From: Xylophilus sp. GOD-11R
GTDB taxonomy: Bacteria > Pseudomonadota > Gammaproteobacteria > Burkholderiales > Burkholderiaceae_C
DNA length: 64,000 nucleotides
Assembly (NCBI RefSeq): GCF_033546935.1
Contig: NZ_CP137854.1
Location: 1,116,001 to 1,180,000, forward strand
Direction of reading: 5' to 3'
Shown here: positions 1 to 64,000 of the stretch, one piece after another
Position numbering within the stretch: position 1 is the stretch's first letter
Layout: the number at the start of each line of letters is the position of its first letter
Position numbers and translations under genes: made by a program
Notes under the pieces: model-generated
The model's database searches: none
Told to the model about the DNA's origin: nothing
The model's input: only the letters and a program-made list of their open reading frames with translations

Positions 1-1
1 T

Positions 2-1093
2 GGTGAACGCATTACGGCCGCGGCGGGCTCCAATGCGGTGATCGGCCGCCTTGGCGGCGACGAATTCCTGGTGGCACTTCCTGGACTCCGGCATACAGCC
101 GAGGCCGCCCAGGCCGCACGTTCCATCATGAACGCGGTAGCTGATCCGGTCAGTTTTGCCGAAATGCCGATCAACGTCTCCATTTCGGTCGGCATCGCGA
201 TGTTCCCCGGCGACGGCGACACCTTCGACGCGCTTTTCCGTCGAGCGGACGCTGCCTTGCATGTGGCTAAGCGTGGTGGCCGTGCGGACTACCAGTTCGC
301 CATGGCGGCCATGAACGACGCCTCGCTCGAGCGCCTGCAGCTCGAGTCGTCGCTGCGTTATGCGCTCGACCACGACAGCCTGCGACTTGAATACCAACCG
401 CTGGTCGAACTCGCGACCGGTCGCATCGTCGGTATTGAGGCGCTCTGTCGTTGGGACGATGCCCTGCGCGGAGCAGTACCGCCCAACGTCTTCATTCCGC
501 TGGCCGAAGAAAGCGGAATGATCGAGCAGCTCGGCGGATGGGTACTGACGACGGCGGCTCGCCAGTTGCGAGCCCTGCACCAGGCCGGCCATACACAGTT
601 GTTTGTCGCGGTGAACCTGTCTGCCCGCCAGTTCCAACGGGGGGTGGTGCTCGCGCAAGTCGAGAACGCGCTGGTGCTCTCGGGCATACCGGCCGACAAA
701 CTGGAACTCGAACTCACCGAAAGTGTCCTGCTGCACGACGGTGAAGCCGTGATGAGCACGCTGCGGCAGTTGAAGGCACTGGGCGTCAAATTGTCGATCG
801 ACGACTTCGGCACCGGTTACTCGAGCTTTGCCTACTTGCGCCGTTTCAAGTTCGACAAGATCAAGATCGACCAATCCTTCGTACGGGATCTCATCGACGA
901 CCCGGACAATGCGGCGATCGTTCGCGGCATCATTTCTCTGGCGCTGAGCCTGGGCCTCGACGTGCTGGCCGAGGGCGTGGAGACCGACGCCATCGCGCAA
1001 AGGCTCAGGCACCTGCGCTGCACCTTTGCGCAGGGTTATCACTTCGCCCGGCCTCTACGACCGGATGCGCTGCTGGAGCGGCTCGATTGCTAG
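2..1093 (+). CDS. GGDEF-EAL cyclic-di-GMP signalling protein (5' end outside window)
   Basis: The reading frame is open to the left edge, so the N-terminus is missing. It opens in a GGDEF domain with an intact GGDEF signature near base 50, followed by an EAL domain. The phosphodiesterase residues are all visible: the EAL motif (EALCRW), the Asn of NLSARQ, the Glu of ELTES, the DDFGTGYS loop, the Lys of KIDQSF and the Glu of AEGVET. The EAL half is therefore predicted to hydrolyse c-di-GMP. The four residues at the I-site position five before GGDEF are GSNA, not RxxD, so product inhibition of the cyclase half is unlikely. Any sensor domain lies outside the window. Family assignment is firm; net activity is inference. 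Confidence 0.93.
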
Positions 1094-1154
1094 ATGCGCC
1101 AGCTTGGCGCAGACGAGCAAGGGTCGGCCAACACTACAATCCGCCGCTCTCATG

Positions 1155-1970
1155 ATGAAGATACTGCTCTCCAACGACGACGGCTTTCAGGCGCCTGGCA
1201 TCGTGGCCGTCTACGAAGCGTTGTCGAAGATCGCGCAGGTCGACGTCATTGCGCCCGAACACAACAACAGCGCCAAGTCGAACGCCTTGACGCTCAACGC
1301 TCCGTTGTATGTTCACCAGGCTTCCAACGGATTCCGATACATCAACGGCACGCCTGCCGACTGCATGCACATCGCGCTGACCGGCTTGCTCGACTACCGG
1401 CCGGATCTTGTCGTGTCCGGTATCAACAACGGCGCCAACATGGGCGACGACACCATCTATTCGGGTACGGTCGGCGCCGCCATGGAAGGCTATCTTTTCG
1501 GCATTCCCGCCATCGCGTTTTCGCAAGTCGAAAAAGGTTGGGCGGAATTGGAGGCCGCGGCCGACAAGGCGCGCGATCTGGTGAGTGCGCTCATGCGCGG
1601 CCGTCTGGTGCAAGACGCCCCCTGGTTACTCAACGTCAATATTCCCAACCTGCCCTATCGCGAACTCGGTGCAGTGCGGCTTTGCCGACTCGGGCGGCGC
1701 CACGCAGCCGAACGAGTGATCACCCAGGTCAGTCCACGTGGCGAGACCATGTATTGGATCGGTGCTGCTGGACATGCCAAGGACGACTCCGAAGGAACCG
1801 ACTTTCACGTGGTCATGGGCGGCCATGTCGCCGTTACGCCGCTCAAGGTGGACCTGACCGACCATGACAATTTTGAGCAATGGTTGAGTGTGGTCGAGCG
1901 CATGGGCGGCAGCCTGGAGCCGATGGCTGACCAGGATCCTGACGAAGGCATGGTGCGCGCACCGGCCTGA
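1155..1970 (+). CDS. surE: 5'/3'-nucleotidase SurE
   Basis: SurE hydrolyses nucleoside 5'- and 3'-monophosphates and is a cytoplasmic metal-dependent phosphatase. The N-terminus reads [10 protein letters not shown], the family signature carrying the paired metal-binding aspartates, and [10 protein letters not shown] follows with further active-site residues. The frame is open upstream to base 1026, but family alignment puts the start at one of two adjacent ATGs (1152 or 1155). The product is about 271 aa, slightly longer than usual because of a tail rich in Asp, Glu and Pro. It is the first gene of the surE-pcm-nlpD string, with 15 bases to pcm. Confidence 0.95.
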
Positions 1971-1985
1971 GCAAGTGGATTTATC

Positions 1986-2765
1986 TTGAGCGATAGACCG
2001 TCGTTTCCTGCGCGCCTGCCAGGCCGTCCGGGCCACGTCTCGACGGAGATGTCGACGCGACGACAACCGGTCGCGCCTTCCGTGCCCGGGAAAGAAGGCG
2101 GGTCCGTCGGCGAATCCGATTTCGCCCACATGCGGGCACACATGGTCCGGAAGATCGAAGCGCAAGGCGTCGGCGCGGCGGCGGTCTTGCATGCGCTCAA
2201 CACGGTGCATCGGCATCGTTTCATCGATCCTGCGCTCATTGGCCAAGCCTATGAGGACACCAGCCTGCCCATCGGCTTGGGGCAGACGATTTCCAAACCG
2301 GGCGTCGTGGCTCGCATGTGCGAACTGCTGCTAGGCGCCAGGATCGCACAGGGTGGATCGTTGGGTCGCGTCCTCGAGATCGGGACCGGCTGCGGCTACC
2401 AGGCGGCGGTTCTCTCTCTGGTGGTGCAAGAGGTGTATTCGATCGAAAGACTGCGGGCCCTTCACGAAAAGGCGCGCGCCAATCTTCGGCCGTTCCGCAT
2501 TCCGAACATCCACCTTCTGTTCGGCGATGGCATAGCCGGCTACGCCAAAGGGGCGCCTTATGCCGGCATCATCGCGGCGGCCGGTGGCGATGCACTGCCC
2601 GACGAATGGTGTGAGCAACTGGCCGTTGGCGGAAGGCTTGTCGCTCCGATAGCGGGGCAGAACGGACGGCAGGCCCTGGTTGTCGTTGACCGAGGGACCA
2701 TGGGGTTCCAGCGCACGACACTGGAAGACGTTCATTTTGTCCCCCTAAAATCCGGAATTGCTTAA
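1986..2765 (+). CDS. pcm: Protein-L-isoaspartate O-methyltransferase
   Basis: The enzyme repairs isoaspartyl residues in aged proteins using S-adenosylmethionine. The SAM-binding motif I is clear ([15 protein letters not shown]), preceded by a helix with [21 protein letters not shown] typical of the substrate side. The full frame begins at a TTG at 1986 (259 aa); the first 40 or so residues are Pro/Arg-rich and not conserved in the family. An in-frame ATG at 2049 is a plausible alternative start. The gene's end overlaps the upstream sequence of nlpD, and its position between surE and nlpD is the classical order. Confidence 0.93.
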
Positions 2766-2775
2766 AGGAATCGTT

Positions 2776-3630
2776 ATGGTGGCTTCGCGTGGGCGTATTT
2801 GGTGGATGACGGGAGCGCTGACCGCACTTTCGGTGCTGTCGGGATGTGCCCCGCAAACACCGCTGCGCGCGCCGCCGGTGGAAGACCGAGGCTTGGGCGC
2901 AGGTTCTTTCGGAATGACCGGAGCATCGGTTCCACCTGCAACCGTGACCCCTCCGAAACCACTGCCGGGCGCAGAAAACGCCGGTAAGCCGGGGTACTAC
3001 ACGGTCAAGCCGGGTGACACGGTGCGAAAGGTCGCGCAGAGCACTGGCCAGACCTGGCAGGACATAGCGCGCTGGAGCGAGTTGACAAATGCCGACCTGA
3101 TCGAGGTCGGCCAAGTACTGCGCGTTGCACCGCCGGTCGCTGTCGTCGCGAGCAGCCCCTCCTCGGCGCCGCCTGCGGCGCCTGCCGTCACCGGCACGCC
3201 GCTCCCGCCTGTCGCGCAACCTGCAACGCCGGCTCGACCATCCCAAGGTGCGGGTGGTGACGAGGAGTTGGCGTTCATCTGGCCGGCGCCCGGGCCTCTC
3301 TTGGCAACGTTCGACGAGGCCAAGAACAAAGGCTACGACATCGGTGGCAAAGCTGGCGATGCGGTCGTGGCTGCAGCTGACGGGCGAGTGGTCTATGCAG
3401 GCGCCGGATTGCGGGGTTACGGCAATCTCATCATCCTCAAGCACAACAACACCTATCTCACAGCTTATGCCCACAACCAGACGCTGCTGGTGAAAGAAGA
3501 TCAGAACGTGCACAAAGGCCAGAAGATTGCCGAGATGGGGTCAAGCGACTCTGATCGGGTCAAGTTGCATTTTGAAATCAGAAGGCAGGGCAAACCGGTC
3601 GATCCCTCGCGATACCTGGCTTCAAGATAG
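2776..3630 (+). CDS. nlpD: NlpD-like lipoprotein: LysM plus degenerate LytM/M23 domain
   Basis: This is a murein hydrolase activator anchored in the outer membrane. The start at 2776 is chosen because an AAAGGA ribosome site lies six bases upstream. The N-terminus has a lipoprotein signal with lipobox LSGC. A LysM domain ([15 protein letters not shown] to GQVLRV) covers about residues 73-117, then a Pro/Ala linker, then an M23 fold. The zinc ligands are eroded: NKGYD stands where HxxxD is expected and KLHFE where HLHFE is expected. As in NlpD/EnvC proteins this predicts amidase activation rather than cutting. rpoS, the usual next gene, does not follow. Confidence 0.93.
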
Positions 3631-3650
3631 TTCTTGGCGCCAAGTCCAAT

Positions 3651-3680
3651 AAAAAAAGAGCCCATTAGGGCTCTTTTTTT
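3651..3680 (+). terminator. Rho-independent terminator after nlpD
   Basis: A perfect 13-bp stem (A-tract plus GAGCCC pairing with GGGCTC plus T-tract) closes over the loop ATTA and ends in seven T. It lies 20 bases after the nlpD stop and ends the surE-pcm-nlpD transcript. The A-tract on the other side would let it work in both directions. Confidence 0.9.
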
Positions 3681-3935
3681 ATTGCCGGCTGCATATCGAT
3701 TGCCCCAGTCCGCAAGTGAAAAATGGTCAAATTTCGTGCGGTAGCTATATTCAATATGCATCCAAACCAAATCTCTATCGGGAGAGATGTTTCATATCGT
3801 GTAAAAAAACACATTTAAATTTATTTGTAAATTTAGTCAGTGTTGACTAACTTGTCGCCTTTATTTGGTTAAATCCGGGCGCGGCCGATCTATTTCTGAT
3901 CGGTCGGTCTTAACCATTCAAATGCGAGAGCTTTC
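3681..3935 (+). promoter_or_regulatory. AT-rich leader with inverted repeats upstream of the DUF11 block
   Basis: This non-coding stretch is visibly AT-richer than the genes to its left. It holds a dyad AAATTTA/TAAATTT (about 3818-3835), a dyad AGTCA-N3-TGACT (3836-3848) and a hairpin GGCCGATC/GATCGGTC with a 7-base loop (3883-3905). A TTGACT hexamer at 3843-3848 could be a -35 box, but no good -10 lies 17 bases away. A short GAGAG sits five bases before the ATG at 3936. These are sequence observations; that the region is a regulated promoter is inference. Confidence 0.4.
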
Positions 3936-4610
3936 ATGGCGTCATTCAATGCGAATAGTCTTAAGGGCAGTGTTCCGCAATTTTTTGCCCGACTCATTCG
4001 TACTGCTCACACAACCCAGTTAACCAAGCGCAGTGCGTTCTCCGTCTTTGGTGCATTGGTTATGGCGCTGTGGTCGGCCGCACCAGTGCACGCACAATCC
4101 AACTCAGCACTTGCGATCGCAAAAACACCCCATACGCAGACAGGGGCTGGTGGTACGGTCAAGGCCTTGCTCACGCAATATAAGGTCGTCAAGGCCAATG
4201 ACGGTACGGAAAAACTGGAAGATGCCAGCCAGATCAAGCCTGGTGACATCATTGAATATCGGGTGACATACACCAATTCTGGCAACGAGCCGGTTTCAGG
4301 CCTGCTTGCTAAATTGCCGATTCCACTCGGCTTGCAATATCAGCCAAAAAGTGCGAAGCCAAGTGGCGATCTAGTCCAGTTTTCGGTAGGAAAAGGCGCG
4401 TTTTCACCAGAACCGCTCATGCGGACTACGGTTGGTAAAAGCGAGCGAGTTCCTTACGCAGAATATCGTGAAATTCAGTGGAGCTTGGGCCGTCTTCCTG
4501 CGCATGGAGAGGCTGCTGTAACTGCTCGGGTTCAAGTTGAAAGCCTGATGCCGCAGGTCCCGGCTGAAAGCGCGGTACCGTCTCCTCCGCCGCTATCTAC
4601 CCGACGCTGA
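3936..4610 (+). CDS. Exported single-DUF11-domain protein
   Basis: The 224-residue product has a long N-terminal region ending in a hydrophobic stretch (about residues 34-50) and an APVHAQ signal peptidase site, so it should be periplasmic or surface exposed. Residues about 85-200 form one DUF11-like Ig fold: the core is IKPGDIIEYRVTYTNSG followed by LPIPLGLQY. The last 20 residues are Pro/Ser-rich. It is the first gene of a three-gene block with two much larger DUF11 proteins downstream. Function is unknown; a minor subunit, cap or chaperone-like partner of the larger proteins is only a guess. Confidence 0.8.
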   Translation: MASFNANSLKGSVPQFFARLIRTAHTTQLTKRSAFSVFGALVMALWSAAPVHAQSNSALAIAKTPHTQTGAGGTVKALLTQYKVVKANDGTEKLEDASQIKPGDIIEYRVTYTNSGNEPVSGLLAKLPIPLGLQYQPKSAKPSGDLVQFSVGKGAFSPEPLMRTTVGKSERVPYAEYREIQWSLGRLPAHGEAAVTARVQVESLMPQVPAESAVPSPPPLSTRR

Positions 4611-4621
4611 TTATATTCGCT

Positions 4622-4640
4622 GCGGCTATTGAGTAGCCGC
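4622..4640 (+). other. Intercistronic hairpin in the DUF11 block
   Basis: A 7-bp stem GCGGCTA/TAGCCGC with a TTGAG loop lies 11 bases after the first DUF11 gene. It is followed by CTCAACCCCTTTTCTT, too poor in T to be a strong terminator. It may attenuate transcription or stabilise the upstream mRNA. Confidence 0.4.
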
Positions 4641-4719
4641 CTCAACCCCTTTTCTTGATTGCAGTCCTTTCGAGGGCGGCATTGCCGTTTCCGCATGTCT
4701 CGATATCCGAGGAAAAACC

Positions 4720-7644
4720 GTGAAGTTAAGAATAAGTAAGTGCAGATCCTGTCCGGCGACGACGTCTTCGAGGCTGGCCTGGAGCCTTTTGACATTTGGA
4801 GTGTTATGGGGTGCATCAACGGCTTGGGCTGCTGCACCGCCTGCGAAAACAAACATCGGTAATACGGCTTCGGCAACATTCACGGACGCGGCCGGACGTT
4901 CGAATGTCGTTACGTCCAATCCGGTCGTCACCGTCGTGCAACAAGTCGGGGCTTTCGCCTTGGACGGCGTTACGGGCGCGAGCAACACCGTCATCAACAC
5001 AAAGTCAGTAACTGCCGGCGGCACTGTCTACTCTCCCCATGTGTTGACGAACACCGGAAATGGGCAAGATAGTTTCAATATCGCGGTCGAAGCGTCCGGT
5101 GGATCACTCGCGCGAATTGAGGTGTTTCCCGATGACGGAAGCGGTAATCCAATGGGCGCCGCCCTCTGTACGTCATCTGGAAGCACATCATGTTCCGTTT
5201 CCACGCCGGTTACGGCGGCGGGAAGCAATGGTGTATTCAAGTTTGTCATCGCCTACACCGTGCCTGGCAGTGCAAGCGGCATCGCAAATCCGTTCGCAAC
5301 CTCGACTGTGACCGCTACGCCGATCACAGCGTCGGCATCGATGTACACCACTGCCACCGCAACCGTTCGCGATCTGGTAAATCTGACAACCGGTCCAGCG
5401 TTTACCGTCACGAAGCGCATAGGCGTGCCATCCGTGGCTGCCGCGGGTGGGGGCGCATGGCCTGCCGCTGCGTCCAATGGCAAAGCCTCCAAATCTTCGA
5501 CTTGTGCGACGACGTGGTCGGTCGGCCTCGTTTCCAACAGTACGTGCCAATACACCGTCTACACACTGACGCTTGCAAATACGGGTGTGGGAACCGGTCG
5601 TTTCGCGCTTGGCGATACGCTTCCCTCCGGCCTGACATACGTCACCGGGTCTGCAGTCTGGAGTAACGCTCCTGGCATCGCGCTTACCGACGCCGCAGCA
5701 GGCGATTCAGCCGGCATCGATTACCGATACAGCGCCGGAAAAATCACTGCTGTGATCGAAGGCGTGCCGTCCAACGCCACGCAAACACTGAGCTTCGTCG
5801 TATTGGTAAACGGCACAGCAACTGCAGGAACCGCCACGACAACCAATGTTGCGTACTACAACCCGGCCGAAGCGGCTCCGACAGCAACGTCGATTTCGCC
5901 AGGTTCGCTCCCCACGCCAACAGGCACCACGCCTTACACGGTCTACGGGTCATATGGTGTTGTGTTGGGTGCGGCGAGTTCGACGAGTGGTTCTGCAGTT
6001 GACGCGGTGGCGGGAACACCCAATGCAACAACAGCAGACAACACCACAGTGGCGTCTGCGACTGCTGGAACTATCGTCAAGTTTGAACAAAGAATCTTCA
6101 ACATTGGCGATACGGTTGATACGGTAAACCTGACGGTCAACGCCGGATCGTTTCCTTCCGGTACCACGTTCTTCTTATTCGGCGCAGATGGGGCAACGCC
6201 GCTCCAAGACACTGGTGCTCAGGATGGCGTGCTTGATACCGGTCCGATTCAGGCTGGAAGCCAAGCCACCGTCGTGGTTGCCGCGTTCTTGCCAGTTGGA
6301 CTCACGGCCGGTTCGGTCAATTACGCGGCCGTATTGACCGGAACATCCAAAGGCGATCCGAGCAAGATCGATGGGACCCGCGACCTGATCACCAGCATAT
6401 CCCGTGGCCTTGTGGACGTGACCAATAGCGCAAGCGGTAACGGGATTTCGGGCACCAGCGCTAACGGCGATAGCGGACCTGGTCCGAGCCCGTCGCCAAC
6501 CACTACCAACACGACGGTCGGCGGGAGCGCCACTGCGTTCAATCTCTACATTTCCAATAACGACTCAACACCGCGCACTTACTCGCTTGCCGCGAGTTCA
6601 TCGACAGTATTCCCTGGAAACCTCCCGTACAACTGGGCTGTCAAGTTCGTTGCGGGGGCCGATGGATCGTGTCTGCCAGCCACGCCCGCAATCACAACGA
6701 CCAGTGCAGTTCCAAGCAACGGTCAAATCGCTGTCACGGCCTGTGTGACGCCGCCGGCCGGGCAGGCGCCGGTGAACGCCGTGAAGATCTATTTCCGAGC
6801 AACGGCTACTGCAGCAACCCCCGATGGCATCTTCGCATCTGATACAAAGACCGACGCTGTCACCGTTACCGCATCGGCCGCTGAACGATATTCAGCCACG
6901 CTGACGGGAAGTAATTCTGGCGAACTCACCAGCCCAGGGACCGTTGTCTATTCGCACATACTCAGCAATATCGGCACGGAAACCTGCGGCCCATATAATT
7001 TGCAAGTGTCGTTTCCGTCCGCAGACGCAGATGCTGGATGGACCTACGCCATCTATCTGGATACTGACAAAAACGGTCAAATCGGCTCTGCAGATCAACT
7101 TGTCACGGGCCAGATTACGACGCCGCTTTTGGCCGGTGCAAGTAATGCCCAATATATCCTGATTCGAATCGGGGCACCGGCAGGTCTTTCGGCTGGAGCT
7201 ACCACAACGGCCACAGTCCGTGCCGTCTTTGCTGCGCCCAATAGTTGCGGATCTCCCTTCGTTACTGATTTGACGACCATTCATAAGGGCACTGTCCGTG
7301 TGTATAAGGCGCAAGCTGTTGACGCCATGTGTGACGGCGTAGCCGACGGCGCGTTTGGCACTGCTGTGCTCAATATTCGCCCAGGAAATTGCATTTACTA
7401 CCATGTCACTGCAATGAACGAGGGTGTTGCCGCGGTTGTTAACTTGACCGTTAAGGACCGAGTGCCGGCATACACCACCCTCAGCACAACGCAGCCGACT
7501 ATTCAATGCTCGGCAGACAACGCTCGTGGTTCCGCCCCCACTTATGCCGCCGCAGGCGCAGAAATTACATGCGGGAATTCAGCAAATGTCATCAATCCGG
7601 GCGGATCAGTAACGCTGGATTACAGCGTTCGCGTAGACCAGTAA
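4720..7644 (+). CDS. Large exported DUF11-repeat protein (974 aa)
   Basis: Translation starts at a GTG with GAGGA about seven bases upstream. The N-terminus is a signal peptide (hydrophobic SLLTFGVLWGAST, cleavage near AWAAAP). The mature protein is Thr/Ser/Ala/Gly-rich and almost entirely beta-type. Repeated units carry the DUF11 hallmark of a YTLTLANTG-like strand followed by DTLPSGLTYV (about residues 225-360); related units recur to the C-terminus, where PGNCIYYHVTAMNEG and VKDRVPAYTTL (about 885-930) form a last DUF11-like module. No sortase motif, anchor or membrane helix is seen after the signal peptide. It looks like a surface filament or adhesin subunit. Base composition is AT-richer than flanking housekeeping genes. 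Confidence 0.85.
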   Translation: MKLRISKCRSCPATTSSRLAWSLLTFGVLWGASTAWAAAPPAKTNIGNTASATFTDAAGRSNVVTSNPVVTVVQQVGAFALDGVTGASNTVINTKSVTAGGTVYSPHVLTNTGNGQDSFNIAVEASGGSLARIEVFPDDGSGNPMGAALCTSSGSTSCSVSTPVTAAGSNGVFKFVIAYTVPGSASGIANPFATSTVTATPITASASMYTTATATVRDLVNLTTGPAFTVTKRIGVPSVAAAGGGAWPAAASNGKASKSSTCATTWSVGLVSNSTCQYTVYTLTLANTGVGTGRFALGDTLPSGLTYVTGSAVWSNAPGIALTDAAAGDSAGIDYRYSAGKITAVIEGVPSNATQTLSFVVLVNGTATAGTATTTNVAYYNPAEAAPTATSISPGSLPTPTGTTPYTVYGSYGVVLGAASSTSGSAVDAVAGTPNATTADNTTVASATAGTIVKFEQRIFNIGDTVDTVNLTVNAGSFPSGTTFFLFGADGATPLQDTGAQDGVLDTGPIQAGSQATVVVAAFLPVGLTAGSVNYAAVLTGTSKGDPSKIDGTRDLITSISRGLVDVTNSASGNGISGTSANGDSGPGPSPSPTTTNTTVGGSATAFNLYISNNDSTPRTYSLAASSSTVFPGNLPYNWAVKFVAGADGSCLPATPAITTTSAVPSNGQIAVTACVTPPAGQAPVNAVKIYFRATATAATPDGIFASDTKTDAVTVTASAAERYSATLTGSNSGELTSPGTVVYSHILSNIGTETCGPYNLQVSFPSADADAGWTYAIYLDTDKNGQIGSADQLVTGQITTPLLAGASNAQYILIRIGAPAGLSAGATTTATVRAVFAAPNSCGSPFVTDLTTIHKGTVRVYKAQAVDAMCDGVADGAFGTAVLNIRPGNCIYYHVTAMNEGVAAVVNLTVKDRVPAYTTLSTTQPTIQCSADNARGSAPTYAAAGAEITCGNSANVINPGGSVTLDYSVRVDQ

Positions 7645-7672
7645 ACGCAACGGCCGCGTGAGGCCATAAACC

Positions 7673-7716
7673 TGGACGCGCCATTGCAGTGGGCGGGCGC
7701 GGTCCATTTTTCTTCT
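7673..7716 (+). terminator. Probable terminator between the two large DUF11 genes
   Basis: TGGACGCGCC pairs with GGCGCGGTCCA (one bulged base) across a short loop and is followed at once by TTTTTCTTCTT. It lies 28 bases after the 974-aa gene, so the 2549-aa gene may depend on read-through or on a promoter in the following 75 bases. Confidence 0.65.
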
Positions 7717-7793
7717 TGTGCTTGGTGAATCGAAGATGCAAGAAAAAAGAAACTTTGTATGTCAAGGCCATTGCGTTCGTCGAGGTAAGTTGA

Positions 7794-10700
7794 GTGATTC
7801 CGTTAGCAATAAAAATTTCAGTCAACTGGCGCAAGCCTCGATGGCCAACAACCGCTGGCCTGACTTCGCTGCTATTTCTGCTTCCCCTCTTTAGCGGAAA
7901 TGGATACGCCGCTCCTGCACTGGCTGGAGCGGCGATGCGAACGATCGCTACCGCGGCATATATTCCCCCGGGGCAATTTCAAAGCGAAAGCGTAATCTCC
8001 AATCCGGTGGATGCGACCGTATCGCCTGTCGAGGCCATGCTTTTGACCAATAGCCAAGAGGTAATTCGACCGCCAGGCTCGGGCGTGCTTTTGAGTCACT
8101 TGCTAACCAACACGGGTAACGTTGCATCAACCTACAGGCTTGACCTGCAGACTGCCGCAGCGAGCTGCAGTAATACCGCTTCGTTGGGAGCGGTAAAATT
8201 AGTGCGCGACACGAACTCGAATGGAGTACAGGACGGCGCGGACACTGTCCTCAATCTAAGTCCGCCGAGTACTATTACCCTTCAACCTGCGGAGAGTACC
8301 GCGCTGCTTGTCATAGCAGAGGTGCCTCGGATCAGCGATGGAATGGCGTGCCTGAGGTTGACAGCCACGTCGACACTGCAAAATATCTCAGCTTCCAATG
8401 TGGATGCGATCACCATCGGCCATGGCGCAGTTATGGTGCTTACTAAATCTGCGTACCACGACGGGCCCGTGATAGCAGGCAAAACCGTCGCACATTTCGA
8501 TATCCAAGCCACTAATATCGGCGGCGAAAATGCTCAGGCCGTAGGACGTTCCGCGCCGGCTTTGCGCCCCGTCATCGTCGATGGATTGCCTAGCGAAATG
8601 CTGCTTCTTCGTGACGTGCTGCCGAGGGGAACACACTATGTGCCGGAAAGTCTGCAGACCTCGACTGCCAATGCGGTTCGCCTATATCGACGTCCTGGAG
8701 ACCCCGAGCTCAGCTATCGAACCGTTGAAGATCGCGATGCAATCGAAGTAGCCATTGGGCTGAATTCTTCAGTCGCGCCAGCGGCATCTATCGCCATGCA
8801 GTTTGATGCGCTTGTGTCGCAGAACGCGCCAACCACCATTGTAAATCTCGGACAAAGTTACTTTTTTGATGGTGCCGCAAATGTCGAATCCGCGTCTAAC
8901 CCGGTGGTACTGGCTGTAGGCAAAGGGTTGATCGGTATTGCAAAAGAATCGAACGTCCCAAGCGTTGATTCTGACCAGCTTGGAAAGCTGACCTCAGTTC
9001 TTAATATTCAATTCAAAATAAAGGTAAAGAATTACAGCGACGGCTGGCTTTACAATGTACAAGCTATCGACGTGATGGAGGGGCTGGAGTCAAATCAATT
9101 CGGGCGCTTCACAGCATCGGCAACTCCTGGCGAAGGTGAATACACCATAGTTCCTGGATCTGTCCGCGTCGTCAGTGGAGAAGGTGTTTCGGCAAATGGC
9201 GAATTTAACGGTACATCTTCCCGCAAAAATTTGTTCTTGAGTGGAGGGAAATTAGCTCCCGACGCGATGGCGGTCGTTCAATTCGATGTCAGGGTGAATA
9301 GTTTGGGTCGTATCGCCGGCATTGAAAACACCGCGACGGCGGTGGCGTCCATCTTGGGTGGCAGCGACGGCAGTTCGGATGTCCAAGACGAATCGGTAGA
9401 TGGTCAAGATCCCGACCCTGATGGGGACGGCAATCCGAATAATAATGCTTCCAGCACACTAGTTCAGACAAAAGTTGCGCATTTGAAAATCAAGAAAAGC
9501 GCATCGCTGCCACGCCGTATCGATCTTGGTGTGTACGAGCTGGATTATGTCATTCGAGTGGAAAATGACGGTTCAATATCGGCACCTAACATTAGAGTTG
9601 TCGATAACCTCAGTTGTACTTTTCCGGGTCAAGAAGCAGGTGGGCATGTTTCCTCTTGGAGTCTGGTTGGTGCCCCAATCATGCGCAATAACATACTGGC
9701 CGGCTCGGCCGGATTTACTGGCCGAGCAAGTTGCAACCAACAGCAAATCGCTAGCAGTGACCCGCGAAATTTTCCGTCCGATCTTTCGCTGATATTGACG
9801 GATGGGAACCGGCCGCTTGCACCGGGACAGGTTGAGGAAGTCGCTTTTACGGTGCGACTGGTAATGAACGACGATGCTGCGCAAGCTCGTACCGCTATTT
9901 CCAACAAGGCATGGGTCGCGTCGCTGAAAGAGAACGTAGTTGCAACCAATCCCACTTTGGTGATTGCCGCGACCGCTGCCACGGCAACCGCCTTGGTGGT
10001 CGATCCGCAAGGCATCGTATATGACGCTGGGTCACGCAAGGCTATTGCAGGAGCATTGGTTACGTACGTGCGCAGGTCATGTCCCCTGGGGCTCGCTGGT
10101 CCCATTGTTCCAGACGAGATTTATGGAGGCGAATCGGGTAACTACGTCTTCAATGAAAACGGTTCAGTTTCGATGACCACTGGTTCGTCAGGCGCATACC
10201 AATTTTTTTTGAAATCGCCCCCCATTTCTTCCGTCTGTAACTATGAAATTTCAGTCAAACCGCCGGCTGGAAGCGCCTATGTCAGCCCGTCGCAACTAAT
10301 TGCGGCTGCACCAGGAACATTTTCGCGTTGTGGTGCCGTTGTCTCTAACGTTAACGCTCCCGCAGAGAAGGATTCCACCGAATATTTCAACAGCGTTGCT
10401 TCTGGGGTTTACAGCACCGGCCGTTTGTGTGAGGTGTTCAACAACCACATTCCCCTGGACCCTGGAAACGTCCGTGGATTGGTGCTTCGCAAGGAGGCCA
10501 GCAAGCGTCAAGTTGAATTAGGTGATTTCCTTGAATATGCGCTGACGCTGATTAATAAAACGGGTTCTCCAATTAACGGGTTTGAGTTTATTGATAAGCT
10601 TCCGATCGGCTTTGCCTATGTTCCTGGAAGCGCAAGTCTTGACGGCCGCATCTCTAATAATCCACTGGGTGGGAGTGGGCCAGATCTGAAATTTGTGCAG

Positions 10701-13700
10701 AGTTCGACGCCATTAAACCCCGATGCTCAGACCATACTGCGCTATCGGGTAAGGGTCGGAGTTGGTGCGGCAAATAATGCTGAGGCGATTAACCGGGCCA
10801 GTGCGCAGGCCGGTCCGATTGCGTCGAATTCGGCCTCGGCGTCGGTCCGTGTTGCGGGAGGCGTTTTATCAGACGAGGCTTTCGCTTTCGGGAAGGTCTA
10901 CCTTGACTGCCGGCGCGATGGGCAACAAGACGACGAGCACGATGTCGGTGTGCCGGGAGTTAGGCTATTTTTGGAGAACGGCACTTTCGTCGTTACGGAT
11001 GGCGAGGGTAAGTGGAGTCTTTACGGGTTGAAGCCTGTGACGCACGTGGTGCGTGTTGACCAGTCAACACTGCCGCGCGGCGCGCGACTGGAAATTCTCG
11101 ACAATCGAAATGCCGGCAATCCTGCGAGCAGGTTCCTGGACCTGGCCAAGGGTGAGTTAAACAAGGCTGATTTCCCTATCGAAAATTGTGACGATCAATC
11201 ACTAGTTGCCGAGGTCAAGGCACGTCGCACAGCAGTAGCCTTGAACGGAACCTTTGATGGAGAAGCACAAATGCGGGCGAGGCTTGATCCAGAGGGGCGG
11301 CGTGTTTCGTCCACTGACTCCAAAGCATTACCTGCAAGCGGACAGTCATCCGGGATAGGCGCTTTTCAAAACACGGGTGCCTTCGCGGCTGCCGCGGTGC
11401 CTCTTATCGCGCTTCCCGTACCGACCGTTAATACTTCTGTCGGTCGATTCGTCGGCGGACTTTCCGGTAATGGCACCTTGGGGATTGGATCCTCTGGCGC
11501 AGGAAGCTTGCCAGGAAGCGTTTTTCCGCCAATGGGCCAAGCTGGTTTGCCAACGGCTTTAGCCCAGACGGGAAATCCCGTCGGTGCGGCTTTGCCCGCA
11601 AACGCCCCTTCCCGCACATCAGCAGCTCTTGATAAGGCGCTCGTCGCGCAGGAGATGAACAAGGGCAAAGCTTCATTGGGAGATCTGCTTTCCACCGTAA
11701 CTGATGCCAGTCTAGGATTTTTGGATCTGCGAGACCACGAAACGTTAACGCAGCAATCGGTGAATGTCAGCGTTAAAGGCCCATTGGGTTCAAATTTGGG
11801 GCTTCGTTTGAATGGAGACCTCGTTGGCGAAAGCCGCATAGGCAAGAAGGCCACGCTTGAGACAAAGAGCGTCGAGGGATGGGAGTATGTTGGCGTGTTG
11901 TTAAAACCGGGCGTCAATACCCTGAATCTTCGCGCGACCGATCAGTTTGGGAACGAGCGCGGTGACGGCGAGACTATTTCGGTAACGGCGCCGGACACCA
12001 TGAGTGCGATTGAACTCAGTATTCCAGCTACTGCACGGGCGGATTTACGTACGCCCATCGTAATCAGAGTCCAGCTGCTCGACTCTTCAGGCCTGCGTGT
12101 AGGTGCGAGGACGCAGTTGACGCTCGAGGCGGACCGCGGTCGCTGGATCGACGAGGATCTGAATCCAAAAGAACCGGGTGTGCAAGTGTTCATGGAGGGC
12201 GGACAAGCTGAATTTCGCATTCTTCCGCCAGCAGAGCCGGGAACCCTCAGGATCCGAGTCAGTGCAGGTCCTTTGGTCAAAGAGGCGATGGTCAGCCTGT
12301 TGGCAGAGCTTCGCCCCATGATTGGCGTGGGTATCGTCGAGGGGGTGCTTGATTTCAGCAAGCGAGGGCATCTGCCCATCGGCGCTGTTCCCGCCGGCGC
12401 TGCTTTCGAAAGCGAACTCAGCAATTTGGGTGGGTCGGATGGCGGCATGCGCCTCGGAGCGCGATCGGCTTTCTTCCTGAAGGGAGCCGTCAAGGGGGAG
12501 TATCTTTTAACGGCGAGTTTTGACTCGGACAAACGTCATAAGGATCGTCTGTTCCGCGACATTCGGCCGGATGATTTCTACCCGATATATGGAGATTCGT
12601 CGGTTCGTGGATTCGACGCACAAAGCACGCAACGGCTGTATGTTCGGGTTGATAAAAATCGGTCTTATCTGTTGTATGGCGATTTTTCAACCACCAGCAG
12701 CAGCGAGGTTCGTAGTTTGAGCCAGACTAATCGCACATTGACTGGGCTGAGGCATGTCTATGACGACAAGGATTTGCGCGCCTCCAGCTATGTGTCGAAT
12801 ACCTCGCAGACGCAGCAGGTCGAAGAGTTTCGTGCATTGGGCACCTCCGGCCCGTACTATCTAAGTGCGTCCGGCGGCGAATTTGTCGACAACAGCGAGC
12901 AAATCGAGATAGTCGTTCGCGATAGGAATCAACCAAATATTGTTCTGCAGCGCACGCCTGTAACACGATTCGTAGATTATACCGTCGAGGCCTTGACGCG
13001 TCGTATTTTGTTCACCCGGCCTATTTCGTCGGTCGATGGCGCGATGAACCCTCAATCTATTCGTGTTACGTACGAAGTTGAGAATGGCGGCGAGAACTTC
13101 GTTGTCGCGGGGACGGACGTGCAGTTCAGGCCTGTCGACAACCTGCAGCTGGGTGTTGTGGTGAATACCGACCGTAACCCTGCAAATCGTCGAGACATGG
13201 CTGCCTTGACGGCGCTCGCACGACTTGGCGAAAGCACCACGCTAGCCGCTGAAATTGTGCGCACTCAATCGGACGAAAAACAGAATGGTGCTGCAGCGCG
13301 GGCCGAAATTCGCTACCAGCATGAAGATGTGGCCGCAGTGGCTCTCGCCTCGAAAACCTCGACAGGCTTTGACAACCCCGGGGCAACTACAAGTGCGGGG
13401 CGTTCGGACTTGAGCGCTCGAATGGAATATCGAGTCGATCCTTCACTTTCAGTGCGCGGTGAAGCGCTCTACAGCAAAGACGCTGCGACGGAGCAGAACC
13501 GAGCGGGCGCTTCGCTCACCGTTCAAAAGAAGGTCAATGAAACATTCACGGTAGAGGGCGGCCTGCGTTACGGGCAGACCAATGCAAGCTTGGGAAGCGT
13601 GTCAGGCTTCGATTACGGCAGCACATCGACCTACAACGGGTCATTCGGCGGAACCCTGGGTGCCGGCAATACGACGGCCTTGGGCGCGTTGGCGACCAAC

Positions 13701-15443
13701 ACTGACAGCCTGAATGAGCACCTCACTACGGTGAGGGCCAGAGTGATCACCAAGGTGCCCGGCATTCAAAATGCCCAGGCCTTTGTCGAAGCTGAACAGA
13801 GCGTCAATGATGGCGATCGTCACAACTTTGCGGTCGGTGCCAATTACGCCTTGACGAACAAGACTCGGGCTTACGGTAGATACGAACTTATTTCCAGCCT
13901 CTATGGGCCATTCGAGGCAGGGGATTCCCGTGTGAACAACACCGGCATCCTGGGTATTGAAAGTGCCTACATGGACGGCGGCCGCATCTATAACGAGTAT
14001 CGGTTGGCCAATTCCATTGATGGCCGCGCAGCGGTTGCGGCTTTGGGCGTTCGTAACACCTATTCTCTAACTCCGAGGATTCGCGTTACCGGTGGGGTTG
14101 AGCACACTCGCAATTTGAGCAGTGCCAGCAACAGCGTCAATAACGGCACCGGGCATGCAAGCCTGTTGGGTGAATCGACCGCGGTGACGGGCGGTGTCGA
14201 ATATTTGCTGGATCAACTCAAGGCAAGCGCCATTTTGGAAGGTCGCAATGGCTCGGATTCCGACACCCTGCTCTTCAGTGGTGGTGTCGCTTATAAGGTG
14301 AACCCGGAAATCAGCTTGCTGGCGCGCTCGGTTTTCAGTGATAGCAAAGGGCAAGGTTCGAGCAGTGGCAACGAACGCCGTCTGCACCGTCACCAGATCG
14401 GGGTCGCTTACCGGCCGGTCGATTCCAATAAGTGGAATGCATTGGCGCGTTACGAGCACAAAGCGGAAGAGATCGTGGGCTCCGGAATTTCTTCTGGCGC
14501 CGCCATAGGCGCCAATTTCAGCGGGGCGACGTTGCCAGGGAAATACCTGACGGACATCTTTTCAACCCACGTCAACTTCAATCCTCAGCGTGGCACGTAC
14601 CTGAGCTCTCGCTATGCAGCGAAGGTGAGTCATGCCGATGACGGGAATCTCGCCAGTCGATATTGGGCGCAGCTGCTGCATGGTCGCATCACCCACGATC
14701 TCGGCCGTGACTGGGATATTGGCCTACAGGCCGGAGTGCTGCGTGGTCATGGTGGCGCCGCTCAGAAGACTTGGGGTGCCGAGGTCGGTTACCAGGTCTA
14801 TCGAGACATCTGGCTCTCAGGTGGCTACAACTTCATCGGCTTGACAGACCGTGATCTGGCGGCGAATGAATACATCAGTGAGGGCCCGTATTTGCGCATG
14901 CGGATGAAGTTTGATGAAACCAGCTTGGGATTTGCCTCGGTGGACAGTTCGGTTGCAGCAGACCCCGTCGCTGGCGTGGCGGTCGTGCCCGAATCTCGGG
15001 TTCGGGATACTGACGCCCCGGCATTGGAAATTTCCAGTCGCCTTGGTCATGGCGTCGAAGCCGATCAGACGGAGTCCACGGTGTTGGATTCCGATTCGAT
15101 TTTCGATGAGGGATCGGCAAATTTGAAAGCGGGAAGTTTGGCAACGCTGGACATCTTTGCCACGCGGGTGGAAGGACTGCCGACCGACGCTGTCTTGCGC
15201 ATCATCGACAAAGATATGGGTCGCCCGTCTGCCAAGTGGGACCTTCAAAAGAACAAGGAGTTGATGGCGGCTCGGGCAAAACGGCTGAAGACCTATTTGG
15301 CGAGTCGGGGGGTCGCGACGCAACGCATACAAACCGATGGTCCGAGCGAAAAGCCGACAGGGCTCGTCAATGGGCGGGAGACGGAGACTTTCTGGGTTCT
15401 TCGGGTACAGGGGGTCGACTCGCAAGTTTCCCAACTGCATTGA
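7794..15443 (+). CDS. Giant DUF11 / SdrD-B-like / beta-barrel / OmpA-like surface protein (2549 aa)
   Basis: A GTG start with GAGGT eight bases upstream gives a signal peptide cleaved near residue 40. DUF11-like modules follow, clearest near residues 563-615 and 898-950. At about 734-760 comes a 'VVDPQGIVYD...AGALVTY' Cna-B-like start, and at about 1031-1095 an SdrD-B-like domain (GVPGVRLFLENG, TDGEGKWSLYGL). Residues about 1510-2400 hold YPIYGDSSVRGFD and YLLYGDF motifs, then long alternating-polarity strands like an outer-membrane barrel. The C-terminus (about 2430-2549) is OmpA-like, with NKELMAARAKRLKTYL and its Arg for peptidoglycan. It could present the DUF11 region outside while tethering to the cell wall. 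Exact role unknown. Confidence 0.88.
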   Translation: MIPLAIKISVNWRKPRWPTTAGLTSLLFLLPLFSGNGYAAPALAGAAMRTIATAAYIPPGQFQSESVISNPVDATVSPVEAMLLTNSQEVIRPPGSGVLLSHLLTNTGNVASTYRLDLQTAAASCSNTASLGAVKLVRDTNSNGVQDGADTVLNLSPPSTITLQPAESTALLVIAEVPRISDGMACLRLTATSTLQNISASNVDAITIGHGAVMVLTKSAYHDGPVIAGKTVAHFDIQATNIGGENAQAVGRSAPALRPVIVDGLPSEMLLLRDVLPRGTHYVPESLQTSTANAVRLYRRPGDPELSYRTVEDRDAIEVAIGLNSSVAPAASIAMQFDALVSQNAPTTIVNLGQSYFFDGAANVESASNPVVLAVGKGLIGIAKESNVPSVDSDQLGKLTSVLNIQFKIKVKNYSDGWLYNVQAIDVMEGLESNQFGRFTASATPGEGEYTIVPGSVRVVSGEGVSANGEFNGTSSRKNLFLSGGKLAPDAMAVVQFDVRVNSLGRIAGIENTATAVASILGGSDGSSDVQDESVDGQDPDPDGDGNPNNNASSTLVQTKVAHLKIKKSASLPRRIDLGVYELDYVIRVENDGSISAPNIRVVDNLSCTFPGQEAGGHVSSWSLVGAPIMRNNILAGSAGFTGRASCNQQQIASSDPRNFPSDLSLILTDGNRPLAPGQVEEVAFTVRLVMNDDAAQARTAISNKAWVASLKENVVATNPTLVIAATAATATALVVDPQGIVYDAGSRKAIAGALVTYVRRSCPLGLAGPIVPDEIYGGESGNYVFNENGSVSMTTGSSGAYQFFLKSPPISSVCNYEISVKPPAGSAYVSPSQLIAAAPGTFSRCGAVVSNVNAPAEKDSTEYFNSVASGVYSTGRLCEVFNNHIPLDPGNVRGLVLRKEASKRQVELGDFLEYALTLINKTGSPINGFEFIDKLPIGFAYVPGSASLDGRISNNPLGGSGPDLKFVQSSTPLNPDAQTILRYRVRVGVGAANNAEAINRASAQAGPIASNSASASVRVAGGVLSDEAFAFGKVYLDCRRDGQQDDEHDVGVPGVRLFLENGTFVVTDGEGKWSLYGLKPVTHVVRVDQSTLPRGARLEILDNRNAGNPASRFLDLAKGELNKADFPIENCDDQSLVAEVKARRTAVALNGTFDGEAQMRARLDPEGRRVSSTDSKALPASGQSSGIGAFQNTGAFAAAAVPLIALPVPTVNTSVGRFVGGLSGNGTLGIGSSGAGSLPGSVFPPMGQAGLPTALAQTGNPVGAALPANAPSRTSAALDKALVAQEMNKGKASLGDLLSTVTDASLGFLDLRDHETLTQQSVNVSVKGPLGSNLGLRLNGDLVGESRIGKKATLETKSVEGWEYVGVLLKPGVNTLNLRATDQFGNERGDGETISVTAPDTMSAIELSIPATARADLRTPIVIRVQLLDSSGLRVGARTQLTLEADRGRWIDEDLNPKEPGVQVFMEGGQAEFRILPPAEPGTLRIRVSAGPLVKEAMVSLLAELRPMIGVGIVEGVLDFSKRGHLPIGAVPAGAAFESELSNLGGSDGGMRLGARSAFFLKGAVKGEYLLTASFDSDKRHKDRLFRDIRPDDFYPIYGDSSVRGFDAQSTQRLYVRVDKNRSYLLYGDFSTTSSSEVRSLSQTNRTLTGLRHVYDDKDLRASSYVSNTSQTQQVEEFRALGTSGPYYLSASGGEFVDNSEQIEIVVRDRNQPNIVLQRTPVTRFVDYTVEALTRRILFTRPISSVDGAMNPQSIRVTYEVENGGENFVVAGTDVQFRPVDNLQLGVVVNTDRNPANRRDMAALTALARLGESTTLAAEIVRTQSDEKQNGAAARAEIRYQHEDVAAVALASKTSTGFDNPGATTSAGRSDLSARMEYRVDPSLSVRGEALYSKDAATEQNRAGASLTVQKKVNETFTVEGGLRYGQTNASLGSVSGFDYGSTSTYNGSFGGTLGAGNTTALGALATNTDSLNEHLTTVRARVITKVPGIQNAQAFVEAEQSVNDGDRHNFAVGANYALTNKTRAYGRYELISSLYGPFEAGDSRVNNTGILGIESAYMDGGRIYNEYRLANSIDGRAAVAALGVRNTYSLTPRIRVTGGVEHTRNLSSASNSVNNGTGHASLLGESTAVTGGVEYLLDQLKASAILEGRNGSDSDTLLFSGGVAYKVNPEISLLARSVFSDSKGQGSSSGNERRLHRHQIGVAYRPVDSNKWNALARYEHKAEEIVGSGISSGAAIGANFSGATLPGKYLTDIFSTHVNFNPQRGTYLSSRYAAKVSHADDGNLASRYWAQLLHGRITHDLGRDWDIGLQAGVLRGHGGAAQKTWGAEVGYQVYRDIWLSGGYNFIGLTDRDLAANEYISEGPYLRMRMKFDETSLGFASVDSSVAADPVAGVAVVPESRVRDTDAPALEISSRLGHGVEADQTESTVLDSDSIFDEGSANLKAGSLATLDIFATRVEGLPTDAVLRIIDKDMGRPSAKWDLQKNKELMAARAKRLKTYLASRGVATQRIQTDGPSEKPTGLVNGRETETFWVLRVQGVDSQVSQLH

Positions 15444-15459
15444 GACGTTGCCCCAAGCC

Positions 15460-16386
15460 TTATGACTGGTTTGCGGCCGCTTTCTCCGACGACATGCGTT
15501 CCCGGATCCACTCCTTGAATGCTGAAAGTGCTGGCGTGTCGCCCCCGTTGGCCGGCGATACCAGGTAATAGGCTCGCTCCACAGGGGGCAATGCCGAACT
15601 GGCTAATACCAACTGGCCGACGTCGATTTCTTCTTGCACCAGCATGCGGGGAACCAGCGCGATGCCCATTCCATGCGCCGCCGCTGCGACTGTCATGGAG
15701 AACAGCTCATAGCGTGGGCCTTCCAGGGCGCCAGGTGCGGTTACGCCCAAGGCGGCGAACCAGCGTTGCCAAGCCGTAGGCCGAGTGCTTTGCTGCAGTA
15801 ATGGCAGGCGAGCCAGACGGGTCGGGTGCAAGGGAAGTTTTTCGTCGGGCAAGAATCGTGGGCTGCATACCGGGACGACGTTTTCGTCCATGAGGTGTTC
15901 AGCCAAGGTCCCTGGCCAGTGGGCCACTTGTTCCGGAGTTCCTGCGAACAGCGCGGCATCGAATCCCGAGTCTTCGAAAATGAATGAACGGGTGCGGGTT
16001 TCGATGTGGACCGTGATGCCGGGATGCAATTGCGCAAGCGCCGGTAGGCGTGGAATAAGCCAGCGGGTGGCAAAGGTCGGGACAGCCGCGAGCGAAATGC
16101 CGCCGCCTCGGCCTCGACCGGTCATCAGATCCAGCGTGTCTTGCTCGAGACCCTGCAAGCTCCTGCTGATCTGGCGGCTGTACTGCAGTCCTGCGGGCGT
16201 CAATGCGACCCCGTGGCGAGTCCTTCGAAATACCGGCAAACCGAGAAACTGTTCGAGCGCTGATATTTGCCGGGAAACCGCGCTTTGCGTCATGGAGAGC
16301 TCCTCAGCTGCCCGTGTGTAACTGCGGTGCCGGGCCGCAGCTTCGAAACAGGCGAGGGCCTGCGTAGAGGGGATTTTTCGGCGCAT
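15460..16386 (-). CDS. gcdR: LysR-family regulator, GcdR-like
   Basis: The 308-aa product has the LysR winged helix-turn-helix at the N-terminus ([33 protein letters not shown]) and a GcvA-type effector domain ([21 protein letters not shown]). It is divergent from the glutaryl-CoA dehydrogenase gene. The same gcdR, gcdH, gcoT arrangement is known for glutarate use in Pseudomonas putida, where GcdR activates the pathway. The symbol rests on this synteny more than on residues. Its 3' end lies 16 bases from the convergent giant DUF11 gene. Confidence 0.85.
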
Positions 16387-16447
16387 GGTTCAGACGAGCA
16401 AAAGAGTGCGAAAAAGGCGGATTTGTGAACCGGTCCGCCCGCGAGTT

Positions 16448-16464
16448 TGGAACCAAGTATTCCA
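16448..16464. promoter_or_regulatory. Candidate GcdR operator
   Basis: A perfect dyad TGGAA-N7-TTCCA lies in the 190-base divergent region between gcdR and gcdH. LysR proteins bind interrupted dyads of about this size between divergent genes. Assignment is inference from position and symmetry. Confidence 0.4.
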
Positions 16465-16577
16465 TTTCCTCATTTCTGCGTGTCCGTTTTTCGTTTGCTT
16501 GCGCTCCGGTGCGACCGATACGATGGCTGTTGGCAATCATCCAAGCAGTGCCTGCACCTCAAGTATCTGGAGACCTC

Positions 16578-17777
16578 ATGACCGCATCTCGTGCCGCCTT
16601 CCACTGGGAAGATCCATTTCTGCTCGACCAGCAACTCAGTGACGACGAACGCATGGTCCGCGACGCCGCTGCCGCCTATTGCCAGGACAAACTAGCGCCG
16701 CGCGTACTCGACGCTTTCCGCCATGAAAAGACCGATCCGGCGATTTTTCGGGAAATGGGTGAGCTCGGCCTTTTGGGGCCGACCATTCCGGAGCAGTACG
16801 GCGGCCCTGGCCTGAACTATGTGGCCTACGGACTGATCGGGCGCGAGGTGGAGCGTGTCGATTCCGGCTATCGCTCGATGATGAGCGTGCAGAGTTCGCT
16901 GGTCATGGTGCCGATCTTCGAGTTCGGCACCGAGGCCCAGCGCCAGAAATACCTGCCCAAGCTGGCGACCGGCGAATGGATCGGTTGCTTCGGCCTGACC
17001 GAGCCGGACCACGGCTCCGATCCGGGCAGCATGGCGACGCGCGCCAAGAAGGTCGCCGGCGGATACGAACTGCGCGGCAGCAAGATGTGGATCAGCAACA
17101 GCCCGATCGCCGACGTGTTCGTGGTCTGGGCCAAGGAGGTCAGCGAAGGTGGTGCGGTCGGACCGATCCGAGGTTTCGTGCTTGAGAAGGGCATGAAGGG
17201 ATTGAGCGCGCCGGCCATCCACGGAAAAGTGGGGCTGCGTGCCTCGATCACCGGTGAAATTGTGATGGACGGCGTTTTTGTGCCGGAAGAAAACGCGTTT
17301 CCTGAAGTCCAGGGCTTGAAGGGCCCGTTCACCTGCCTGAACAGTGCTCGTTACGGCATCGCCTGGGGTGCTTTGGGCGCGGCCGAAGATTGCTGGATGC
17401 GGGCGCGCCAGTATGTGCTGGACAGAAAACAGTTCGGGCGCCCGCTGGCGGCCAACCAGCTGATCCAGAAGAAGCTTGCCGACATGCAGACCGAGATCGC
17501 CCTGGGCCTGCAGGGGTGCCTGCGACTCGGCCGGATGAAGGACGAGGGCACGGCAGCGGTGGAGATCACCTCGATTCTCAAGCGCAATTCGTGCGGCAAG
17601 TCGCTGGATATCGCCCGGATGGCCCGTGACATGATGGGCGGCAACGGCATCAGCGACGAGTTCGGCGTGGCACGCCATCTGGTCAACCTGGAGGTGGTGA
17701 ACACCTACGAAGGTACGCACGACGTGCATGCCCTGATTCTGGGTCGCGCACAGACCGGGATTGCCGCCTTCAGCTGA
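16578..17777 (+). CDS. gcdH: Glutaryl-CoA dehydrogenase
   Basis: The FAD enzyme oxidises and decarboxylates glutaryl-CoA to crotonyl-CoA. The frame is open from 16425, but the start at 16578 has GGAG six bases upstream and gives [16 protein letters not shown], the expected N-terminus, and 399 aa, the family length. Visible acyl-CoA dehydrogenase motifs include [17 protein letters not shown] (flavin/substrate site), [16 protein letters not shown] and [21 protein letters not shown]. The catalytic Glu sits in [18 protein letters not shown] near the C-terminus. The CoA-transferase gene follows after a short gap. Confidence 0.95.
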
Positions 17778-17849
17778 TTCGCGATGGTGGCCGCGGCACG
17801 CGCCCAAACGGCGCGTGTCGCCTGTTCGATTTCTGGAGGAGACATTCGG

Positions 17850-19097
17850 GTGACAGCATTAACCTCGCACGAAGGCGCATTGGCGGGCATCAAGGTACTG
17901 GATCTGTCGCGCGTGCTGGCCGGTCCGTGGTGCACGCAGACGCTCGCGGATCTGGGCGCCGACGTCGTGAAGATCGAGCGTCCGGTGGCGGGCGACGACA
18001 CCCGTCATTGGGGGCCGCCCTTTCTCCGCGATGCACAGGGCGATGCCACTCCGCAGGCCGCTTATTTCGCCTGCTGCAATCGCAACAAACGATCGGTCAC
18101 CATCGACATCGCGACATCCGACGGCCAGGCGATCCTGCGCCGGATGGCCGCCGATTCGGACGTGGTGGTGGAGAACTTCAAAGTGGGTGGCCTGAAGGCC
18201 TATGGGCTCGACTACGAGAGCTTGCGTACCGTCAATCCGCGGCTCGTGTATTGCTCGGTGACCGGGTTCGGGCAGGATGGGCCTTATGCCCGCCGTGCCG
18301 GCTACGACCTGATGGTGCAGGCGATGAGCGGGATGATGAGCATCACCGGTCGCGGTGACGACGTGCCCGGGGGCGGCCCGCAGCGGGTCGGTGTGGCCTT
18401 GACCGACACGTTCACCGGCATGTATGCGGCAACCGCCATTCTGGCGGCGCTTCATGCCAGGCAACGCACCGGGCGCGGCCAATACATCGATATGGCCTTG
18501 CTCGATGTAGGCATGGCGATCCTGGCCAACCAGTCCACCGGGTACCTGAATTCCGGTGATGTGCCCAAGCGCCAGGGAAACACCCACCCCAGCCTGGCCC
18601 CTTATCAGGACTTTCCGACGGCCGACGGCGCGATGCTGCTGGCGATCGGCAACGACGGTCAGTTTGCGCGGTTTTGCGATGCGCTCGACCGCAAGGAGTG
18701 GAGCGTCGATCCCCGCTATGCCACCAATGTCGCGCGGGTGCGCCATCGTGCGACCCTGATTCCGATGATGGAGGAGCTGACCCGCACCCGGTCGACGGCG
18801 TACTGGATCACGCTGTTCGAGGACAAAGCCGTGCCTTGTGGTCCGATCAACGACATCGGGCAGGCGTTTGCCGACCCGCAGGTCCAGGCGCGCGGACTGG
18901 CCCAGCAACTGGCTCGTGACGCCGACGACGGGATCGACGAGATAGCCACTATCGCCAGCCCGATGCGACTGTCGGAGCATCCGCCGGTGCTTCGCTTCGC
19001 ACCGCCGAGCCTGGGGCAGCATACCGACGAGGTTTTGACCGAACTCGGGCTGGACGCCGGCGAAATCTCCCGTCTGCGAAAGGCCGCGGTGGTGTGA
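17850..19097 (+). CDS. gcoT: Family III CoA transferase (GcoT-like, glutarate CoA-transferase)
   Basis: The product is a CaiB/BaiF-type CoA transferase that would load CoA onto glutarate, probably from succinyl-CoA. The start at GTG 17850 has GGAGGA nine bases upstream and gives 415 aa; the open frame extends back to 17784 without support. The N-terminus GIKVLDLSRVLAGPWCTQ and LGADVVKIERP are class signatures. The catalytic Asp is in GQYIDMALLDVG. GCDH-adjacent members of this family are the glutarate-activating enzymes, so donor and acceptor are inferred from context. Confidence 0.9.
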   Translation: MTALTSHEGALAGIKVLDLSRVLAGPWCTQTLADLGADVVKIERPVAGDDTRHWGPPFLRDAQGDATPQAAYFACCNRNKRSVTIDIATSDGQAILRRMAADSDVVVENFKVGGLKAYGLDYESLRTVNPRLVYCSVTGFGQDGPYARRAGYDLMVQAMSGMMSITGRGDDVPGGGPQRVGVALTDTFTGMYAATAILAALHARQRTGRGQYIDMALLDVGMAILANQSTGYLNSGDVPKRQGNTHPSLAPYQDFPTADGAMLLAIGNDGQFARFCDALDRKEWSVDPRYATNVARVRHRATLIPMMEELTRTRSTAYWITLFEDKAVPCGPINDIGQAFADPQVQARGLAQQLARDADDGIDEIATIASPMRLSEHPPVLRFAPPSLGQHTDEVLTELGLDAGEISRLRKAAVV

Positions 19098-19185
19098 GCT
19101 TTCGCGCTTGGCCTTGATCCCGAGACTGGGTCACCCTGGCGGGTGACCCGATCGATCCTGGTCCGCCGGTCAGCTGGCCGGCCGA

Positions 19186-20349
19186 TCAGCGTCGGCGCAG
19201 ACGGCGCTTCGCATCGGCACGGCCCATGGCAATTCGGACGGCGATCTGAAGGACCGCGAGGGTTCCGTAGACAGCCGCCTTTTGCTGCCAAGTCGGACCG
19301 CGCGCCCCGTGGCCGTGCAAGGCGTTCGAACTCGGTGGAGCGTTCGGCTCTTGCGACGAGGTCACCAGCGCTTGCTGCCGTGAACTAGCAGGTGACGCGG
19401 CGGTCGGAGACGCCATCGTCCCCGACGACGCTTGTTTGGTCGGCACTCCCGAAGCCGACGCCCCTGCCGCCCCGGACGAGCGCACCGCCTGTGTGCCGGC
19501 GTGCCCCGACCGCGAGCCATGTTCATTCGCAAACACCCAGGTGAACTCCGCACCCAGCAGGAAAATCTGCGCGGAGTAATAGACCCAGACGAGCAGCACG
19601 ATGATCGACCCGGCAGCCGCGTACGACGAAGCGACACTGGTCTTTCCGACGTAGAGCCCGATCAGCAGCTTGCCGACTTCGAACAGAACGGCCGTGACGC
19701 CCGCGCCCACCCACACATCACGCCACGCGATGCGCGCCTGCGGCATGAGTTTGTAGATCATGGCAAAGAGCAGCGTGGTGATGCCCAGCGAAATGCCGAG
19801 GTTCAACAACTGCAGCGCGATGGCCCATCCGGGAATGATGCCTCCCGCCCATCGCCCGACGACAGCCACGCCTGCGCTCACGACCAGCGAGACCATCAGG
19901 AGGAACGCCAGGCCCAAGATCAGGCCGAAGGACAGAAGACGAGCCTTCAGCGTTCCCATCAGTCCCGACTTGGCGTTCTGTGGAACCTGCCATATGCGGT
20001 CGAGCGCAGACTGGAGCTCGCCGAAAACGGTGGTGGCACCGACGATGAGCACCACGATGCTGATGCCGCCCGCGACCAGCCCGTCGGCCGGCTTGCTCGC
20101 GCTTTTGATCAACCCCTGGATCGCGATGGCGCCGTCGTAACCGAGCAAACCCTGCAACTGGGCCACGATCTCGCCCTGAACCGCTTCACGACCGAAGACC
20201 GCGCCGGCCACAGCGATCACGATGAGCAGCAATGGTGCCAGTGAAAAAACGGTGTAGTAGGCAATCGCGGCGCCCATGCTGGGCGCGTAGTCGTCCGACC
20301 AAGCGCTGACCGACTTGCGCGCCAGATCGAAAAAACGTTTGAAATGCAT
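19186..20349 (-). CDS. YihY/BrkB-family inner membrane protein
   Basis: About six membrane segments occupy the first 290 residues, with the family signature APSMGAAIAYYTVFSLAPLLL near the start and VYYSAQIFLLGAEFTWVFA near the last helix. A Ser/Ala-rich cytoplasmic tail of about 95 residues follows and ends in an Arg-rich cluster. The ATG at 20349 is preferred over 20373 because AGGGGGG precedes it at good spacing. Early labels as RNase BN were wrong for this family; the function is unknown, possibly envelope transport. It stands alone on this strand, pointing towards gcoT. Confidence 0.88.
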   Translation of the reverse strand: MHFKRFFDLARKSVSAWSDDYAPSMGAAIAYYTVFSLAPLLLIVIAVAGAVFGREAVQGEIVAQLQGLLGYDGAIAIQGLIKSASKPADGLVAGGISIVVLIVGATTVFGELQSALDRIWQVPQNAKSGLMGTLKARLLSFGLILGLAFLLMVSLVVSAGVAVVGRWAGGIIPGWAIALQLLNLGISLGITTLLFAMIYKLMPQARIAWRDVWVGAGVTAVLFEVGKLLIGLYVGKTSVASSYAAAGSIIVLLVWVYYSAQIFLLGAEFTWVFANEHGSRSGHAGTQAVRSSGAAGASASGVPTKQASSGTMASPTAASPASSRQQALVTSSQEPNAPPSSNALHGHGARGPTWQQKAAVYGTLAVLQIAVRIAMGRADAKRRLRRR

Positions 20350-20545
20350 GTGTCCCCCCTGCTGTTCGGTCATTGTTGGCGCTTACCGATGTGAAGCTTT
20401 GCGCGCTTTTTGTTTCTTCGTGTAGGTCAGCGACGATGAACGTCCCACTGCGCTGGACGCGTCAGACCATCGGCGTGTTTTCCTACAAACCCGGCGCATT
20501 CGCATCACTAGCGTCGACGTTTGATCGACAAGGTAAGGAGTGATC

Positions 20546-20896
20546 ATGACGCAATGGACTGTTCAGATCGAACCCGTCGCTGGTGGCCGCTATCAATGGC
20601 GTCACGTGCCAGTGCAGGGCGATGGTGAGGTACACCAGGGCACCGAACGATACGATTCGGCAGAAGTGGCGCGCAGGGCGGGCGAGGCCGCCTTGGCGGA
20701 TCACCATGAAACCGGTTTCGATGCAGGACGCGAAAACCCGCAAAGCGACACACGGTTTGCCGAGTCCGACGCGGCACTGCAGGTCCGAGATGCCGAGGCA
20801 CGGGTGGACCGCTCTCCGGTGGCGATATCGAATCTGCCTGTAGAGGCCGAGGTGCGCGCGGCGGACGATGAGGGCTCGCCACTCACCCGGCACTGA
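20546..20896 (+). CDS. Small hypothetical protein
   Basis: 116 residues, starting at an ATG five bases after AAGGAG. An in-frame GTG at 20540 overlaps that ribosome site and is unlikely. The protein is hydrophilic and acidic with many Arg, has no signal peptide and no membrane segment, and contains an N-terminal strand-rich stretch (QWTVQIEPVAGGRYQWRHV). I do not recognise a family. A second small charged protein follows 43 bases downstream, so the two may be co-transcribed. Confidence 0.65.
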   Translation: MTQWTVQIEPVAGGRYQWRHVPVQGDGEVHQGTERYDSAEVARRAGEAALADHHETGFDAGRENPQSDTRFAESDAALQVRDAEARVDRSPVAISNLPVEAEVRAADDEGSPLTRH

Positions 20897-20939
20897 CGAA
20901 AACCGGCCCTCGCCCAATCAACAACAACGGAAGACCGCC

Positions 20940-21140
20940 ATGACGATCCGCCCTGGTGACGAAGACAAGATGCGCAAGGCCCTGCACGTGCCGGACGCGA
21001 TGACGAGTGCAACCGGATCGGCGATCGATCCTGAGAAAGCGGCCGCGCTGCGGGAAAAAGCGGACCGGGACGAGGAGGCCGAGCGGGCCGAAGCCGACGA
21101 GTGGGACCGCAAGGGCAGTGCGCCGGCCGCCGGCAGTTGA
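20940..21140 (+). CDS. Small charged hypothetical protein
   Basis: A 66-residue product starting at MTIRPGDEDKM, with a weak GGAAG ribosome site. The C-terminal half is dominated by Glu, Asp, Arg and Ala (EKAAALREKADRDEEAERAE) and should form one helix. The frame is open upstream to 20868, but that part overlaps the preceding gene. No family recognised. Confidence 0.55.
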   Translation: MTIRPGDEDKMRKALHVPDAMTSATGSAIDPEKAAALREKADRDEEAERAEADEWDRKGSAPAAGS

Positions 21141-21158
21141 GCGCGGCAGAAGCGGCGT

Positions 21159-21572
21159 TCAGCGTGCCGCAGCGCAGGCCGCGTTGATGACTTTCGCGGA
21201 CGGTTCGCCCGGAATTCCGTTGAACGCCATCGCCGCGTCACCGGGCTTGAAATTCGCCGATCCCGACGGTGCACCCTCCCAGCTCGGCTGATCGAAGAAA
21301 GTCAGGGTCAGAAACCAGCCTTTGAGCGTCTGGCAGTCGACGGCTGCCATGCCGCGATAAGAGCGGTAGGGCAAGCCGCTGTAACCGACACGCACCGCCT
21401 GCCTGGTGGCTCTTACCTCAAAGGTGACCTGTCCTTGCCAGGTGCTCAGCACCGGGCTGATTTGCACCACGTCCGACCCGGCAAGTTCCGGATAACCATA
21501 GATCGTGAGCCAGTCTTGCGCTGCCAGCGGGGTGGCCATGAGGATGCTCAGGACAAAGACGGGCAGGCGCAT
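21159..21572 (-). CDS. Small exported protein, possibly surface-adhesin-E-like
   Basis: 137 residues with a short signal peptide (MRLPVFVLSILMATPLAAQ) and a mature part that looks all-beta: a strand ending in GQVTFEVRATRQ, then a conserved-looking Cys in AAVDCQTLKGW and a second Cys four residues from the end (INAACAAAR), which could form a disulphide. The layout resembles the surface-adhesin E family, but I cannot confirm this by eye. The open frame continues 96 codons upstream inside the MFS gene in another frame, which is a shadow. It lies 34 bases after that MFS gene on the same strand. Confidence 0.6.
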   Translation of the reverse strand: MRLPVFVLSILMATPLAAQDWLTIYGYPELAGSDVVQISPVLSTWQGQVTFEVRATRQAVRVGYSGLPYRSYRGMAAVDCQTLKGWFLTLTFFDQPSWEGAPSGSANFKPGDAAMAFNGIPGEPSAKVINAACAAAR

Positions 21573-21606
21573 CGCCGAATCATAAATCCGGCGCGGCTTC
21601 AGCGCC

Positions 21607-22773
21607 TCAGTCACGGGCTTGGTTTGTGCTGGAGATGAAAAGCCGGCCAGCCGCCGCGACGCCGATGAGCAGCACGGCGACCCCCAGAAATGCGGACGAC
21701 AGCCCCACGCCACGGGCCGCCAAACCGATGAGTGCGGGACCGGCGAGGATGCCCGCGTAACCCAGGGTGCTGATGGCGGGAACGGCCAGGCTCTCGGGCA
21801 TGTGGGTCTGGCGCCCGGCGGCGGTGTAGAGCACCGGCACGATGTTGGAACATCCGGCACCGACCAGAAAGTAGCCGAGCATCGCCGATTGCCAGGCGGA
21901 TGCCATCGTGGCCAATATCAGCCCACCGGCCGCGCAAAGTGCGCCATAAAGAATGACCGACTGCACGCCGACGCGCGTGACCACACGGTCGCCGCACAGC
22001 CGCCCGATGGTCATGGCGGCGGAAAAGCTCGCGTAGGCGAGTCCGGCGGTCGAATGCCCAACACCGTGCGCGCCTACCAGCAGCACCGCGCTCCAGTCCA
22101 GCATCGCGCCTTCGGTGAGAAACACGATGAAGCACAACACGCCGATCAGCAGCACCGGGCCGCGCGGCAGGGCGAAGAAGGCTTGCGGTTTTTGTGCCCC
22201 CGCGGCCAGAAAATGCCGCGCCACGGCAGCCAGGGCGACCAGCACCACGCCGGCGGCCAATAGGGTCGACAGCAGCGGAGTGGCGCCCAGCAGCAGCAGT
22301 CCGCTGACGCCGCCCGCGCCCGCGATGCCGCCCACGCTGTAGAGACCGTGGAAGCCCGACATCATCGGCCGACCGGCGCACCGTTCGACGATTACCGCGT
22401 GGATGTTGGCCGCGCAATCCAGCGAGCCGACCGCCGCACCGAACAACAGCAGCGCGGCGCCGAGCATCGGCGCGCTGTCGGCCGTGGCGAGCGCCTGCAA
22501 CGCGGCGCACATCGCCAGACTGGCGGGCACCATCACCCGCCGGCAACCGAAGCGCGCGGCCAGTGCACCCGCAATCGGCATCGCCAGCAGCGAGCCGGTG
22601 CCCAGGGCGAGCAGCAGCAGCCCCAGCCCGCCATCGTCCAGGCCGATGCGGTCGCGAGCGAAAGGCACCAGCGGCGCCCAGGCCGAGGTGCCGAAGCCGG
22701 CGATGAAGAAGGAGATCCGGGTCGCCCATGCGGCAAGGCGGGAAGATGTCGAGGTATCGGTCAGGCGGTTCAA
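21607..22773 (-). CDS. MFS transporter, YbjJ-like
   Basis: The 388-aa product has twelve hydrophobic segments and a compact MFS layout. The first helix region reads RISFFIAGFGTSAWAPLVPFA, and GALAARFGCRRVM is the loop 2-3 signature. GSLDCAANIHAV and GFHGLYSVGG resemble the YbjJ/fucose-permease-like group. The start is a TTG at 22773; no in-frame ATG precedes the first helix. Substrate is unknown. It precedes the small exported protein gene and follows a LysR gene on the same strand. Confidence 0.88.
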   Translation of the reverse strand: MNRLTDTSTSSRLAAWATRISFFIAGFGTSAWAPLVPFARDRIGLDDGGLGLLLLALGTGSLLAMPIAGALAARFGCRRVMVPASLAMCAALQALATADSAPMLGAALLLFGAAVGSLDCAANIHAVIVERCAGRPMMSGFHGLYSVGGIAGAGGVSGLLLLGATPLLSTLLAAGVVLVALAAVARHFLAAGAQKPQAFFALPRGPVLLIGVLCFIVFLTEGAMLDWSAVLLVGAHGVGHSTAGLAYASFSAAMTIGRLCGDRVVTRVGVQSVILYGALCAAGGLILATMASAWQSAMLGYFLVGAGCSNIVPVLYTAAGRQTHMPESLAVPAISTLGYAGILAGPALIGLAARGVGLSSAFLGVAVLLIGVAAAGRLFISSTNQARD

Positions 22774-22868
22774 GCGTCAGTGCGGGGCGTTGGACGGGCC
22801 CGGCGATCGCCGGGCTCAGGATGGAGCGACCAAGCGCATTGTCCGGGCGATCGATGACACCATCGGTA

Positions 22869-23759
22869 TCAAGCGGCCTGTGCCTTGCCGACGATGAATT
22901 CGATGAAGGCCGACGCCGCCCGGGTCGGGTGCCGATTGGGCATGTACAGCAGGTACATGCGTGTGCCGAAGATGCTGAGCCGCCAGTCGTCCAGGCAGGT
23001 CTGCATGCGGCCGTCCGCAACCGCCTGTTGCACCAGGTATTCGGGCACCAGCCCCACGCCCAGGCCGGCCAACGTGGCATCGCGCAGGAACACGAAATTC
23101 TCGGACACCAGCGCGGGCGTCAGCAGCACCTCCTTGCGTTCTTCTCCGCGATAGCCGGCCAAGCGCAGTTCGCGCCCGACCACGTCGGAGGTGATGACCG
23201 GCGCGCCGCCGAGATCTTCCAGGCTGCGCGGCAGGCCGTGGGCCGCCACGTAGTCGGTCGATGCACAGGCCACATAGCGCACCTCGCCCAGCAAGTGGGC
23301 CACCATGCCGCCCGGCGGATGCGGCAGGATCTGCACGGTGAAGTCGAGCTCCTCGCGCAGCAGGTCGCTCACCCGGCTTTCGAAGGCCACGTCGAGCAGT
23401 ACGCCGGGAAACCGCCGCTTGAAGTCGATCAGCCACTCCCCCATCACGATCTGACCGTAGCCGCTGGGCACCGAGACCCGCAAACGCCCTTGCACCGTGC
23501 CGGCCAGGGTGGCCAAAGAATCCTTGGCGGCCATCAGCTCGCGCTGCATCGCCTTGCCATGTTCGAACAAGCGCAGGCCTGCTTCGGTCGGCTCCGCGCT
23601 GCGCGTAGTGCGCCGCATGAGCTGAACGCCAAGTTCCTTCTCGAGCCGATTGAGCCGGTAACTCACGTTGGCGCGCGTCATGCGCAGGCGACGCGCGGCC
23701 TCGCTCAGGTTCTGGGCTTCGACGATGTCGACGAAGAGCAGCAGACTTTGGGGATCCAT
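22869..23759 (-). CDS. LysR-family regulator divergent from the pim-like operon
   Basis: 296 aa with an N-terminal LysR helix-turn-helix (VDIVEAQNLSEAARRLRMTRANVSYRLNRLEKEL is the recognised region, residues about 10-43) and a periplasmic-binding-like effector domain. It reads away from the beta-oxidation operon, with 108 bases between the two starts. That spacer carries a perfect dyad with TGTCAA arms, so regulation of the operon and of itself is likely. The effector is unknown; a dicarboxylyl-CoA or dicarboxylate is a reasonable guess. Confidence 0.9.
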   Translation of the reverse strand: MDPQSLLLFVDIVEAQNLSEAARRLRMTRANVSYRLNRLEKELGVQLMRRTTRSAEPTEAGLRLFEHGKAMQRELMAAKDSLATLAGTVQGRLRVSVPSGYGQIVMGEWLIDFKRRFPGVLLDVAFESRVSDLLREELDFTVQILPHPPGGMVAHLLGEVRYVACASTDYVAAHGLPRSLEDLGGAPVITSDVVGRELRLAGYRGEERKEVLLTPALVSENFVFLRDATLAGLGVGLVPEYLVQQAVADGRMQTCLDDWRLSIFGTRMYLLYMPNRHPTRAASAFIEFIVGKAQAA

Positions 23760-23766
23760 GGTGCAT

Positions 23767-23813
23767 TGTCAAATGAGGCTTGACATCCTGTCCAGGCCAG
23801 TTGGGATTGTCAA
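23767..23813. promoter_or_regulatory. Candidate LysR operator with three half-sites
   Basis: TGTCAA-N7-TTGACA (23767-23785) is a perfect interrupted dyad, and a third TGTCAA half-site lies at 23808-23813 within a repeated ATTGTCAAA (23765 and 23806). The array sits between the divergent LysR gene and the pim-like operon. The TTGACA arm could also serve as a -35 box for the operon. Confidence 0.55.
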
Positions 23814-23867
23814 ACGCAGGAAGCGGGGCAAGAATCAGGTTCCAGGATTGAAAACGAGACAAAGCCG

Positions 23868-26012
23868 ATGACAGACACCGCTGGGGCCGAGCCCGTCACC
23901 TATCGCCTGCAGGGTCGCGTCGGCGTGATCCGCATTTCGAATCCGCCGGTCAACGCGCTGTCTGCCGCCGTGCGCACGGGCCTGCGCCGCGGGATCGAAA
24001 TTGCCACGGCCGATGCCGGATGCGATGCCATCCTGCTGGTTGGCGATGGACGTGCCTTCATCGGCGGCGCCGACATCCGCGAGTTCGGCAAGCCGTCCGT
24101 GCCGCCGAGCCTGCCCGAGGTCTGCGCGGTCATCGAAGCCAGCGCCAAGCCGGTGGTCGCCGCCATCCACGGGCCGTGCCTGGGCGGCGGACTCGAAGTC
24201 GCGCTGTCGGCGCATTACCGCGTGGCCTGCGACGACGCACGGCTCGGCTTGCCGGAAGTCACGCTCGGTCTGCTGCCCGGAGCCGGCGGCACCCAGCGCG
24301 GAACCCGCCTGCTCGGCGCGAAGGCGGCGCTCGACCTGATGCTGTCCGGCCGCCACGTCGGCGCTGCCGAGGCGTGCAAGCTCGGCCTGGTCGACAAGGC
24401 CGTGCCGGCGGGCGAGGGCGCCGCGCTCGCGGCCGGACTCGACTACGCCCGCGAACTGCTCGAACGCGGCGCCGCGCCTCGCCGCTCGAGCGAAGACACC
24501 ACCGGTCTTGCCGACGACGCCGGCAACCGTGCCGCCATCGCCGCCGCTCGCGCAGACGCCCAGAAGAAATCGCGCGGCCTGTTCTCGCCCTTCAAGATCA
24601 TCGATGCGGTCGAGGCCGCGCTGGACCGACCTTTCGACGCCGGCATGGCCCTGGAGCGCGCCGCCTTCCTCGAGGCCATGGCCAGCCCGCAGCGGGCCGG
24701 CCTGATCCACGCGTTCTTTGCCGAACGCGAGACCGCCAAATCGCCCGAGACCCGTGCCGCCCAACCTCGGCCGATCGCCAGCGTCGGTGTGGTCGGCGGC
24801 GGGACCATGGGCGCCGGCATCACGGTCGCACTATTGGACGCCGGCCTGCCGGTGACCATGGTCGAGCGTGACGACGCAGCGCTCGCCCGCGGCCAGGGTT
24901 TCGTCGAGAAGGTCTACGACGGCCTGATCGCCAAAGGCCGCATCGACATCGCCGCCAAGCAGCGCACCCTGTCGCGCTACACCGGCTCGACCGACTACGC
25001 AGCCCTGGCAGGCGCCGACCTGGTGATCGAGGCCGTCTTCGAGGACATGGCGGTCAAGAAGGCCGTCTTCGCCGAGCTCGACCGCGTCTGCAAGCCCGGT
25101 GCGGTGCTGGCCACCAACACCTCCTATCTCGACATCGATGAGATCGCCGCCAGCATCGGCCGTCCGCAGGACGTGCTGGGCCTGCATTTCTTCTCGCCGG
25201 CCAACATCATGAAACTGCTGGAGATCGTGGTGCCGGCCCGGGTGTCCGCCGACGTGGTCGCCACCGGCTTCGCGCTCGCCAAGCTGCTCAAGAAGGTGCC
25301 GGTGCGCGCGGGTGTCTGCGACGGCTTCATCGGCAACCGCATCCTGGCCACCTACCGGCTGGCGGCCGACTACATGGTGGAAGACGGCGCCTCGCCCTAC
25401 CAGGTCGACAAGGCCTTGCGCGACTTCGGCTTCGCCATGGGCCCCTTCCAGGTAAGCGACCTGGCCGGCGGCGACATCGGCTGGGCGACACGCAAGCGCA
25501 AGGCGGCTACCCGCGACCCACGCCAGCGTTATGTGCAGATCGCCGATCGCCTCTGCGAACGCGGCTGGTTCGGCCAGAAGACCGGCCGGGGCTGGTACCT
25601 CTACCCGGACGGTGCGCGCACCGGCACGCCAGACCCCGAGGTCGAAGCCATCATCGACGCCGAGCGGCAACGCGCCGGCATCACGCCGCGCAGCTTCGGC
25701 GACGACGAGATCGTGCGGCGCATCCTGGCCGCCATGGCCAACGAGGGCGCGCGCATCCTCGAAGAAAAGGTCGCCCTGCGGCCGCTGGATATCGACGTGG
25801 TCTTCGTCCACGGCTACGGCTTTCCGCGTTACCGCGGCGGCCCGATGTTCCATGCGGACACGACGGGCGTCGCCAACGTGCTGAAAGACCTTCGCGCCTT
25901 CGCGGCCGAAGACGCTTTCTTTTGGCAGCCCGCGCCCCTGCTGGAGCGGCTCGCCACCGCCGGCCAGACGCTGGCCAGCCTCAATGCCGACCACGACAAG
26001 AACCGAGACTGA
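23868..26012 (+). CDS. pimF: Bifunctional enoyl-CoA hydratase / 3-hydroxyacyl-CoA dehydrogenase (PimF-like)
   Basis: A 714-residue fusion. Residues about 10-200 are a crotonase domain with the oxyanion-hole stretch [17 protein letters not shown] and the second catalytic Glu in [19 protein letters not shown]. From about 305 comes an NAD-binding Rossmann fold ([13 protein letters not shown]), then the dehydrogenase His in [18 protein letters not shown]. Two C-terminal helical domains complete the protein. It would hydrate and then oxidise an enoyl-CoA. Gene order with thiolase and two acyl-CoA dehydrogenases matches the pimeloyl-CoA operon of Rhodopseudomonas palustris; the symbol is by synteny. 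It could equally be a general FadJ-type enzyme. Confidence 0.88.
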
Positions 26013-26028
26013 AAGCGAGACCAGACCC

Positions 26029-27213
26029 ATGAGCCGCGAAGCCGTTTTCGTATCCACCGCCCGCACACCGCTGGCCAAGTCGCACCGGGGCGAATTCAAC
26101 GACACCGACGGCCCGACCCTTGCTGCCTTCGCCGTGCGCGCGGCAGTCGACCGCGCCGGCATCGACCCGGGCCTGATCGAGGACCTGATCCTCGGCTGCG
26201 GCTACCCCGAAGGCACGACCGGCCGCAACGTAGCGAGGCAGACGGTGTTCCGCGCCGGGCTGCCGATCAGCGTGCCCGGCGCCACCGTCAACCGTTTCTG
26301 CGCGTCGGGCCTGCAGGCCATCGCCATCGCCGCGGGCCGCATCGTGATGGACGGCGCGCCCGCGGCCATCGCGGGCGGCGTGGAGAGCATCTCGCGCCTG
26401 CGCAGCCGCGAGGACGGCGCCACCGGCATCGACCGCTGGGTAGGCGCCCATCACCCGGCCGTCTACACCTCGATGATCGAGACGGCCGACATCGTCGCCC
26501 GCCGCTACGGCATAGCGCGCGAGGCGCAGGACGTGTTCTCGGTCGAGAGCCAGCGCCGCACCGCCGCCGCCCAGGCCGAGGGCCGCTACGCCGCCGAGAT
26601 CGTGCACTGCACCACCACCATGACCGTCACCGACAAGGAAACCGGTGCGACCAGCCAGCGCGAGGTAACGGTGTCGGCGGACAACTGCAACCGTCCCGGC
26701 ACCACACTCGAAGCGCTGGCCCGACTCAAGCCGGTGCGCGGGGAGGGTGAGTTCGTCACCGCCGGCAATTCGTCGCAGCTCTCGGATGGCGCGTCGGCCT
26801 GCGTGCTGATGGAGGCCGGCGAGGCCGCCCGCGCCGGCGTCACGCCGCTGGGTGCGTTCCGCGGCATGGTCGTCGCCGGCTGCGAGCCCGACGAAATGGG
26901 CATCGGCCCGGTCTTCGCCGTGCCGCGCCTTTTGGCGCGCCATGGCCTGAAGATGGACGACATCGGCCTGTGGGAGCTCAACGAAGCCTTCGCCTCGCAG
27001 GCTATCTACTGTCGAGACCGGCTCGGCATTCCGTCCGAAATCCTCAACGTCGACGGCGGCGCCATCTCCATCGGCCACCCCTTCGGCATGACCGGCGCGC
27101 GCCTGGCCGGCCACCTGCTCATCGAAGGCAAGCGGCGCGGCGTGAAGTACGCGGTGGTCACCATGTGCATCGCGGGCGGCATGGGCGCGGCCGGGCTGAT
27201 CGAGATCTTCTGA
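26029..27213 (+). CDS. pimB: Acyl-CoA thiolase (acetyl-CoA C-acyltransferase, PimB-like)
   Basis: 394 aa; starts at ATG 26029, 16 bases after the preceding stop. The nucleophilic Cys is residue 91 in [11 protein letters not shown]. The C-terminal active-site blocks [10 protein letters not shown] (His) and [10 protein letters not shown] (second Cys) are intact. The enzyme would cleave the 3-ketoacyl-CoA made by the upstream fusion, releasing acetyl-CoA and a shortened acyl- or dicarboxylyl-CoA. It is second in the operon. Chain-length preference cannot be read from the sequence. Confidence 0.92.
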
Positions 27214-27240
27214 CCGACAAAACGACAAAGGCAGACATCC

Positions 27241-28452
27241 ATGGACCTGAATTTCACGCCCGACGAAGAGGCTTTTCGCGACGAGGTTCGCGCTTTTCTG
27301 GCCGACAAGCTGCCGGCGCACCTGTCGCACAAGGTCCGTCACGGCATCCGCCTGAGCAAGCAGGACCAGTTGGAATGGCACGCCGTGCTGCAGACGCGCG
27401 GCTGGCTGGCCAACCACTGGCCGCGCGAACACGGCGGGCCGGGCTGGAACGCGATCGAGAAGTTCATCTTCGAGAACGAATGCGCGCTCGCCCACGCGCC
27501 GCGCGTGCTGCCCTTCGGCGTGAACATGCTCGGCCCGGTCATCATCAAGTACGGCAGCGAAGCGCAGAGGGCGTACTGGCTGCCGCGCATCCTCGACGGC
27601 AGCGACTGGTGGTGCCAGGGCTATTCGGAGCCGGGCGCGGGCTCCGACCTGGCAGCGGTCAAGACCACCGCCGTGCGCGGCGTCGACGCCCAGGGCGACC
27701 ACTACATCGTCAACGGCCAGAAGACCTGGACCACCCAGGGCCACCACGCCGACATGATCTTCTGCCTGGTGCGCACCGACCGCGACGCCAAGAAGCAGGA
27801 GGGCATCAGCTTCCTGCTGATCGACATGCGCACGCCCGGCGTCGAGGTGCGGCCCATCATCACGCTCGACGGGGAGCACGAGGTCAACGAAGTCTTCTTC
27901 ACCGACGTGCGCGTGCCGGCCGAGAACCTCGTGGGCGAAGAGAACAAGGGCTGGACCTGCGCCAAATACCTGCTCACCTACGAGCGCACCAACATCGCCG
28001 GCGTCGGCCTGTCGGTGGCCGCCTTCGAGCGGCTGGAGGCCGCGGCGGCGCGCGTCAAGCGGCGCGGCCGTCCGTTGGCCGAAGACCCGGCTTTCGCAGC
28101 GCGCATGGCCCGGGTGGAGATCGATCTGGCCAACATGAAAACCACCAACCTGCGCGTGATCGCGGCGGTAGCCGGCGGCGGCGTTCCGGGGGCGGAGAGT
28201 TCCATGCTCAAGATCCGAGGCACCGAGATCCGCCAGGAAATCACCTCGTTGCTGCGCCGTGCCATGGGCTCCTACGCCTTGCCCTACGAGACGGAAATGC
28301 TGGAGTCGGTCGCAGCCGCGGGCGAGGCTGCCGGGCCGGAAGACGCCATGGCCGCCACCGCCTTCTATTTCAACAACCGCAAGCTGTCGATCTACGGCGG
28401 CTCCAACGAAATCCAGCGCAACATCGTCGCCAAGACGATCCTCGGGCTCTGA
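27241..28452 (+). CDS. pimC: Acyl-CoA dehydrogenase, large subunit (PimC-like)
   Basis: 403 aa, beginning MDLNFTPDEEAFRDEVRAFL. FAD/substrate motif WCQGYSEPGAGSDLA and C-terminal YGGSNEIQRNIVAKTILGL are clear. Where short-chain dehydrogenases carry a catalytic Glu near the C-terminus, this group is less conserved and usually pairs with a second subunit. The next gene encodes a second, divergent dehydrogenase 11 bases downstream, so a hetero-oligomer like pimeloyl-CoA dehydrogenase PimCD is likely. It would catalyse the first oxidation step of each round. Confidence 0.9.
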   Translation: MDLNFTPDEEAFRDEVRAFLADKLPAHLSHKVRHGIRLSKQDQLEWHAVLQTRGWLANHWPREHGGPGWNAIEKFIFENECALAHAPRVLPFGVNMLGPVIIKYGSEAQRAYWLPRILDGSDWWCQGYSEPGAGSDLAAVKTTAVRGVDAQGDHYIVNGQKTWTTQGHHADMIFCLVRTDRDAKKQEGISFLLIDMRTPGVEVRPIITLDGEHEVNEVFFTDVRVPAENLVGEENKGWTCAKYLLTYERTNIAGVGLSVAAFERLEAAAARVKRRGRPLAEDPAFAARMARVEIDLANMKTTNLRVIAAVAGGGVPGAESSMLKIRGTEIRQEITSLLRRAMGSYALPYETEMLESVAAAGEAAGPEDAMAATAFYFNNRKLSIYGGSNEIQRNIVAKTILGL

Positions 28453-28463
28453 AGCAAACCGCC

Positions 28464-29594
28464 ATGATCTTCGAACACACCCAAGACCGGCGCATGCTCG
28501 CCGACACGCTGGCGCGCTTCATCGCCGACCGTAATCCGATCGAACAGCGCAACCGCATCGCCTACGGCAAGCCGGGGTTCAGCGAGGAACTCTGGCAGGG
28601 ATTGGCCGAACTCGGCACGACGGGCGCCTTGTTCCCTGAATCCGCCGGCGGCTTCGGCGGCGCGGGCTTCGACATCTCCGTCGTCTTCGAGGCGATCGGC
28701 CGCGGGCTGGTGGTGGAGCCCCTGCTCGGCAGCCTGATGGTCGGCCGCATGCTGCTGCAGGCTGGCGGCCATGCCGCGGCGCTCGAGGCCATCGTCACCG
28801 GCGAGCAACGCGCGGCGCTGGCCTGGGAGGAGGTCGATGCACGCTGGGATCCGCAGGTCGTCTTCACCCGCGCGAGCCACGAAGGGGGCTCCTGGGTGCT
28901 GGAGGGCGACAAGATCGTCGTGCGGCAGGCGGCGGCCGCCGGCGTGCTGCTGGTATCCGCGCGCACCTCGGGCGAGCCCGGGCAGCCGGCGGGCATCACT
29001 TTGTTTCTGGTGCCGGCCGATGCACCGGGCGTGGCGTTGCGCACGCTCGGCAGCATCGACGGCGGAACGGTGTCGGATGTTTCGCTTCGCCATGTGGTGC
29101 TCGACGCCTCGGCCGTCGTCGGCCCCGTGGATGGCGGCGCGCCGCTGCTCGAGCGCGGCCTGGGCGCCGGCCTGCTCGCGCTGTGTGCCGAAAGCGTCGG
29201 CGCGATGGACGTCGCCAAAGACGCCACCATCGACTACCTGCGCACCCGCAAACAGTTCAACCTGCCCATCGGCAGCTTCCAGGCGCTGCAGCACCGCATG
29301 GCCACGGTGCTGATCGAGATCGAACAGGCGCGATCGGCGGTCATCAATGCGGCAGCGGCCTTCGACGCCGAGGACCGCGTGGAGCGGGAGCGCGTGCTGT
29401 CGGCCGCCAAGATGTCCGTCGGCCGCATCGGTGCGCTGGTGTCCGAGGAATGCATCCAGCTGCACGGTGGCATCGGCATGACCTGGGAGCTCCCCTTGTC
29501 GCACTACGCCAAGCGGTTGATCGCGATCGACCACGAACTCGGTGATGAGGACTTTCACCTGGAGCGCTACATCGCGCTCGGGCGCGGGGCGTAG
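28464..29594 (+). CDS. pimD: Acyl-CoA dehydrogenase, small subunit (PimD-like)
   Basis: 376 aa starting MIFEHTQDRRMLADTLARF, the usual N-terminus of PimD-type subunits. The frame is open far upstream across the pimC gene, but that part is only a high-GC shadow; the real start is the ATG at 28464. The fold is that of acyl-CoA dehydrogenase (TRKQFNLPIGSFQALQHRMA; SEECIQLHGGIGMTWE), with a degenerate FAD/substrate loop compared with pimC. It probably forms a complex with the preceding subunit. Last gene of the four-gene operon; no acyl-CoA ligase (pimA) is present. Confidence 0.9.
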   Translation: MIFEHTQDRRMLADTLARFIADRNPIEQRNRIAYGKPGFSEELWQGLAELGTTGALFPESAGGFGGAGFDISVVFEAIGRGLVVEPLLGSLMVGRMLLQAGGHAAALEAIVTGEQRAALAWEEVDARWDPQVVFTRASHEGGSWVLEGDKIVVRQAAAAGVLLVSARTSGEPGQPAGITLFLVPADAPGVALRTLGSIDGGTVSDVSLRHVVLDASAVVGPVDGGAPLLERGLGAGLLALCAESVGAMDVAKDATIDYLRTRKQFNLPIGSFQALQHRMATVLIEIEQARSAVINAAAAFDAEDRVERERVLSAAKMSVGRIGALVSEECIQLHGGIGMTWELPLSHYAKRLIAIDHELGDEDFHLERYIALGRGA

Positions 29595-29666
29595 GCGGCG
29601 GCCTAGCGCGGGATGCGGTGGCTTCCGTCAGCCGGCTTCATGGCGCCGGCAGACGCTGCATTCACT

Positions 29667-29861
29667 ATGAAAATCCTCACGAAACAAGGCAGAAAGCGCG
29701 AACCGCAAATGGGCGAGTTCGAGGCGCTCGACTCGTCCGACCGCGCTGACGTGGTGGTCGAGCGCCGACGTGCGGAGGCCCTTTCCCCTGAAAGTCCGCA
29801 GTCCAACCCGCCGCCACGTGAATTTCCCGAGCAACCGCAGGAACACGATCTGGTGCGCTGA
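29667..29861 (+). CDS. Possible small hypothetical protein
   Basis: A 64-codon frame starting MKILTKQGRKREPQ, ending in a Pro/Glu-rich tail. There is no clear ribosome site. It occupies the gap between pimD and the convergent transporter gene. Composition is charged with no hydrophobic segment. It may not be a real gene. Confidence 0.3.
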   Translation: MKILTKQGRKREPQMGEFEALDSSDRADVVVERRRAEALSPESPQSNPPPREFPEQPQEHDLVR

Positions 29862-29874
29862 CTCGGCACTCGAG

Positions 29875-30615
29875 TTAAGGCTTGAGCTTGAATGGATTGA
29901 AGTCCGTCGCGCGATCGTAGAAATCCATTCCTTCATGCCGTTTGAGAAATGCCACGACGCGGTAGGTTACCGGCGTCATGACGATTTCCCACGAGGTCTT
30001 GAGCAGGTATTGCGCCACGACGACGGCGAGTAACTGGTGATTCGGCCAGATGCCGCCGAACGCGATCACATAGAACAGGCTGGAATCGACCAATTCTCCG
30101 CACAGGGTCGAGCCGATGGTGCGCATCCACAGGGCACGCCCCTCCATGGCTACTTTCATCCGCGCCATCACATAACTGTTGACGAAACTGCCGCACCAGA
30201 ACGCGATGACCGAGCCGGCGACGATGCGCGGTGTATTGCCGAAAACCGCCTCCAAGTGCTGTTGATAACCGGCATTGAACGGGTCGCTCGAAGGCTTGAG
30301 CGCCAGAACGACTGCCGACATCAAAGCGGCGAACAGCAAGGCGGCAAATCCAGCCCAAATCACGCGACGGTCGCGGCCGTAGCCATATACCTCGGTGAGC
30401 ACGTCGCCGAAAATATAGGAAATGGGGAAAAACAGAACTCCCGCGCCGAACGTGACGGTTCCGAGCATCGGGAGGGTGATTTCCGCCGCCTTGGAAGCTC
30501 CGATCAGGTTGGAACATAGCAGCACGGTGACGAATGCCGCCATCACGAAGTCGTAATAACGAAACTGGGCGGTTGGCGGCACGGACGCCGTGTTTTGGTG
30601 CACGTTGGGGGGCAT
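29875..30615 (-). CDS. yhhQ: Queuosine precursor transporter, YhhQ family
   Basis: 246 aa with six membrane segments. Family features are the first helix region with LLCSNLIGASKAAE, the FPISYIFGDVLTEVYGY block and the WCGSFVNSYVMARMK helix, followed by GSTLCGELVDSSLF. Members of this family import queuosine precursors such as preQ0/preQ1 across the inner membrane. The gene is alone on its strand. No preQ1-riboswitch-like sequence is visible in the upstream 180 bases. Assignment to the family is strong; the substrate follows from the family. Confidence 0.9.
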   Translation of the reverse strand: MPPNVHQNTASVPPTAQFRYYDFVMAAFVTVLLCSNLIGASKAAEITLPMLGTVTFGAGVLFFPISYIFGDVLTEVYGYGRDRRVIWAGFAALLFAALMSAVVLALKPSSDPFNAGYQQHLEAVFGNTPRIVAGSVIAFWCGSFVNSYVMARMKVAMEGRALWMRTIGSTLCGELVDSSLFYVIAFGGIWPNHQLLAVVVAQYLLKTSWEIVMTPVTYRVVAFLKRHEGMDFYDRATDFNPFKLKP

Positions 30616-30795
30616 GAGGCAACTCTAGCAAGGTCTTTGCCGAAGCGGCGATATTGAGGAACACTTCCGGCTAGCGGTTACTAACGCCGCCATCGGTGCA
30701 AAATACAAATCACAAGGGCAGCGTTGGGAGTGCCGATTACTCGATTGGCACTGCGTTTGTGACCAGCCCGAACGCCATGAAAGCTGGAGTCAGCG

Positions 30796-31032
30796 ATGGA
30801 TTTTGCCGATTCAGAAGCATTTTGGGAGGATTTGCCCAATCAATGGCGAGTGGCCAATTGGGAGGCTCGTAGCGCTCGTGCCGCATGGGCCAAAGCCATG
30901 GTGGAGCATGCCGCCGGGCGCGGCGAATTGCCCGATTCGGGCCTCATCGACAAATGCCGTCAATTGGAAAAACAGGCGGACGTTCTAGGTGAAGAACTCG
31001 CGTTGTGGATAGAGCGGGCGCTTTCACGCTGA
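30796..31032 (+). CDS. Small hypothetical protein
   Basis: 78 residues: MDFADSEAFWEDLPNQWRVA, then an Ala-rich helical part with Trp. A GGAG lies about ten bases before the ATG. No signal peptide or membrane segment. It ends where another possible small gene's frame begins. I do not recognise a family. Confidence 0.5.
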   Translation: MDFADSEAFWEDLPNQWRVANWEARSARAAWAKAMVEHAAGRGELPDSGLIDKCRQLEKQADVLGEELALWIERALSR

Positions 31033-31185
31033 ATGGCGGCCCACCATGGTGCGCAGGATTCGAGCTTGGGCAAGGAATGCTGGCAGTGCCGGAAAAACAG
31101 GCACAACGCGCACATCCGGCGTCCTACAGAACGAGCTTGGACGTCGCGCAAAGCTATGTGCTTTCCATCACATCGCAGGCAAGAC

Positions 31186-31464
31186 ATGATCGGCAGAGAT
31201 CACCACGCACACACCGAGCGCTACGCCAGGGCCGAACTGCACTGGACCAACCACGTCGACGCGGCTGGAAGCCGTATCGAATGGCGCATCACGACCGACC
31301 ACGAGGGCTGGGCCTGCAGTTACGGGCCGGTGCACAACGCAGGCATCAGCTGCGGCAGCAGGGCGATTTCGTCGCAGGCGGAAGAAGCTGCGCTACTGGC
31401 AGAACTCCGTGCTCGGGCGAGCGGCGTGCAGTTGAATCGGGAGATCGGTCGTCAGGCGGCCTGA
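31186..31464 (+). CDS. Small hypothetical protein
   Basis: A 92-residue product starting MIGRDHHAHTERYARAELHW; the frame is open back to 31033 but that part has no protein-like composition. The middle (RIEWRITTDHEGWACSYGPV) looks like a small beta fold. It ends 86 bases before the decayed tRNA-bounded element and belongs to the chromosome side. Family unknown. Confidence 0.5.
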   Translation: MIGRDHHAHTERYARAELHWTNHVDAAGSRIEWRITTDHEGWACSYGPVHNAGISCGSRAISSQAEEAALLAELRARASGVQLNREIGRQAA

Positions 31465-31549
31465 GGGCGGCTTGGCGTGCAGACCCGATGGGACTTTGGT
31501 GCAGTTGATGTGCGGGTGGCGTGATCGCCGGTAACCCGCGTGCGCGCCG

Positions 31550-31603
31550 TGTTGCCCCAGGCCGGAATCGAACTGGAACGCGTTACTGCGGGGATTTTGT
31601 TTT
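31550..31603 (-). repeat. Left attachment remnant: copy of the tRNA-Leu 3' half
   Basis: By eye about 42 of 51 aligned positions match the tRNA-Leu(CAA) gene from its 3' end to the anticodon (34747-34797). An identical 14-base core GGCCGGAATCGAAC (T arm, plus-strand reading) and GGGGATTTTG (anticodon stem and loop) are both kept. The 5' half of a tRNA does not follow, so it is not a working tRNA gene. Confidence 0.75.
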
Positions 31604-31800
31604 CCGGCACGAAATAAGCACTGGCGCGGCCTGCAGCCCGACTTCTGGGCGCAAGAGTCGAAGAATTCGAAATCTCGCTTCGATTAACGGGTCGGAACAC
31701 GCCAACGGTTTTAGCGCACCGCGCTTCGTGGCCTTCGTCCGGTGGTGCTTTTCCGTGACCCGCTCGTCGCGGTGCAGCAGCAGCTTTGACGCGTCGCCGC
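31583..31800 (-). pseudogene. Remnant of a phage-type tyrosine recombinase (C-terminus)
   Basis: One minus-strand frame reads KLLLHRDERVTEKHHRTKATKRG, resembling the end of phage integrases, where HYRTK carries the catalytic Tyr; here the Tyr codon position reads His. The frame runs on and stops inside the tRNA-like left repeat. No upstream integrase domain with the Arg/His/Arg residues remains. The family call rests on this short motif only. Confidence 0.45.
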
Positions 31801-31817
31801 TGCAGTCGGTCAGATCG

Positions 31818-31958
31818 GCGCGCGCACTTTCGGTTGTCGCGCAAGTACATCGCCTCGATCTGCTCAGCCAGGTCGTGCCAAGCGGCTTGGACAAGCACCG
31901 GCTCCAGCTGAGCGAGATTCTTGGCGTAGCCGCGCCAAGTTTTCGGGTTTTCGTACTT
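31818..31958 (-). pseudogene. Frame-broken coding remnant
   Basis: A protein-like stretch containing KTWRGYAKNLAQLEP and VQAAWHDLAEQIEAMYLR can be read on the minus strand. It is interrupted by an upstream stop, and its sense appears to continue in another frame on both sides. No family recognised; it lies between the Lar-like pseudogene and the recombinase remnant. Confidence 0.35.
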
Positions 31959-32005
31959 CGGGAGGTTCCATCAGCCGCCACTGGTTGAACGCCCCGTGGA
32001 GCAGG

Positions 32006-32170
32006 TCAACGACGCGCATTCCACTTGGCAATCGCCTTCTCCTTGGTGTCGGAGAACGGCCCGCCGGCGCCGCATGCGTGGCACGTCAGACACGCCACAC
32101 CGAAGCCGCGAGCATGGCATCAAGCCTGGCTGCCGCAAAACGGGCAAGCCGCGATTTCGAGTTCAGTCAT
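32006..32170 (-). pseudogene. Lar-like zinc-ribbon protein with one in-frame stop
   Basis: From ATG 32170 the frame reads MTELEIAACPFCGSQA, then TGA, then 37 residues (CHARGFGVACLTCHACGAGG to AIAKWNARR) and a stop. The CPFCG start, second Cys pair, and terminal AI-x-x-WN-x-R are the layout of phage restriction-alleviation Lar-type proteins. A single TGG to TGA change would explain the break. Its neighbours are also broken, which argues against a recoded stop. Confidence 0.65.
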
Positions 32171-32705
32171 CCTATCCTTGATGAGCCTGCGCTGAGTACC
32201 CACCGGGACCGGCAGAGCGCGGCCGGCTTCTAAACGCCAACGGCAACACCACACCTGCCGGCTACGGGGCAGAACCTTGAGAAGATTCGCAGCGTTGCCG
32301 CTTCTCAAAGCGTTCTCAGGCACTGTGGCCTCCGCCCAGTCTTGATCAGCGCCATCTCGTCTAACGCATCGACCAACAACATACTGTTCCCCGACATGTA
32401 CGCCCGCCATGGCTCCTAAGAGGCTGGAAGGGAAGGGATGGATGCTTGACAACGTGCATGTAACCGAACCGCTTTACGTCGATGAAGCACTGTGGGTTTC
32501 CGCCGCCTTGCGGTGGCTTCCATGCCAGCAGAAATCCCTTAACGGCAAGCCGCTGTACATGGCAAAAACGAGTGCTGCTAGCCTATCGCGCTGTTCAACC
32601 TCCCAACTGCACGACCACATCTGGTCCTCGTCAAATGGCGTGTAGGCGGCGGTAATTTTTTGTGCTGCTCGGGTAGTGACACCCCGGCAGATGGAAACAT
32701 CTTCT
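32171..32705. other. Element interior without a recognisable gene
   Basis: No convincing gene is seen. A 78-codon plus-strand frame at 32409-32645 (MAPKRLEGKGWM...) has no ribosome site and no recognised family. The stretch is probably decayed element DNA. Confidence 0.4.
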
Positions 32706-33854
32706 TCAGGCCTTAAAGCCCGAAGATGTTGGAAAGATTCGCTTTTTCAGCCGTTCTACGGTAGTTACCGCTGAGCTGACGAAAAACTTTTTCTTTCCGA
32801 GAGTGGGTTTTTCAATGCACCACCAAGAAAACATTGCATAAATGATCCCAAAAATAAGGGCGAACGTGAAATTGAAATACCAATGACGATGATCTGGAAA
32901 AAGCTGGCTATATGTCTGTTGTATTGGAAAGCTAAAGAGATAGAGGCCGTAGGAATAGTCGCCTTTTAGTAAGAACGACTTTTTGGGCGGATGGCTCAAC
33001 CCTAAATAAACCACGAGATACGCCGCGAAGAAAGCCGCAATGAAGGCTGTCTGGTGAACCAGGGTGGTCGCCAGCATTCCAATCAGCATAAATGCTGCTA
33101 TTCTCCAATCTAACTTTATTTTATCGGAAAATAGGCTTATGTTTACGCCGGCCAAGAAGGCGACTATTAGTGATCGCGACGGGCTGTGTTCGAATTCTAG
33201 GTGAGGCATTGGGAAGTATATGTACTTAACCGTGTAAAGCAGCGCCAGTAGCACGGTGATAGCCAAAACCGCAATTCTGAAGCGAATTAAGCGTGATACC
33301 CAAAGCGCGGATAATACAAGATAGCACTCCAGTTCGTATGGTACGGTCCACAAAGACGCATTGACTGCATGCGCTGGGGTGTCGACGAAAACGCCTGGCA
33401 AATGGTAATGAATATGCCCGTAAATGTTCGCGAAATAACTAAAAAACTCGTGATGGCTAAAATAATCCCCGAGGGGGATTGACGTTAACAGCGGCCCGAG
33501 AATTATTGCTGATAGCACCACTTCAACAGCTAATGCTGGCACAAGCCTTAGCGCACGAAGCGTAAGAAATCCGGTTAGATTGGGGCTGCGCTTGACACTC
33601 CCCGCTACCAAAAATCCGCTTAACGCAAAAAACATAAGCAGTATTGGTGCTGACGCCATGCGCACTGGCGAACCCCATATTATTTTGTCAACGCCGTTTC
33701 CATAGCTTGATGCAAAACTATGCACGAGCACTACGGCTGCAGCGAGAATCAATCTTAGGTAATCAAAGCCGTGGGTGAAACCACCGGCAGAAACATATCG
33801 CTGATCAATACTTTCAGTCTTGAGCGCAGCCGAAAACCAATTTCCGTTAGCCAA
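32706..33854 (-). CDS. Acyltransferase family 3 membrane protein (OafA-like)
   Basis: 382 aa with about ten membrane helices. Family features: the first helix with LRLILAAAVVLVHSF (His), MFFALSGFLVAGSVKRS, and a late GDYSYGLYLFSFPIQQT block. Such enzymes add acetyl or other acyl groups to O-antigen or exopolysaccharide sugars at the inner membrane. The gene is strikingly AT-rich (one sampled 60-base line is 38% GC against about 65-75% nearby), so it was acquired from another source. The frame is intact and may still work. Acceptor unknown. Confidence 0.88.
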   Translation of the reverse strand: MANGNWFSAALKTESIDQRYVSAGGFTHGFDYLRLILAAAVVLVHSFASSYGNGVDKIIWGSPVRMASAPILLMFFALSGFLVAGSVKRSPNLTGFLTLRALRLVPALAVEVVLSAIILGPLLTSIPLGDYFSHHEFFSYFANIYGHIHYHLPGVFVDTPAHAVNASLWTVPYELECYLVLSALWVSRLIRFRIAVLAITVLLALLYTVKYIYFPMPHLEFEHSPSRSLIVAFLAGVNISLFSDKIKLDWRIAAFMLIGMLATTLVHQTAFIAAFFAAYLVVYLGLSHPPKKSFLLKGDYSYGLYLFSFPIQQTYSQLFPDHRHWYFNFTFALIFGIIYAMFSWWCIEKPTLGKKKFFVSSAVTTVERLKKRIFPTSSGFKA

Positions 33855-33968
33855 TTTCTACCTCCCATGCGTATCTGATTGTGAAGTTTTATCTCAAAAA
33901 AGGGGCGCTAGTGATTAGTCGTAAGTGGCCCATGAAGCAGCAGAGACGAAACGACAAGCACTCAATTA

Positions 33969-34746
33969 TTGAAATTCCCCGAGCAGAACAAGAGGCGTGA
34001 CGTGCTTATGCGCAAGGAATATGCCAATCGCATGGCTGCTATGAAGCAGAAACCCGTGGCTGAGCGAGTCGGACAGATCTACTACGACGTCACGCCCGAC
34101 ACCGGCAAGCTGTTGGTCGAGGTTCGGGTCGTCAACGACCGGCTCGACCGCGTCACACGGCGGGGCGAAAAGCTTTATGCCAAGTTCAATGCGCCGCACC
34201 GGCGGCCAAGACCCTTGCGGTGGCCGTTGCGACGACCAAGGCCAGCATTGCCCACGTGCCCGCCGCCTTTTCGTCCACCCTTCCGCCGCTGCATCGCGCG
34301 AGCAGGAGCCGAAGCCAGCCGGCCGCGTTCTCCATCGTTGAGCCTCGCCGAGGCTACGTCTATGCACAGGCTTTGCCGACGTTCTTGGCAAGGCATCGGA
34401 ACACGGCGGTACGTGGACTTATCCAGTGAAGCTGAGGCCGCGGCGGCAGTTGATACCGCCGTCATTCATCGATGCAAACCTGATCACCGGCCCTCCTGGC
34501 TGGCGGTTTTGGTCCGAAGTGCTGGACCGGACGGTGAACGCCGCAGGCCCTGGCCACGGCCGAGGCGAGGACTGCCAAAACGAGGCGGCTGACCCAGTCG
34601 AGGGCGCAAATTGCGGCGCATCCGCCGATAGCACGTCACCCAAAATTAGTGGCGGTCTCGGTCGTTGGCGCCAACGACACTTTTTACAGTGCGCCTGGGA
34701 TCAAACGTTGTGAGTAGCCGCTATGGCGGTAGATAGCAGCCGTATT
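33969..34746 (+). pseudogene. Degraded coding DNA next to tRNA-Leu
   Basis: A protein-like start (MRKEYANRMAAMKQKPVAER, then TGKLLVEVRVVNDRLDR) runs from about 34011 to 34200. The sense then seems to move to other frames (KASIAHVPAAFSSTLPP; LIPPSFIDANLITGPPGW), so no single intact gene is present. No family recognised. GC is high, unlike the acyltransferase, so the element is a composite. Confidence 0.35.
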
Positions 34747-34831
34747 TGGTGCCCGGGGCCGGAATCGAACCGGCACGCCTTGCGGCGGGGGATTTTGAGT
34801 CCCCTGCGTCTACCAATTTCACCACCCGGGC
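34747..34831 (-). tRNA. tRNA-Leu (CAA)
   Basis: The minus strand gives an 85-nt tRNA with acceptor stem GCCCGGG/CCCGGGC, encoded CCA end, D loop with TTGGTAGACGC, anticodon loop CTCAAAA (anticodon CAA), a long variable arm typical of leucine tRNAs, and T arm GGTTCGATTCC. It reads UUG codons. Its 3' end is the target of the decayed element. Confidence 0.95.
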
Positions 34832-34872
34832 GACGCTAAGAAGTCAGCCGGAAATTATGGCACAGTGCGCGG

Positions 34873-35775
34873 ATGCAATACCCCACCATCGAAGACACCG
34901 TCGGCTCGACGCCGCTGGTTGCGCTCCAGCGCATTGGCTCTGCAGAAGCCGCTGTTTCGGGCAACGTGGTGCTCGGAAAACTCGAAGGAAACAACCCGGC
35001 CGGATCGGTGAAGGACCGCCCGGCCCTGTCGATGATCAAGCGGGCCGAAGAGCGCGGTGAGATCCGCCCGGGCGACACCCTGATCGAAGCCACGTCGGGC
35101 AACACCGGGATCGCGCTGGCGATGGCCGCGGCGATCAAGGGCTATCGCATGGTGCTGATCATGCCGGAGGACCTGTCCATCGAACGCGCGCAGACCATGA
35201 AGGCCTTCGGCGCCGAATTCATCCTGACGCCCAAGAGCGGTGGCATGGAATACGCCCGCGATCTGGCCGAGCAGATGCAGCGTGACGGCAAGGGTCGGGT
35301 GCTCGACCAGTTCGCCAATCCCGACAACCCGCGTGTGCACTACGAAACCACCGGGCCGGAGATCTGGGAGCAGACGCATGGCCACATCACCCATTTCGTC
35401 AGTGCCATGGGCACCACCGGCACCATCACCGGCGTGGCGCGTTATCTGAAGGAAAAGAAGCCTTCGATCCGCATCATCGGCGCCCAGCCGGCAGAAGGCT
35501 CACGCATTCCGGGCATCCGCAAATGGCCGGCCGAGTACATGCCCGCCATCTACGACGGCACCCTGGTGGACGAAACGGTGAACGTGGCGCAGGGCGACGC
35601 CGAGGACATGTGCCGGCGGCTGGCGCGGGAAGAGGGCATCTTCGGCGGCATCTCGGCGGCTGGCGCCTGCTGGGTAGCGCAGCAGATTTCGCAGCGCGAG
35701 CGCAACGCCACCATCGTGTTCATCGTCTGCGACCGGGGCGATCGCTACCTGTCGACCGGCGTGTTCCCCGCCTGA
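34873..35775 (+). CDS. cysM: Cysteine synthase B
   Basis: PLP-dependent O-acetylserine sulfhydrylase of the CysM type, making cysteine (or S-sulfocysteine) from O-acetylserine. The PLP Lys is residue 47 in AGSVKDRPA. The phosphate loop EATSGNTGIALA and the C-terminal GGISAAGACWVA block are intact. Length 300 aa is normal for CysM and shorter than CysK. It lies just after the tRNA-Leu and nine bases before the Nudix gene, which may share its transcript. Confidence 0.95.
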   Translation: MQYPTIEDTVGSTPLVALQRIGSAEAAVSGNVVLGKLEGNNPAGSVKDRPALSMIKRAEERGEIRPGDTLIEATSGNTGIALAMAAAIKGYRMVLIMPEDLSIERAQTMKAFGAEFILTPKSGGMEYARDLAEQMQRDGKGRVLDQFANPDNPRVHYETTGPEIWEQTHGHITHFVSAMGTTGTITGVARYLKEKKPSIRIIGAQPAEGSRIPGIRKWPAEYMPAIYDGTLVDETVNVAQGDAEDMCRRLAREEGIFGGISAAGACWVAQQISQRERNATIVFIVCDRGDRYLSTGVFPA

Positions 35776-35784
35776 CATCGCCTG

Positions 35785-36339
35785 ATGACCGACGCTGATT
35801 TTCGTTTTTGCCCGCGTTGCACCGCAGCGCTGGCGCAAATCGCGGCGCTGGAGGACAGCGGCGAAACCGTGCGGCTGCGGTGCCCGGCGTGTGGCTGGAC
35901 GCACTGGAACAATCCGACGCCCGTGTTGGCGGCGGTGGTCGAATACCGTGGCCAGATCCTGCTGGCGCGCAATGCGGCCTGGGCCAACCCCGAGATGTAC
36001 GCGCTGATCACCGGTTTCATGGAAGCCGACGAGTCGCCCGAAGACGGCATCGCTCGGGAGGTTCGGGAGGAGACGGCGCTGGTCGCCTCCTCGGTCGACC
36101 TGCTCGGCGTCTGGGATTTTCAAAAGCGCAACCAGGTGCTGATCTGCTACCACGTGGTGGCCGACGGCACGGTGCGGCTGTCGCCGGAGCTGGTCGATTA
36201 CCGCCTGCACGACCCGGCGGATCTGTACTGCTGGCCTGCCGGCACCGGCCATGCGCTCGCGACCTGGCTGCGCAGCCGGGGCATCGAGCCTCGATACCGA
36301 GACTGGCCTCCTATCGTTCCCGCAGCGCCGTCTGCCTAG
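35785..36339 (+). CDS. Nudix hydrolase with N-terminal zinc ribbon
   Basis: 184 aa. A zinc ribbon (FCPRCTAAL and LRCPACGW) spans residues 8-37. The Nudix box follows: GFMEADESPEDGIAREVREET, with all the acidic metal ligands; the usual final Gly is Thr. The zinc ribbon plus Nudix layout resembles NudC-type NAD(H) pyrophosphatases, but the protein lacks their large N-terminal domain. Substrate is uncertain; it would cleave a nucleoside diphosphate linked to another group. Follows cysM closely. Confidence 0.88.
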   Translation: MTDADFRFCPRCTAALAQIAALEDSGETVRLRCPACGWTHWNNPTPVLAAVVEYRGQILLARNAAWANPEMYALITGFMEADESPEDGIAREVREETALVASSVDLLGVWDFQKRNQVLICYHVVADGTVRLSPELVDYRLHDPADLYCWPAGTGHALATWLRSRGIEPRYRDWPPIVPAAPSA

Positions 36340-36366
36340 AATCCCAGCCTGCGAAGGAATGCTGTC

Positions 36367-36594
36367 ATGGAAGTGAACAAGGAAATCGATACCCGCGGAC
36401 TCAATTGCCCGCTGCCCATCCTCAAGGCCAAGAAGGCCTTGACGGACATGCAGAGCGGGCAACTGCTGCGGGTGGTGTCGACCGACGCGGGGTCGTTACG
36501 CGACTTTCAGGCCTTCGCCCGCCAGACCGGCAACGAACTGGTGGGGCAGGACACGGTCGGGGTGGAATACATCCACGTGCTGCGCCGGCGGTAA
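36367..36594 (+). CDS. TusA-family sulfurtransferase
   Basis: 75 aa with the family signature DTRGLNCPLPILKAK; the active Cys is residue 14 in a CPxP motif. TusA-like proteins carry persulphide sulphur for tRNA thiolation, molybdenum cofactor or other uses. A GAAGGA ribosome site lies ten bases before the ATG. It follows cysM and the Nudix gene, giving a loose sulphur theme. Which TusA subgroup it belongs to is unclear. Confidence 0.9.
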   Translation: MEVNKEIDTRGLNCPLPILKAKKALTDMQSGQLLRVVSTDAGSLRDFQAFARQTGNELVGQDTVGVEYIHVLRRR

Positions 36595-36631
36595 GCCCAT
36601 CACGGCTGTCCGGCGGTTTCGGCCGCGCATG

Positions 36632-36658
36632 AAAAAAGGCCTGCTGAACGCAGGCCTT
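36632..36658 (-). terminator. Rho-independent terminator of galU
   Basis: A 9-bp stem AAGGCCTGC/GCAGGCCTT with loop TGAAC is followed, on the minus strand, by a run of T. It sits between the convergent tusA-like and galU genes and terminates galU. Confidence 0.85.
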
Positions 36659-36678
36659 CGTCTTGGTGCGGCGCGCAA

Positions 36679-37560
36679 TCAGAGTTCCAGCGCCTTCAGG
36701 TATTCGCGGAAACCGGCGCCGAGTTGCGGGTGGGCCAGCGCGAGTTCGACGTTGGCTTCGAGGAAGCCTTCCTTGCTGCCGCAGTCGTAGCGGCGGCCGT
36801 CGTAGCGGTAGGCGAAGACCTTCTCGCGACGCATGAGCGCGGCGATGCCGTCGGTGAGCTGGATTTCGCCGCCCACGCCGCGTGGCTGGCTGGCGATCTC
36901 GCGGAACACGCCGGGCGTCAGGATGTAGCGGCCCGCGACACCCAGGCGCGACGGCGCATCTTGGGGCGCCGGCTTTTCAACCATGTGGGTCAGGTCCATC
37001 AGGCGGTCGTTGACGGCAGTGCCGGCGACGATGCCATAGCGCTTGGTGTGTTCTTCCGGCACTTCCTGCACGGCCAGGATGGAGGCCTGCCATTCGGTGA
37101 ACTGGTCGACCATCTGCTTGAGCACCGGTGGCCTGCCGACCATCAGATCGTCGGCCAGCAGTACAGCGAAGGGCTCGTTGACCACCACGCTCTGGGCGCA
37201 CAGCACGGCATGGCCCAGGCCCAGGGCCTTGGCCTGGCGGATGTAGATGCACTCCATGTCGTCGGGCTTGATCGAATGCACCAGCGCCAGCAGCTCCTTC
37301 TTGCCGGCGGCTTCGAGTTCGGCCTCCAGCTCGTAGGCGGTGTCGAAGTGATCGGGAATCGAGCGCTTGCTGCGACCGTTCACGAAAATCATCTGCCGAA
37401 TGCCGGCCGCATAGGCTTCTTCGACGGCGTATTGAATCAGTGGCTTATCGACGACCGGCAGCATTTCCTTGGGCTGCGCCTTGGTGGCCGGAAGGAACCG
37501 CGTGCCAAGGCCTGCCACGGGAAAAACGGCTTTGGTGATGCGGGTGCGCGGAGAACTCAT
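36679..37560 (-). CDS. galU: UTP-glucose-1-phosphate uridylyltransferase
   Basis: Makes UDP-glucose for envelope polysaccharides. 293 aa starting [20 protein letters not shown], with AGGAAA upstream of the ATG at 37560; the frame is open 14 codons further without support. The nucleotide-binding signature [19 protein letters not shown] and the [13 protein letters not shown] block are intact, with a later VEKP motif. It is a single gene, with valS in tandem upstream after 138 bases. Confidence 0.95.
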
Positions 37561-37698
37561 GCAGTGATTTCCTAAGTGTCGATTCCGTGGCGAAAAACGC
37601 ACGATGGGGTGGATGCCGATTGATGCTAAACCATACGAGCATCGCAGTTACACAAGTGTCCATGTAACTCAAAGTGTCAGAACGTTACTTATTCGCGG

Positions 37699-40596
37699 TC
37701 ATCCCAGGCGGGCCAACTGGGCTTGCAAACGCTCGATGGTGGCGCCGAAATCGGCAAGGCGCTTGTGCTCCTGCTCGATGACCTGCGGCTTGGCCTTGGC
37801 CACGAAAGCCTCGTTGGCCAGCTTGGCGCGGGCCTTCGCCATTTCGCCTTCGAGACGGGTGACTTCCTTGCCGAGCCGGCTTTTTTCGGCTGCCACGTCG
37901 ATTTCCATGTGCAGGCACAGGCGCGAATCGCCCACGACGGCCACCGGCGCAGCCTGCGCGGCGGCGGCCCAGGCCGCTTCGTCGTCGAACACACGTACTT
38001 CCGACAACTTGGCGAGCGATTGCAAGGTGGGCGCCGCGCTGCGCAGAAAGTCCGCGTCGCCGACGGCGAAGAGCGGCAGCCGGGTCGACGGCGGCACGTT
38101 CATCTCGCTGCGCAGGTTGCGGCAGGCGTCGACGACGGCCTTGAGCCGTGCGACATATGTTTCAGCTGCGCTGTCAATTCGGTCAGCATCCGATTGCGGG
38201 TAGGGGCAGACGCTGATCGACGCCTCGCCCTCCGGCAGCCGGCCCGCGACCGGCGCGACCTTCTGCCACAGTTCTTCGGTGATGAAGGGAATCAGCGGAT
38301 GCGCCAGCCGCAGGATGGTCTCGAGCGTGCGGATGAGCGTGCGCCGGGTACCACGCTGGGTGGCCTCGTCGCCAGTCTGGATCTGCACCTTGGCGATTTC
38401 CAGGTACCAGTCGCAGAACTCGTTCCAGATGAATTCGTAGATGGCGCTGGCGACGTTGTCGAGCCGGTAGTCGGCAAAGCTCTTGGCGACCTCGGCTTCC
38501 ACCCGCTGCAGGGCCGACACGATCCAGCGGTCGGGCTCGCTGAACTTCAGATAACCGTGGGCGTTGCCGCCCGGGGCGCAGTCGGCCTTGGTGTGCGGAT
38601 TCAGGCCGCAGTCCTGGCCCTCGCAGTTCATCAGCACGAAGCGGGTGGCGTTCCAGAGCTTGTTGCAGAAGTTGCGATAACCCTCGCAGCGCTTGCTGTC
38701 GAAATTGATGCTGCGGCCGAGCGAGGCCAGTGCCGCGAAGGTGAACCGCAGCGCGTCGGCGCCGTAGGCCGGAATGCCTTGCGGAAATTCCTTCTCGGTG
38801 TTCTTGCGCACCTGCGGCGCGGTTTCAGGCTTGCGCAGGCCGGTGGTGCGCTTGCCGAGCAGGGGTTCGAGCCCGATGCCGTCGATGAGGTCGACCGGGT
38901 CGAGCACGTTGCCCTCGGACTTGCTCATCTTCTTGCCTTGCGCGTCGCGCACCAGGCCGTGGATGTAGACGTCGCGGAAGGGCACGCGGCCAGTGAAGTG
39001 GCTGGTCATCATGATCATCCGGGCCACCCAGAAGAAGATGATGTCGTAGCCGGTGACCAGCACCGAGGAAGGCAGGTAGAGGTCGTAGTCGCTGACGCCG
39101 CCGGCCTGAGCCTGGTCCTGCGCGGCCGGCCAGCCCATGGTGGAGAAGGGGACCAGCGCCGACGAATACCAGGTGTCGAGCACGTCCTCGTCACGGGTCA
39201 GCGTCTTGCCGGGTGCCATGGCCTGCGCCTGCGCCTCGTCGTTGGCCACGTAGACCTGGCCGTCCTCGTCGTACCATGCCGGAATCTGATGGCCCCACCA
39301 CAGCTGGCGGCTGATGCACCAGTCCTGGATGTTGTGCATCCACTGGTTGTAGGTGTTGACCCAGTTCTCGGGCACGAAGCGCACCTGGCCCGAATCGACC
39401 GCGTCGATCGCCTTCTGCGCGATCGACTTGCCGGTGGCATCGCCTTCGCCTACCTTGTTGACCGCCACGAACCACTGGTCGGTGAGCATCGGCTCCACCA
39501 CCTGGCCGGTGCGGGCGCAGCGCGGCACCATCAGGCGGTGCTTCTTCACCTCGACCAGCAGGCCGAGCGCCTCCAGGTCGGCCACCACCTTCTTGCGTGC
39601 GACGAAACGGTCGAGCCCGCGATAGGCCTCGGGCGCGTTGTCGTTGACGGTGGCGTCGAGCGTCAGGATGCCGATCATCGGCAGGCCGTGGCGCTGGCCG
39701 ACGGCGTAGTCGTTGTAGTCGTGCGCGGGTGTGACCTTGACCACGCCGGTGCCGAAGGCCTTGTCGACATAGTCGTCGGCGATGACCGGGATGGTGCGGT
39801 CGCAAAGCGGTAGCGCGACCTGCTTGCCGATGAGGCCGGCGTAGCGTTCGTCCTCGGGATGGACCATGACGGCGGTGTCGCCCAGCATGGTTTCGGGCCG
39901 GGTGGTGGCCACCACCAGCGAGCCGGAGCCGTCGGCCAGCGGGTAGCGGATATGCCAGAGCGACCCGTCTTCTTCCTCGCTCTCGACTTCCAGGTCGGAC
40001 ACGGCGGTCTTGAGCGTCGGATCCCAGTTCACCAGGCGCTTGCCTCGGTAGATGAGGCCCTGACGGTACAGGCGCACGAAGGTGTCGGTGACCACGGTCG
40101 ACAGCTTGTCGTCCATGGTGAAGTACTCGTGCTGCCAGTCCACGCTGTCGCCCATGCGGCGCATCTGCGTGGTGATGGTGTTGCCGGACTGCTCCTTCCA
40201 CTCCCAGATGCGGGCGACGAAGTTCTTGCGGCCGAGCGCGTGGCGGTCCTGGCCCTGGGCCTGCAGCTGGCGCTCCACCACAATCTGGGTGGCGATGCCG
40301 GCGTGGTCGGTGCCGGGCACCCATAGCGTGTTGTCGCCAAGCATGCGGTGGTAGCGCACCAGGCTGTCCATCACCGTCTGGTTGAAGGCGTGGCCCATGT
40401 GCAGGGTGCCGGTCACGTTGGGCGGCGGCAGCTGGACGGAGAAGGCGCCTGCGCCGGGCTTGGGCTCGCCGGTGCCGCGCCAGCCGGCACGGCCGTAGCC
40501 GCGTTGCTCCCAGAGCGGTCCCCAGTGCGCCTCCAGCGCGGCGGGTTCGAAGGACTTGGACAGGCTGTTGAGGCCGGGCTGCTGGATGTCGCTCAT
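37699..40596 (-). CDS. valS: Valyl-tRNA synthetase
   Basis: 965 aa class I synthetase that charges tRNA-Val. The HIGH motif is HMGH at residues 66-69, the KMSKS motif is KKMSKSEGN near residue 555, and the editing domain lies between them. The C-terminal 70 residues ([20 protein letters not shown]) form the tRNA-binding coiled coil. The start MSDIQQPG at 40596 is chosen over 40611. Its long antisense frames are composition shadows. Confidence 0.97.
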
Positions 40597-40679
40597 GGCG
40601 GAGTGCTTCAAATGAGAACGGCACCGCAGAAACGGTGCCGTCGGGGGAAAGGGTGCGTCGCCTTGATTTTAAGGCGGGC

Positions 40680-41960
40680 TCAATCGGAGAGTTCGGCCGC
40701 CCGGCGCCAGGCGCGTGCGCTTGCCTCCATGTCGCCGCGCTGCTCGGCCAGGTCGGCCAGGGCGCGCCAGGCGCGGCAACGCAGGGCTTCGTGCGGCAAC
40801 TGCTTGCTGGCCTGTTCGAGCAGCTTCTGGGCCTTGCCCCAGAGCTGCAGCCGCAGGCAGGCGATGCCGGCCAAATACTGCAGCAGCGGATCGCGCGGGT
40901 TGTTCTGCTGGGCCGATTCGATGCGGGCAAGCCAGGGCGGATCGACATCGATCAGGCTGCCTTCGAGCGCGCGGACCAGCTTGATCTCCAGCGCGTCGGC
41001 CAGGCTGCCGGGCTGGTTGACCAGCGTTTCCCAGGCCGGCAGCAGCCAGGCGCGCGCCTGCACCGCGTCGCCGCCGAGGTGGTGCAGCCGCTCGGCCGCA
41101 TGCACCGCCAGCTCGGGCATGGCGCGGTCACTGGCATCGAGCGATTGCCAGGCCTTGAGCAGCTGGCCGGTGTCATGCGCCTGGTTGATCAGTTCGATGG
41201 CCAGTCCACGCACGATGCTGTGCGCGGCCGTCGCCGAGAACGCGCGGTGCTTGATGAGCAGGCGCGCGGTGTCGAGTGCGGCTTGCGTCTGGCCGGCCAG
41301 GCGGCTGGCCCGCAGCCGGGTGCGCAGCGCGGCGGTGCGGCGGGCGGCGCCTTGCGGCAGTTGCTCCAGCCAGCCGAGTGCGGCGAGGGCGTCGCGGTCC
41401 TGCATCGCCCAGCTGGCCGCACGCAGTTGGGCGCCTTCGCGCGCCTCTTGCGCGGGGGCGGACGGGTTGGCCGCGGTCTGTTCGAGCGCCTGCTGCAGAT
41501 GCCGGTCCCGTGCCGGGCGGTCCTGCAGCGCGTGGGCGCTTTCGGCGGCGATCAGGTGGGCGAGCGCACGGACCTGCACCGCGTGGGCCAGCGGCTCGGC
41601 GGTGCCGACGAGTGCCTTCTCGTGGACGATGGCGGTTTCGGCCGCCTTGCGGGCACGGATGTAGCGGCCGGCGGTGAGGTGCGAGAGGCCGTCGAGCAGC
41701 GCGACATGCATGTGGCGCTCCTTCTGCTGGTTGCGCCAGCGGCCGGCCTGCACCGGCAGGTCGAGCAGCGCGGCGAGCGCTCGCAGTGCCAGGTGCACGA
41801 CGGTGAAGCCGCCGAACAGGATCAGCAGCACCATGTTCAGCGACAGGTCGATGCGATAGGGCGGCCAGAACACGGTGATCGTGCCCTGGTTGTTGCCCGC
41901 GAAGAGAGCCACGGCCACGGCGATGCCGAACAGGCCGATGAACCAGAGAGCGGCGCGCAT
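40680..41960 (-). CDS. hemY: HemY-like haem biosynthesis-associated membrane protein
   Basis: 426 aa. Two membrane helices near the N-terminus (ALWFIGLFGIAVAVALFAG and NMVLLILFGGFTVVHLAL) are followed by TPR-type helical repeats. This is the proteobacterial HemY/TPR protein of the hemCDXY locus, not the oxygen-dependent protoporphyrinogen oxidase of the same name. Its molecular role is not established; it is expected at the inner membrane. It is last in the operon, six bases after hemX. Confidence 0.92.
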   Translation of the reverse strand: MRAALWFIGLFGIAVAVALFAGNNQGTITVFWPPYRIDLSLNMVLLILFGGFTVVHLALRALAALLDLPVQAGRWRNQQKERHMHVALLDGLSHLTAGRYIRARKAAETAIVHEKALVGTAEPLAHAVQVRALAHLIAAESAHALQDRPARDRHLQQALEQTAANPSAPAQEAREGAQLRAASWAMQDRDALAALGWLEQLPQGAARRTAALRTRLRASRLAGQTQAALDTARLLIKHRAFSATAAHSIVRGLAIELINQAHDTGQLLKAWQSLDASDRAMPELAVHAAERLHHLGGDAVQARAWLLPAWETLVNQPGSLADALEIKLVRALEGSLIDVDPPWLARIESAQQNNPRDPLLQYLAGIACLRLQLWGKAQKLLEQASKQLPHEALRCRAWRALADLAEQRGDMEASARAWRRAAELSD

Positions 41961-41966
41961 CAGGGA

Positions 41967-43031
41967 TTACCTTCCTGCGGCCGCGGTAGCGAGCGCCGAA
42001 AGGGTTTCCTCCGGCTGCGGAATCGAGGTGCCGTTCATCTGCGCCTGCGCCTGCTTGAGCATTTCACCGGCGGTCACCACACGGCGCGAACCGGGTTCGA
42101 AGTAATGCTGCAGCGCAAACGCCGCACCGGCCAGGTCGGAACGCGCCGCGTTGGACTGCCGCGCCAGCACGCCCAAACGGGCGTTCACCAGCTTGAGCTT
42201 GAGGTTCTCGCGCAGGAAGAAGGCCTGGTCGGGCGCCAGCAGCACCGCTTCGGGTTGGTCGATGCGGCTGACCCGCACCAGACCACGCGCCTCGTCGCGC
42301 ACCGCGAACCAGGCGCGGCGCAGGGTGGCGCGCCAGAGCGGATCGGCGCTGGTGTCGGGTTCGGGCAGCGGGGCGGCGCCGCCGTGCATCGCGGCGGCCT
42401 GCGCCACCGCGTTCTGCAGCGGCAGTTCGTCGACCATGCGCACCAGCTCGTCGAGCCGCGACAGCAAGCCGGGCACGTCGGTGACGCTGGCGGCGCGTAC
42501 GCGTTCCATGTCGCGGGCGATGGCGCGCTGCACCGGTGCCAGGCGTGGCTGGGCGGCGCGCGCGATGCGCTGATCGGCGCTGCGCAGGGCGGCCAGCAGC
42601 GGGTCGGCGGTGCCGGTCAGGTCGGCCTGCTGCTGGGCCAGCCGCAGGGCGGAGTCGATGTCCACCACCAGGGTGTCGTCGCGCGAGCGCGAAAGGCTCT
42701 GCATCAGCTCTTCGAGCTGCGAACGCTGCAGCGAGACTTCGGACAGGCGCGCTTCCATCACGCCGACCCGCGAGACCGCGTCCTGCGCGGTTTCCTGCGC
42801 CTGCCGCGCCATGGTGCGGGCTTCGATCGACTGGCTGCCGGCGTCGGCGCTCTGCCGGGCCAGTTGCTCCTGGATGGACGACAGGCGCTGCCAGAGCGTG
42901 ACGGAGGCGGCGAGCGCCAGCGCCGCGACGATGCCGACACCGATCAGCATGGGACGCGCCAGCGAGGGCGGCGCGACGAGGGGCGATGCGGGTGTCGCCG
43001 CGGGCGATTCAGGCAGGGGCACGGAACTCAT
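41967..43031 (-). CDS. hemX: HemX-like membrane protein (uroporphyrinogen-III C-methyltransferase-like)
   Basis: 354 aa from ATG 43031, whose ATGA overlaps the hemD stop (translational coupling). One membrane helix (PMLIGVGIVAALALAASVTLW, about residues 24-44) is followed by a coiled coil rich in Gln/Glu/Ala and a C-terminal domain. There is no SAM-binding methyltransferase motif, as in other HemX proteins, so an enzymatic function is unlikely. The 72 codons open upstream of 43031 lie in hemD in another frame. Confidence 0.92.
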   Translation of the reverse strand: MSSVPLPESPAATPASPLVAPPSLARPMLIGVGIVAALALAASVTLWQRLSSIQEQLARQSADAGSQSIEARTMARQAQETAQDAVSRVGVMEARLSEVSLQRSQLEELMQSLSRSRDDTLVVDIDSALRLAQQQADLTGTADPLLAALRSADQRIARAAQPRLAPVQRAIARDMERVRAASVTDVPGLLSRLDELVRMVDELPLQNAVAQAAAMHGGAAPLPEPDTSADPLWRATLRRAWFAVRDEARGLVRVSRIDQPEAVLLAPDQAFFLRENLKLKLVNARLGVLARQSNAARSDLAGAAFALQHYFEPGSRRVVTAGEMLKQAQAQMNGTSIPQPEETLSALATAAAGR

Positions 43032-43843
43032 TCGGTCGATTCTATCGATCGGTCCAGGGCCGTCATGGCCTGTTCGAGGCCGACGACGCCCGGTCGTGCC
43101 ATGACGACCCGCGCAAAGCCGGCGGCGTTCGCACTGGCCGCGATGCGTGGATGGGTGGCGAGGGCGGTGCCCTGGCGCAGCGCTTCGGCCGCAACGGGAA
43201 GCAGGGCGAACAGATGCGCGATGGCTTCCGAGTTGCTGAATACCCATGCGGTGCCGGGCCCGGCCAGCGACATCGCCTGTGCCGATTCGGCATCGCTCCA
43301 GGCGGGCTTGCCGCGCCGGTAGGCCGCGACGGCCGACACCACGGCCCCGGCGCCCGCCAGTTGCTCGGCCATCCAGGCGCGGCCGTGTCCGCTGCCGGCA
43401 TCGTCGGCGCGATCCGCCTCGGCGCCGCGCACGATGAGCACCGAATCACCGCGCGCGATGCGCCCGCCGGCCGTCGCCCACAGCGCTTCGGAATCGAACT
43501 GCGCGGCGTCTTGCGCCGGTGTGTCGATGGCGTCGGCCGGCACGCCCTGCGCCGACAGCGCTGCCGCCGTGCCCGGGCCGGGCGCCCAGGCGCGCGTGGC
43601 GGCCGGCCAGCGGCTGCCCGGCGCGGCCGCACCGAAGAAGTGCTGTACCGCCGCGGCGCTGACGAACATCACCGCACGATGTTCGTGCAGCGAGCGCCAG
43701 CAGCGGCGCAGGGTTTCGGCCTGCTCGCGGTCCGGTTCGGTGATGCCGATGAGCGGCAGGGCGACGACGTCCAAGCCGGCCTGCCGAAGCCGCAGCGCCG
43801 ATGCCTCGCCCTCGGGCGCCGGGCGGGTCAGCACGAAACGCAT
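43028..43843 (-). CDS. hemD: Uroporphyrinogen-III synthase
   Basis: Closes and inverts ring D of hydroxymethylbilane. 271 aa, starting MRFVLTRPAPEGEA, with the typical family landmarks: VALPLIGI, VMFVSAAAVQHFF, and a late VFSNSEAIAHLF. HemD proteins diverge fast, so position in the operon carries much of the assignment. The frame is open upstream to 44836 only as a shadow of hemC. It starts 17 bases after hemC and overlaps hemX. Confidence 0.92.
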   Translation of the reverse strand: MRFVLTRPAPEGEASALRLRQAGLDVVALPLIGITEPDREQAETLRRCWRSLHEHRAVMFVSAAAVQHFFGAAAPGSRWPAATRAWAPGPGTAAALSAQGVPADAIDTPAQDAAQFDSEALWATAGGRIARGDSVLIVRGAEADRADDAGSGHGRAWMAEQLAGAGAVVSAVAAYRRGKPAWSDAESAQAMSLAGPGTAWVFSNSEAIAHLFALLPVAAEALRQGTALATHPRIAASANAAGFARVVMARPGVVGLEQAMTALDRSIESTE

Positions 43844-43860
43844 CGGCTCTCCGTGCGCAG

Positions 43861-44778
43861 CTAGTGCGCGCCAGCCGCGCGCAGCCGGTTCGCGGCTTCT
43901 TCGCCCAGCGTCGCCGCTTCGGCGGGCGTGGCGACGGTGCCCGTCACGTCGGCGCGCAGCAAGGTGCCGTCGCCGGCCGGATCGCCCCAGGCCGCGCGCA
44001 GGTGCAGGGTGGCGTCGCTCAGCGTAGCGAAGGCCGCCAGCGGCATCGAGCAGCTGCCGCCCATGGCGCGGCTCACCGCCCGTTCGGCGCTGGTGGTGAG
44101 TTCGGTGGCCCGATGGTTGAGCGGTGCCAGAGCGGCCGCCAGATCGGCGCGACCGGCGCGGATCTCGATACCCAGCGCGCCTTGTCCGGCGGCGGGCAGC
44201 ATTTGTTCGTCGATCGAGAAATGGCAGCGGATGCGCGCCTCCAGGCCCAGCCGTATCAGCCCGGCCGAGGCCAGCACGATGCCGTCGTAGCCGCCGTCGT
44301 CGAGCTTGCGCAGGCGGGTGTCGAGATTGCCGCGCAAGGGCTCCACCCGCAGATCGGGCCGCAGCGCGCGCAGCAGCACCTGCCGGCGCAGGCTGGAAGT
44401 GCCGACCACCGCGCCCTCGGGCAGCGCCTGCAGCGTGGGGTAGGCGTTGGAGACGAAAGCGTCGCGCGGGTCCTCGCGTTCCATCACGCAGGCCATCTCG
44501 AAGCCCTCGGGCAGGTCCATGGGCACATCCTTGAGCGAATGCACCGCGATGTCGGCCCGGCCGTCCTGCAGGGCGGTCTCCAGCTCCTTCACGAACAGGC
44601 CCTTGCCGCCGACCTTGCTGAGCGAGCGGTCGAGGATGCGGTCTCCTTGCGTCGTCATGCCCAGCAGGCGGACGCCATGGCCCAGGCCTTGCAATCGTGC
44701 TGCCACATGTTCTGCCTGCCACAGGGCAAGCCGGCTTTCGCGCGTGGCGATGACGATGGAAAGCGGGGCTTGGCTCAC
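43861..44778 (-). CDS. hemC: Hydroxymethylbilane synthase (porphobilinogen deaminase)
   Basis: Polymerises four porphobilinogens. Start GTG 44778 gives [20 protein letters not shown], matching the normal family N-terminus; an ATG at 44820 would add 14 unusual residues and is the alternative. Landmarks: [31 protein letters not shown] with the catalytic Asp, and the dipyrromethane-cofactor Cys in GGSCSMPL near residue 242. First gene of hemC-hemD-hemX-hemY and divergent from ppc. Confidence 0.96.
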
Positions 44779-44869
44779 GAGAAAAATGGGGGGCAGCGGC
44801 GAAGGCGGCGATGCTAGCATTGCTGCAGCGCACCATTAGAAGACCAACTCAACCTGCCAGGAGAACACC

Positions 44870-47767
44870 GTGCAGCAGACCGACAAGGCCCCTTCGTCGA
44901 CCTCTGGCACGACGCCCCCGCGTCGCCGCAAGGACATCGAGCAACCGCTGGTCGACGACATCCGTCTGCTCGGCCGCATCCTCGGCGACGTGATCCGCGA
45001 GACCGACGGCCAGGCCGCCTACGAACTCGTCGAGCAGGTGCGCAAGCTGTCGGTGGCCTTCCGGCGCGACGCCGATCAGGACGCCGACCGTGCGCTGAAG
45101 AAGCTGCTCAAGTCGCTGAGCGCCGACCAGACCGTCAGCGTGATCCGCGCCTTCACCTATTTCAGCCACCTGGCCAACCTGGCCGAAGACCGGCACTACA
45201 TCCGCCGCCGCATCGAGCACGACCGGGCCGGCGATACCCAGGAAGGCAGCATCGACGTGGCCCTGGCGCGGCTGCGCTGGGCGGGCGTGTCGCCGCGTGC
45301 CTTGTCGCAGACGCTCGCGTCGAGCTATGTGTCCCCGGTGCTCACCGCCCACCCGACCGAGGTGCAGCGCAAGAGCATTCTCGATGCCGAGCGCGGCATC
45401 GCCCAGCTGCTGCAGGCGCGCGACGAGGTCAAGGCGCGGGCTTTGTTCTCGGCTGCCACCAAGGATGCGCTGGCGCCGCGCGAGATGGCCGCCAACGAGG
45501 CGCAGCTGCGCGCCCGGGTCATGCAGCTCTGGCACACCCGGCTGTTGCGCTTTTCCAAGCTCACCGTCAACGACGAGATCGAGAACGCGCTGTCCTATTA
45601 CGAGGCCACCTTCCTGCGCGAAGTGCCGCGCTTGTACGCCGGCCTGGAGCGCGAGCTCGGGGCGTACCCGGTGGCGAGCTTCTTTCGCATGGGGCAGTGG
45701 ATCGGTGGCGACCGCGACGGCAATCCGAACGTCAGCGCCGACACGCTCGAATACGCGCTGCGCCGCCAGAGCGAGGTGTCGATCCGCCACATGCTGACCG
45801 AGCTGCACCGCCTGGGCGCGGAGCTGTCGCTGTCGGCCCGGCTGGTGGACTTCGGCCCCGAGATGCAGGCGCTGGCCGGCCGCAGCCCGGACCAGAGCGA
45901 GCACCGCCTGGACGAACCCTACCGGCGCGCCCTCACCGGCATGTACGCGCGCCTGGCCGCCACGCTCAAGAACCTCACCGGCGGCGAGGCCGCGCGCCAC
46001 GCCGTGGCGCCGCAGAACCCCTATCTGATGGCCGAGGAACTGGTGGCCGACCTGCGGGTGATCGAAGCTTCGCTGCTGGCCCAGCACGGCGAAGCCATCG
46101 CGCAGCAACGGCTCAAGCCGCTGATCCGCACGGCGGAGGTCTTCGGCTTCCATCTGGCCACGGTCGACCTGCGGCAGAGCTCGGACAAGCACGAGGCGGT
46201 GGTGGCCGAGCTGCTGCTCACCGCCCGCATCGAGCCCGGCTATTCGAGCCTGGACGAAGCCGCCAAGCGCAAGCTGCTGCTGTCGCTGCTCAACGATGCA
46301 CGCACCCTGCGGGTGATGGGCATCGAATATTCCGACCTGGCGCGCAGCGAGCTCGCCATCTTCGAGGCGGCCCGCAACATGCGCGCCCGCTACGGCCGGC
46401 AGGCGATCCGCCACTACATCATCAGCCACACCGAGGCGGTGAGCGACCTGCTCGAAGTGCTGCTGCTGCAGAAGGAAGTGGGCCTGCTGCGCGGCACGCT
46501 CGATGCCGGCGCGGTCAACGACCTGATCGTGGTGCCGCTGTTCGAGACCATCGGCGACCTGCGCAGCGCCGCGCCCATCATGCGGGAGTTCTACAGCCTG
46601 CCGGGCATCGCCGCGCTGGTGCAGCGCAGCGGCGGCGAGCAGGACGTGATGCTCGGTTATTCCGACAGCAACAAGGACGGCGGCATCTTCACCAGCAACT
46701 GGGAGCTCTACCGCACCGGCGGCGCGCTGGTGGCGTTCTTCGACGCAATGGCGCTCGAAGGCCTGCCGGCCAATCCCGCGCAGGACGCGCCGGCGGTGCC
46801 GCCGACGCCGATCCAGCTGCGCATGTTCCACGGCCGTGGCGGCACGGTGGGACGCGGTGGCGGCCCGAGCTACCAGGCCATCCTGGCGCAGCCGGCCGGC
46901 ACGGTGCGCGGCCAGATCCGCCTGACCGAGCAGGGCGAAGTCATCGGCTCCAAGTACGCCAACCCGGAGATCGGCCGGCGCAACCTCGAAACGCTGGTCG
47001 CCGCCACGCTCGAAGCCACGTTGCTGCAGCCGGCCAAGCCCGCGACCCGGCAGTTCCTGCAGGCGGCCGACGAGATCTCGGTGGCCAGCATGGCCGCCTA
47101 CCGGCAGCTGGTGTATGAGACACCGCATTTCGCCGACTACTTCTTCGGCTCCACCCCGATCCGCGAGATCGCCGAACTCAACATCGGCTCGCGTCCGGCC
47201 TCGCGCAAGGCGCAGCAGAACATCGAGGACCTGCGCGCGGTGCCCTGGTCCTTCAGCTGGGGCCAGTGCCGGCTGACGCTGCCGGGCTGGTACGGTTTCG
47301 GCTCGGCGGTCGAGGCCTTTCTGGCCGACGGCGCGCAGCCGTCCAAGACCGAGCGCGCCACCCGGGTCGCGCTGCTGCAGCGCATGTACAAGCAGTGGCC
47401 GTTCTTCAAGACGCTGCTGTCGAACATGGACATGGTGCTGGCCAAGAGCGACCCGGCGCTGGCTGGCCGCTATGCCGAGCTGGTCACCGACACGCGGTTG
47501 CGCAAGAAGGTGTTCGGCATGATCGAAGCGGAATGGAAGCGCACCAACGACGCGCTGGCGCTGATCACCGGCGACAAGCAGCGGCTGGCGCACAACACCT
47601 CGTTGTCGCGATCCATCCGTCACCGCTTCCCCTACATCGACCCGCTGCACCACCTGCAGATCGAGCTGATGCGGCGCTACCGGGCGGGGCAGGGCGACGA
47701 CCGGGTGCAGACCGGCATCCACATCTCAATCAACGGCATCGCGGCCGGGCTGCGCAATACCGGTTGA
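44870..47767 (+). CDS. ppc: Phosphoenolpyruvate carboxylase
   Basis: Anaplerotic carboxylation of PEP to oxaloacetate. 965 aa; GTG start with AGGAG six bases upstream. The catalytic His is in [13 protein letters not shown] (about residue 160). [12 protein letters not shown] and [14 protein letters not shown], the other signature loops, are intact, as is the C-terminal RNTG end. The N-terminal 20 residues are a Ser/Thr/Pro extension. The gap to the divergent hemC gene is about 90 bases. Confidence 0.97.
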
Positions 47768-47798
47768 GCCTTACCGGTCGAGCCTTACCGATTGAGCT

Positions 47799-48302
47799 TC
47801 AGAGCTGCCGGTCGTCGCGCGGCGGCCGGGCGCTGATCACCAGCTGCAGGGCCGCGCGCGGCGGCGCCAGCAGGCGGGCATAGGCGTCGATGTCCGCCGT
47901 GCTCCAGGCGGCGTAACGGCTGACCGCGTCCTGCGCCGGTCGTTCCGGTCCCCAGCGCTCGCGGCCGGCGGCGACCACGGCGTCGAACGCCGCCGAGCCG
48001 CCGTCCGGCAGTGCGGCGGTGTCGGCCATGAATTCGATGCGGCGCAGTTCGCCGCCGGCCAGATAGTAGGTCTGCGTGCCGATGACACCGGCCACCTGCG
48101 CATCGGCGACCTGCCAGGCTCCCACCAGCCCGCCGGCGAGCCGCTGCGGCCGCCGTACCCGTTCCAGCGCCGGCAGCGCCTGCCGCAGTTCAGCGAGGCC
48201 CATGCCCAGTCGCACGCCGGGCGGCAGCTCCTGGGCCGAAGCCGCCGGCACCACGGCGGCCAACCCGGCTGCCAGCAACGCGGCGAACAGGGCTCGCTTC
48301 AC
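47799..48302 (-). CDS. Small exported protein coupled to the histidine kinase
   Basis: 167 aa. The GTG start overlaps the kinase stop as GTGA, so translation is probably coupled. A signal peptide (LFAALLAAGLAAVVPAASAQ) precedes a mature part with repeated helix-strand character: GVRLGMGLAELRQALP and YYLAGGELRRIEFMAD. No catalytic motif or lipobox. It could be a periplasmic sensor partner or an output of the kinase system; that is inference from coupling only. Confidence 0.75.
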   Translation of the reverse strand: MKRALFAALLAAGLAAVVPAASAQELPPGVRLGMGLAELRQALPALERVRRPQRLAGGLVGAWQVADAQVAGVIGTQTYYLAGGELRRIEFMADTAALPDGGSAAFDAVVAAGRERWGPERPAQDAVSRYAAWSTADIDAYARLLAPPRAALQLVISARPPRDDRQL

Positions 48303-51013
48303 CGGCCTTCCACCATCGCGCGCAGCTGCGCCGCCAGCACGTCCATCGCGAAGGGCTTGGTCAGCATGTCCATGCCGGGCTCCAGAAAGCCGCGCGCCTC
48401 GACGGTGTTCTCGGCATAACCGGTCATGAACAGCACCTTCAGCTCCGGCCGCAGCACACGCGCGGCGTCGGCCACCTGCCGGCCGTTGAGGCCGGGCAGG
48501 CCGATGTCGGTCACCAGCAGGTCGATGTGCTGGGGCGACTGCAGGATCGCCAGCCCACCCGGGCCGTCGGCCGCCTCCAGCGCGCAGTAGCCGAGTTCGT
48601 TCAGCACTTCCACGATCAGGCCGCGCACGACGGCCTCGTCTTCCACCACCAGCACCGTCTCGCCCCGGCGAGTGGCCGGCTCGGCGCCGGGCGGCGGCAG
48701 GTGTTCGTCGGCCTCGGCTCGACCCAGGTGCCGTGGCAGGAAAAGGCGGACGACGGTGCCTTGCGCCGGTTCGCTGTCGATGCGCACATGGCCGTCCGAC
48801 TGGCGGGCGAAGCCGTAGATCATCGACAGGCCCAGGCCGGTGCCCTGGCCGAGCGGCTTGGTGGTGAAGAAGGGATCGAAGGCCTTGGCCAGCACGTCGG
48901 GCGCCATGCCGGTGCCGGTGTCCTCGACCTGCACGCAGACGTATTCGCCGGCGGTCACGTCGTCGCGGGCAGCGGCGTAGAGCTCGTCGATCTGCGCATT
49001 GCTCGTGGCGATGGTGAGCAGCCCGCCGTCGGGCATGGCGTCGCGCGCGTTGATGCAGAGGTTGAGGATCGCGCTCTCGAGCTGGTTGCCGTCGCACAGG
49101 GTCGGCCAAAGCTCGTCCTGCAGGTCCAGTCGCAGGCCGATGCGCTCGCCGAGCGTGCGGCGCAGCAGCTCTTCCATGGAGCGCACCAGCGGATTGGCCT
49201 CGACCGTGCGCGGAGCCAGCGGCTGCCGCCGCGAAAAGGCCAGCAGCCGGTGGGTGAGGGCGGCGGCGCGGCGGGCCGACTGGATCGCGCCGTCGATGAA
49301 GCGCTGCAGGTCTTCCACCCGGCCGGCGCCGATGCGCCGGCGCACCACTTCCAGCGAACCGGTGATGCCCTGCAGCAGGTTGTTGAAGTCGTGTGCGATG
49401 CCGCCAGTGAGCTGGCCCACGGCTTCCATCTTCTGCGACTGGCGCAGTTGCTCGTGCGCACGTTCGAGCTCGCCGGTGCGTTCGGCCACGCGCTGCTGCA
49501 GCGTTTCGCGCGCGCGTTCGGCGGCCTGGAACAGCCGTGCGTTGTCGATCGCGATGGCCGCCTGCGAGGCCATGCCGATCGCGATGCGCTCGGCGCGCGC
49601 GGTGAAGCGGTCGGGCTGCGGATGCCCGAAGAACATGCCGCCGATGACCTCGCCCGATCGGGTGACGACCGGCACCGCCAGGTAGCTGCACACCGGCAGA
49701 TGGCCGGCGGGCATGCCGGTGTGCGGGCTGTTGCGGCCGTATCGCGGGTCGCGGGTGATGTCGCCCGAGCGGATCGCGCCCTTGCCCTCGAAGGTGGGGC
49801 CGAACAGTGCGGTGGCGCGCGGCATGGGAAAGTTGGCGAAGCTGGAGCGTTCCACACCCGAAAGCGCGTAGAGCGTGTAGCTCGCGCCCTGCTCGTCGAG
49901 CACGTTGTAGAAGAAGGCGCCGAAAGCAGCGTCGGTGAGCTCGCGGCAGGCATCGACCACGCGCTGGACCACGGTGTCGAGGTCGAGCTCGCCGGCCAGC
50001 ATCGCACCGGTGTGGTTGAGGGTTTCGAGCGCGCGGCTTTCCTCGCGCAGGGCTTCCTCGGCGCGGGCGCGTTCCACCGCGTCCCAGGTGCGCAGGGCGA
50101 CGTCTTCCACCAGCGCCACCTCGTCGGCATTCCAGGCGCGTGGCTGTGCATGGTTCACGTAGAGCACCGCGCGCAGCCGGCCGTCCTTCAGGAAGGGAAC
50201 GGCGATCTGGCCGCGGATCTGCATGGCCTCGATATGCGCCGGCGCGTTGCCCGGCTCGCGCGAGGCGTCTTCGAAGACGGCGGTGCGGCCCTTTCTGAGC
50301 AGGTCCACGTTGGCGGCGCCGAAGGTCTCCAGCGGATAACTGCCGGCGAGTGACGGCACATCGGCCACGGCGTCGATCTCGAGCACCACGGTCTGGCCGT
50401 CTTCGCGAATCTGCGCGTAGCCGACCCGGCTGCTGCCCAGATGCTCGCGCAGGCGGCGCACGGTTGCCGCCATGATGTCGCGCGGCGGCGCCGGCAGCCG
50501 CAGGGTGTCGACCACGCCCAGCAGGAAGGCCTGGCGCGAGGCGGCCGCGCGGTGGGCGGTGATGTCGATGGCGGTGCCGAGCGCGCGCACGCATACGCCG
50601 TCGGCATCGAACACGCCGCGCCCCTTGGCGGCCACCCAGCGGATGCGGCCGTCTTCCTTGCCGACGGTGCGGTATTCCACGTCGTAGGTGGCGCGCCGCG
50701 CCGGATCGACGGCGGAGGCGAAGGCTTCTGCCGTGCGGTCGCGGTCGTCGGGGTGAAGGCCGGCGTAGAAGTCGGACATGTCGCAGGGCACGCCCGGCGA
50801 GATGCCGAACATCGCCTTGGTGCGCGGCGGCCAGGTGAGCACGCGGGTGCGCAGGTCCAGGTCCCAGGTGCCGATTTCGGCGACCTCGATGGCCAGCAGC
50901 AGCGATTCGCGGCTGGCCTGCATCGCCGAAGCGATTTCGTCGAGAGAGGGCGTCATCGGCGTGGTGGCGGGAGCGCCGAGGGGGTCGGGACGGTCTGGCG
51001 GTGCCTGGGTCAT
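48299..51013 (-). CDS. Hybrid sensor histidine kinase (PAS-GAF-GAF-HisKA-HATPase-REC)
   Basis: 904 aa from ATG 51013. A PAS domain (about residues 35-150) is followed by two GAF-like domains (about 165-310 and 330-500), a coiled coil, then HisKA with the phospho-His in GGIAHDFNNLLQ (about 540), the ATPase N box LNLCINARDAM, G boxes DTGTGM and GTGLGLSM, and a C-terminal receiver with its Asp in LLVTDIGLPGLNG (about 834). No membrane helix is seen, so it is cytoplasmic. The domains suggest a ligand or light/redox sensor; the signal is unknown, and no response-regulator gene is adjacent. Divergent from the EamA gene. Confidence 0.92.
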   Translation of the reverse strand: MTQAPPDRPDPLGAPATTPMTPSLDEIASAMQASRESLLLAIEVAEIGTWDLDLRTRVLTWPPRTKAMFGISPGVPCDMSDFYAGLHPDDRDRTAEAFASAVDPARRATYDVEYRTVGKEDGRIRWVAAKGRGVFDADGVCVRALGTAIDITAHRAAASRQAFLLGVVDTLRLPAPPRDIMAATVRRLREHLGSSRVGYAQIREDGQTVVLEIDAVADVPSLAGSYPLETFGAANVDLLRKGRTAVFEDASREPGNAPAHIEAMQIRGQIAVPFLKDGRLRAVLYVNHAQPRAWNADEVALVEDVALRTWDAVERARAEEALREESRALETLNHTGAMLAGELDLDTVVQRVVDACRELTDAAFGAFFYNVLDEQGASYTLYALSGVERSSFANFPMPRATALFGPTFEGKGAIRSGDITRDPRYGRNSPHTGMPAGHLPVCSYLAVPVVTRSGEVIGGMFFGHPQPDRFTARAERIAIGMASQAAIAIDNARLFQAAERARETLQQRVAERTGELERAHEQLRQSQKMEAVGQLTGGIAHDFNNLLQGITGSLEVVRRRIGAGRVEDLQRFIDGAIQSARRAAALTHRLLAFSRRQPLAPRTVEANPLVRSMEELLRRTLGERIGLRLDLQDELWPTLCDGNQLESAILNLCINARDAMPDGGLLTIATSNAQIDELYAAARDDVTAGEYVCVQVEDTGTGMAPDVLAKAFDPFFTTKPLGQGTGLGLSMIYGFARQSDGHVRIDSEPAQGTVVRLFLPRHLGRAEADEHLPPPGAEPATRRGETVLVVEDEAVVRGLIVEVLNELGYCALEAADGPGGLAILQSPQHIDLLVTDIGLPGLNGRQVADAARVLRPELKVLFMTGYAENTVEARGFLEPGMDMLTKPFAMDVLAAQLRAMVEGR

Positions 51014-51106
51014 GAGTAGCCGGAAAGCGGGATGGGGCGAAACGCGTCGATCTGCAATGGTAGCTTCGCGGTGTCGCCCGCTTTTCCCAACGCTTTTTTC
51101 ACCGCC

Positions 51107-52027
51107 ATGCAGCTCGACGCCGCTTCCTGGGCCTGGATCCCGATCACGCTCGCCGCCGCGCTCGGCCAGACCTTCCGCAACGCCGCGCAGCGCACCCTCA
51201 CCGCGACCGCCGGCACGCTGGCCGCCACGCTGGTGCGTTTTCTCTACGGCCTGCCGGTGGCGCTGGCCTGGCTGGCGCTGGTGCGATGGGGATGGGGCGG
51301 TGCTTTGTCGCAGGGCGCCGCGCCGGCGTTCGGCTGGGGCTACGCCGGCTGGCTGGTGGTGGCGGCGCTGGCCCAGCTCGCCGCGACGGCGCTGCTGCTG
51401 CTGGCCATGGCGAGCCGCAATTTCATCGTGGCGGTGACCTGGTCCAAGACCGAGGTGCTGCAGGTGGCGCTGTTCTCGGCGGTCTTCCTGCAGGAGCTGC
51501 CCGGGCCGGTGCTGCTGGCGGGCATGGTGGCGGCCACCGTCGGCGTGGTGCTGCTGTCGCCCGCCGCATCGGGCTCGGGTGGCCCGGGCGGCCGGGCGGT
51601 CGTCTACGGATTGGCGTCGGGCGCCTGCTTCGCGATGGCCTCGATCGGCTATCGCGGCGCCTCGCTGCAACTGCAGGGCGTTTCGCCCTGGCTCGCCGGC
51701 GCCTGGAACGTGGCCTGGGCCCAGGGCCTGCAGACGCTACTGCTCGGCGGCTGGCTGGCGATGCGCGCCCCGGCGTCGCTGGGGGTGGTGCTGCGGTCGT
51801 GGCGGCTGTCCAGCGCGGCGGGCTCGGCGGGGGCGTTCGCGTCGATCTGCTGGCTGACCGCCACGGCGATGCGGCCGGCGACCGAGGTGCGCACGCTCGG
51901 CCTGGTCGAGGTGATCTTCAGCTACCTCGTGTCGCAGCGGCTGTTCGCCGAGTCGCTGTCGATGCGCGAAAAGCTCGGCATGGGCCTGGTTGGCGTCGGC
52001 CTGGTAGTGGCCTGCGCGCGTCTGTGA
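51107..52027 (+). CDS. EamA/DMT-family transporter
   Basis: 306 aa with ten hydrophobic segments in two EamA-like halves. The ATG at 51107 starts MQLDAASWAWIP; the frame is open from 51032 but that part overlaps the promoter of the divergent kinase. RNFIVAVTWSKTEVLQVALF and VEVIFSYLVSQRLFAESLS are typical of the fourth and ninth helix areas. Substrate unknown; amino-acid or metabolite export is usual for the family. Confidence 0.85.
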   Translation: MQLDAASWAWIPITLAAALGQTFRNAAQRTLTATAGTLAATLVRFLYGLPVALAWLALVRWGWGGALSQGAAPAFGWGYAGWLVVAALAQLAATALLLLAMASRNFIVAVTWSKTEVLQVALFSAVFLQELPGPVLLAGMVAATVGVVLLSPAASGSGGPGGRAVVYGLASGACFAMASIGYRGASLQLQGVSPWLAGAWNVAWAQGLQTLLLGGWLAMRAPASLGVVLRSWRLSSAAGSAGAFASICWLTATAMRPATEVRTLGLVEVIFSYLVSQRLFAESLSMREKLGMGLVGVGLVVACARL

Positions 52028-52132
52028 GCCGCACTGAAACCATCAGATTTGTTCAGGGGTTACCCTAGGTGGCTGCCGCCGCCACGCGCGCGGGCAGCGA
52101 CGACTCCTAAAAACCGACAACAACAGGACAAC

Positions 52133-53446
52133 ATGAGTTCTTCTGCACCCGCCACGCCGGCGCATCGTCCCTACACGCCCAAGGAAGTCCGCGAACGTGT
52201 CTTCGCCATCGTCGCCGCATCGTCCGGCAACCTGGTCGAATGGTTCGACTTCTACGTCTACGCCTTCAGCGCGATCTACTTCGCCGCTTCCTTCTTCCCC
52301 AAGGCCGACCCCACGGTGCAGCTGCTGAGCACCGCCGGCGTGTTTGCGGCGGGCTTTCTGATGCGGCCGATCGGTGGCTGGCTGTTCGGCCTCATCGGCG
52401 ACAAGTACGGTCGCAAGCCCTCCATGGTGATCTCGGTCGTGATGATGGGTGGCGGCTCGCTGCTCATCGCCTGCCTGCCCACCTACAACAGCATCGGCGT
52501 CGCGGCCCCGGCGCTGCTGCTGCTGGCGCGTCTGCTGCAAGGCCTGTCGGTCGGCGGCGAATACGGCGCCTCGGCCACCTATATGAGCGAGGTCGCGCTG
52601 CGCGGCCGTCGCGGCTTCTTCGCCTCGTTCCAGTACGTCACGCTGATCGGCGGCCAGCTGCTCGCGGCGCTGGTCATCGTGGTCATGCAGTTTTTCCTGG
52701 ACGACGCCGAGCTCCACGCCTGGGGCTGGCGCGTGCCTTTCGTGATCGGCGCGGTCACCGCGGTGGTCGCCATGCTGCTGCGGCGCTCGCTGCGCGAAAC
52801 CTCCACCGCAGAGACCCGCGCCAACAAGGAAGCCGGCAGCCTGGGTGCGCTGTTGCGCAACCACCTGCCGGCGTTCCTCACGGTGCTGGGCTACACGGCC
52901 GGCGGCTCGCTGATCTTCTACACCTTCACCACCTACATGCAGAAGTACCTGGTGAACTCGGCCGGCATGTCGGCTCGCACGTCCACCGAAATCATGACCT
53001 GCGCGCTGTTCTGCTACATGCTCATGCAGCCGCTGTTCGGCGCGCTCGCCGACCGCATCGGCCGGCGCGCTTCCATGATGCTGTTCGGCGCCCTGGGCAC
53101 GCTGGCCACCGTGCCGATCCTGCTGGCGCTGCAATCGGTCAAAAGTCCGTACGCGGCCTTCGGCCTGATCGTGCTGGCGCTGGCCATCGTGAGTTTCTAC
53201 ACCTCGATCAGCGGCCTGGTGAAGGCCGAGATGTTCCCGCCGCAGGTGCGCGCGCTGGGCGTGGGTTTCGCCTACGCCATCGCCAACGCGGTGTTCGGCG
53301 GCACGGCCGAATACGTGGCGCTCTACCTGAAAGACATCGACATGCAGCAGAGCTTCTACTGGTATGTGACGGTGATGATGGCCATCGCCTTCCTGGTCAG
53401 CCTGCGCCTGCCCAAGCAGCCAGACTACCTGCACCACGACCACTGA
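52133..53446 (+). CDS. MFS metabolite:H+ symporter, alpha-ketoglutarate permease-like
   Basis: 437 aa, twelve helices, starting [14 protein letters not shown]. Signatures of the KgtP/ProP metabolite symporters are clear: [16 protein letters not shown] in helix 1, [11 protein letters not shown] in loop 2-3 and [21 protein letters not shown] in helix 4. It would import a di- or tricarboxylate, plausibly 2-oxoglutarate or a dicarboxylate. The frame is open 28 codons further upstream without a ribosome site. No helper gene adjoins it. Confidence 0.9.
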
Positions 53447-53510
53447 CCCGTACGGCCGGCAAAAGGTGCTGGCTATACTCGTCCGGGTCGATTCTCGCCA
53501 AGGTTTACTG

Positions 53511-54920
53511 ATGATTCCTGTCATTCTGTCGGGTGGGTCCGGCACCCGCCTTTGGCCGCTCTCGCGGTCGTCCTACCCCAAGCAATTCATCGGCGTCACC
53601 GAAGAGCGGACCATGTTCCAGCTCACGCTGGCACGGCTGGCCGGCCTGCCTGACGTGCAGGCCCCGCTGGTGGTCGGCAACGAGAATCATCGTTTCATCC
53701 TCGGCGAACAACTCCACGCGGTGGGCGTCAAGCCGCACGCGATCCTGCTGGAGCCGGTCGGGCGCAATACCGCGCCGGCCATCGCGGCCGCTGCGGCCGC
53801 CGCCAGCGCGCAGGGCGCCGATCCGCTGCTGCTGGTGCTGGCCGCCGACCATGTCATCGCCGATACGCCGGCTTTCCACCAGGCGATTGCCGCGGGTGTC
53901 GCGGCGGCTGAGGCCGGCGCGCTGGTCACCTTCGGCATCGTGCCGACCGCGCCCGAAACCGGCTATGGCTACATCCAGGTGGCCGACCGCGTGGAAGGCA
54001 TCTCGGCCGTCGCCGTCAGCGCTTTCGTGGAGAAGCCGGACCTGGAAACCGCCCGTCGTTATCTGGCCGACGGCCGTCATCTCTGGAACAGCGGCATGTT
54101 CCTGTTCAAGGCTTCGGTGCTGCTGGCCGAGCTGGAGCGCTTCAGCCCGGCGGTGGTCAAGGCCGCGCGCGAATCGGTGGCCCAGGCCAGGTCCGACCTC
54201 GACTTCATCCGGCTCGACAAGGAAGCTTTCTCCGCATCGCCGGAAGACTCCATCGACTACGCCGTGATGGAGAAGTCGGACAAGGTGAAGGTGGTGCCGC
54301 TTTCGGCCGGCTGGAGCGACGTCGGTGCCTGGGGCGCCGTCTGGGACGTGGCCACCAAGGATGCGGAGGGCAACGCGGCGCGAGGCGACGTGTGGCTGCA
54401 GGGCGTGAAGAACAGCTACGTGCGCGCCGACCACCGTCTGGTCGCCGCCATCGGCCTCGACAACGTGATGATCGTCGAGACCTCCGACGCGGTGCTGGTC
54501 GCTTCCAAGGAATCCGTCCAGGAGGTCAAGAAGATCGTCGATCGGCTCAAAGCCGCCAAACGCCCCGAGGCGGCGCTGCACCGCGAGGTGTTCCGGCCGT
54601 GGGGCTCTTATGACTCCATCGACCACGCCGAGCGCTATCAGGTCAAGCGCATCACGGTGAACCCGGGGCAGAAGCTGTCGGTGCAGATGCACCACCACCG
54701 CGCCGAGCATTGGGTGGTGGTGTCCGGCACCGCCAAGGTGTGGCTGGGCGACAAGGAAGTGCTGCTCACCGAGAACCAGTCGACCTATATCCCGGTCGGC
54801 GTGGTCCATGCGCTGGAAAACCCCGGCAAGATCCCGCTCGAGCTGATCGAGGTGCAGTCGGGCGCCTACCTGGGCGAAGACGACATCGTGCGTTTCGAAG
54901 ACCGTTACGGCCGGGCCTGA
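53511..54920 (+). CDS. cpsB: Mannose-1-phosphate guanylyltransferase / mannose-6-phosphate isomerase
   Basis: 469 aa, two domains. The N-terminal guanylyltransferase has the nucleotide loop LSGGSGTRLWPLSRSSYPKQF and the FVEKP motif; the C-terminal cupin-type isomerase has WGSYDSI and GQKLSVQMHHHRAEHW with metal-binding His residues. It makes GDP-mannose for exopolysaccharide or LPS. Also called manC, algA or xanB in other species. Start ATG 53511 is chosen; TATACT at 53474-53479 could be its -10 box. It overlaps the next gene's 3' end by 16 bases. Confidence 0.95.
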   Translation: MIPVILSGGSGTRLWPLSRSSYPKQFIGVTEERTMFQLTLARLAGLPDVQAPLVVGNENHRFILGEQLHAVGVKPHAILLEPVGRNTAPAIAAAAAAASAQGADPLLLVLAADHVIADTPAFHQAIAAGVAAAEAGALVTFGIVPTAPETGYGYIQVADRVEGISAVAVSAFVEKPDLETARRYLADGRHLWNSGMFLFKASVLLAELERFSPAVVKAARESVAQARSDLDFIRLDKEAFSASPEDSIDYAVMEKSDKVKVVPLSAGWSDVGAWGAVWDVATKDAEGNAARGDVWLQGVKNSYVRADHRLVAAIGLDNVMIVETSDAVLVASKESVQEVKKIVDRLKAAKRPEAALHREVFRPWGSYDSIDHAERYQVKRITVNPGQKLSVQMHHHRAEHWVVVSGTAKVWLGDKEVLLTENQSTYIPVGVVHALENPGKIPLELIEVQSGAYLGEDDIVRFEDRYGRA

Positions 54921-56110
54921 CCAGCCCGCTGTAGCGGCAGGCGCCACAGTTCGTAGCGTTCGTCCCCGTTTTTCACCGCACCGGCGAAATGCTGGTCGAG
55001 TTTGCTCGCGGTGAACACCAGATCGCCGTTCGGGTGGATGGCGACCGTATCGGGCCAGTGCACGCCATCGCTCGAAGCCAGCCGCGCCATCGCGGCGGTG
55101 GTGGGGTCGTAACGAACGATGCCGTTGTGGGTCACGTCGGTGATGTAGAGAGCGCCGGCAGCGTCGGTGACGATGCCGTCGGTGTTGCCGCCCACGTCGC
55201 CGAGATCGCGGACATGCGCGGCGATGGCCCCGGTGCCCGTTTGCGGATCGCGCAGCAGTGCGGTCGGCACCGAATACACATGCGTCCCGGTCGTCACCGA
55301 CCAGTACAGCACCGCCGCGTCGGGTGACAGGGCGATGCCGTTGATGCCCAGCATCATCGGATGGCCGGGCCACACGTCGCGGCCGTGGGCGACCACCTGC
55401 ACGCCCGGCCGGGGCATCAGGCTCGGGTGGCGATCGAGCACGCGCCAGCTTCGCCCGCTGGCGAAATCGACCACGATCAGGCCGGCGGCGTTGTCGGGCG
55501 CACTGCGCAAGCCGCTGTCCGAAAGGTAGGCGACACGCCGGTGTTCATCGACGGCGATGTCGTTGAGAAAGCTGGCTTTGCGGTCGGCCACGCCGTCCAG
55601 CGGGATGCATTTCACGACCCGGCCCGAGGCGAGGTCCAGCACGAGCACTTTCTGCGCGCCCGGCGGAGACTCCTGCTCGGCCGCCACGAAGCCCAGGTCG
55701 AGCGCCCAGAGCCAGCCGTTGCGGCGGTCGACATGAAAGCCCAGTACGTTGCGCAGGCTGGTCTGGACCGGCGCCGTGATGTCGTTCGCCCGCAGGGACG
55801 GAAAAGCCGTCAGCCGCGCCGGCCCGGTGCGGCCGCCGGTATCCAGGCGACTGATCGTGGCGGGGGCACCGTCGGAAAGCAGACGCGGCGTACTGACGTA
55901 GGCGGCACCCTGGCCGTCGAAGTGGATGCCGGCGATGGGCGCCTTCACCGATCCGGCAAAAGCCACCGGGTCGGCCCCGTTCGGGGCCTGTTCCCAGCTC
56001 ACGCCGGCATAGCTGCGCCAGCGCTCGAGCGCTGGCTGGTCGTCGGCATGGGCGGCCAGGCCGAATGCCGTGAGTGTCATGGCGGCGAGGTGCTTCGAAA
56101 TGGATGACAT
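54905..56110 (-). CDS. Exported MRJP/Yellow-like beta-propeller protein
   Basis: 401 aa with a signal peptide (LAAMTLTAFGLAAHAD) after ATG 56110. The mature protein is a six-bladed propeller: GIHFDGQGAAYVSTPRL, WALDLGF, LNDIAVDEHRRVAYLSDSG, GINGIALSPDAAVLYWSV and DGIVTDAAGALYITDV are the blade motifs, matching the major royal jelly/Yellow family and related SMP-30-type propellers. Bacterial members are secreted, with unknown or lactonase-like roles. A LysR gene is divergent, 95 bases away, and probably controls it. Confidence 0.88.
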   Translation of the reverse strand: MSSISKHLAAMTLTAFGLAAHADDQPALERWRSYAGVSWEQAPNGADPVAFAGSVKAPIAGIHFDGQGAAYVSTPRLLSDGAPATISRLDTGGRTGPARLTAFPSLRANDITAPVQTSLRNVLGFHVDRRNGWLWALDLGFVAAEQESPPGAQKVLVLDLASGRVVKCIPLDGVADRKASFLNDIAVDEHRRVAYLSDSGLRSAPDNAAGLIVVDFASGRSWRVLDRHPSLMPRPGVQVVAHGRDVWPGHPMMLGINGIALSPDAAVLYWSVTTGTHVYSVPTALLRDPQTGTGAIAAHVRDLGDVGGNTDGIVTDAAGALYITDVTHNGIVRYDPTTAAMARLASSDGVHWPDTVAIHPNGDLVFTASKLDQHFAGAVKNGDERYELWRLPLQRAGQARP

Positions 56111-56205
56111 CGGACTCTTTTCAGCAATCAAAACACCACTCTATTCATGAGCATCGAGGCTATAAACAGTCGAGCGAGACAATCATTCGTACATCAAAAG
56201 CCAAG

Positions 56206-57114
56206 ATGAGCCGACGATTCGATCACCTGGGCGACGTGGAAACCTTCATCACGGTGGTCGACAAAGGTTCGCTCACTGCGGCTGCGATCGCACTGGCGAC
56301 CACGGCGTCGGTACTCAGCCGGGCGATCAGTCGCCTGGAAACCCGCCTGGGCGCGCAGCTGCTGCGCCGCACCACGCGGCGGCTGAGCCTCACCGAGCCG
56401 GGTCGGCTGTACCTCGAGCAGGCGCGGCAGGCTTTCGTGCTGATCGAAGACGCGGAGCGCGGCATGCGAGGCACCGCCGGAGAGCTGGCCGGGCGCGTGC
56501 GGCTGAGCGTGCCCACCACCTATGGGCACCATCGCCTGCCGTCGTTGCTCAGCCGCTTTTCACAGCGCTATCCGAAGGTCGGCATCGACTTGAGCATCAC
56601 CAACCGGAACGTCGATCTGGCGGCCGAAGGCTACGACCTCGCGATCCGGCTCGGCCCCTTGCCCGACAGCCGCCTGGTGTCACGCCACCTGGAGGATGTG
56701 GCCCTGTGCCTGCTGGCCGCGCCCGCCTATGGGGCCCTTGCCGGCATGCCGACCGACATCGAGGCGCTGGCCCGGCACGCCTGCCTGCCGTTCGTCATGC
56801 CCAGCACCGGACGCATCTCACCGTGGATGCTGCGCGACGACAAGGGAAAGGACATCGACTGGGCGCCGCAGGCCGGCGTGCGCTTGAGCGACGACGTGCT
56901 GGGTGTCGTCTCCCTGGCGTTGGCAGGCCTGGGTATCTGCCAGACCTTCGATTTCATCGGCCGCGACCTCATCGCGCAGGGCCGAGCGGTGGAGGTGCTG
57001 CCCCAGGCGCGGGGGCGCTCCCGACCGATCTCGGTGATCTACGCACCGCACCGGCAACTGTCCGCCGCCGCGCGGGCCTTGATCGATTTCCTGGTCGACC
57101 CCAACGCCGACTGA
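56206..57114 (+). CDS. LysR-family regulator divergent from the MRJP-like gene
   Basis: 302 aa. Start ATG 56206 gives MSRRFDHLGDVETFITVV; the frame is open 44 codons further, but this overlaps the upstream gene's start. Standard LysR helix-turn-helix (GSLTAAAIALATTASVLSRAISRLE) and effector domain with VDLAAEGYDLAIRLGPLPDS, the CrgA-type subgroup. The adjacent exported propeller gene is its likely target. Ligand unknown. Followed by a strong terminator. Confidence 0.92.
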   Translation: MSRRFDHLGDVETFITVVDKGSLTAAAIALATTASVLSRAISRLETRLGAQLLRRTTRRLSLTEPGRLYLEQARQAFVLIEDAERGMRGTAGELAGRVRLSVPTTYGHHRLPSLLSRFSQRYPKVGIDLSITNRNVDLAAEGYDLAIRLGPLPDSRLVSRHLEDVALCLLAAPAYGALAGMPTDIEALARHACLPFVMPSTGRISPWMLRDDKGKDIDWAPQAGVRLSDDVLGVVSLALAGLGICQTFDFIGRDLIAQGRAVEVLPQARGRSRPISVIYAPHRQLSAAARALIDFLVDPNAD

Positions 57115-57125
57115 CGCAGCCAAAT

Positions 57126-57161
57126 AAAAAGCCCCATGCAGCAATGCAGGGGGCTTTTTTT
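57126..57161 (+). terminator. Rho-independent terminator after the LysR gene
   Basis: AAAAAGCCCC-A-TGCA pairs with TGCA-G-GGGGCTTTTT (one mismatch) across GCAA, ending in a T run. It lies 12 bases after the LysR stop and ends just before the insertion sequence. Confidence 0.85.
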
Positions 57162-57168
57162 GATTGAC

Positions 57169-57195
57169 TGACCCGTCCTGCCCAGCGTTGACACC
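57169..57195 (+). repeat. IS left terminal inverted repeat
   Basis: TGACCCGTCCTG, six bases, GTTGACACC: 21 of 27 positions are in two blocks identical to the inverted right end. Confidence 0.85.
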
Positions 57196-57221
57196 TCGAC
57201 CTTGCAGAAAGGGCATGTGTC

Positions 57222-57614
57222 ATGGAATCAGGGATCAAGCGCACGCAGCGTGACTACACGCTGGCTTTTAAGCTGGCAGTTGTCGCGCAGGTAGAAAAAG
57301 GCGAGTTGACATACAAGCAGGCTCAGATGCGGTACGGCATTCAGGGCCGCAGCACGGTGCTGGTGTGGTTGCGCAAGCATGGTCGCCAGAGTTGGGGCGT
57401 GGCGGCATCATCGGCAGCCATGCCGTTAAACAAGACCGCCTCATCGCTCACACCCGAGCAGCAGATCAAAGCCTTGCAGGTCCAGCTCCGGCTGGCTCAG
57501 GAGAAGGCGCAGCTCTTTGAAGCCGTGGTCGACGTGCTCAAGAAGGACTACGGGGTGCGCATCGTAAAAAAGCCTTTGGGCAAGTCCTCGCGCAAAAGCT
57601 CGTCCAAGGACTGA
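57222..57614 (+). CDS. IS3-family transposase OrfA
   Basis: 130 aa helix-turn-helix protein (TLAFKLAVVAQVEKGELTYKQAQ, RYGIQGRSTVLVWLRK) with a leucine-zipper-like part (LQVQLRLAQEKAQLFEAVVDVLK). It binds the IS ends. Near the end, A-AAA-AAG at 57566-57572 is in the phase needed for a -1 shift into orfB. Confidence 0.92.
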   Translation: MESGIKRTQRDYTLAFKLAVVAQVEKGELTYKQAQMRYGIQGRSTVLVWLRKHGRQSWGVAASSAAMPLNKTASSLTPEQQIKALQVQLRLAQEKAQLFEAVVDVLKKDYGVRIVKKPLGKSSRKSSSKD

Positions 57615-57616
57615 GC

Positions 57617-58447
57617 GTGAGCAGGGCTTGCCAACACATGGGCATGAGCCGACAGGCCTTCTACCAAGCCAGCAGCCGCCAGGCGCGGCGTACCGAGCAG
57701 GCACACGTTGTCGTGCAACTCGTGCGCGACCAGCGCATGCGCCAGCCACGCGTAGGCACGCGCAAGCTCCACTGCATGTTGCGCCAGCCGCTGCAGGACC
57801 AGGGCATCCGCCTGGGCCGTGACGCGCTCTTCGATGTGCTGCGTAATGCTGGCTTGCTTGTGACGCCCAGGCGGGCGTACCACAAGACCACCGACAGCCA
57901 TCATCGCTTCCGGCGGCATCCGAACCTGCTCAAGGCGGGGCCGCAGCAAATCCATGCCACCGGCAGCGAGCAGGTATGGGTGGCCGACATCACCTATTTA
58001 CCGACCGCTGGCAAGTTCGTCTACCTGAGCCTGATCACCGACATGTACTCCCGCAAGATCGTCGGCTGGCACGTGCATGCAAGCCTGCAGACAGAGGAGG
58101 TGGCCCAGGCGATGAAGATCGCCTTGCGGTCGCGCCAGACACGACAGGCCCTGGTCCACCACAGTGATCGAGGCATCCAGTACTGCTCGACCTATTACCA
58201 GGAGCTGCACCGACGCCATGGCGTCACCTGCTCGATGACCGATGGCTACGACTGCTACCAGAATGCTCTGGCCGAGCGCGTCAACGGCATTCTCAAAATG
58301 GAGTTTTTACTGAACCGCCCGGCCGATCTGCGCCAGGCGCGCCGCGTGGTCGAGCAGTCGGTGCAGATCTACAACCACGAGCGACTGCATACGTCGCTGA
58401 AAATGCAAACGCCCGATGCAGTGCACCGGGCGTCGCTGGCCGGCTGA
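57617..58447 (+). CDS. IS3-family transposase OrfB (catalytic part of OrfAB)
   Basis: The 276-aa frame holds an rve integrase core with DDE residues: Asp in WVADITYLP, Asp in HHSDRGIQYCS, and Glu in NALAERVNGILK. Its start codon is probably not the main route: after a -1 shift at the A-AAA-AAG heptamer the frame is open (AFGQVLAQKLVQGLSVSRAC), giving a fused OrfAB transposase of the usual IS3 type. Confidence 0.92.
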   Translation: MSRACQHMGMSRQAFYQASSRQARRTEQAHVVVQLVRDQRMRQPRVGTRKLHCMLRQPLQDQGIRLGRDALFDVLRNAGLLVTPRRAYHKTTDSHHRFRRHPNLLKAGPQQIHATGSEQVWVADITYLPTAGKFVYLSLITDMYSRKIVGWHVHASLQTEEVAQAMKIALRSRQTRQALVHHSDRGIQYCSTYYQELHRRHGVTCSMTDGYDCYQNALAERVNGILKMEFLLNRPADLRQARRVVEQSVQIYNHERLHTSLKMQTPDAVHRASLAG

Positions 58448-58470
58448 ACCGGCATTTTTAAACGTCCGGG

Positions 58471-58497
58471 GGTGTCAACTCTATTCAGGACGGGTCA
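58471..58497 (-). repeat. IS right terminal inverted repeat
   Basis: On the minus strand this reads TGACCCGTCCTG, six bases, GTTGACACC, matching the left end. The trinucleotide GAC follows directly outside. Confidence 0.85.
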
Positions 58498-58656
58498 GAC
58501 GCGTCACCGCCGACTCAGACCAGGAGGCGGTGCGCAGCACCCTGACTGCCTCAGAGACTGGCCGGAAAGGCTACGCCGACCAGGCGAGTCGCCCCCGGTG
58601 AGGGGGTAGGCGGCTCTGGCTGCGCAGCAGCCAGGTCAAGCCTAGGGAAGAACCAA

Positions 58657-58684
58657 ACCCTCCAGGTCAAGCCTGGGGGAGGGT
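58657..58684 (-). terminator. Possible rpoD terminator
   Basis: ACCCTCC pairs with GGAGGGT and inside it AGG with CCT around TCAAG, with a three-base G bulge. The hairpin abuts the rpoD stop, and the following minus-strand sequence is only moderately T-rich. CCAGGTCAAGCCT occurs twice here (58631 and 58662). Confidence 0.4.
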
Positions 58685-61095
58685 CACAGCGTGTCTATGA
58701 AGCTGCGCAGCTTGTCGCTGCGGCTCGGATGCTTCAGCTTGCGCAGCGCCTTGGCTTCGATCTGGCGGATGCGTTCCCGGGTCACGTCGAACTGCTTGCC
58801 GACTTCTTCCAGCGTGTGGTCGGTCGACATCTCGATGCCGAAACGCATGCGCAGCACCTTGGCTTCGCGTGGGGTCAGGCCGTCGAGGATGTCCTTGACC
58901 ACATCGCGCAGGCCGGCCTGCATCGCGGCTTCGATAGGCGCGGTGTTGGCCTGGTCCTCGATGAAGTCGCCCAGGTGGCTGTCGTCGTCGTCGCCGATCG
59001 GCGTTTCCATGGAGATCGGCTCCTTGGCGATCTTCATGATCTTGCGGATCTTGTCCTCGGGAATTTCCATCTTCGCGGCCAGGATGGAGGCGTCCGGCTC
59101 GAAGCCGAACTCCTGCAGATGCTGGCGCGAGATACGGTTCATCTTGTTGATCGTCTCGATCATGTGCACCGGAATACGGATGGTGCGCGCCTGGTCGGCG
59201 ATCGAGCGGGTGATGGCCTGGCGGATCCACCAGGTGGCGTAGGTCGAGAACTTGTAGCCGCGACGGTATTCGAACTTGTCCACCGCCTTCATGAGGCCGA
59301 TGTTGCCTTCCTGGATCAGGTCCAGGAACTGCAGGCCGCGGTTGGTGTACTTCTTGGCGATGGAGATCACCAGGCGCAGGTTGGCCTCGATCATTTCCTT
59401 CTTCGCGTCACGCGAGGAAGACTCGCCGGTGTTCATTCGGCGGTTGATGTCCTTCAACTGCGTCAGCGGCACCACCACGCGCGCCTGCAGGTCGATCAGC
59501 TTCTGCTGCAGCTCCTGCACCGGCGGAATATTGCGCGCCAGCACCGTGCTCCAGCTCTTGCCGGCAGCGGCCTGCTTCTCGACCCACTTCAGATTGAGCA
59601 GGTTGGGCGGGAAGTCCTTGACGAAGGTCTCCTGCGGCATGCCGCATTTCTCCACGATGATGCGGCGCAGCTCGCGTTCCTTCTTGCGCACGTCCTCGAC
59701 CTGCGCACGCACCAGGTCGCACAGCTTCTCGATGGTCTTGGCGGTGAAGCGGATGGTCATCAGCTCTTCGGAAATGCTGCTCTGTGCCGCCATGTAGTGC
59801 GAGCCGCCGTAGCCTTCCTTGTCGTAGATGGCGTGCATCTGCTCGAACAGATCGCGCAGGCGGTCGAAGCGGCCGAGCGCGTCGCGCTTGAGTTCTTCGA
59901 GCTTTTTGGTCAGCGCCTTGGAGCCGCCCTTGCCGTCGTCGTCGTCTTCTTCGTCGAATTCGTCGAAATCTTCCTCGGCCACGTAGTCGTCGGCCTCGTT
60001 CGGGTTGGAGAAGCCGTCGACCACGGTCGAGATGACGACCTTGCCTTCACGGATTTCCTCGGACATGCGCAGGATCTCGGCGATGGTCGCCGGCGACGCG
60101 GAGATGGCCTCCATCATCGCCATCAGGCCGCCTTCGATGCGCTTGGCGATTTCGATTTCGCCTTCGCGGGTGAGCAGCTCGACCGTGCCCATTTCGCGCA
60201 TGTACATGCGCACCGGGTCGGTGGTGCGGCCGAATTCGCTGTCCACGGTGGACAGCGCGGCTTCGGCGGCTTCTTCGGCTTCTTCCTCGGTGGCGCCGGT
60301 CTGCGCGGTGTTGGTCACCAGCAGGGTTTCGGCGTCGGGGGTCTGTTCATACACCGCCACACCCAGATCGTTGAGCATGGTGATGACGACTTCCAGGGTT
60401 TCCTGGTCGACCAGCTTGTCGGGCAAGTGGTCGGAGATTTCGCTGTGCGTCAGGAAGCCGCGGGTCTTGCCGAGCTTGATCAGGGTCTTCAGGCGCGAAC
60501 GGCGCTTGGCCATGTCTTCTTCGGACAGGACGGTTTCGTCCAGCCCGAATTCCTTCATCAGCGCGCGCTCCTTGGCCTTGCTGATCTTCATGCGCAGCGG
60601 CTTGACCTTCTCGACCACCTCGGCCGACACCGCCGCCGGGGTTTCGACTTCGGCTTCACCTTCGAGATCGGCCTCGATGTCCGACAGGTCGGTATCGTCG
60701 ACCGCCGGGCCGGACGAGGACGAAGAAGCGGCCGGAGCGGCGGCCTTGGGCTTGCGACCGCGCTTGGCCGGCGCTGCGGCGGTGGCGCCTTCGGTGGCGG
60801 CGGCAGCAGCGGCCTTGGGCGGGCGGCCGGGCTTCTTCTTGGATTCCTTGGAATCCTTCGATTCGGCGGCGGCGGCCTTCAGGATTTCGTCGGCGGCAGC
60901 CTTGAGCGAAGCTTTGGTGGACACGGGTGGTGAGGCTTTCTTGGGAGCGGCGGCGGGTTTGGCGGAGGCTTTGGCGGTCTTGGTCGACACGGCCGAGTCC
61001 CGGGTTCCGGCGCTGGCTTTGGGTTTTGCCGATGTAGCGGCGTTCTTGGCCGAAGAGGTGGGCTTGGAAGACTTCGCGGGCTTTTGAACAGGCAT
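58684..61095 (-). CDS. rpoD: RNA polymerase sigma factor RpoD (sigma-70)
   Basis: 803 aa housekeeping sigma. Start ATG 61095 has GAGGT five bases upstream; GTG 61101 is less likely. Residues about 1-140 are a Lys/Ala/Ser/Pro-rich extension with two AT-hook-like cores ([15 protein letters not shown]). Region 1.1 follows, then 1.2, an acidic non-conserved insert ([13 protein letters not shown]), and regions 2-4: [32 protein letters not shown] (2.3-2.4), and the region 4.2 helix-turn-helix [14 protein letters not shown]. It follows dnaG, the normal macromolecular synthesis operon. Confidence 0.97.
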
Positions 61096-61350
61096 GGGCA
61101 CCTCAACTCAAAAAAAACTCAACACAAAGAAAACGACTGGGCGCCACGACTCGGCGCGGGAGAAAGGGACCGACAAACGCCGCGAACGGCATCGATTCCC
61201 ATAGGTGGGGGAGGCTTCCCCCGACGACAAGATGTGAGGGCGATCATTTGGTGTGCAGCCCTTGCGGTAGAGATGGCCGGTCGCGCGCTGTGGCGTCGGG
61301 GGGCCGGATTCCGGAGGTACTGCTGTCGCTCTTGCCGTCAGCAACCTGAC

Positions 61351-61356
61351 ATTATA
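61351..61356 (-). promoter_or_regulatory. Candidate internal rpoD promoter (-10 box)
   Basis: On the minus strand TATAAT lies 15 bases after the dnaG stop. No good TTGACA lies 17 bases upstream (TTGATT is 13 away). The roughly 250-base leader to rpoD holds a GGGGGA/TTCCCC hairpin (61207-61222) and no gene. A separate rpoD promoter here is usual in this operon. Confidence 0.4.
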
Positions 61357-61371
61357 GCTTTCGGGCAGAAA

Positions 61372-63390
61372 TCAAGGGGTGCGGGGGTTCGATTCCAATG
61401 CCTGCCGACGGGATTGCAACGCCCGGTAGCGCTCGATCGCGGTCGGATCGGTGGCTGCCGCCGCGATGGCCGCCGTCTCCTCGGCCTTGAGATGCTCGAT
61501 CAGCATGCGGTCGAGCACGTCGCGCAGTTCGCCGCGCAGGTCGCCCGGATCCGACTCGATCTCGGCCTGCGGCCCCTGCATCACCCGCAGCGCCGTGGCC
61601 TCGCCCGCGTGCCCCTGCAGGCCTTCGCGCAGGGCGGCCCACGGTTGCGGGCCGTGCTCGTGCAACTGCCCTTCGAGCCAGACGAACAGCGGCCCGTGCG
61701 GTGCGGGCAGGGCGCTGAGCAGCTCCCGGTCTTCGTGCGACAGGGCTTCGAGCGCGTCGGTGTCGCGCAGCAGCAGGCGCGCGGCCGTATCGGCGCGGCT
61801 GATGCCCGGCGTGCGCCGCCCGCGCGACGGCGGTTCGGCGTAGGGATCGACCGGCTCCGGCCGTTTCCACTTGCCGTCGGCCGTCTTCGTCCACCGACCG
61901 CCGTCGCCGAAACCCGAGCCGCTGCGCTTGCGGGGCGTGGACGGCGCTGACTGGTAGGGCTGACCCGCGTCGACGTATTCACCGGGGTCGCCCGGATCGC
62001 CCGGGGGCGGAAAATCGGGCATGCCGAATGGGTCGACCGACGCGGGCTCGGCCGGGCGACGGTCGCCGCGCTGCGGCTTTCCCCACAGGCTCGACAACTC
62101 CGCGGCGTCGAGCTGTACTGCCGACGCGATGTCGCCCAACAGCTGGCGCCGCAGGGCCCCGTCGGGCATGGAGCTCCACAATGGTCGGGCCTGGCTCGCC
62201 ATGCGGGCGCGGCCTTCGGCGGTGGCGGTGTCGCAGTCTTCGCGCGCCGCGTCGAGCAGAAAGCGGCTTAGCGGCACCGCCTCGGCCACCTGCCGGGCGA
62301 AGGCTTCCTGGCCTTCGGCGCGGATGAAGCTGTCCGGATCGTGCTCGGTCGGCAGGAACAGAAAACGCACCGCGCGCACATCGGTGGCAAAGGGCAGGGC
62401 GGCTTCCAGCGCCTTGCGAGCCGCGCGTCGGCCGGCCTTGTCGCCGTCGAAGCTGAACACCACCGTGTCGGTAAAGCGGAACAACTTCTGCACATGTTCG
62501 GTGGTGCAGGCGGTGCCCAGGGTGGCGACCGCGTTGGCAAAACCCCATTGCGCCAACGCCACCACGTCCATGTAGCCCTCGGTCACCAGGGCGTAGCCTT
62601 TGTCGCGCAGCGCCTGGCGCGCTTCGAACAGGCCGTAGAGCTCGCGACCCTTGCTGAAGACCGGTGTTTCCGGCGAGTTGAGGTATTTGGGTTTCTCGTC
62701 GCCCAGCACCCGGCCGCCGAAGCCGATGCATTCGCCCTTCACATTGCGGATCGGAAACATCACCCGGTCGCGAAACCGGTCGTAGCGCTTGCGCTGCGAT
62801 TCGGGCACGTCCTCAGCCTGCTCGCCGGCGATGACCAGGCCGCTTTCCACCAGCAGCGGGTCGTCATAAGCCGGGAACACACTGGCCAGCGCCCGCCAGC
62901 CCTCGGGCGCATAACCGAGCCCGAAGCGCTGCGCCATGGCGCCCGAAACGCCCCGGCCCTTGAAATATTGCACCGCCCGCGCCGAGCCGCGCAGCTGCTT
63001 GCGATAGGCCTCGCCGGCCTTCTCCAGCACCTCGGTCAGCGTGGCCTGCCGCTGGCGCTGCGCCGCCATGCGCTCGCGCTCCTGGGGCGGCACGTCGTCC
63101 TGCGGCACGACGAGGCCTGCCTGCTGGGCGAGGTCCTGCACCGCTTCCACGAAACTGGCGCCGGTGTATTCGGTGAGGAACTTGATGGCGTCGCCGCTTA
63201 CCCCGCATCCGAAGCAGTGATAGAACTGCTTGACCGGGCTCACCGAAAACGACGGCGACTTTTCGTCGTGAAAAGGGCACAAACCGGTGAAGTTTGCGCC
63301 CGCTTTCTTCAATGTGACGTGGCGGCCGACGACTTCGACCACATCGGTGCGTGAGATGAGATCCTGAATGAACGATGCTGGTATGGCCAC
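61372..63390 (-). CDS. dnaG: DNA primase
   Basis: 672 aa. The start GTG 63390 gives (M)AIPASFIQDLISRTDVVEVV, the family N-terminus; an in-frame alternative start lies at 63441. The zinc site is C38-H41-C59-C62. The Toprim domain carries the Glu of ALVTEGYMDVVAL and Asp residues of VFSFDGDKAG. A Gly/Pro-rich linker precedes a C-terminal helical DnaB-binding domain (LLRDTDALEALSHEDRELL). It synthesises replication primers. Second partner rpoD lies downstream. Confidence 0.96.
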   Translation of the reverse strand: MAIPASFIQDLISRTDVVEVVGRHVTLKKAGANFTGLCPFHDEKSPSFSVSPVKQFYHCFGCGVSGDAIKFLTEYTGASFVEAVQDLAQQAGLVVPQDDVPPQERERMAAQRQRQATLTEVLEKAGEAYRKQLRGSARAVQYFKGRGVSGAMAQRFGLGYAPEGWRALASVFPAYDDPLLVESGLVIAGEQAEDVPESQRKRYDRFRDRVMFPIRNVKGECIGFGGRVLGDEKPKYLNSPETPVFSKGRELYGLFEARQALRDKGYALVTEGYMDVVALAQWGFANAVATLGTACTTEHVQKLFRFTDTVVFSFDGDKAGRRAARKALEAALPFATDVRAVRFLFLPTEHDPDSFIRAEGQEAFARQVAEAVPLSRFLLDAAREDCDTATAEGRARMASQARPLWSSMPDGALRRQLLGDIASAVQLDAAELSSLWGKPQRGDRRPAEPASVDPFGMPDFPPPGDPGDPGEYVDAGQPYQSAPSTPRKRSGSGFGDGGRWTKTADGKWKRPEPVDPYAEPPSRGRRTPGISRADTAARLLLRDTDALEALSHEDRELLSALPAPHGPLFVWLEGQLHEHGPQPWAALREGLQGHAGEATALRVMQGPQAEIESDPGDLRGELRDVLDRMLIEHLKAEETAAIAAAATDPTAIERYRALQSRRQALESNPRTP

Positions 63391-63547
63391 GCATGGATTA
63401 TCTGGCGTGGGCGCAGTTCCACCTGATTGTGTGACCGGCAAGTAAATTAGACTACCGACCGGGCCGCGTCCCGTCAGGCGAGTGCCTTATCTCTCGGCGC
63501 CAACGCCACGCTCCCCAGCCCGACACCTCAGAAAGCTCGAAGATCAG

Positions 63548-64000
63548 ATGAAGCACCCCGTGGTGGATCAGGCTCGCGCGCCGCGTGGCGCCACGCCCGC
63601 GGCAAGCGCCCGGGACTCCACGATTCCGCGCCACGTGGCGATCATCATGGACGGCAACCGCCGTTGGGCCGCGCAGCGCGGGCTGCCCCAGATGATGGGT
63701 CACGCCAGCGGCGCGCGCCGCATCCGCCCGCTGGTGGAGCGCTGCATGGCCGTCGGCATCGAATGCCTGACGCTCTTCGCCTTCAGCACCGAAAACTGGC
63801 GCCGCCCGGAGCAGGAAGTTTCCGGCCTCACCAAGCTTTTCCTGCGCTACTTGCGCAAGGAGGCCGGCGACCTGCACCTGCGCGGCATCCGGCTCAAGAT
63901 CATCGGCGACGTGAGCCGGTTCGATCAGCCGCTGCGTCAGCTGTTCGAAGAAGTCGAACACCTCACCCGCGAGAACACCGGCCTCACCCTGGCCGTGGCC
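63548..64000 (+). CDS. uppS: Isoprenyl transferase (undecaprenyl diphosphate synthase), 3' end outside window
   Basis: The first 151 codons are present and the frame runs off the right edge. RHVAIIMDGNRRWA (catalytic Asp 35 by this count) and FAFSTENWRRPEQEV are hallmark motifs. It condenses isopentenyl diphosphate onto farnesyl diphosphate to make the lipid carrier for peptidoglycan and other envelope sugars. The first 25 residues are an unusual hydrophilic extension. Read divergently from dnaG, 157 bases away. No longer ORF on the opposite strand here is credible. Confidence 0.93.
   Translation, partial: MKHPVVDQARAPRGATPAASARDSTIPRHVAIIMDGNRRWAAQRGLPQMMGHASGARRIRPLVERCMAVGIECLTLFAFSTENWRRPEQEVSGLTKLFLRYLRKEAGDLHLRGIRLKIIGDVSRFDQPLRQLFEEVEHLTRENTGLTLAVA

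What the first reader, a model, noticed from the sequence alone, without database searches (positions are those of the whole stretch)
3936..15443. Three-gene exported DUF11 block: candidate undescribed surface-structure system
Sequence: three exported proteins of 224, 974 and 2549 aa, all carrying DUF11-like modules, lie in a row on one strand between terminators, with a repeat-rich leader. One is a small single-domain protein, one a multi-domain repeat protein without an anchor, one a giant with barrel-like and OmpA-like parts. Knowledge: DUF11 modules are Ig-like folds common in surface and filament proteins of unknown function. Inference: the giant could be the outer-membrane base, the 974-aa protein a polymerising or capping adhesin, the 224-aa one a minor subunit. 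I know of no named system of this make-up.
Basis: partly seen in the sequence, partly recalled or inferred. Interest (0 to 1): 0.85.

Follow-up and report, generated by a model that had tools for sequence, protein, structure and literature searches.

The report
Candidate self-locking bacterial surface fibre
Three neighbouring genes belong to an unnamed, widely conserved set of exported proteins that look built to join head-to-tail on the cell surface, perhaps with a self-forming chemical bond, on an outer-membrane base; the gene set is real, the joining mechanism is inferred from sequence only.

Summary
The three genes are real and exactly placed. Relatives keep them in the same order and strand in 62 of 77 named loci (Beta- and Gammaproteobacteria, Balneola relatives, a Limisphaerales MAG); 13 of the other 15 are cut by contig ends. 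The 2549-aa protein (g3) is a passenger fused to a large outer-membrane-type barrel; 11 fetched loci carry passenger and barrel as adjacent separate genes. New here: g2 (974 aa) and large adhesin-like 'tip' proteins (26 of 29 complete ORFs downstream of g3) end in the same ~110-aa DUF11-like domain. It stops just before the segment that carries the isopeptide Asn in complete DUF11 domains. The mature N-terminus of g2, and often of g3, resembles that missing segment. Best reading: a fibre joined by donor-strand complementation, possibly locked by a Lys-Asn isopeptide bond between chains: g3 base, g2 shaft or adaptor, a tip encoded elsewhere in this chromosome, g1 a non-reactive acceptor (chaperone or cap). 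Conservation and modularity are shown; complementation, covalency and roles are inferred. Nine paper searches found no such system. In this window g3 itself has Thr where most relatives have the Asn.

The parts
3648..3681 (+). Strong intrinsic terminator after the upstream M23/LysM gene; marks the left edge of the block
   Evidence: RNA fold -26.4 kcal/mol, z -8.15, 0 of 200 shuffles as good for window 3640-3690
3936..4610 (+). g1: exported protein of 224 aa, one DUF11-like domain; candidate non-reactive acceptor (chaperone or cap)
   Evidence: TIGR01451 33.8 bits; family alignment A2 of 19; Leu/Met/Ile at the isopeptide-Asp position in 63 of 63 rows
4720..7644 (+). g2: exported protein of 974 aa, chain of Ig-like domains; candidate shaft or adaptor subunit
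4846..4944 (+). g2 residues 43-75: candidate donor strand at the mature N-terminus, with Asn48 (4861-4863)
   Evidence: Asn in 62 of 62 rows that have the position; joined after the C-terminal domain it raises the DUF11 profile score in 61 of 62 proteins above all own shuffles
7282..7641 (+). g2 residues 855-974: C-terminal DUF11-like domain (CTD), candidate acceptor, Lys863 and Asp913, no Asn segment
   Evidence: K863 62/63, D913 61/63; shared by downstream tips and g2 paralogues at their C-terminus
7794..15443 (+). g3: exported protein of 2549 aa, stalk plus barrel; candidate outer-membrane base
7920..8027 (+). g3 residues 43-78: donor-like N-terminal segment; Thr here at the Asn position
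   Evidence: Asn in 49 of 62 relatives by pattern reading; stricter scan: 38 of 63 beat all shuffles, 30 of those 38 have Asn; the window's own g3 does not beat them
8427..8948 (+). g3 residues 212-385: complete DUF11-type domain, K218 / D274 / N351 invariant in 18 sequences; used as yardstick
10461..11243 (+). g3 residues 890-1150 ('mod'): DUF11 (K900/D934/N1000) plus SdrD_B; the module that ends the passengers of split systems
   Evidence: PF01345 32.2 bits, SdrD_B 26.9 bits (below its cut-off); ends 19-93 aa before the C-terminus of 11 split passengers
11991..12293 (+). g3 residues 1400-1500: Ig-like domain before the barrel
12306..14921 (+). g3 residues 1505-2376: large beta-barrel region
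   Evidence: AF2 model of 1380-2410; the listed matches to this part are membrane beta-barrels of many kinds
15039..15356 (+). g3 residues 2416-2521: weak OmpA-like C-terminal segment
   Evidence: NCBIfam OmpA-type models, best E 5.3e-6, below cut-offs; a separate OmpA-domain gene in the same place in 7 of 8 loci tested

Best explanation
g1-g2-g3 encode an outer-membrane-anchored surface fibre whose parts are joined end to end by completing a split DUF11 (CLIPPER) domain. Seen in sequence: g2 and the tips end in a DUF11-like domain that stops just before its last segment, and g2 begins, right after the signal peptide, with a segment that resembles exactly that missing part. Inferred: in the assembled fibre the N-terminal strand of one subunit fills the groove in the C-terminal domain of the next. 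Because Lys863 and Asp913 lie in the acceptor and Asn48 in the donor, the contact could close into a Lys-Asn isopeptide bond between chains, a natural counterpart of the engineered tag/catcher pairs. Roles: g3 (donor only, plus barrel) is the base; g2 (donor and acceptor) is shaft or adaptor; tip proteins (acceptor only, varied N-terminal heads) sit at the far end, with a candidate encoded elsewhere in this chromosome; g1 (acceptor-like, no catalytic Asp) binds the donor strand reversibly as chaperone or cap. The barrel may also export the chains; that step is the least supported.
For: Synteny in 62 of 77 loci. The CTD profile, built from g2 alone, also hits the C-terminus of 26 of 29 complete ORFs downstream of g3; all 62 syntenic g2 have it, by construction. 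The 19 tip candidates listed have no donor-like start (best score -5.4; shuffle maximum 1.3). On two complete DUF11 profiles, CTDs whose alignment reaches their end stop at position 97 of 133 (7 of 32; Asn at 109) or 130-131 of 174 (5 of 32; Asn at 140); g2 N-termini start at 130-139 of the same 174 (61 of 61, of which 60 of 62 loci had been picked by a motif that includes the Asn). Without motif selection, joining the halves in the right order raises the score by a mean of 12.3 bits (shuffled strand 1.0, wrong order 2.2); 61 of 62 beat all 10 own shuffles. Asn48 62/62, Lys863 62/63, Asp913 61/63; L053 has lost both Lys and Asp. g1: no Asp in 63 of 63. The own genome holds one head, 89% identical over 643 aa, on a CTD tip and on a split-system passenger. 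In 150 genomes, a non-g2 match to the CTD of 50 bits or more is found in 7 of 7 genomes with the block and 1 of 143 without (at most 29 candidates scored per genome).
Against: No coordinates were available, so I could not see whether the donor strand sits in the CTD groove. In the monomer model the donor segment is ordered (pLDDT 82-89 in the blocks of model residues 11-40), so it may simply pack on its own first domain. With the second DUF11 profile (g3 892-1024) the joining gain is small (mean 0.9 bits; 6 of 62 beat all own shuffles), although one alignment spans both halves in 34 of 62 real against 63 of 620 shuffled joins; with the first profile a single alignment over most of both halves is rare too (7 of 62 against 19 of 620). 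For 27 of 32 CTDs the best alignment to the first profile lies elsewhere, not at the C-terminal end; on the second, two low-scoring alternatives pass position 97. One of 300 shuffled N-termini scored 16.3, within the real range 4.8-17.2. The window's own g3 has Thr at the donor position and scores below the shuffle maximum. Conserved residues in related proteins are no proof of a bond. The Lys register in g1 is uncertain.
Confidence: 0.5

Rival explanations
1. The shared C-terminal domain is a sorting signal, not a fibre joint: g2 and the tips are exported or anchored one by one through recognition of the CTD by the g3 barrel, as C-terminal Ig-like domains are used in the type 9 system. The N-terminal segment is just the first strand of the first domain.
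For: CTD at the C-terminus of very different proteins; g3 is a large barrel, and 11 split systems pair a barrel with a passenger carrying a conserved C-terminal module; SprA chains, one from a substrate-CTD complex, are among the Foldseek matches; the donor segment is ordered in the monomer model.
Against: Does not explain why the CTD stops where a complete DUF11 would continue, why g2 starts with what looks like the missing part, or why Asn48 is kept in 62 of 62. g3, which bears no CTD at its end, often has the donor-like start.
Confidence: 0.27
2. Donor-strand joining is real but not covalent; Lys, Asp and Asn are inherited from complete DUF11 ancestors and do not react between chains.
For: [quoted passage not shown] 13 of 62 g3 relatives by pattern reading, and the window's own g3, lack the Asn; g1 lacks the Asp.
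Against: Lys and Asp persist in 62 and 61 of 63 g2 rows although that domain has no Asn segment of its own.
Confidence: 0.15
3. The three proteins are independent fibrillar adhesins or a surface coat that share DUF11 modules and are merely co-transcribed.
For: DUF11 is common in fibrillar adhesins (PMC12617251 passages); giant DUF11 hooks are built from one protein (PMC13319060 passages).
Against: Fixed order and complementary termini across distant groups; the same head on two C-terminal devices.
Confidence: 0.08

Closest known systems
Chaperone-usher pili (FimA/FimC/FimD, PapC; general features recalled)
CLIPPER (DUF11) fibrillar adhesins, e.g. Acinetobacter silvestris B9T28_05395 (PMC12617251, abstract and passages)
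   Same: DUF11 modules with Lys-Asp-Asn triads; in that adhesin an OmpA-like anchor; its solved domain 9IFR is the best, though not significant, PDB match of the g3 DUF11 (E 0.25).
   Different: There the bond is inside one domain of a monomeric adhesin; here the domain appears split between chains. The words 'donor strand', 'split' and 'barrel' do not occur in its main text.
Archaeal threads of Sulfolobus acidocaldarius, Saci_0406 (PMC9715654, passages)
   Same: Head-to-tail filament with donor-strand complementation plus a proposed inter-subunit isopeptide bond; a putative cap protein lacking the acceptor site.
   Different: There the bond joins an Asn side chain to the N-terminal alpha-amino group two subunits away; glycosylated archaeal subunits, no outer membrane; 'DUF11' does not occur in its text.
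Type 9 secretion (SprA, C-terminal Ig-like signal domains; recalled)
   Same: Very large barrel and conserved C-terminal Ig-like domain on varied cargo.
   Different: No SprA family among Pfam matches of g3 at E<=1; the cargo domain is DUF11-like and truncated.
DUF11 grappling hooks GhpA / GhlA (PMC13319060, passages)
   Same: Surface filaments; GhlA is built of 49 DUF11 domains.
   Different: One giant protein per filament; no three-gene set or split domain in the passages seen.
Sortase-built Gram-positive pili (RrgB, BcpA, EbpB)
   Different: I saw no LPXTG-type sorting tail at the ends of g1-g3 (by eye); the joint proposed here needs no enzyme.

Membership tests
Chaperone-usher pilus systems | Usher family barrel by sequence profile | tested here: not met
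   No usher family among Pfam matches of g3 at E<=1
Chaperone-usher pilus systems | 24-strand usher barrel fold with plug | tested here: inconclusive
   FimD is the best VIA-align match but tied with LamB/maltoporin chains; pTM 0.61
Chaperone-usher pilus systems | Two-domain periplasmic chaperone of the PapD family in the cluster | tested here: not met
   g1 matches only DUF11-type and marginal families; the 10 neighbouring ORFs scanned show EAL/GGDEF, PCMT, M23/LysM, LysR, acyl-CoA dehydrogenase, CoA-transferase, BrkB or nothing. The rest of the genome was not searched for chaperones
Chaperone-usher pilus systems | Donor-strand complementation between subunits | tested here: inconclusive
   Complementary split of a DUF11 domain by sequence; no complex structure
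Type 9 secretion | SprA family protein | tested here: not met
   No SprA family among Pfam matches of g3 at E<=1; SprA chains are among general barrel matches
Type 9 secretion | Known type 9 C-terminal sorting domain on cargo | tested here: not met
   Pfam scans of g2 and of 7 downstream tip candidates list no such domain
CLIPPER/DUF11 proteins | PF01345 or TIGR01451 above cut-off | tested here: met
   g3 both, g1 TIGR01451 only; g2 just below (23.3 against 24)
CLIPPER/DUF11 proteins | Lys-Asp-Asn isopeptide triad within the domain | tested here: met
   g3 K900/D934 (90% or more) and N1000 (invariant); K218/D274/N351 and K568/D604/N704 invariant in 18 sequences; the bond itself was not tested
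Classical autotransporters (type 5a) | Autotransporter barrel family | tested here: not met
   No such family among Pfam matches of g3 at E<=1
Gram-positive sortase pili | LPXTG-type sorting signal | tested here: not met
   None seen by eye at the C-termini of g1-g3

The most novel reading that the evidence does not exclude
Bacteria with an outer membrane build surface fibres by a natural, enzyme-free tag-and-catcher reaction: an isopeptide-forming DUF11 domain is split between subunits, donor strand with Asn at the N-terminus and catcher with Lys and Asp at the C-terminus, so that base, shaft and interchangeable tips click together covalently, with g1 as a conserved non-reactive catcher that guards the donor strands. 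The set spans Proteobacteria, Balneola relatives and a Limisphaerales MAG and is unnamed.
Probability: 0.4. Interest if true: 0.92.

Novelty: new variant of a known kind. Interest (0 to 1): 0.74.

Why it matters
If true, it adds a widespread pilus-like system of Gram-negative bacteria with a joining chemistry best known from engineered tag/catcher pairs, explains a large set of 'DUF11' and 'OmpA family' giants, and gives a rule (missing last segment at the C-terminus, matching segment at the N-terminus) to recognise bases, shafts and tips from sequence. It could also supply many natural tag/catcher pairs.

Tried and rejected
Tandem-repeat search of the block found none. Promoter-like and terminator-like scans gave no more sites than shuffles; the strong upstream hairpin was missed by that scan and seen by folding. 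A loose regular expression for the donor motif was out of register and its counts are not used; it was replaced by a masked profile scan and profile-HMM mapping and, for the g3 Asn count, by a tighter pattern whose register may be off in a few sequences. Type 11 secretion was considered because of a paper hit, but the passages there concern mostly DUF1194. The joining test with the second DUF11 profile was weak and is reported as such. Structure libraries: the barrel matches many outer-membrane barrels without a clear winner; 9ifr is not among the 50 rows shown for g2, which tells nothing.

Paper searches that found nothing on this make-up: no papers; listings seen; passages of five papers read. 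The library holds only open-licence PMC papers.

Selection limits: the 77 loci were fetched with an alignment of fused g3 proteins and are rich in Variovorax and Acinetobacter; split systems were fetched because both parts had matched, so their counts are not frequencies. The 61 N-termini were picked by a motif that includes the Asn (60 of 62 loci passed); one search used alignment columns instead. Divergent g1-like ORFs near divergent barrels (G081, G105) were not followed. Whether the CTD matches of G037 and G148 outside the block lie at the end of their ORFs was not checked.
Full report
THE OBSERVATION. Three ORFs on the + strand are where the finding puts them: g1 3936-4610 (224 aa), g2 4720-7644 (974 aa), g3 7794-15443 (2549 aa). 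Upstream lie EAL/GGDEF, PCMT and M23/LysM genes; downstream a convergent LysR gene, then acyl-CoA dehydrogenase and CoA-transferase genes. The upstream terminator is very strong (z -8.15); the hairpins inside the block are not significant. No tandem repeats were reported. DUF11 assignments are above cut-off for g3, above cut-off for g1 by TIGR01451 only, and just below for g2. The window lies at 1,116,001-1,180,000 of a single 5,127,500-base contig; the named relatives of g3 are largely betaproteobacterial, and the genus was not determined.

A CONSERVED GENE SET. At least 772 proteins match the g3 C-terminal part (only 7987 candidates were scored). An alignment of g3 with 17 of the listed relatives (A1) brought 77 named loci. 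Of these, 62 carry g1, g2 and g3 in this order on one strand, with gaps between first-start ORFs from -163 to 308 nt in all but one (L071, broken frames). Of the 15 others, 13 begin at a contig end inside g3 or less than 2 kb upstream of it (L041, L043, L054, L058, L065, L070, L076, L084, L086, L097, L100, L107, L115); five of these still show a partial g2 (L043, L084, L097, L100, L107). L061 and L072 had room and lack the set as whole genes (L061 keeps an 82-aa piece that matches the g2 end; the L072 match is a g3 fragment). Organisms with the full set include Variovorax, Polaromonas, Pseudacidovorax, Curvibacter, Lysobacter, Acinetobacter, Alkanindiges, Agitococcus, Balneola, Gracilimonas and a Limisphaerales MAG. 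In an even sample of 150 genomes of the order, g1 matched in 11, g2 in 8 and g3 in 56, many of the last only through the OmpA-like end. All three occur in 7: adjacent in G000, G037, G051, G057, G091 and G104, on two contigs in G148.

G3 IS A FUSION. The window's own chromosome holds a second, different locus: a barrel-only protein of 1066 aa overlapping by 4 nt a 3271-aa passenger. The passenger ends with the same DUF11+SdrD_B module that lies in the middle of g3 (residues 890-1150). I fetched 18 further regions. With this one, 19 were examined: 11 are split in this way, the module ending 19-93 aa before the passenger's C-terminus; 7 hold a fused g3 beside g2 (one, L157, with g3 in three frames); 1 is a divergent relative (L159). 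They were chosen because parts had matched, so the numbers are not frequencies. The fusion argues that passenger, module and barrel act together.

A SHARED C-TERMINAL DOMAIN. A profile of the last ~120 aa of g2 finds the same domain at the C-terminus (mostly 0-2 aa from the stop) of tandem g2 paralogues upstream of the block in Acinetobacter and of long variable proteins; all 62 syntenic g2 have it, by construction of the profile. Of 29 complete ORFs of at least 500 aa that start close to the end of g3 in the 77 loci, 26 end with it (within 0-5 aa, one at 19); the exceptions are L113 (looks alike by eye, below threshold), L061 and L072. Seven of these proteins were scanned and carry SpaA_3, SpaA_4, DUF11, Big_1 or SdrD_B matches, and one more carries DUF7933 repeats, as expected of fibrillar adhesins. 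In 7 of 8 loci tested, mostly Gammaproteobacteria, a small ORF directly after g3 is an OmpA-domain protein. In this window nothing follows g3 on its strand, but the genome has one CTD protein elsewhere: 1144 aa, G000:C1:4468468-4471902. Its head is 89% identical over 643 aa (92.8% in DNA over 1855 positions) to the head of the split-system passenger, which ends with the other module: one head, two C-terminal devices. In the 150-genome sample a CTD match of 50 bits or more occurs in 8 genomes; besides g2 itself, such matches are present in 7 of 7 genomes with the block and in 1 of 143 without (G151). At most 29 candidates per genome were scored.

THE DOMAIN IS TRUNCATED WHERE THE N-TERMINUS BEGINS. 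In complete DUF11 domains of g3 the Lys, Asp and Asn of the isopeptide triad are conserved. The solved DUF11 9IFR is the best PDB match of one of them, not significant (E 0.25); the Asn aligned with N1000 is, within one residue, the paper's Asn806 if the chain carries two extra residues. The C-terminal domains have Lys (31 of 32) and Asp (30 of 32) but end before the Asn segment. On the g3 892-1024 profile (133 positions, Asn at 109) seven of 32 align up to position 97, 1-5 aa before their last residue; two low-scoring alternatives pass it (L062 to 121, L113 99-108). On the g3 212-385 profile (174 positions, Asn at 140) five of 32, the window's included, align at their end and stop at 130-131; the best alignments of the other 27 lie elsewhere. 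On that profile 61 of 61 g2 N-termini start at 130-139 and end at 160-169; these were picked by a motif that includes the Asn (60 of 62 loci pass, plus the window). Scores are low because the pieces are short: 4.8-17.2 bits, against 300 shuffles with a maximum of 16.3 and a second best of 5.6. Without motif selection, when the two pieces of each g2 are joined in the order acceptor-donor, the score rises by a mean of 12.3 bits (shuffled donors 1.0, maximum 12.7; reverse order 2.2), and 61 of 62 beat all their own 10 shuffles; for the window's g2 one alignment runs from 103 to 166. Alignments over most of both halves are few (7 of 62 against 19 of 620). With the g3 892-1024 profile the gain is small (0.9 bits; 6 of 62), but one alignment spans both halves in 34 of 62 against 63 of 620. 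Asn48 is present in 62 of 62 g2 rows with the position, Lys863 in 62 of 63, Asp913 in 61 of 63; L053 has lost both Lys and Asp, L113 the Asp. g3 has a similar start, with Asn in 49 of 62 by pattern reading; by the stricter scan 38 of 63 sequences beat every shuffle and 30 of these have Asn, while the window's g3 has Thr and scores -3.3 against a shuffle maximum of 1.3. The 19 tip candidates listed show no such start (best -5.4).

G1. g1 is a single DUF11-like domain that also lacks the last segment (alignment A2). At the Asp position it has Leu, Met or Ile in 63 of 63, and at the aligned Lys position Leu in 63 of 63, the latter in a register that is less certain. A conserved acceptor that cannot react suits a chaperone or cap; this is inference.

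READING. Donor-strand complementation with a possible intermolecular isopeptide lock explains the complementary termini, the conserved residues on separate ends, the tips with acceptor only, the base with donor only, and the non-reactive g1. The nearest precedents seen are archaeal threads (PMC9715654, passages), DUF11/CLIPPER adhesins (PMC12617251, abstract and passages) and chaperone-usher pili. By the profile tests made it is not a member of the chaperone-usher, type 9 or autotransporter families. Probabilities: conserved gene set about 0.97; donor-strand joining about 0.6; covalent joining between chains about 0.4; export through the g3 barrel about 0.35.

Noticed in passing
L142 (G000:C1:4019000-4038500), 2961-15973: Second, split system in the same chromosome: barrel-only gene overlapping by 4 nt a 3271-aa DUF11 passenger with the g3 module at its end.
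   Followed up: yes
L165 5518-7368 against L142 10767-12619: A 1.85-kb head sequence is shared at 92.8% DNA identity between two adhesin genes about 440 kb apart with different C-terminal modules, suggesting recombination of heads.
   Followed up: partly
L157 5047-12445 (same-genus genome G003): The orthologous g3 lies in three overlapping reading frames, so it is broken or mis-sequenced there; g1 and g2 are single open frames.
   Followed up: no
L080, L093, L103 and other Acinetobacter loci, first 9 kb: Tandem g2 paralogues (about 885-900 aa) and, in some, a tip-like protein ending in the C-terminal domain lie upstream of g1; some paralogues score well for the donor motif and others do not.
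   Followed up: partly
L166 5943-8252 (G151): An orphan 769-aa protein with a clear C-terminal domain in a genome where no g2 or g3 was matched; possibly a remnant.
   Followed up: partly
L053 6675-9728: A g2 that has lost both the Lys and the Asp of the C-terminal domain while keeping the N-terminal Asn.
   Followed up: no
L070 977-5413: At a contig end, one ORF matches both the g1 profile and a g3 piece; a rearrangement or assembly error.
   Followed up: no
window 4620-4645: GC-rich hairpin between g1 and g2, not significant against shuffles (z -1.05); could still tune relative expression.
   Followed up: partly
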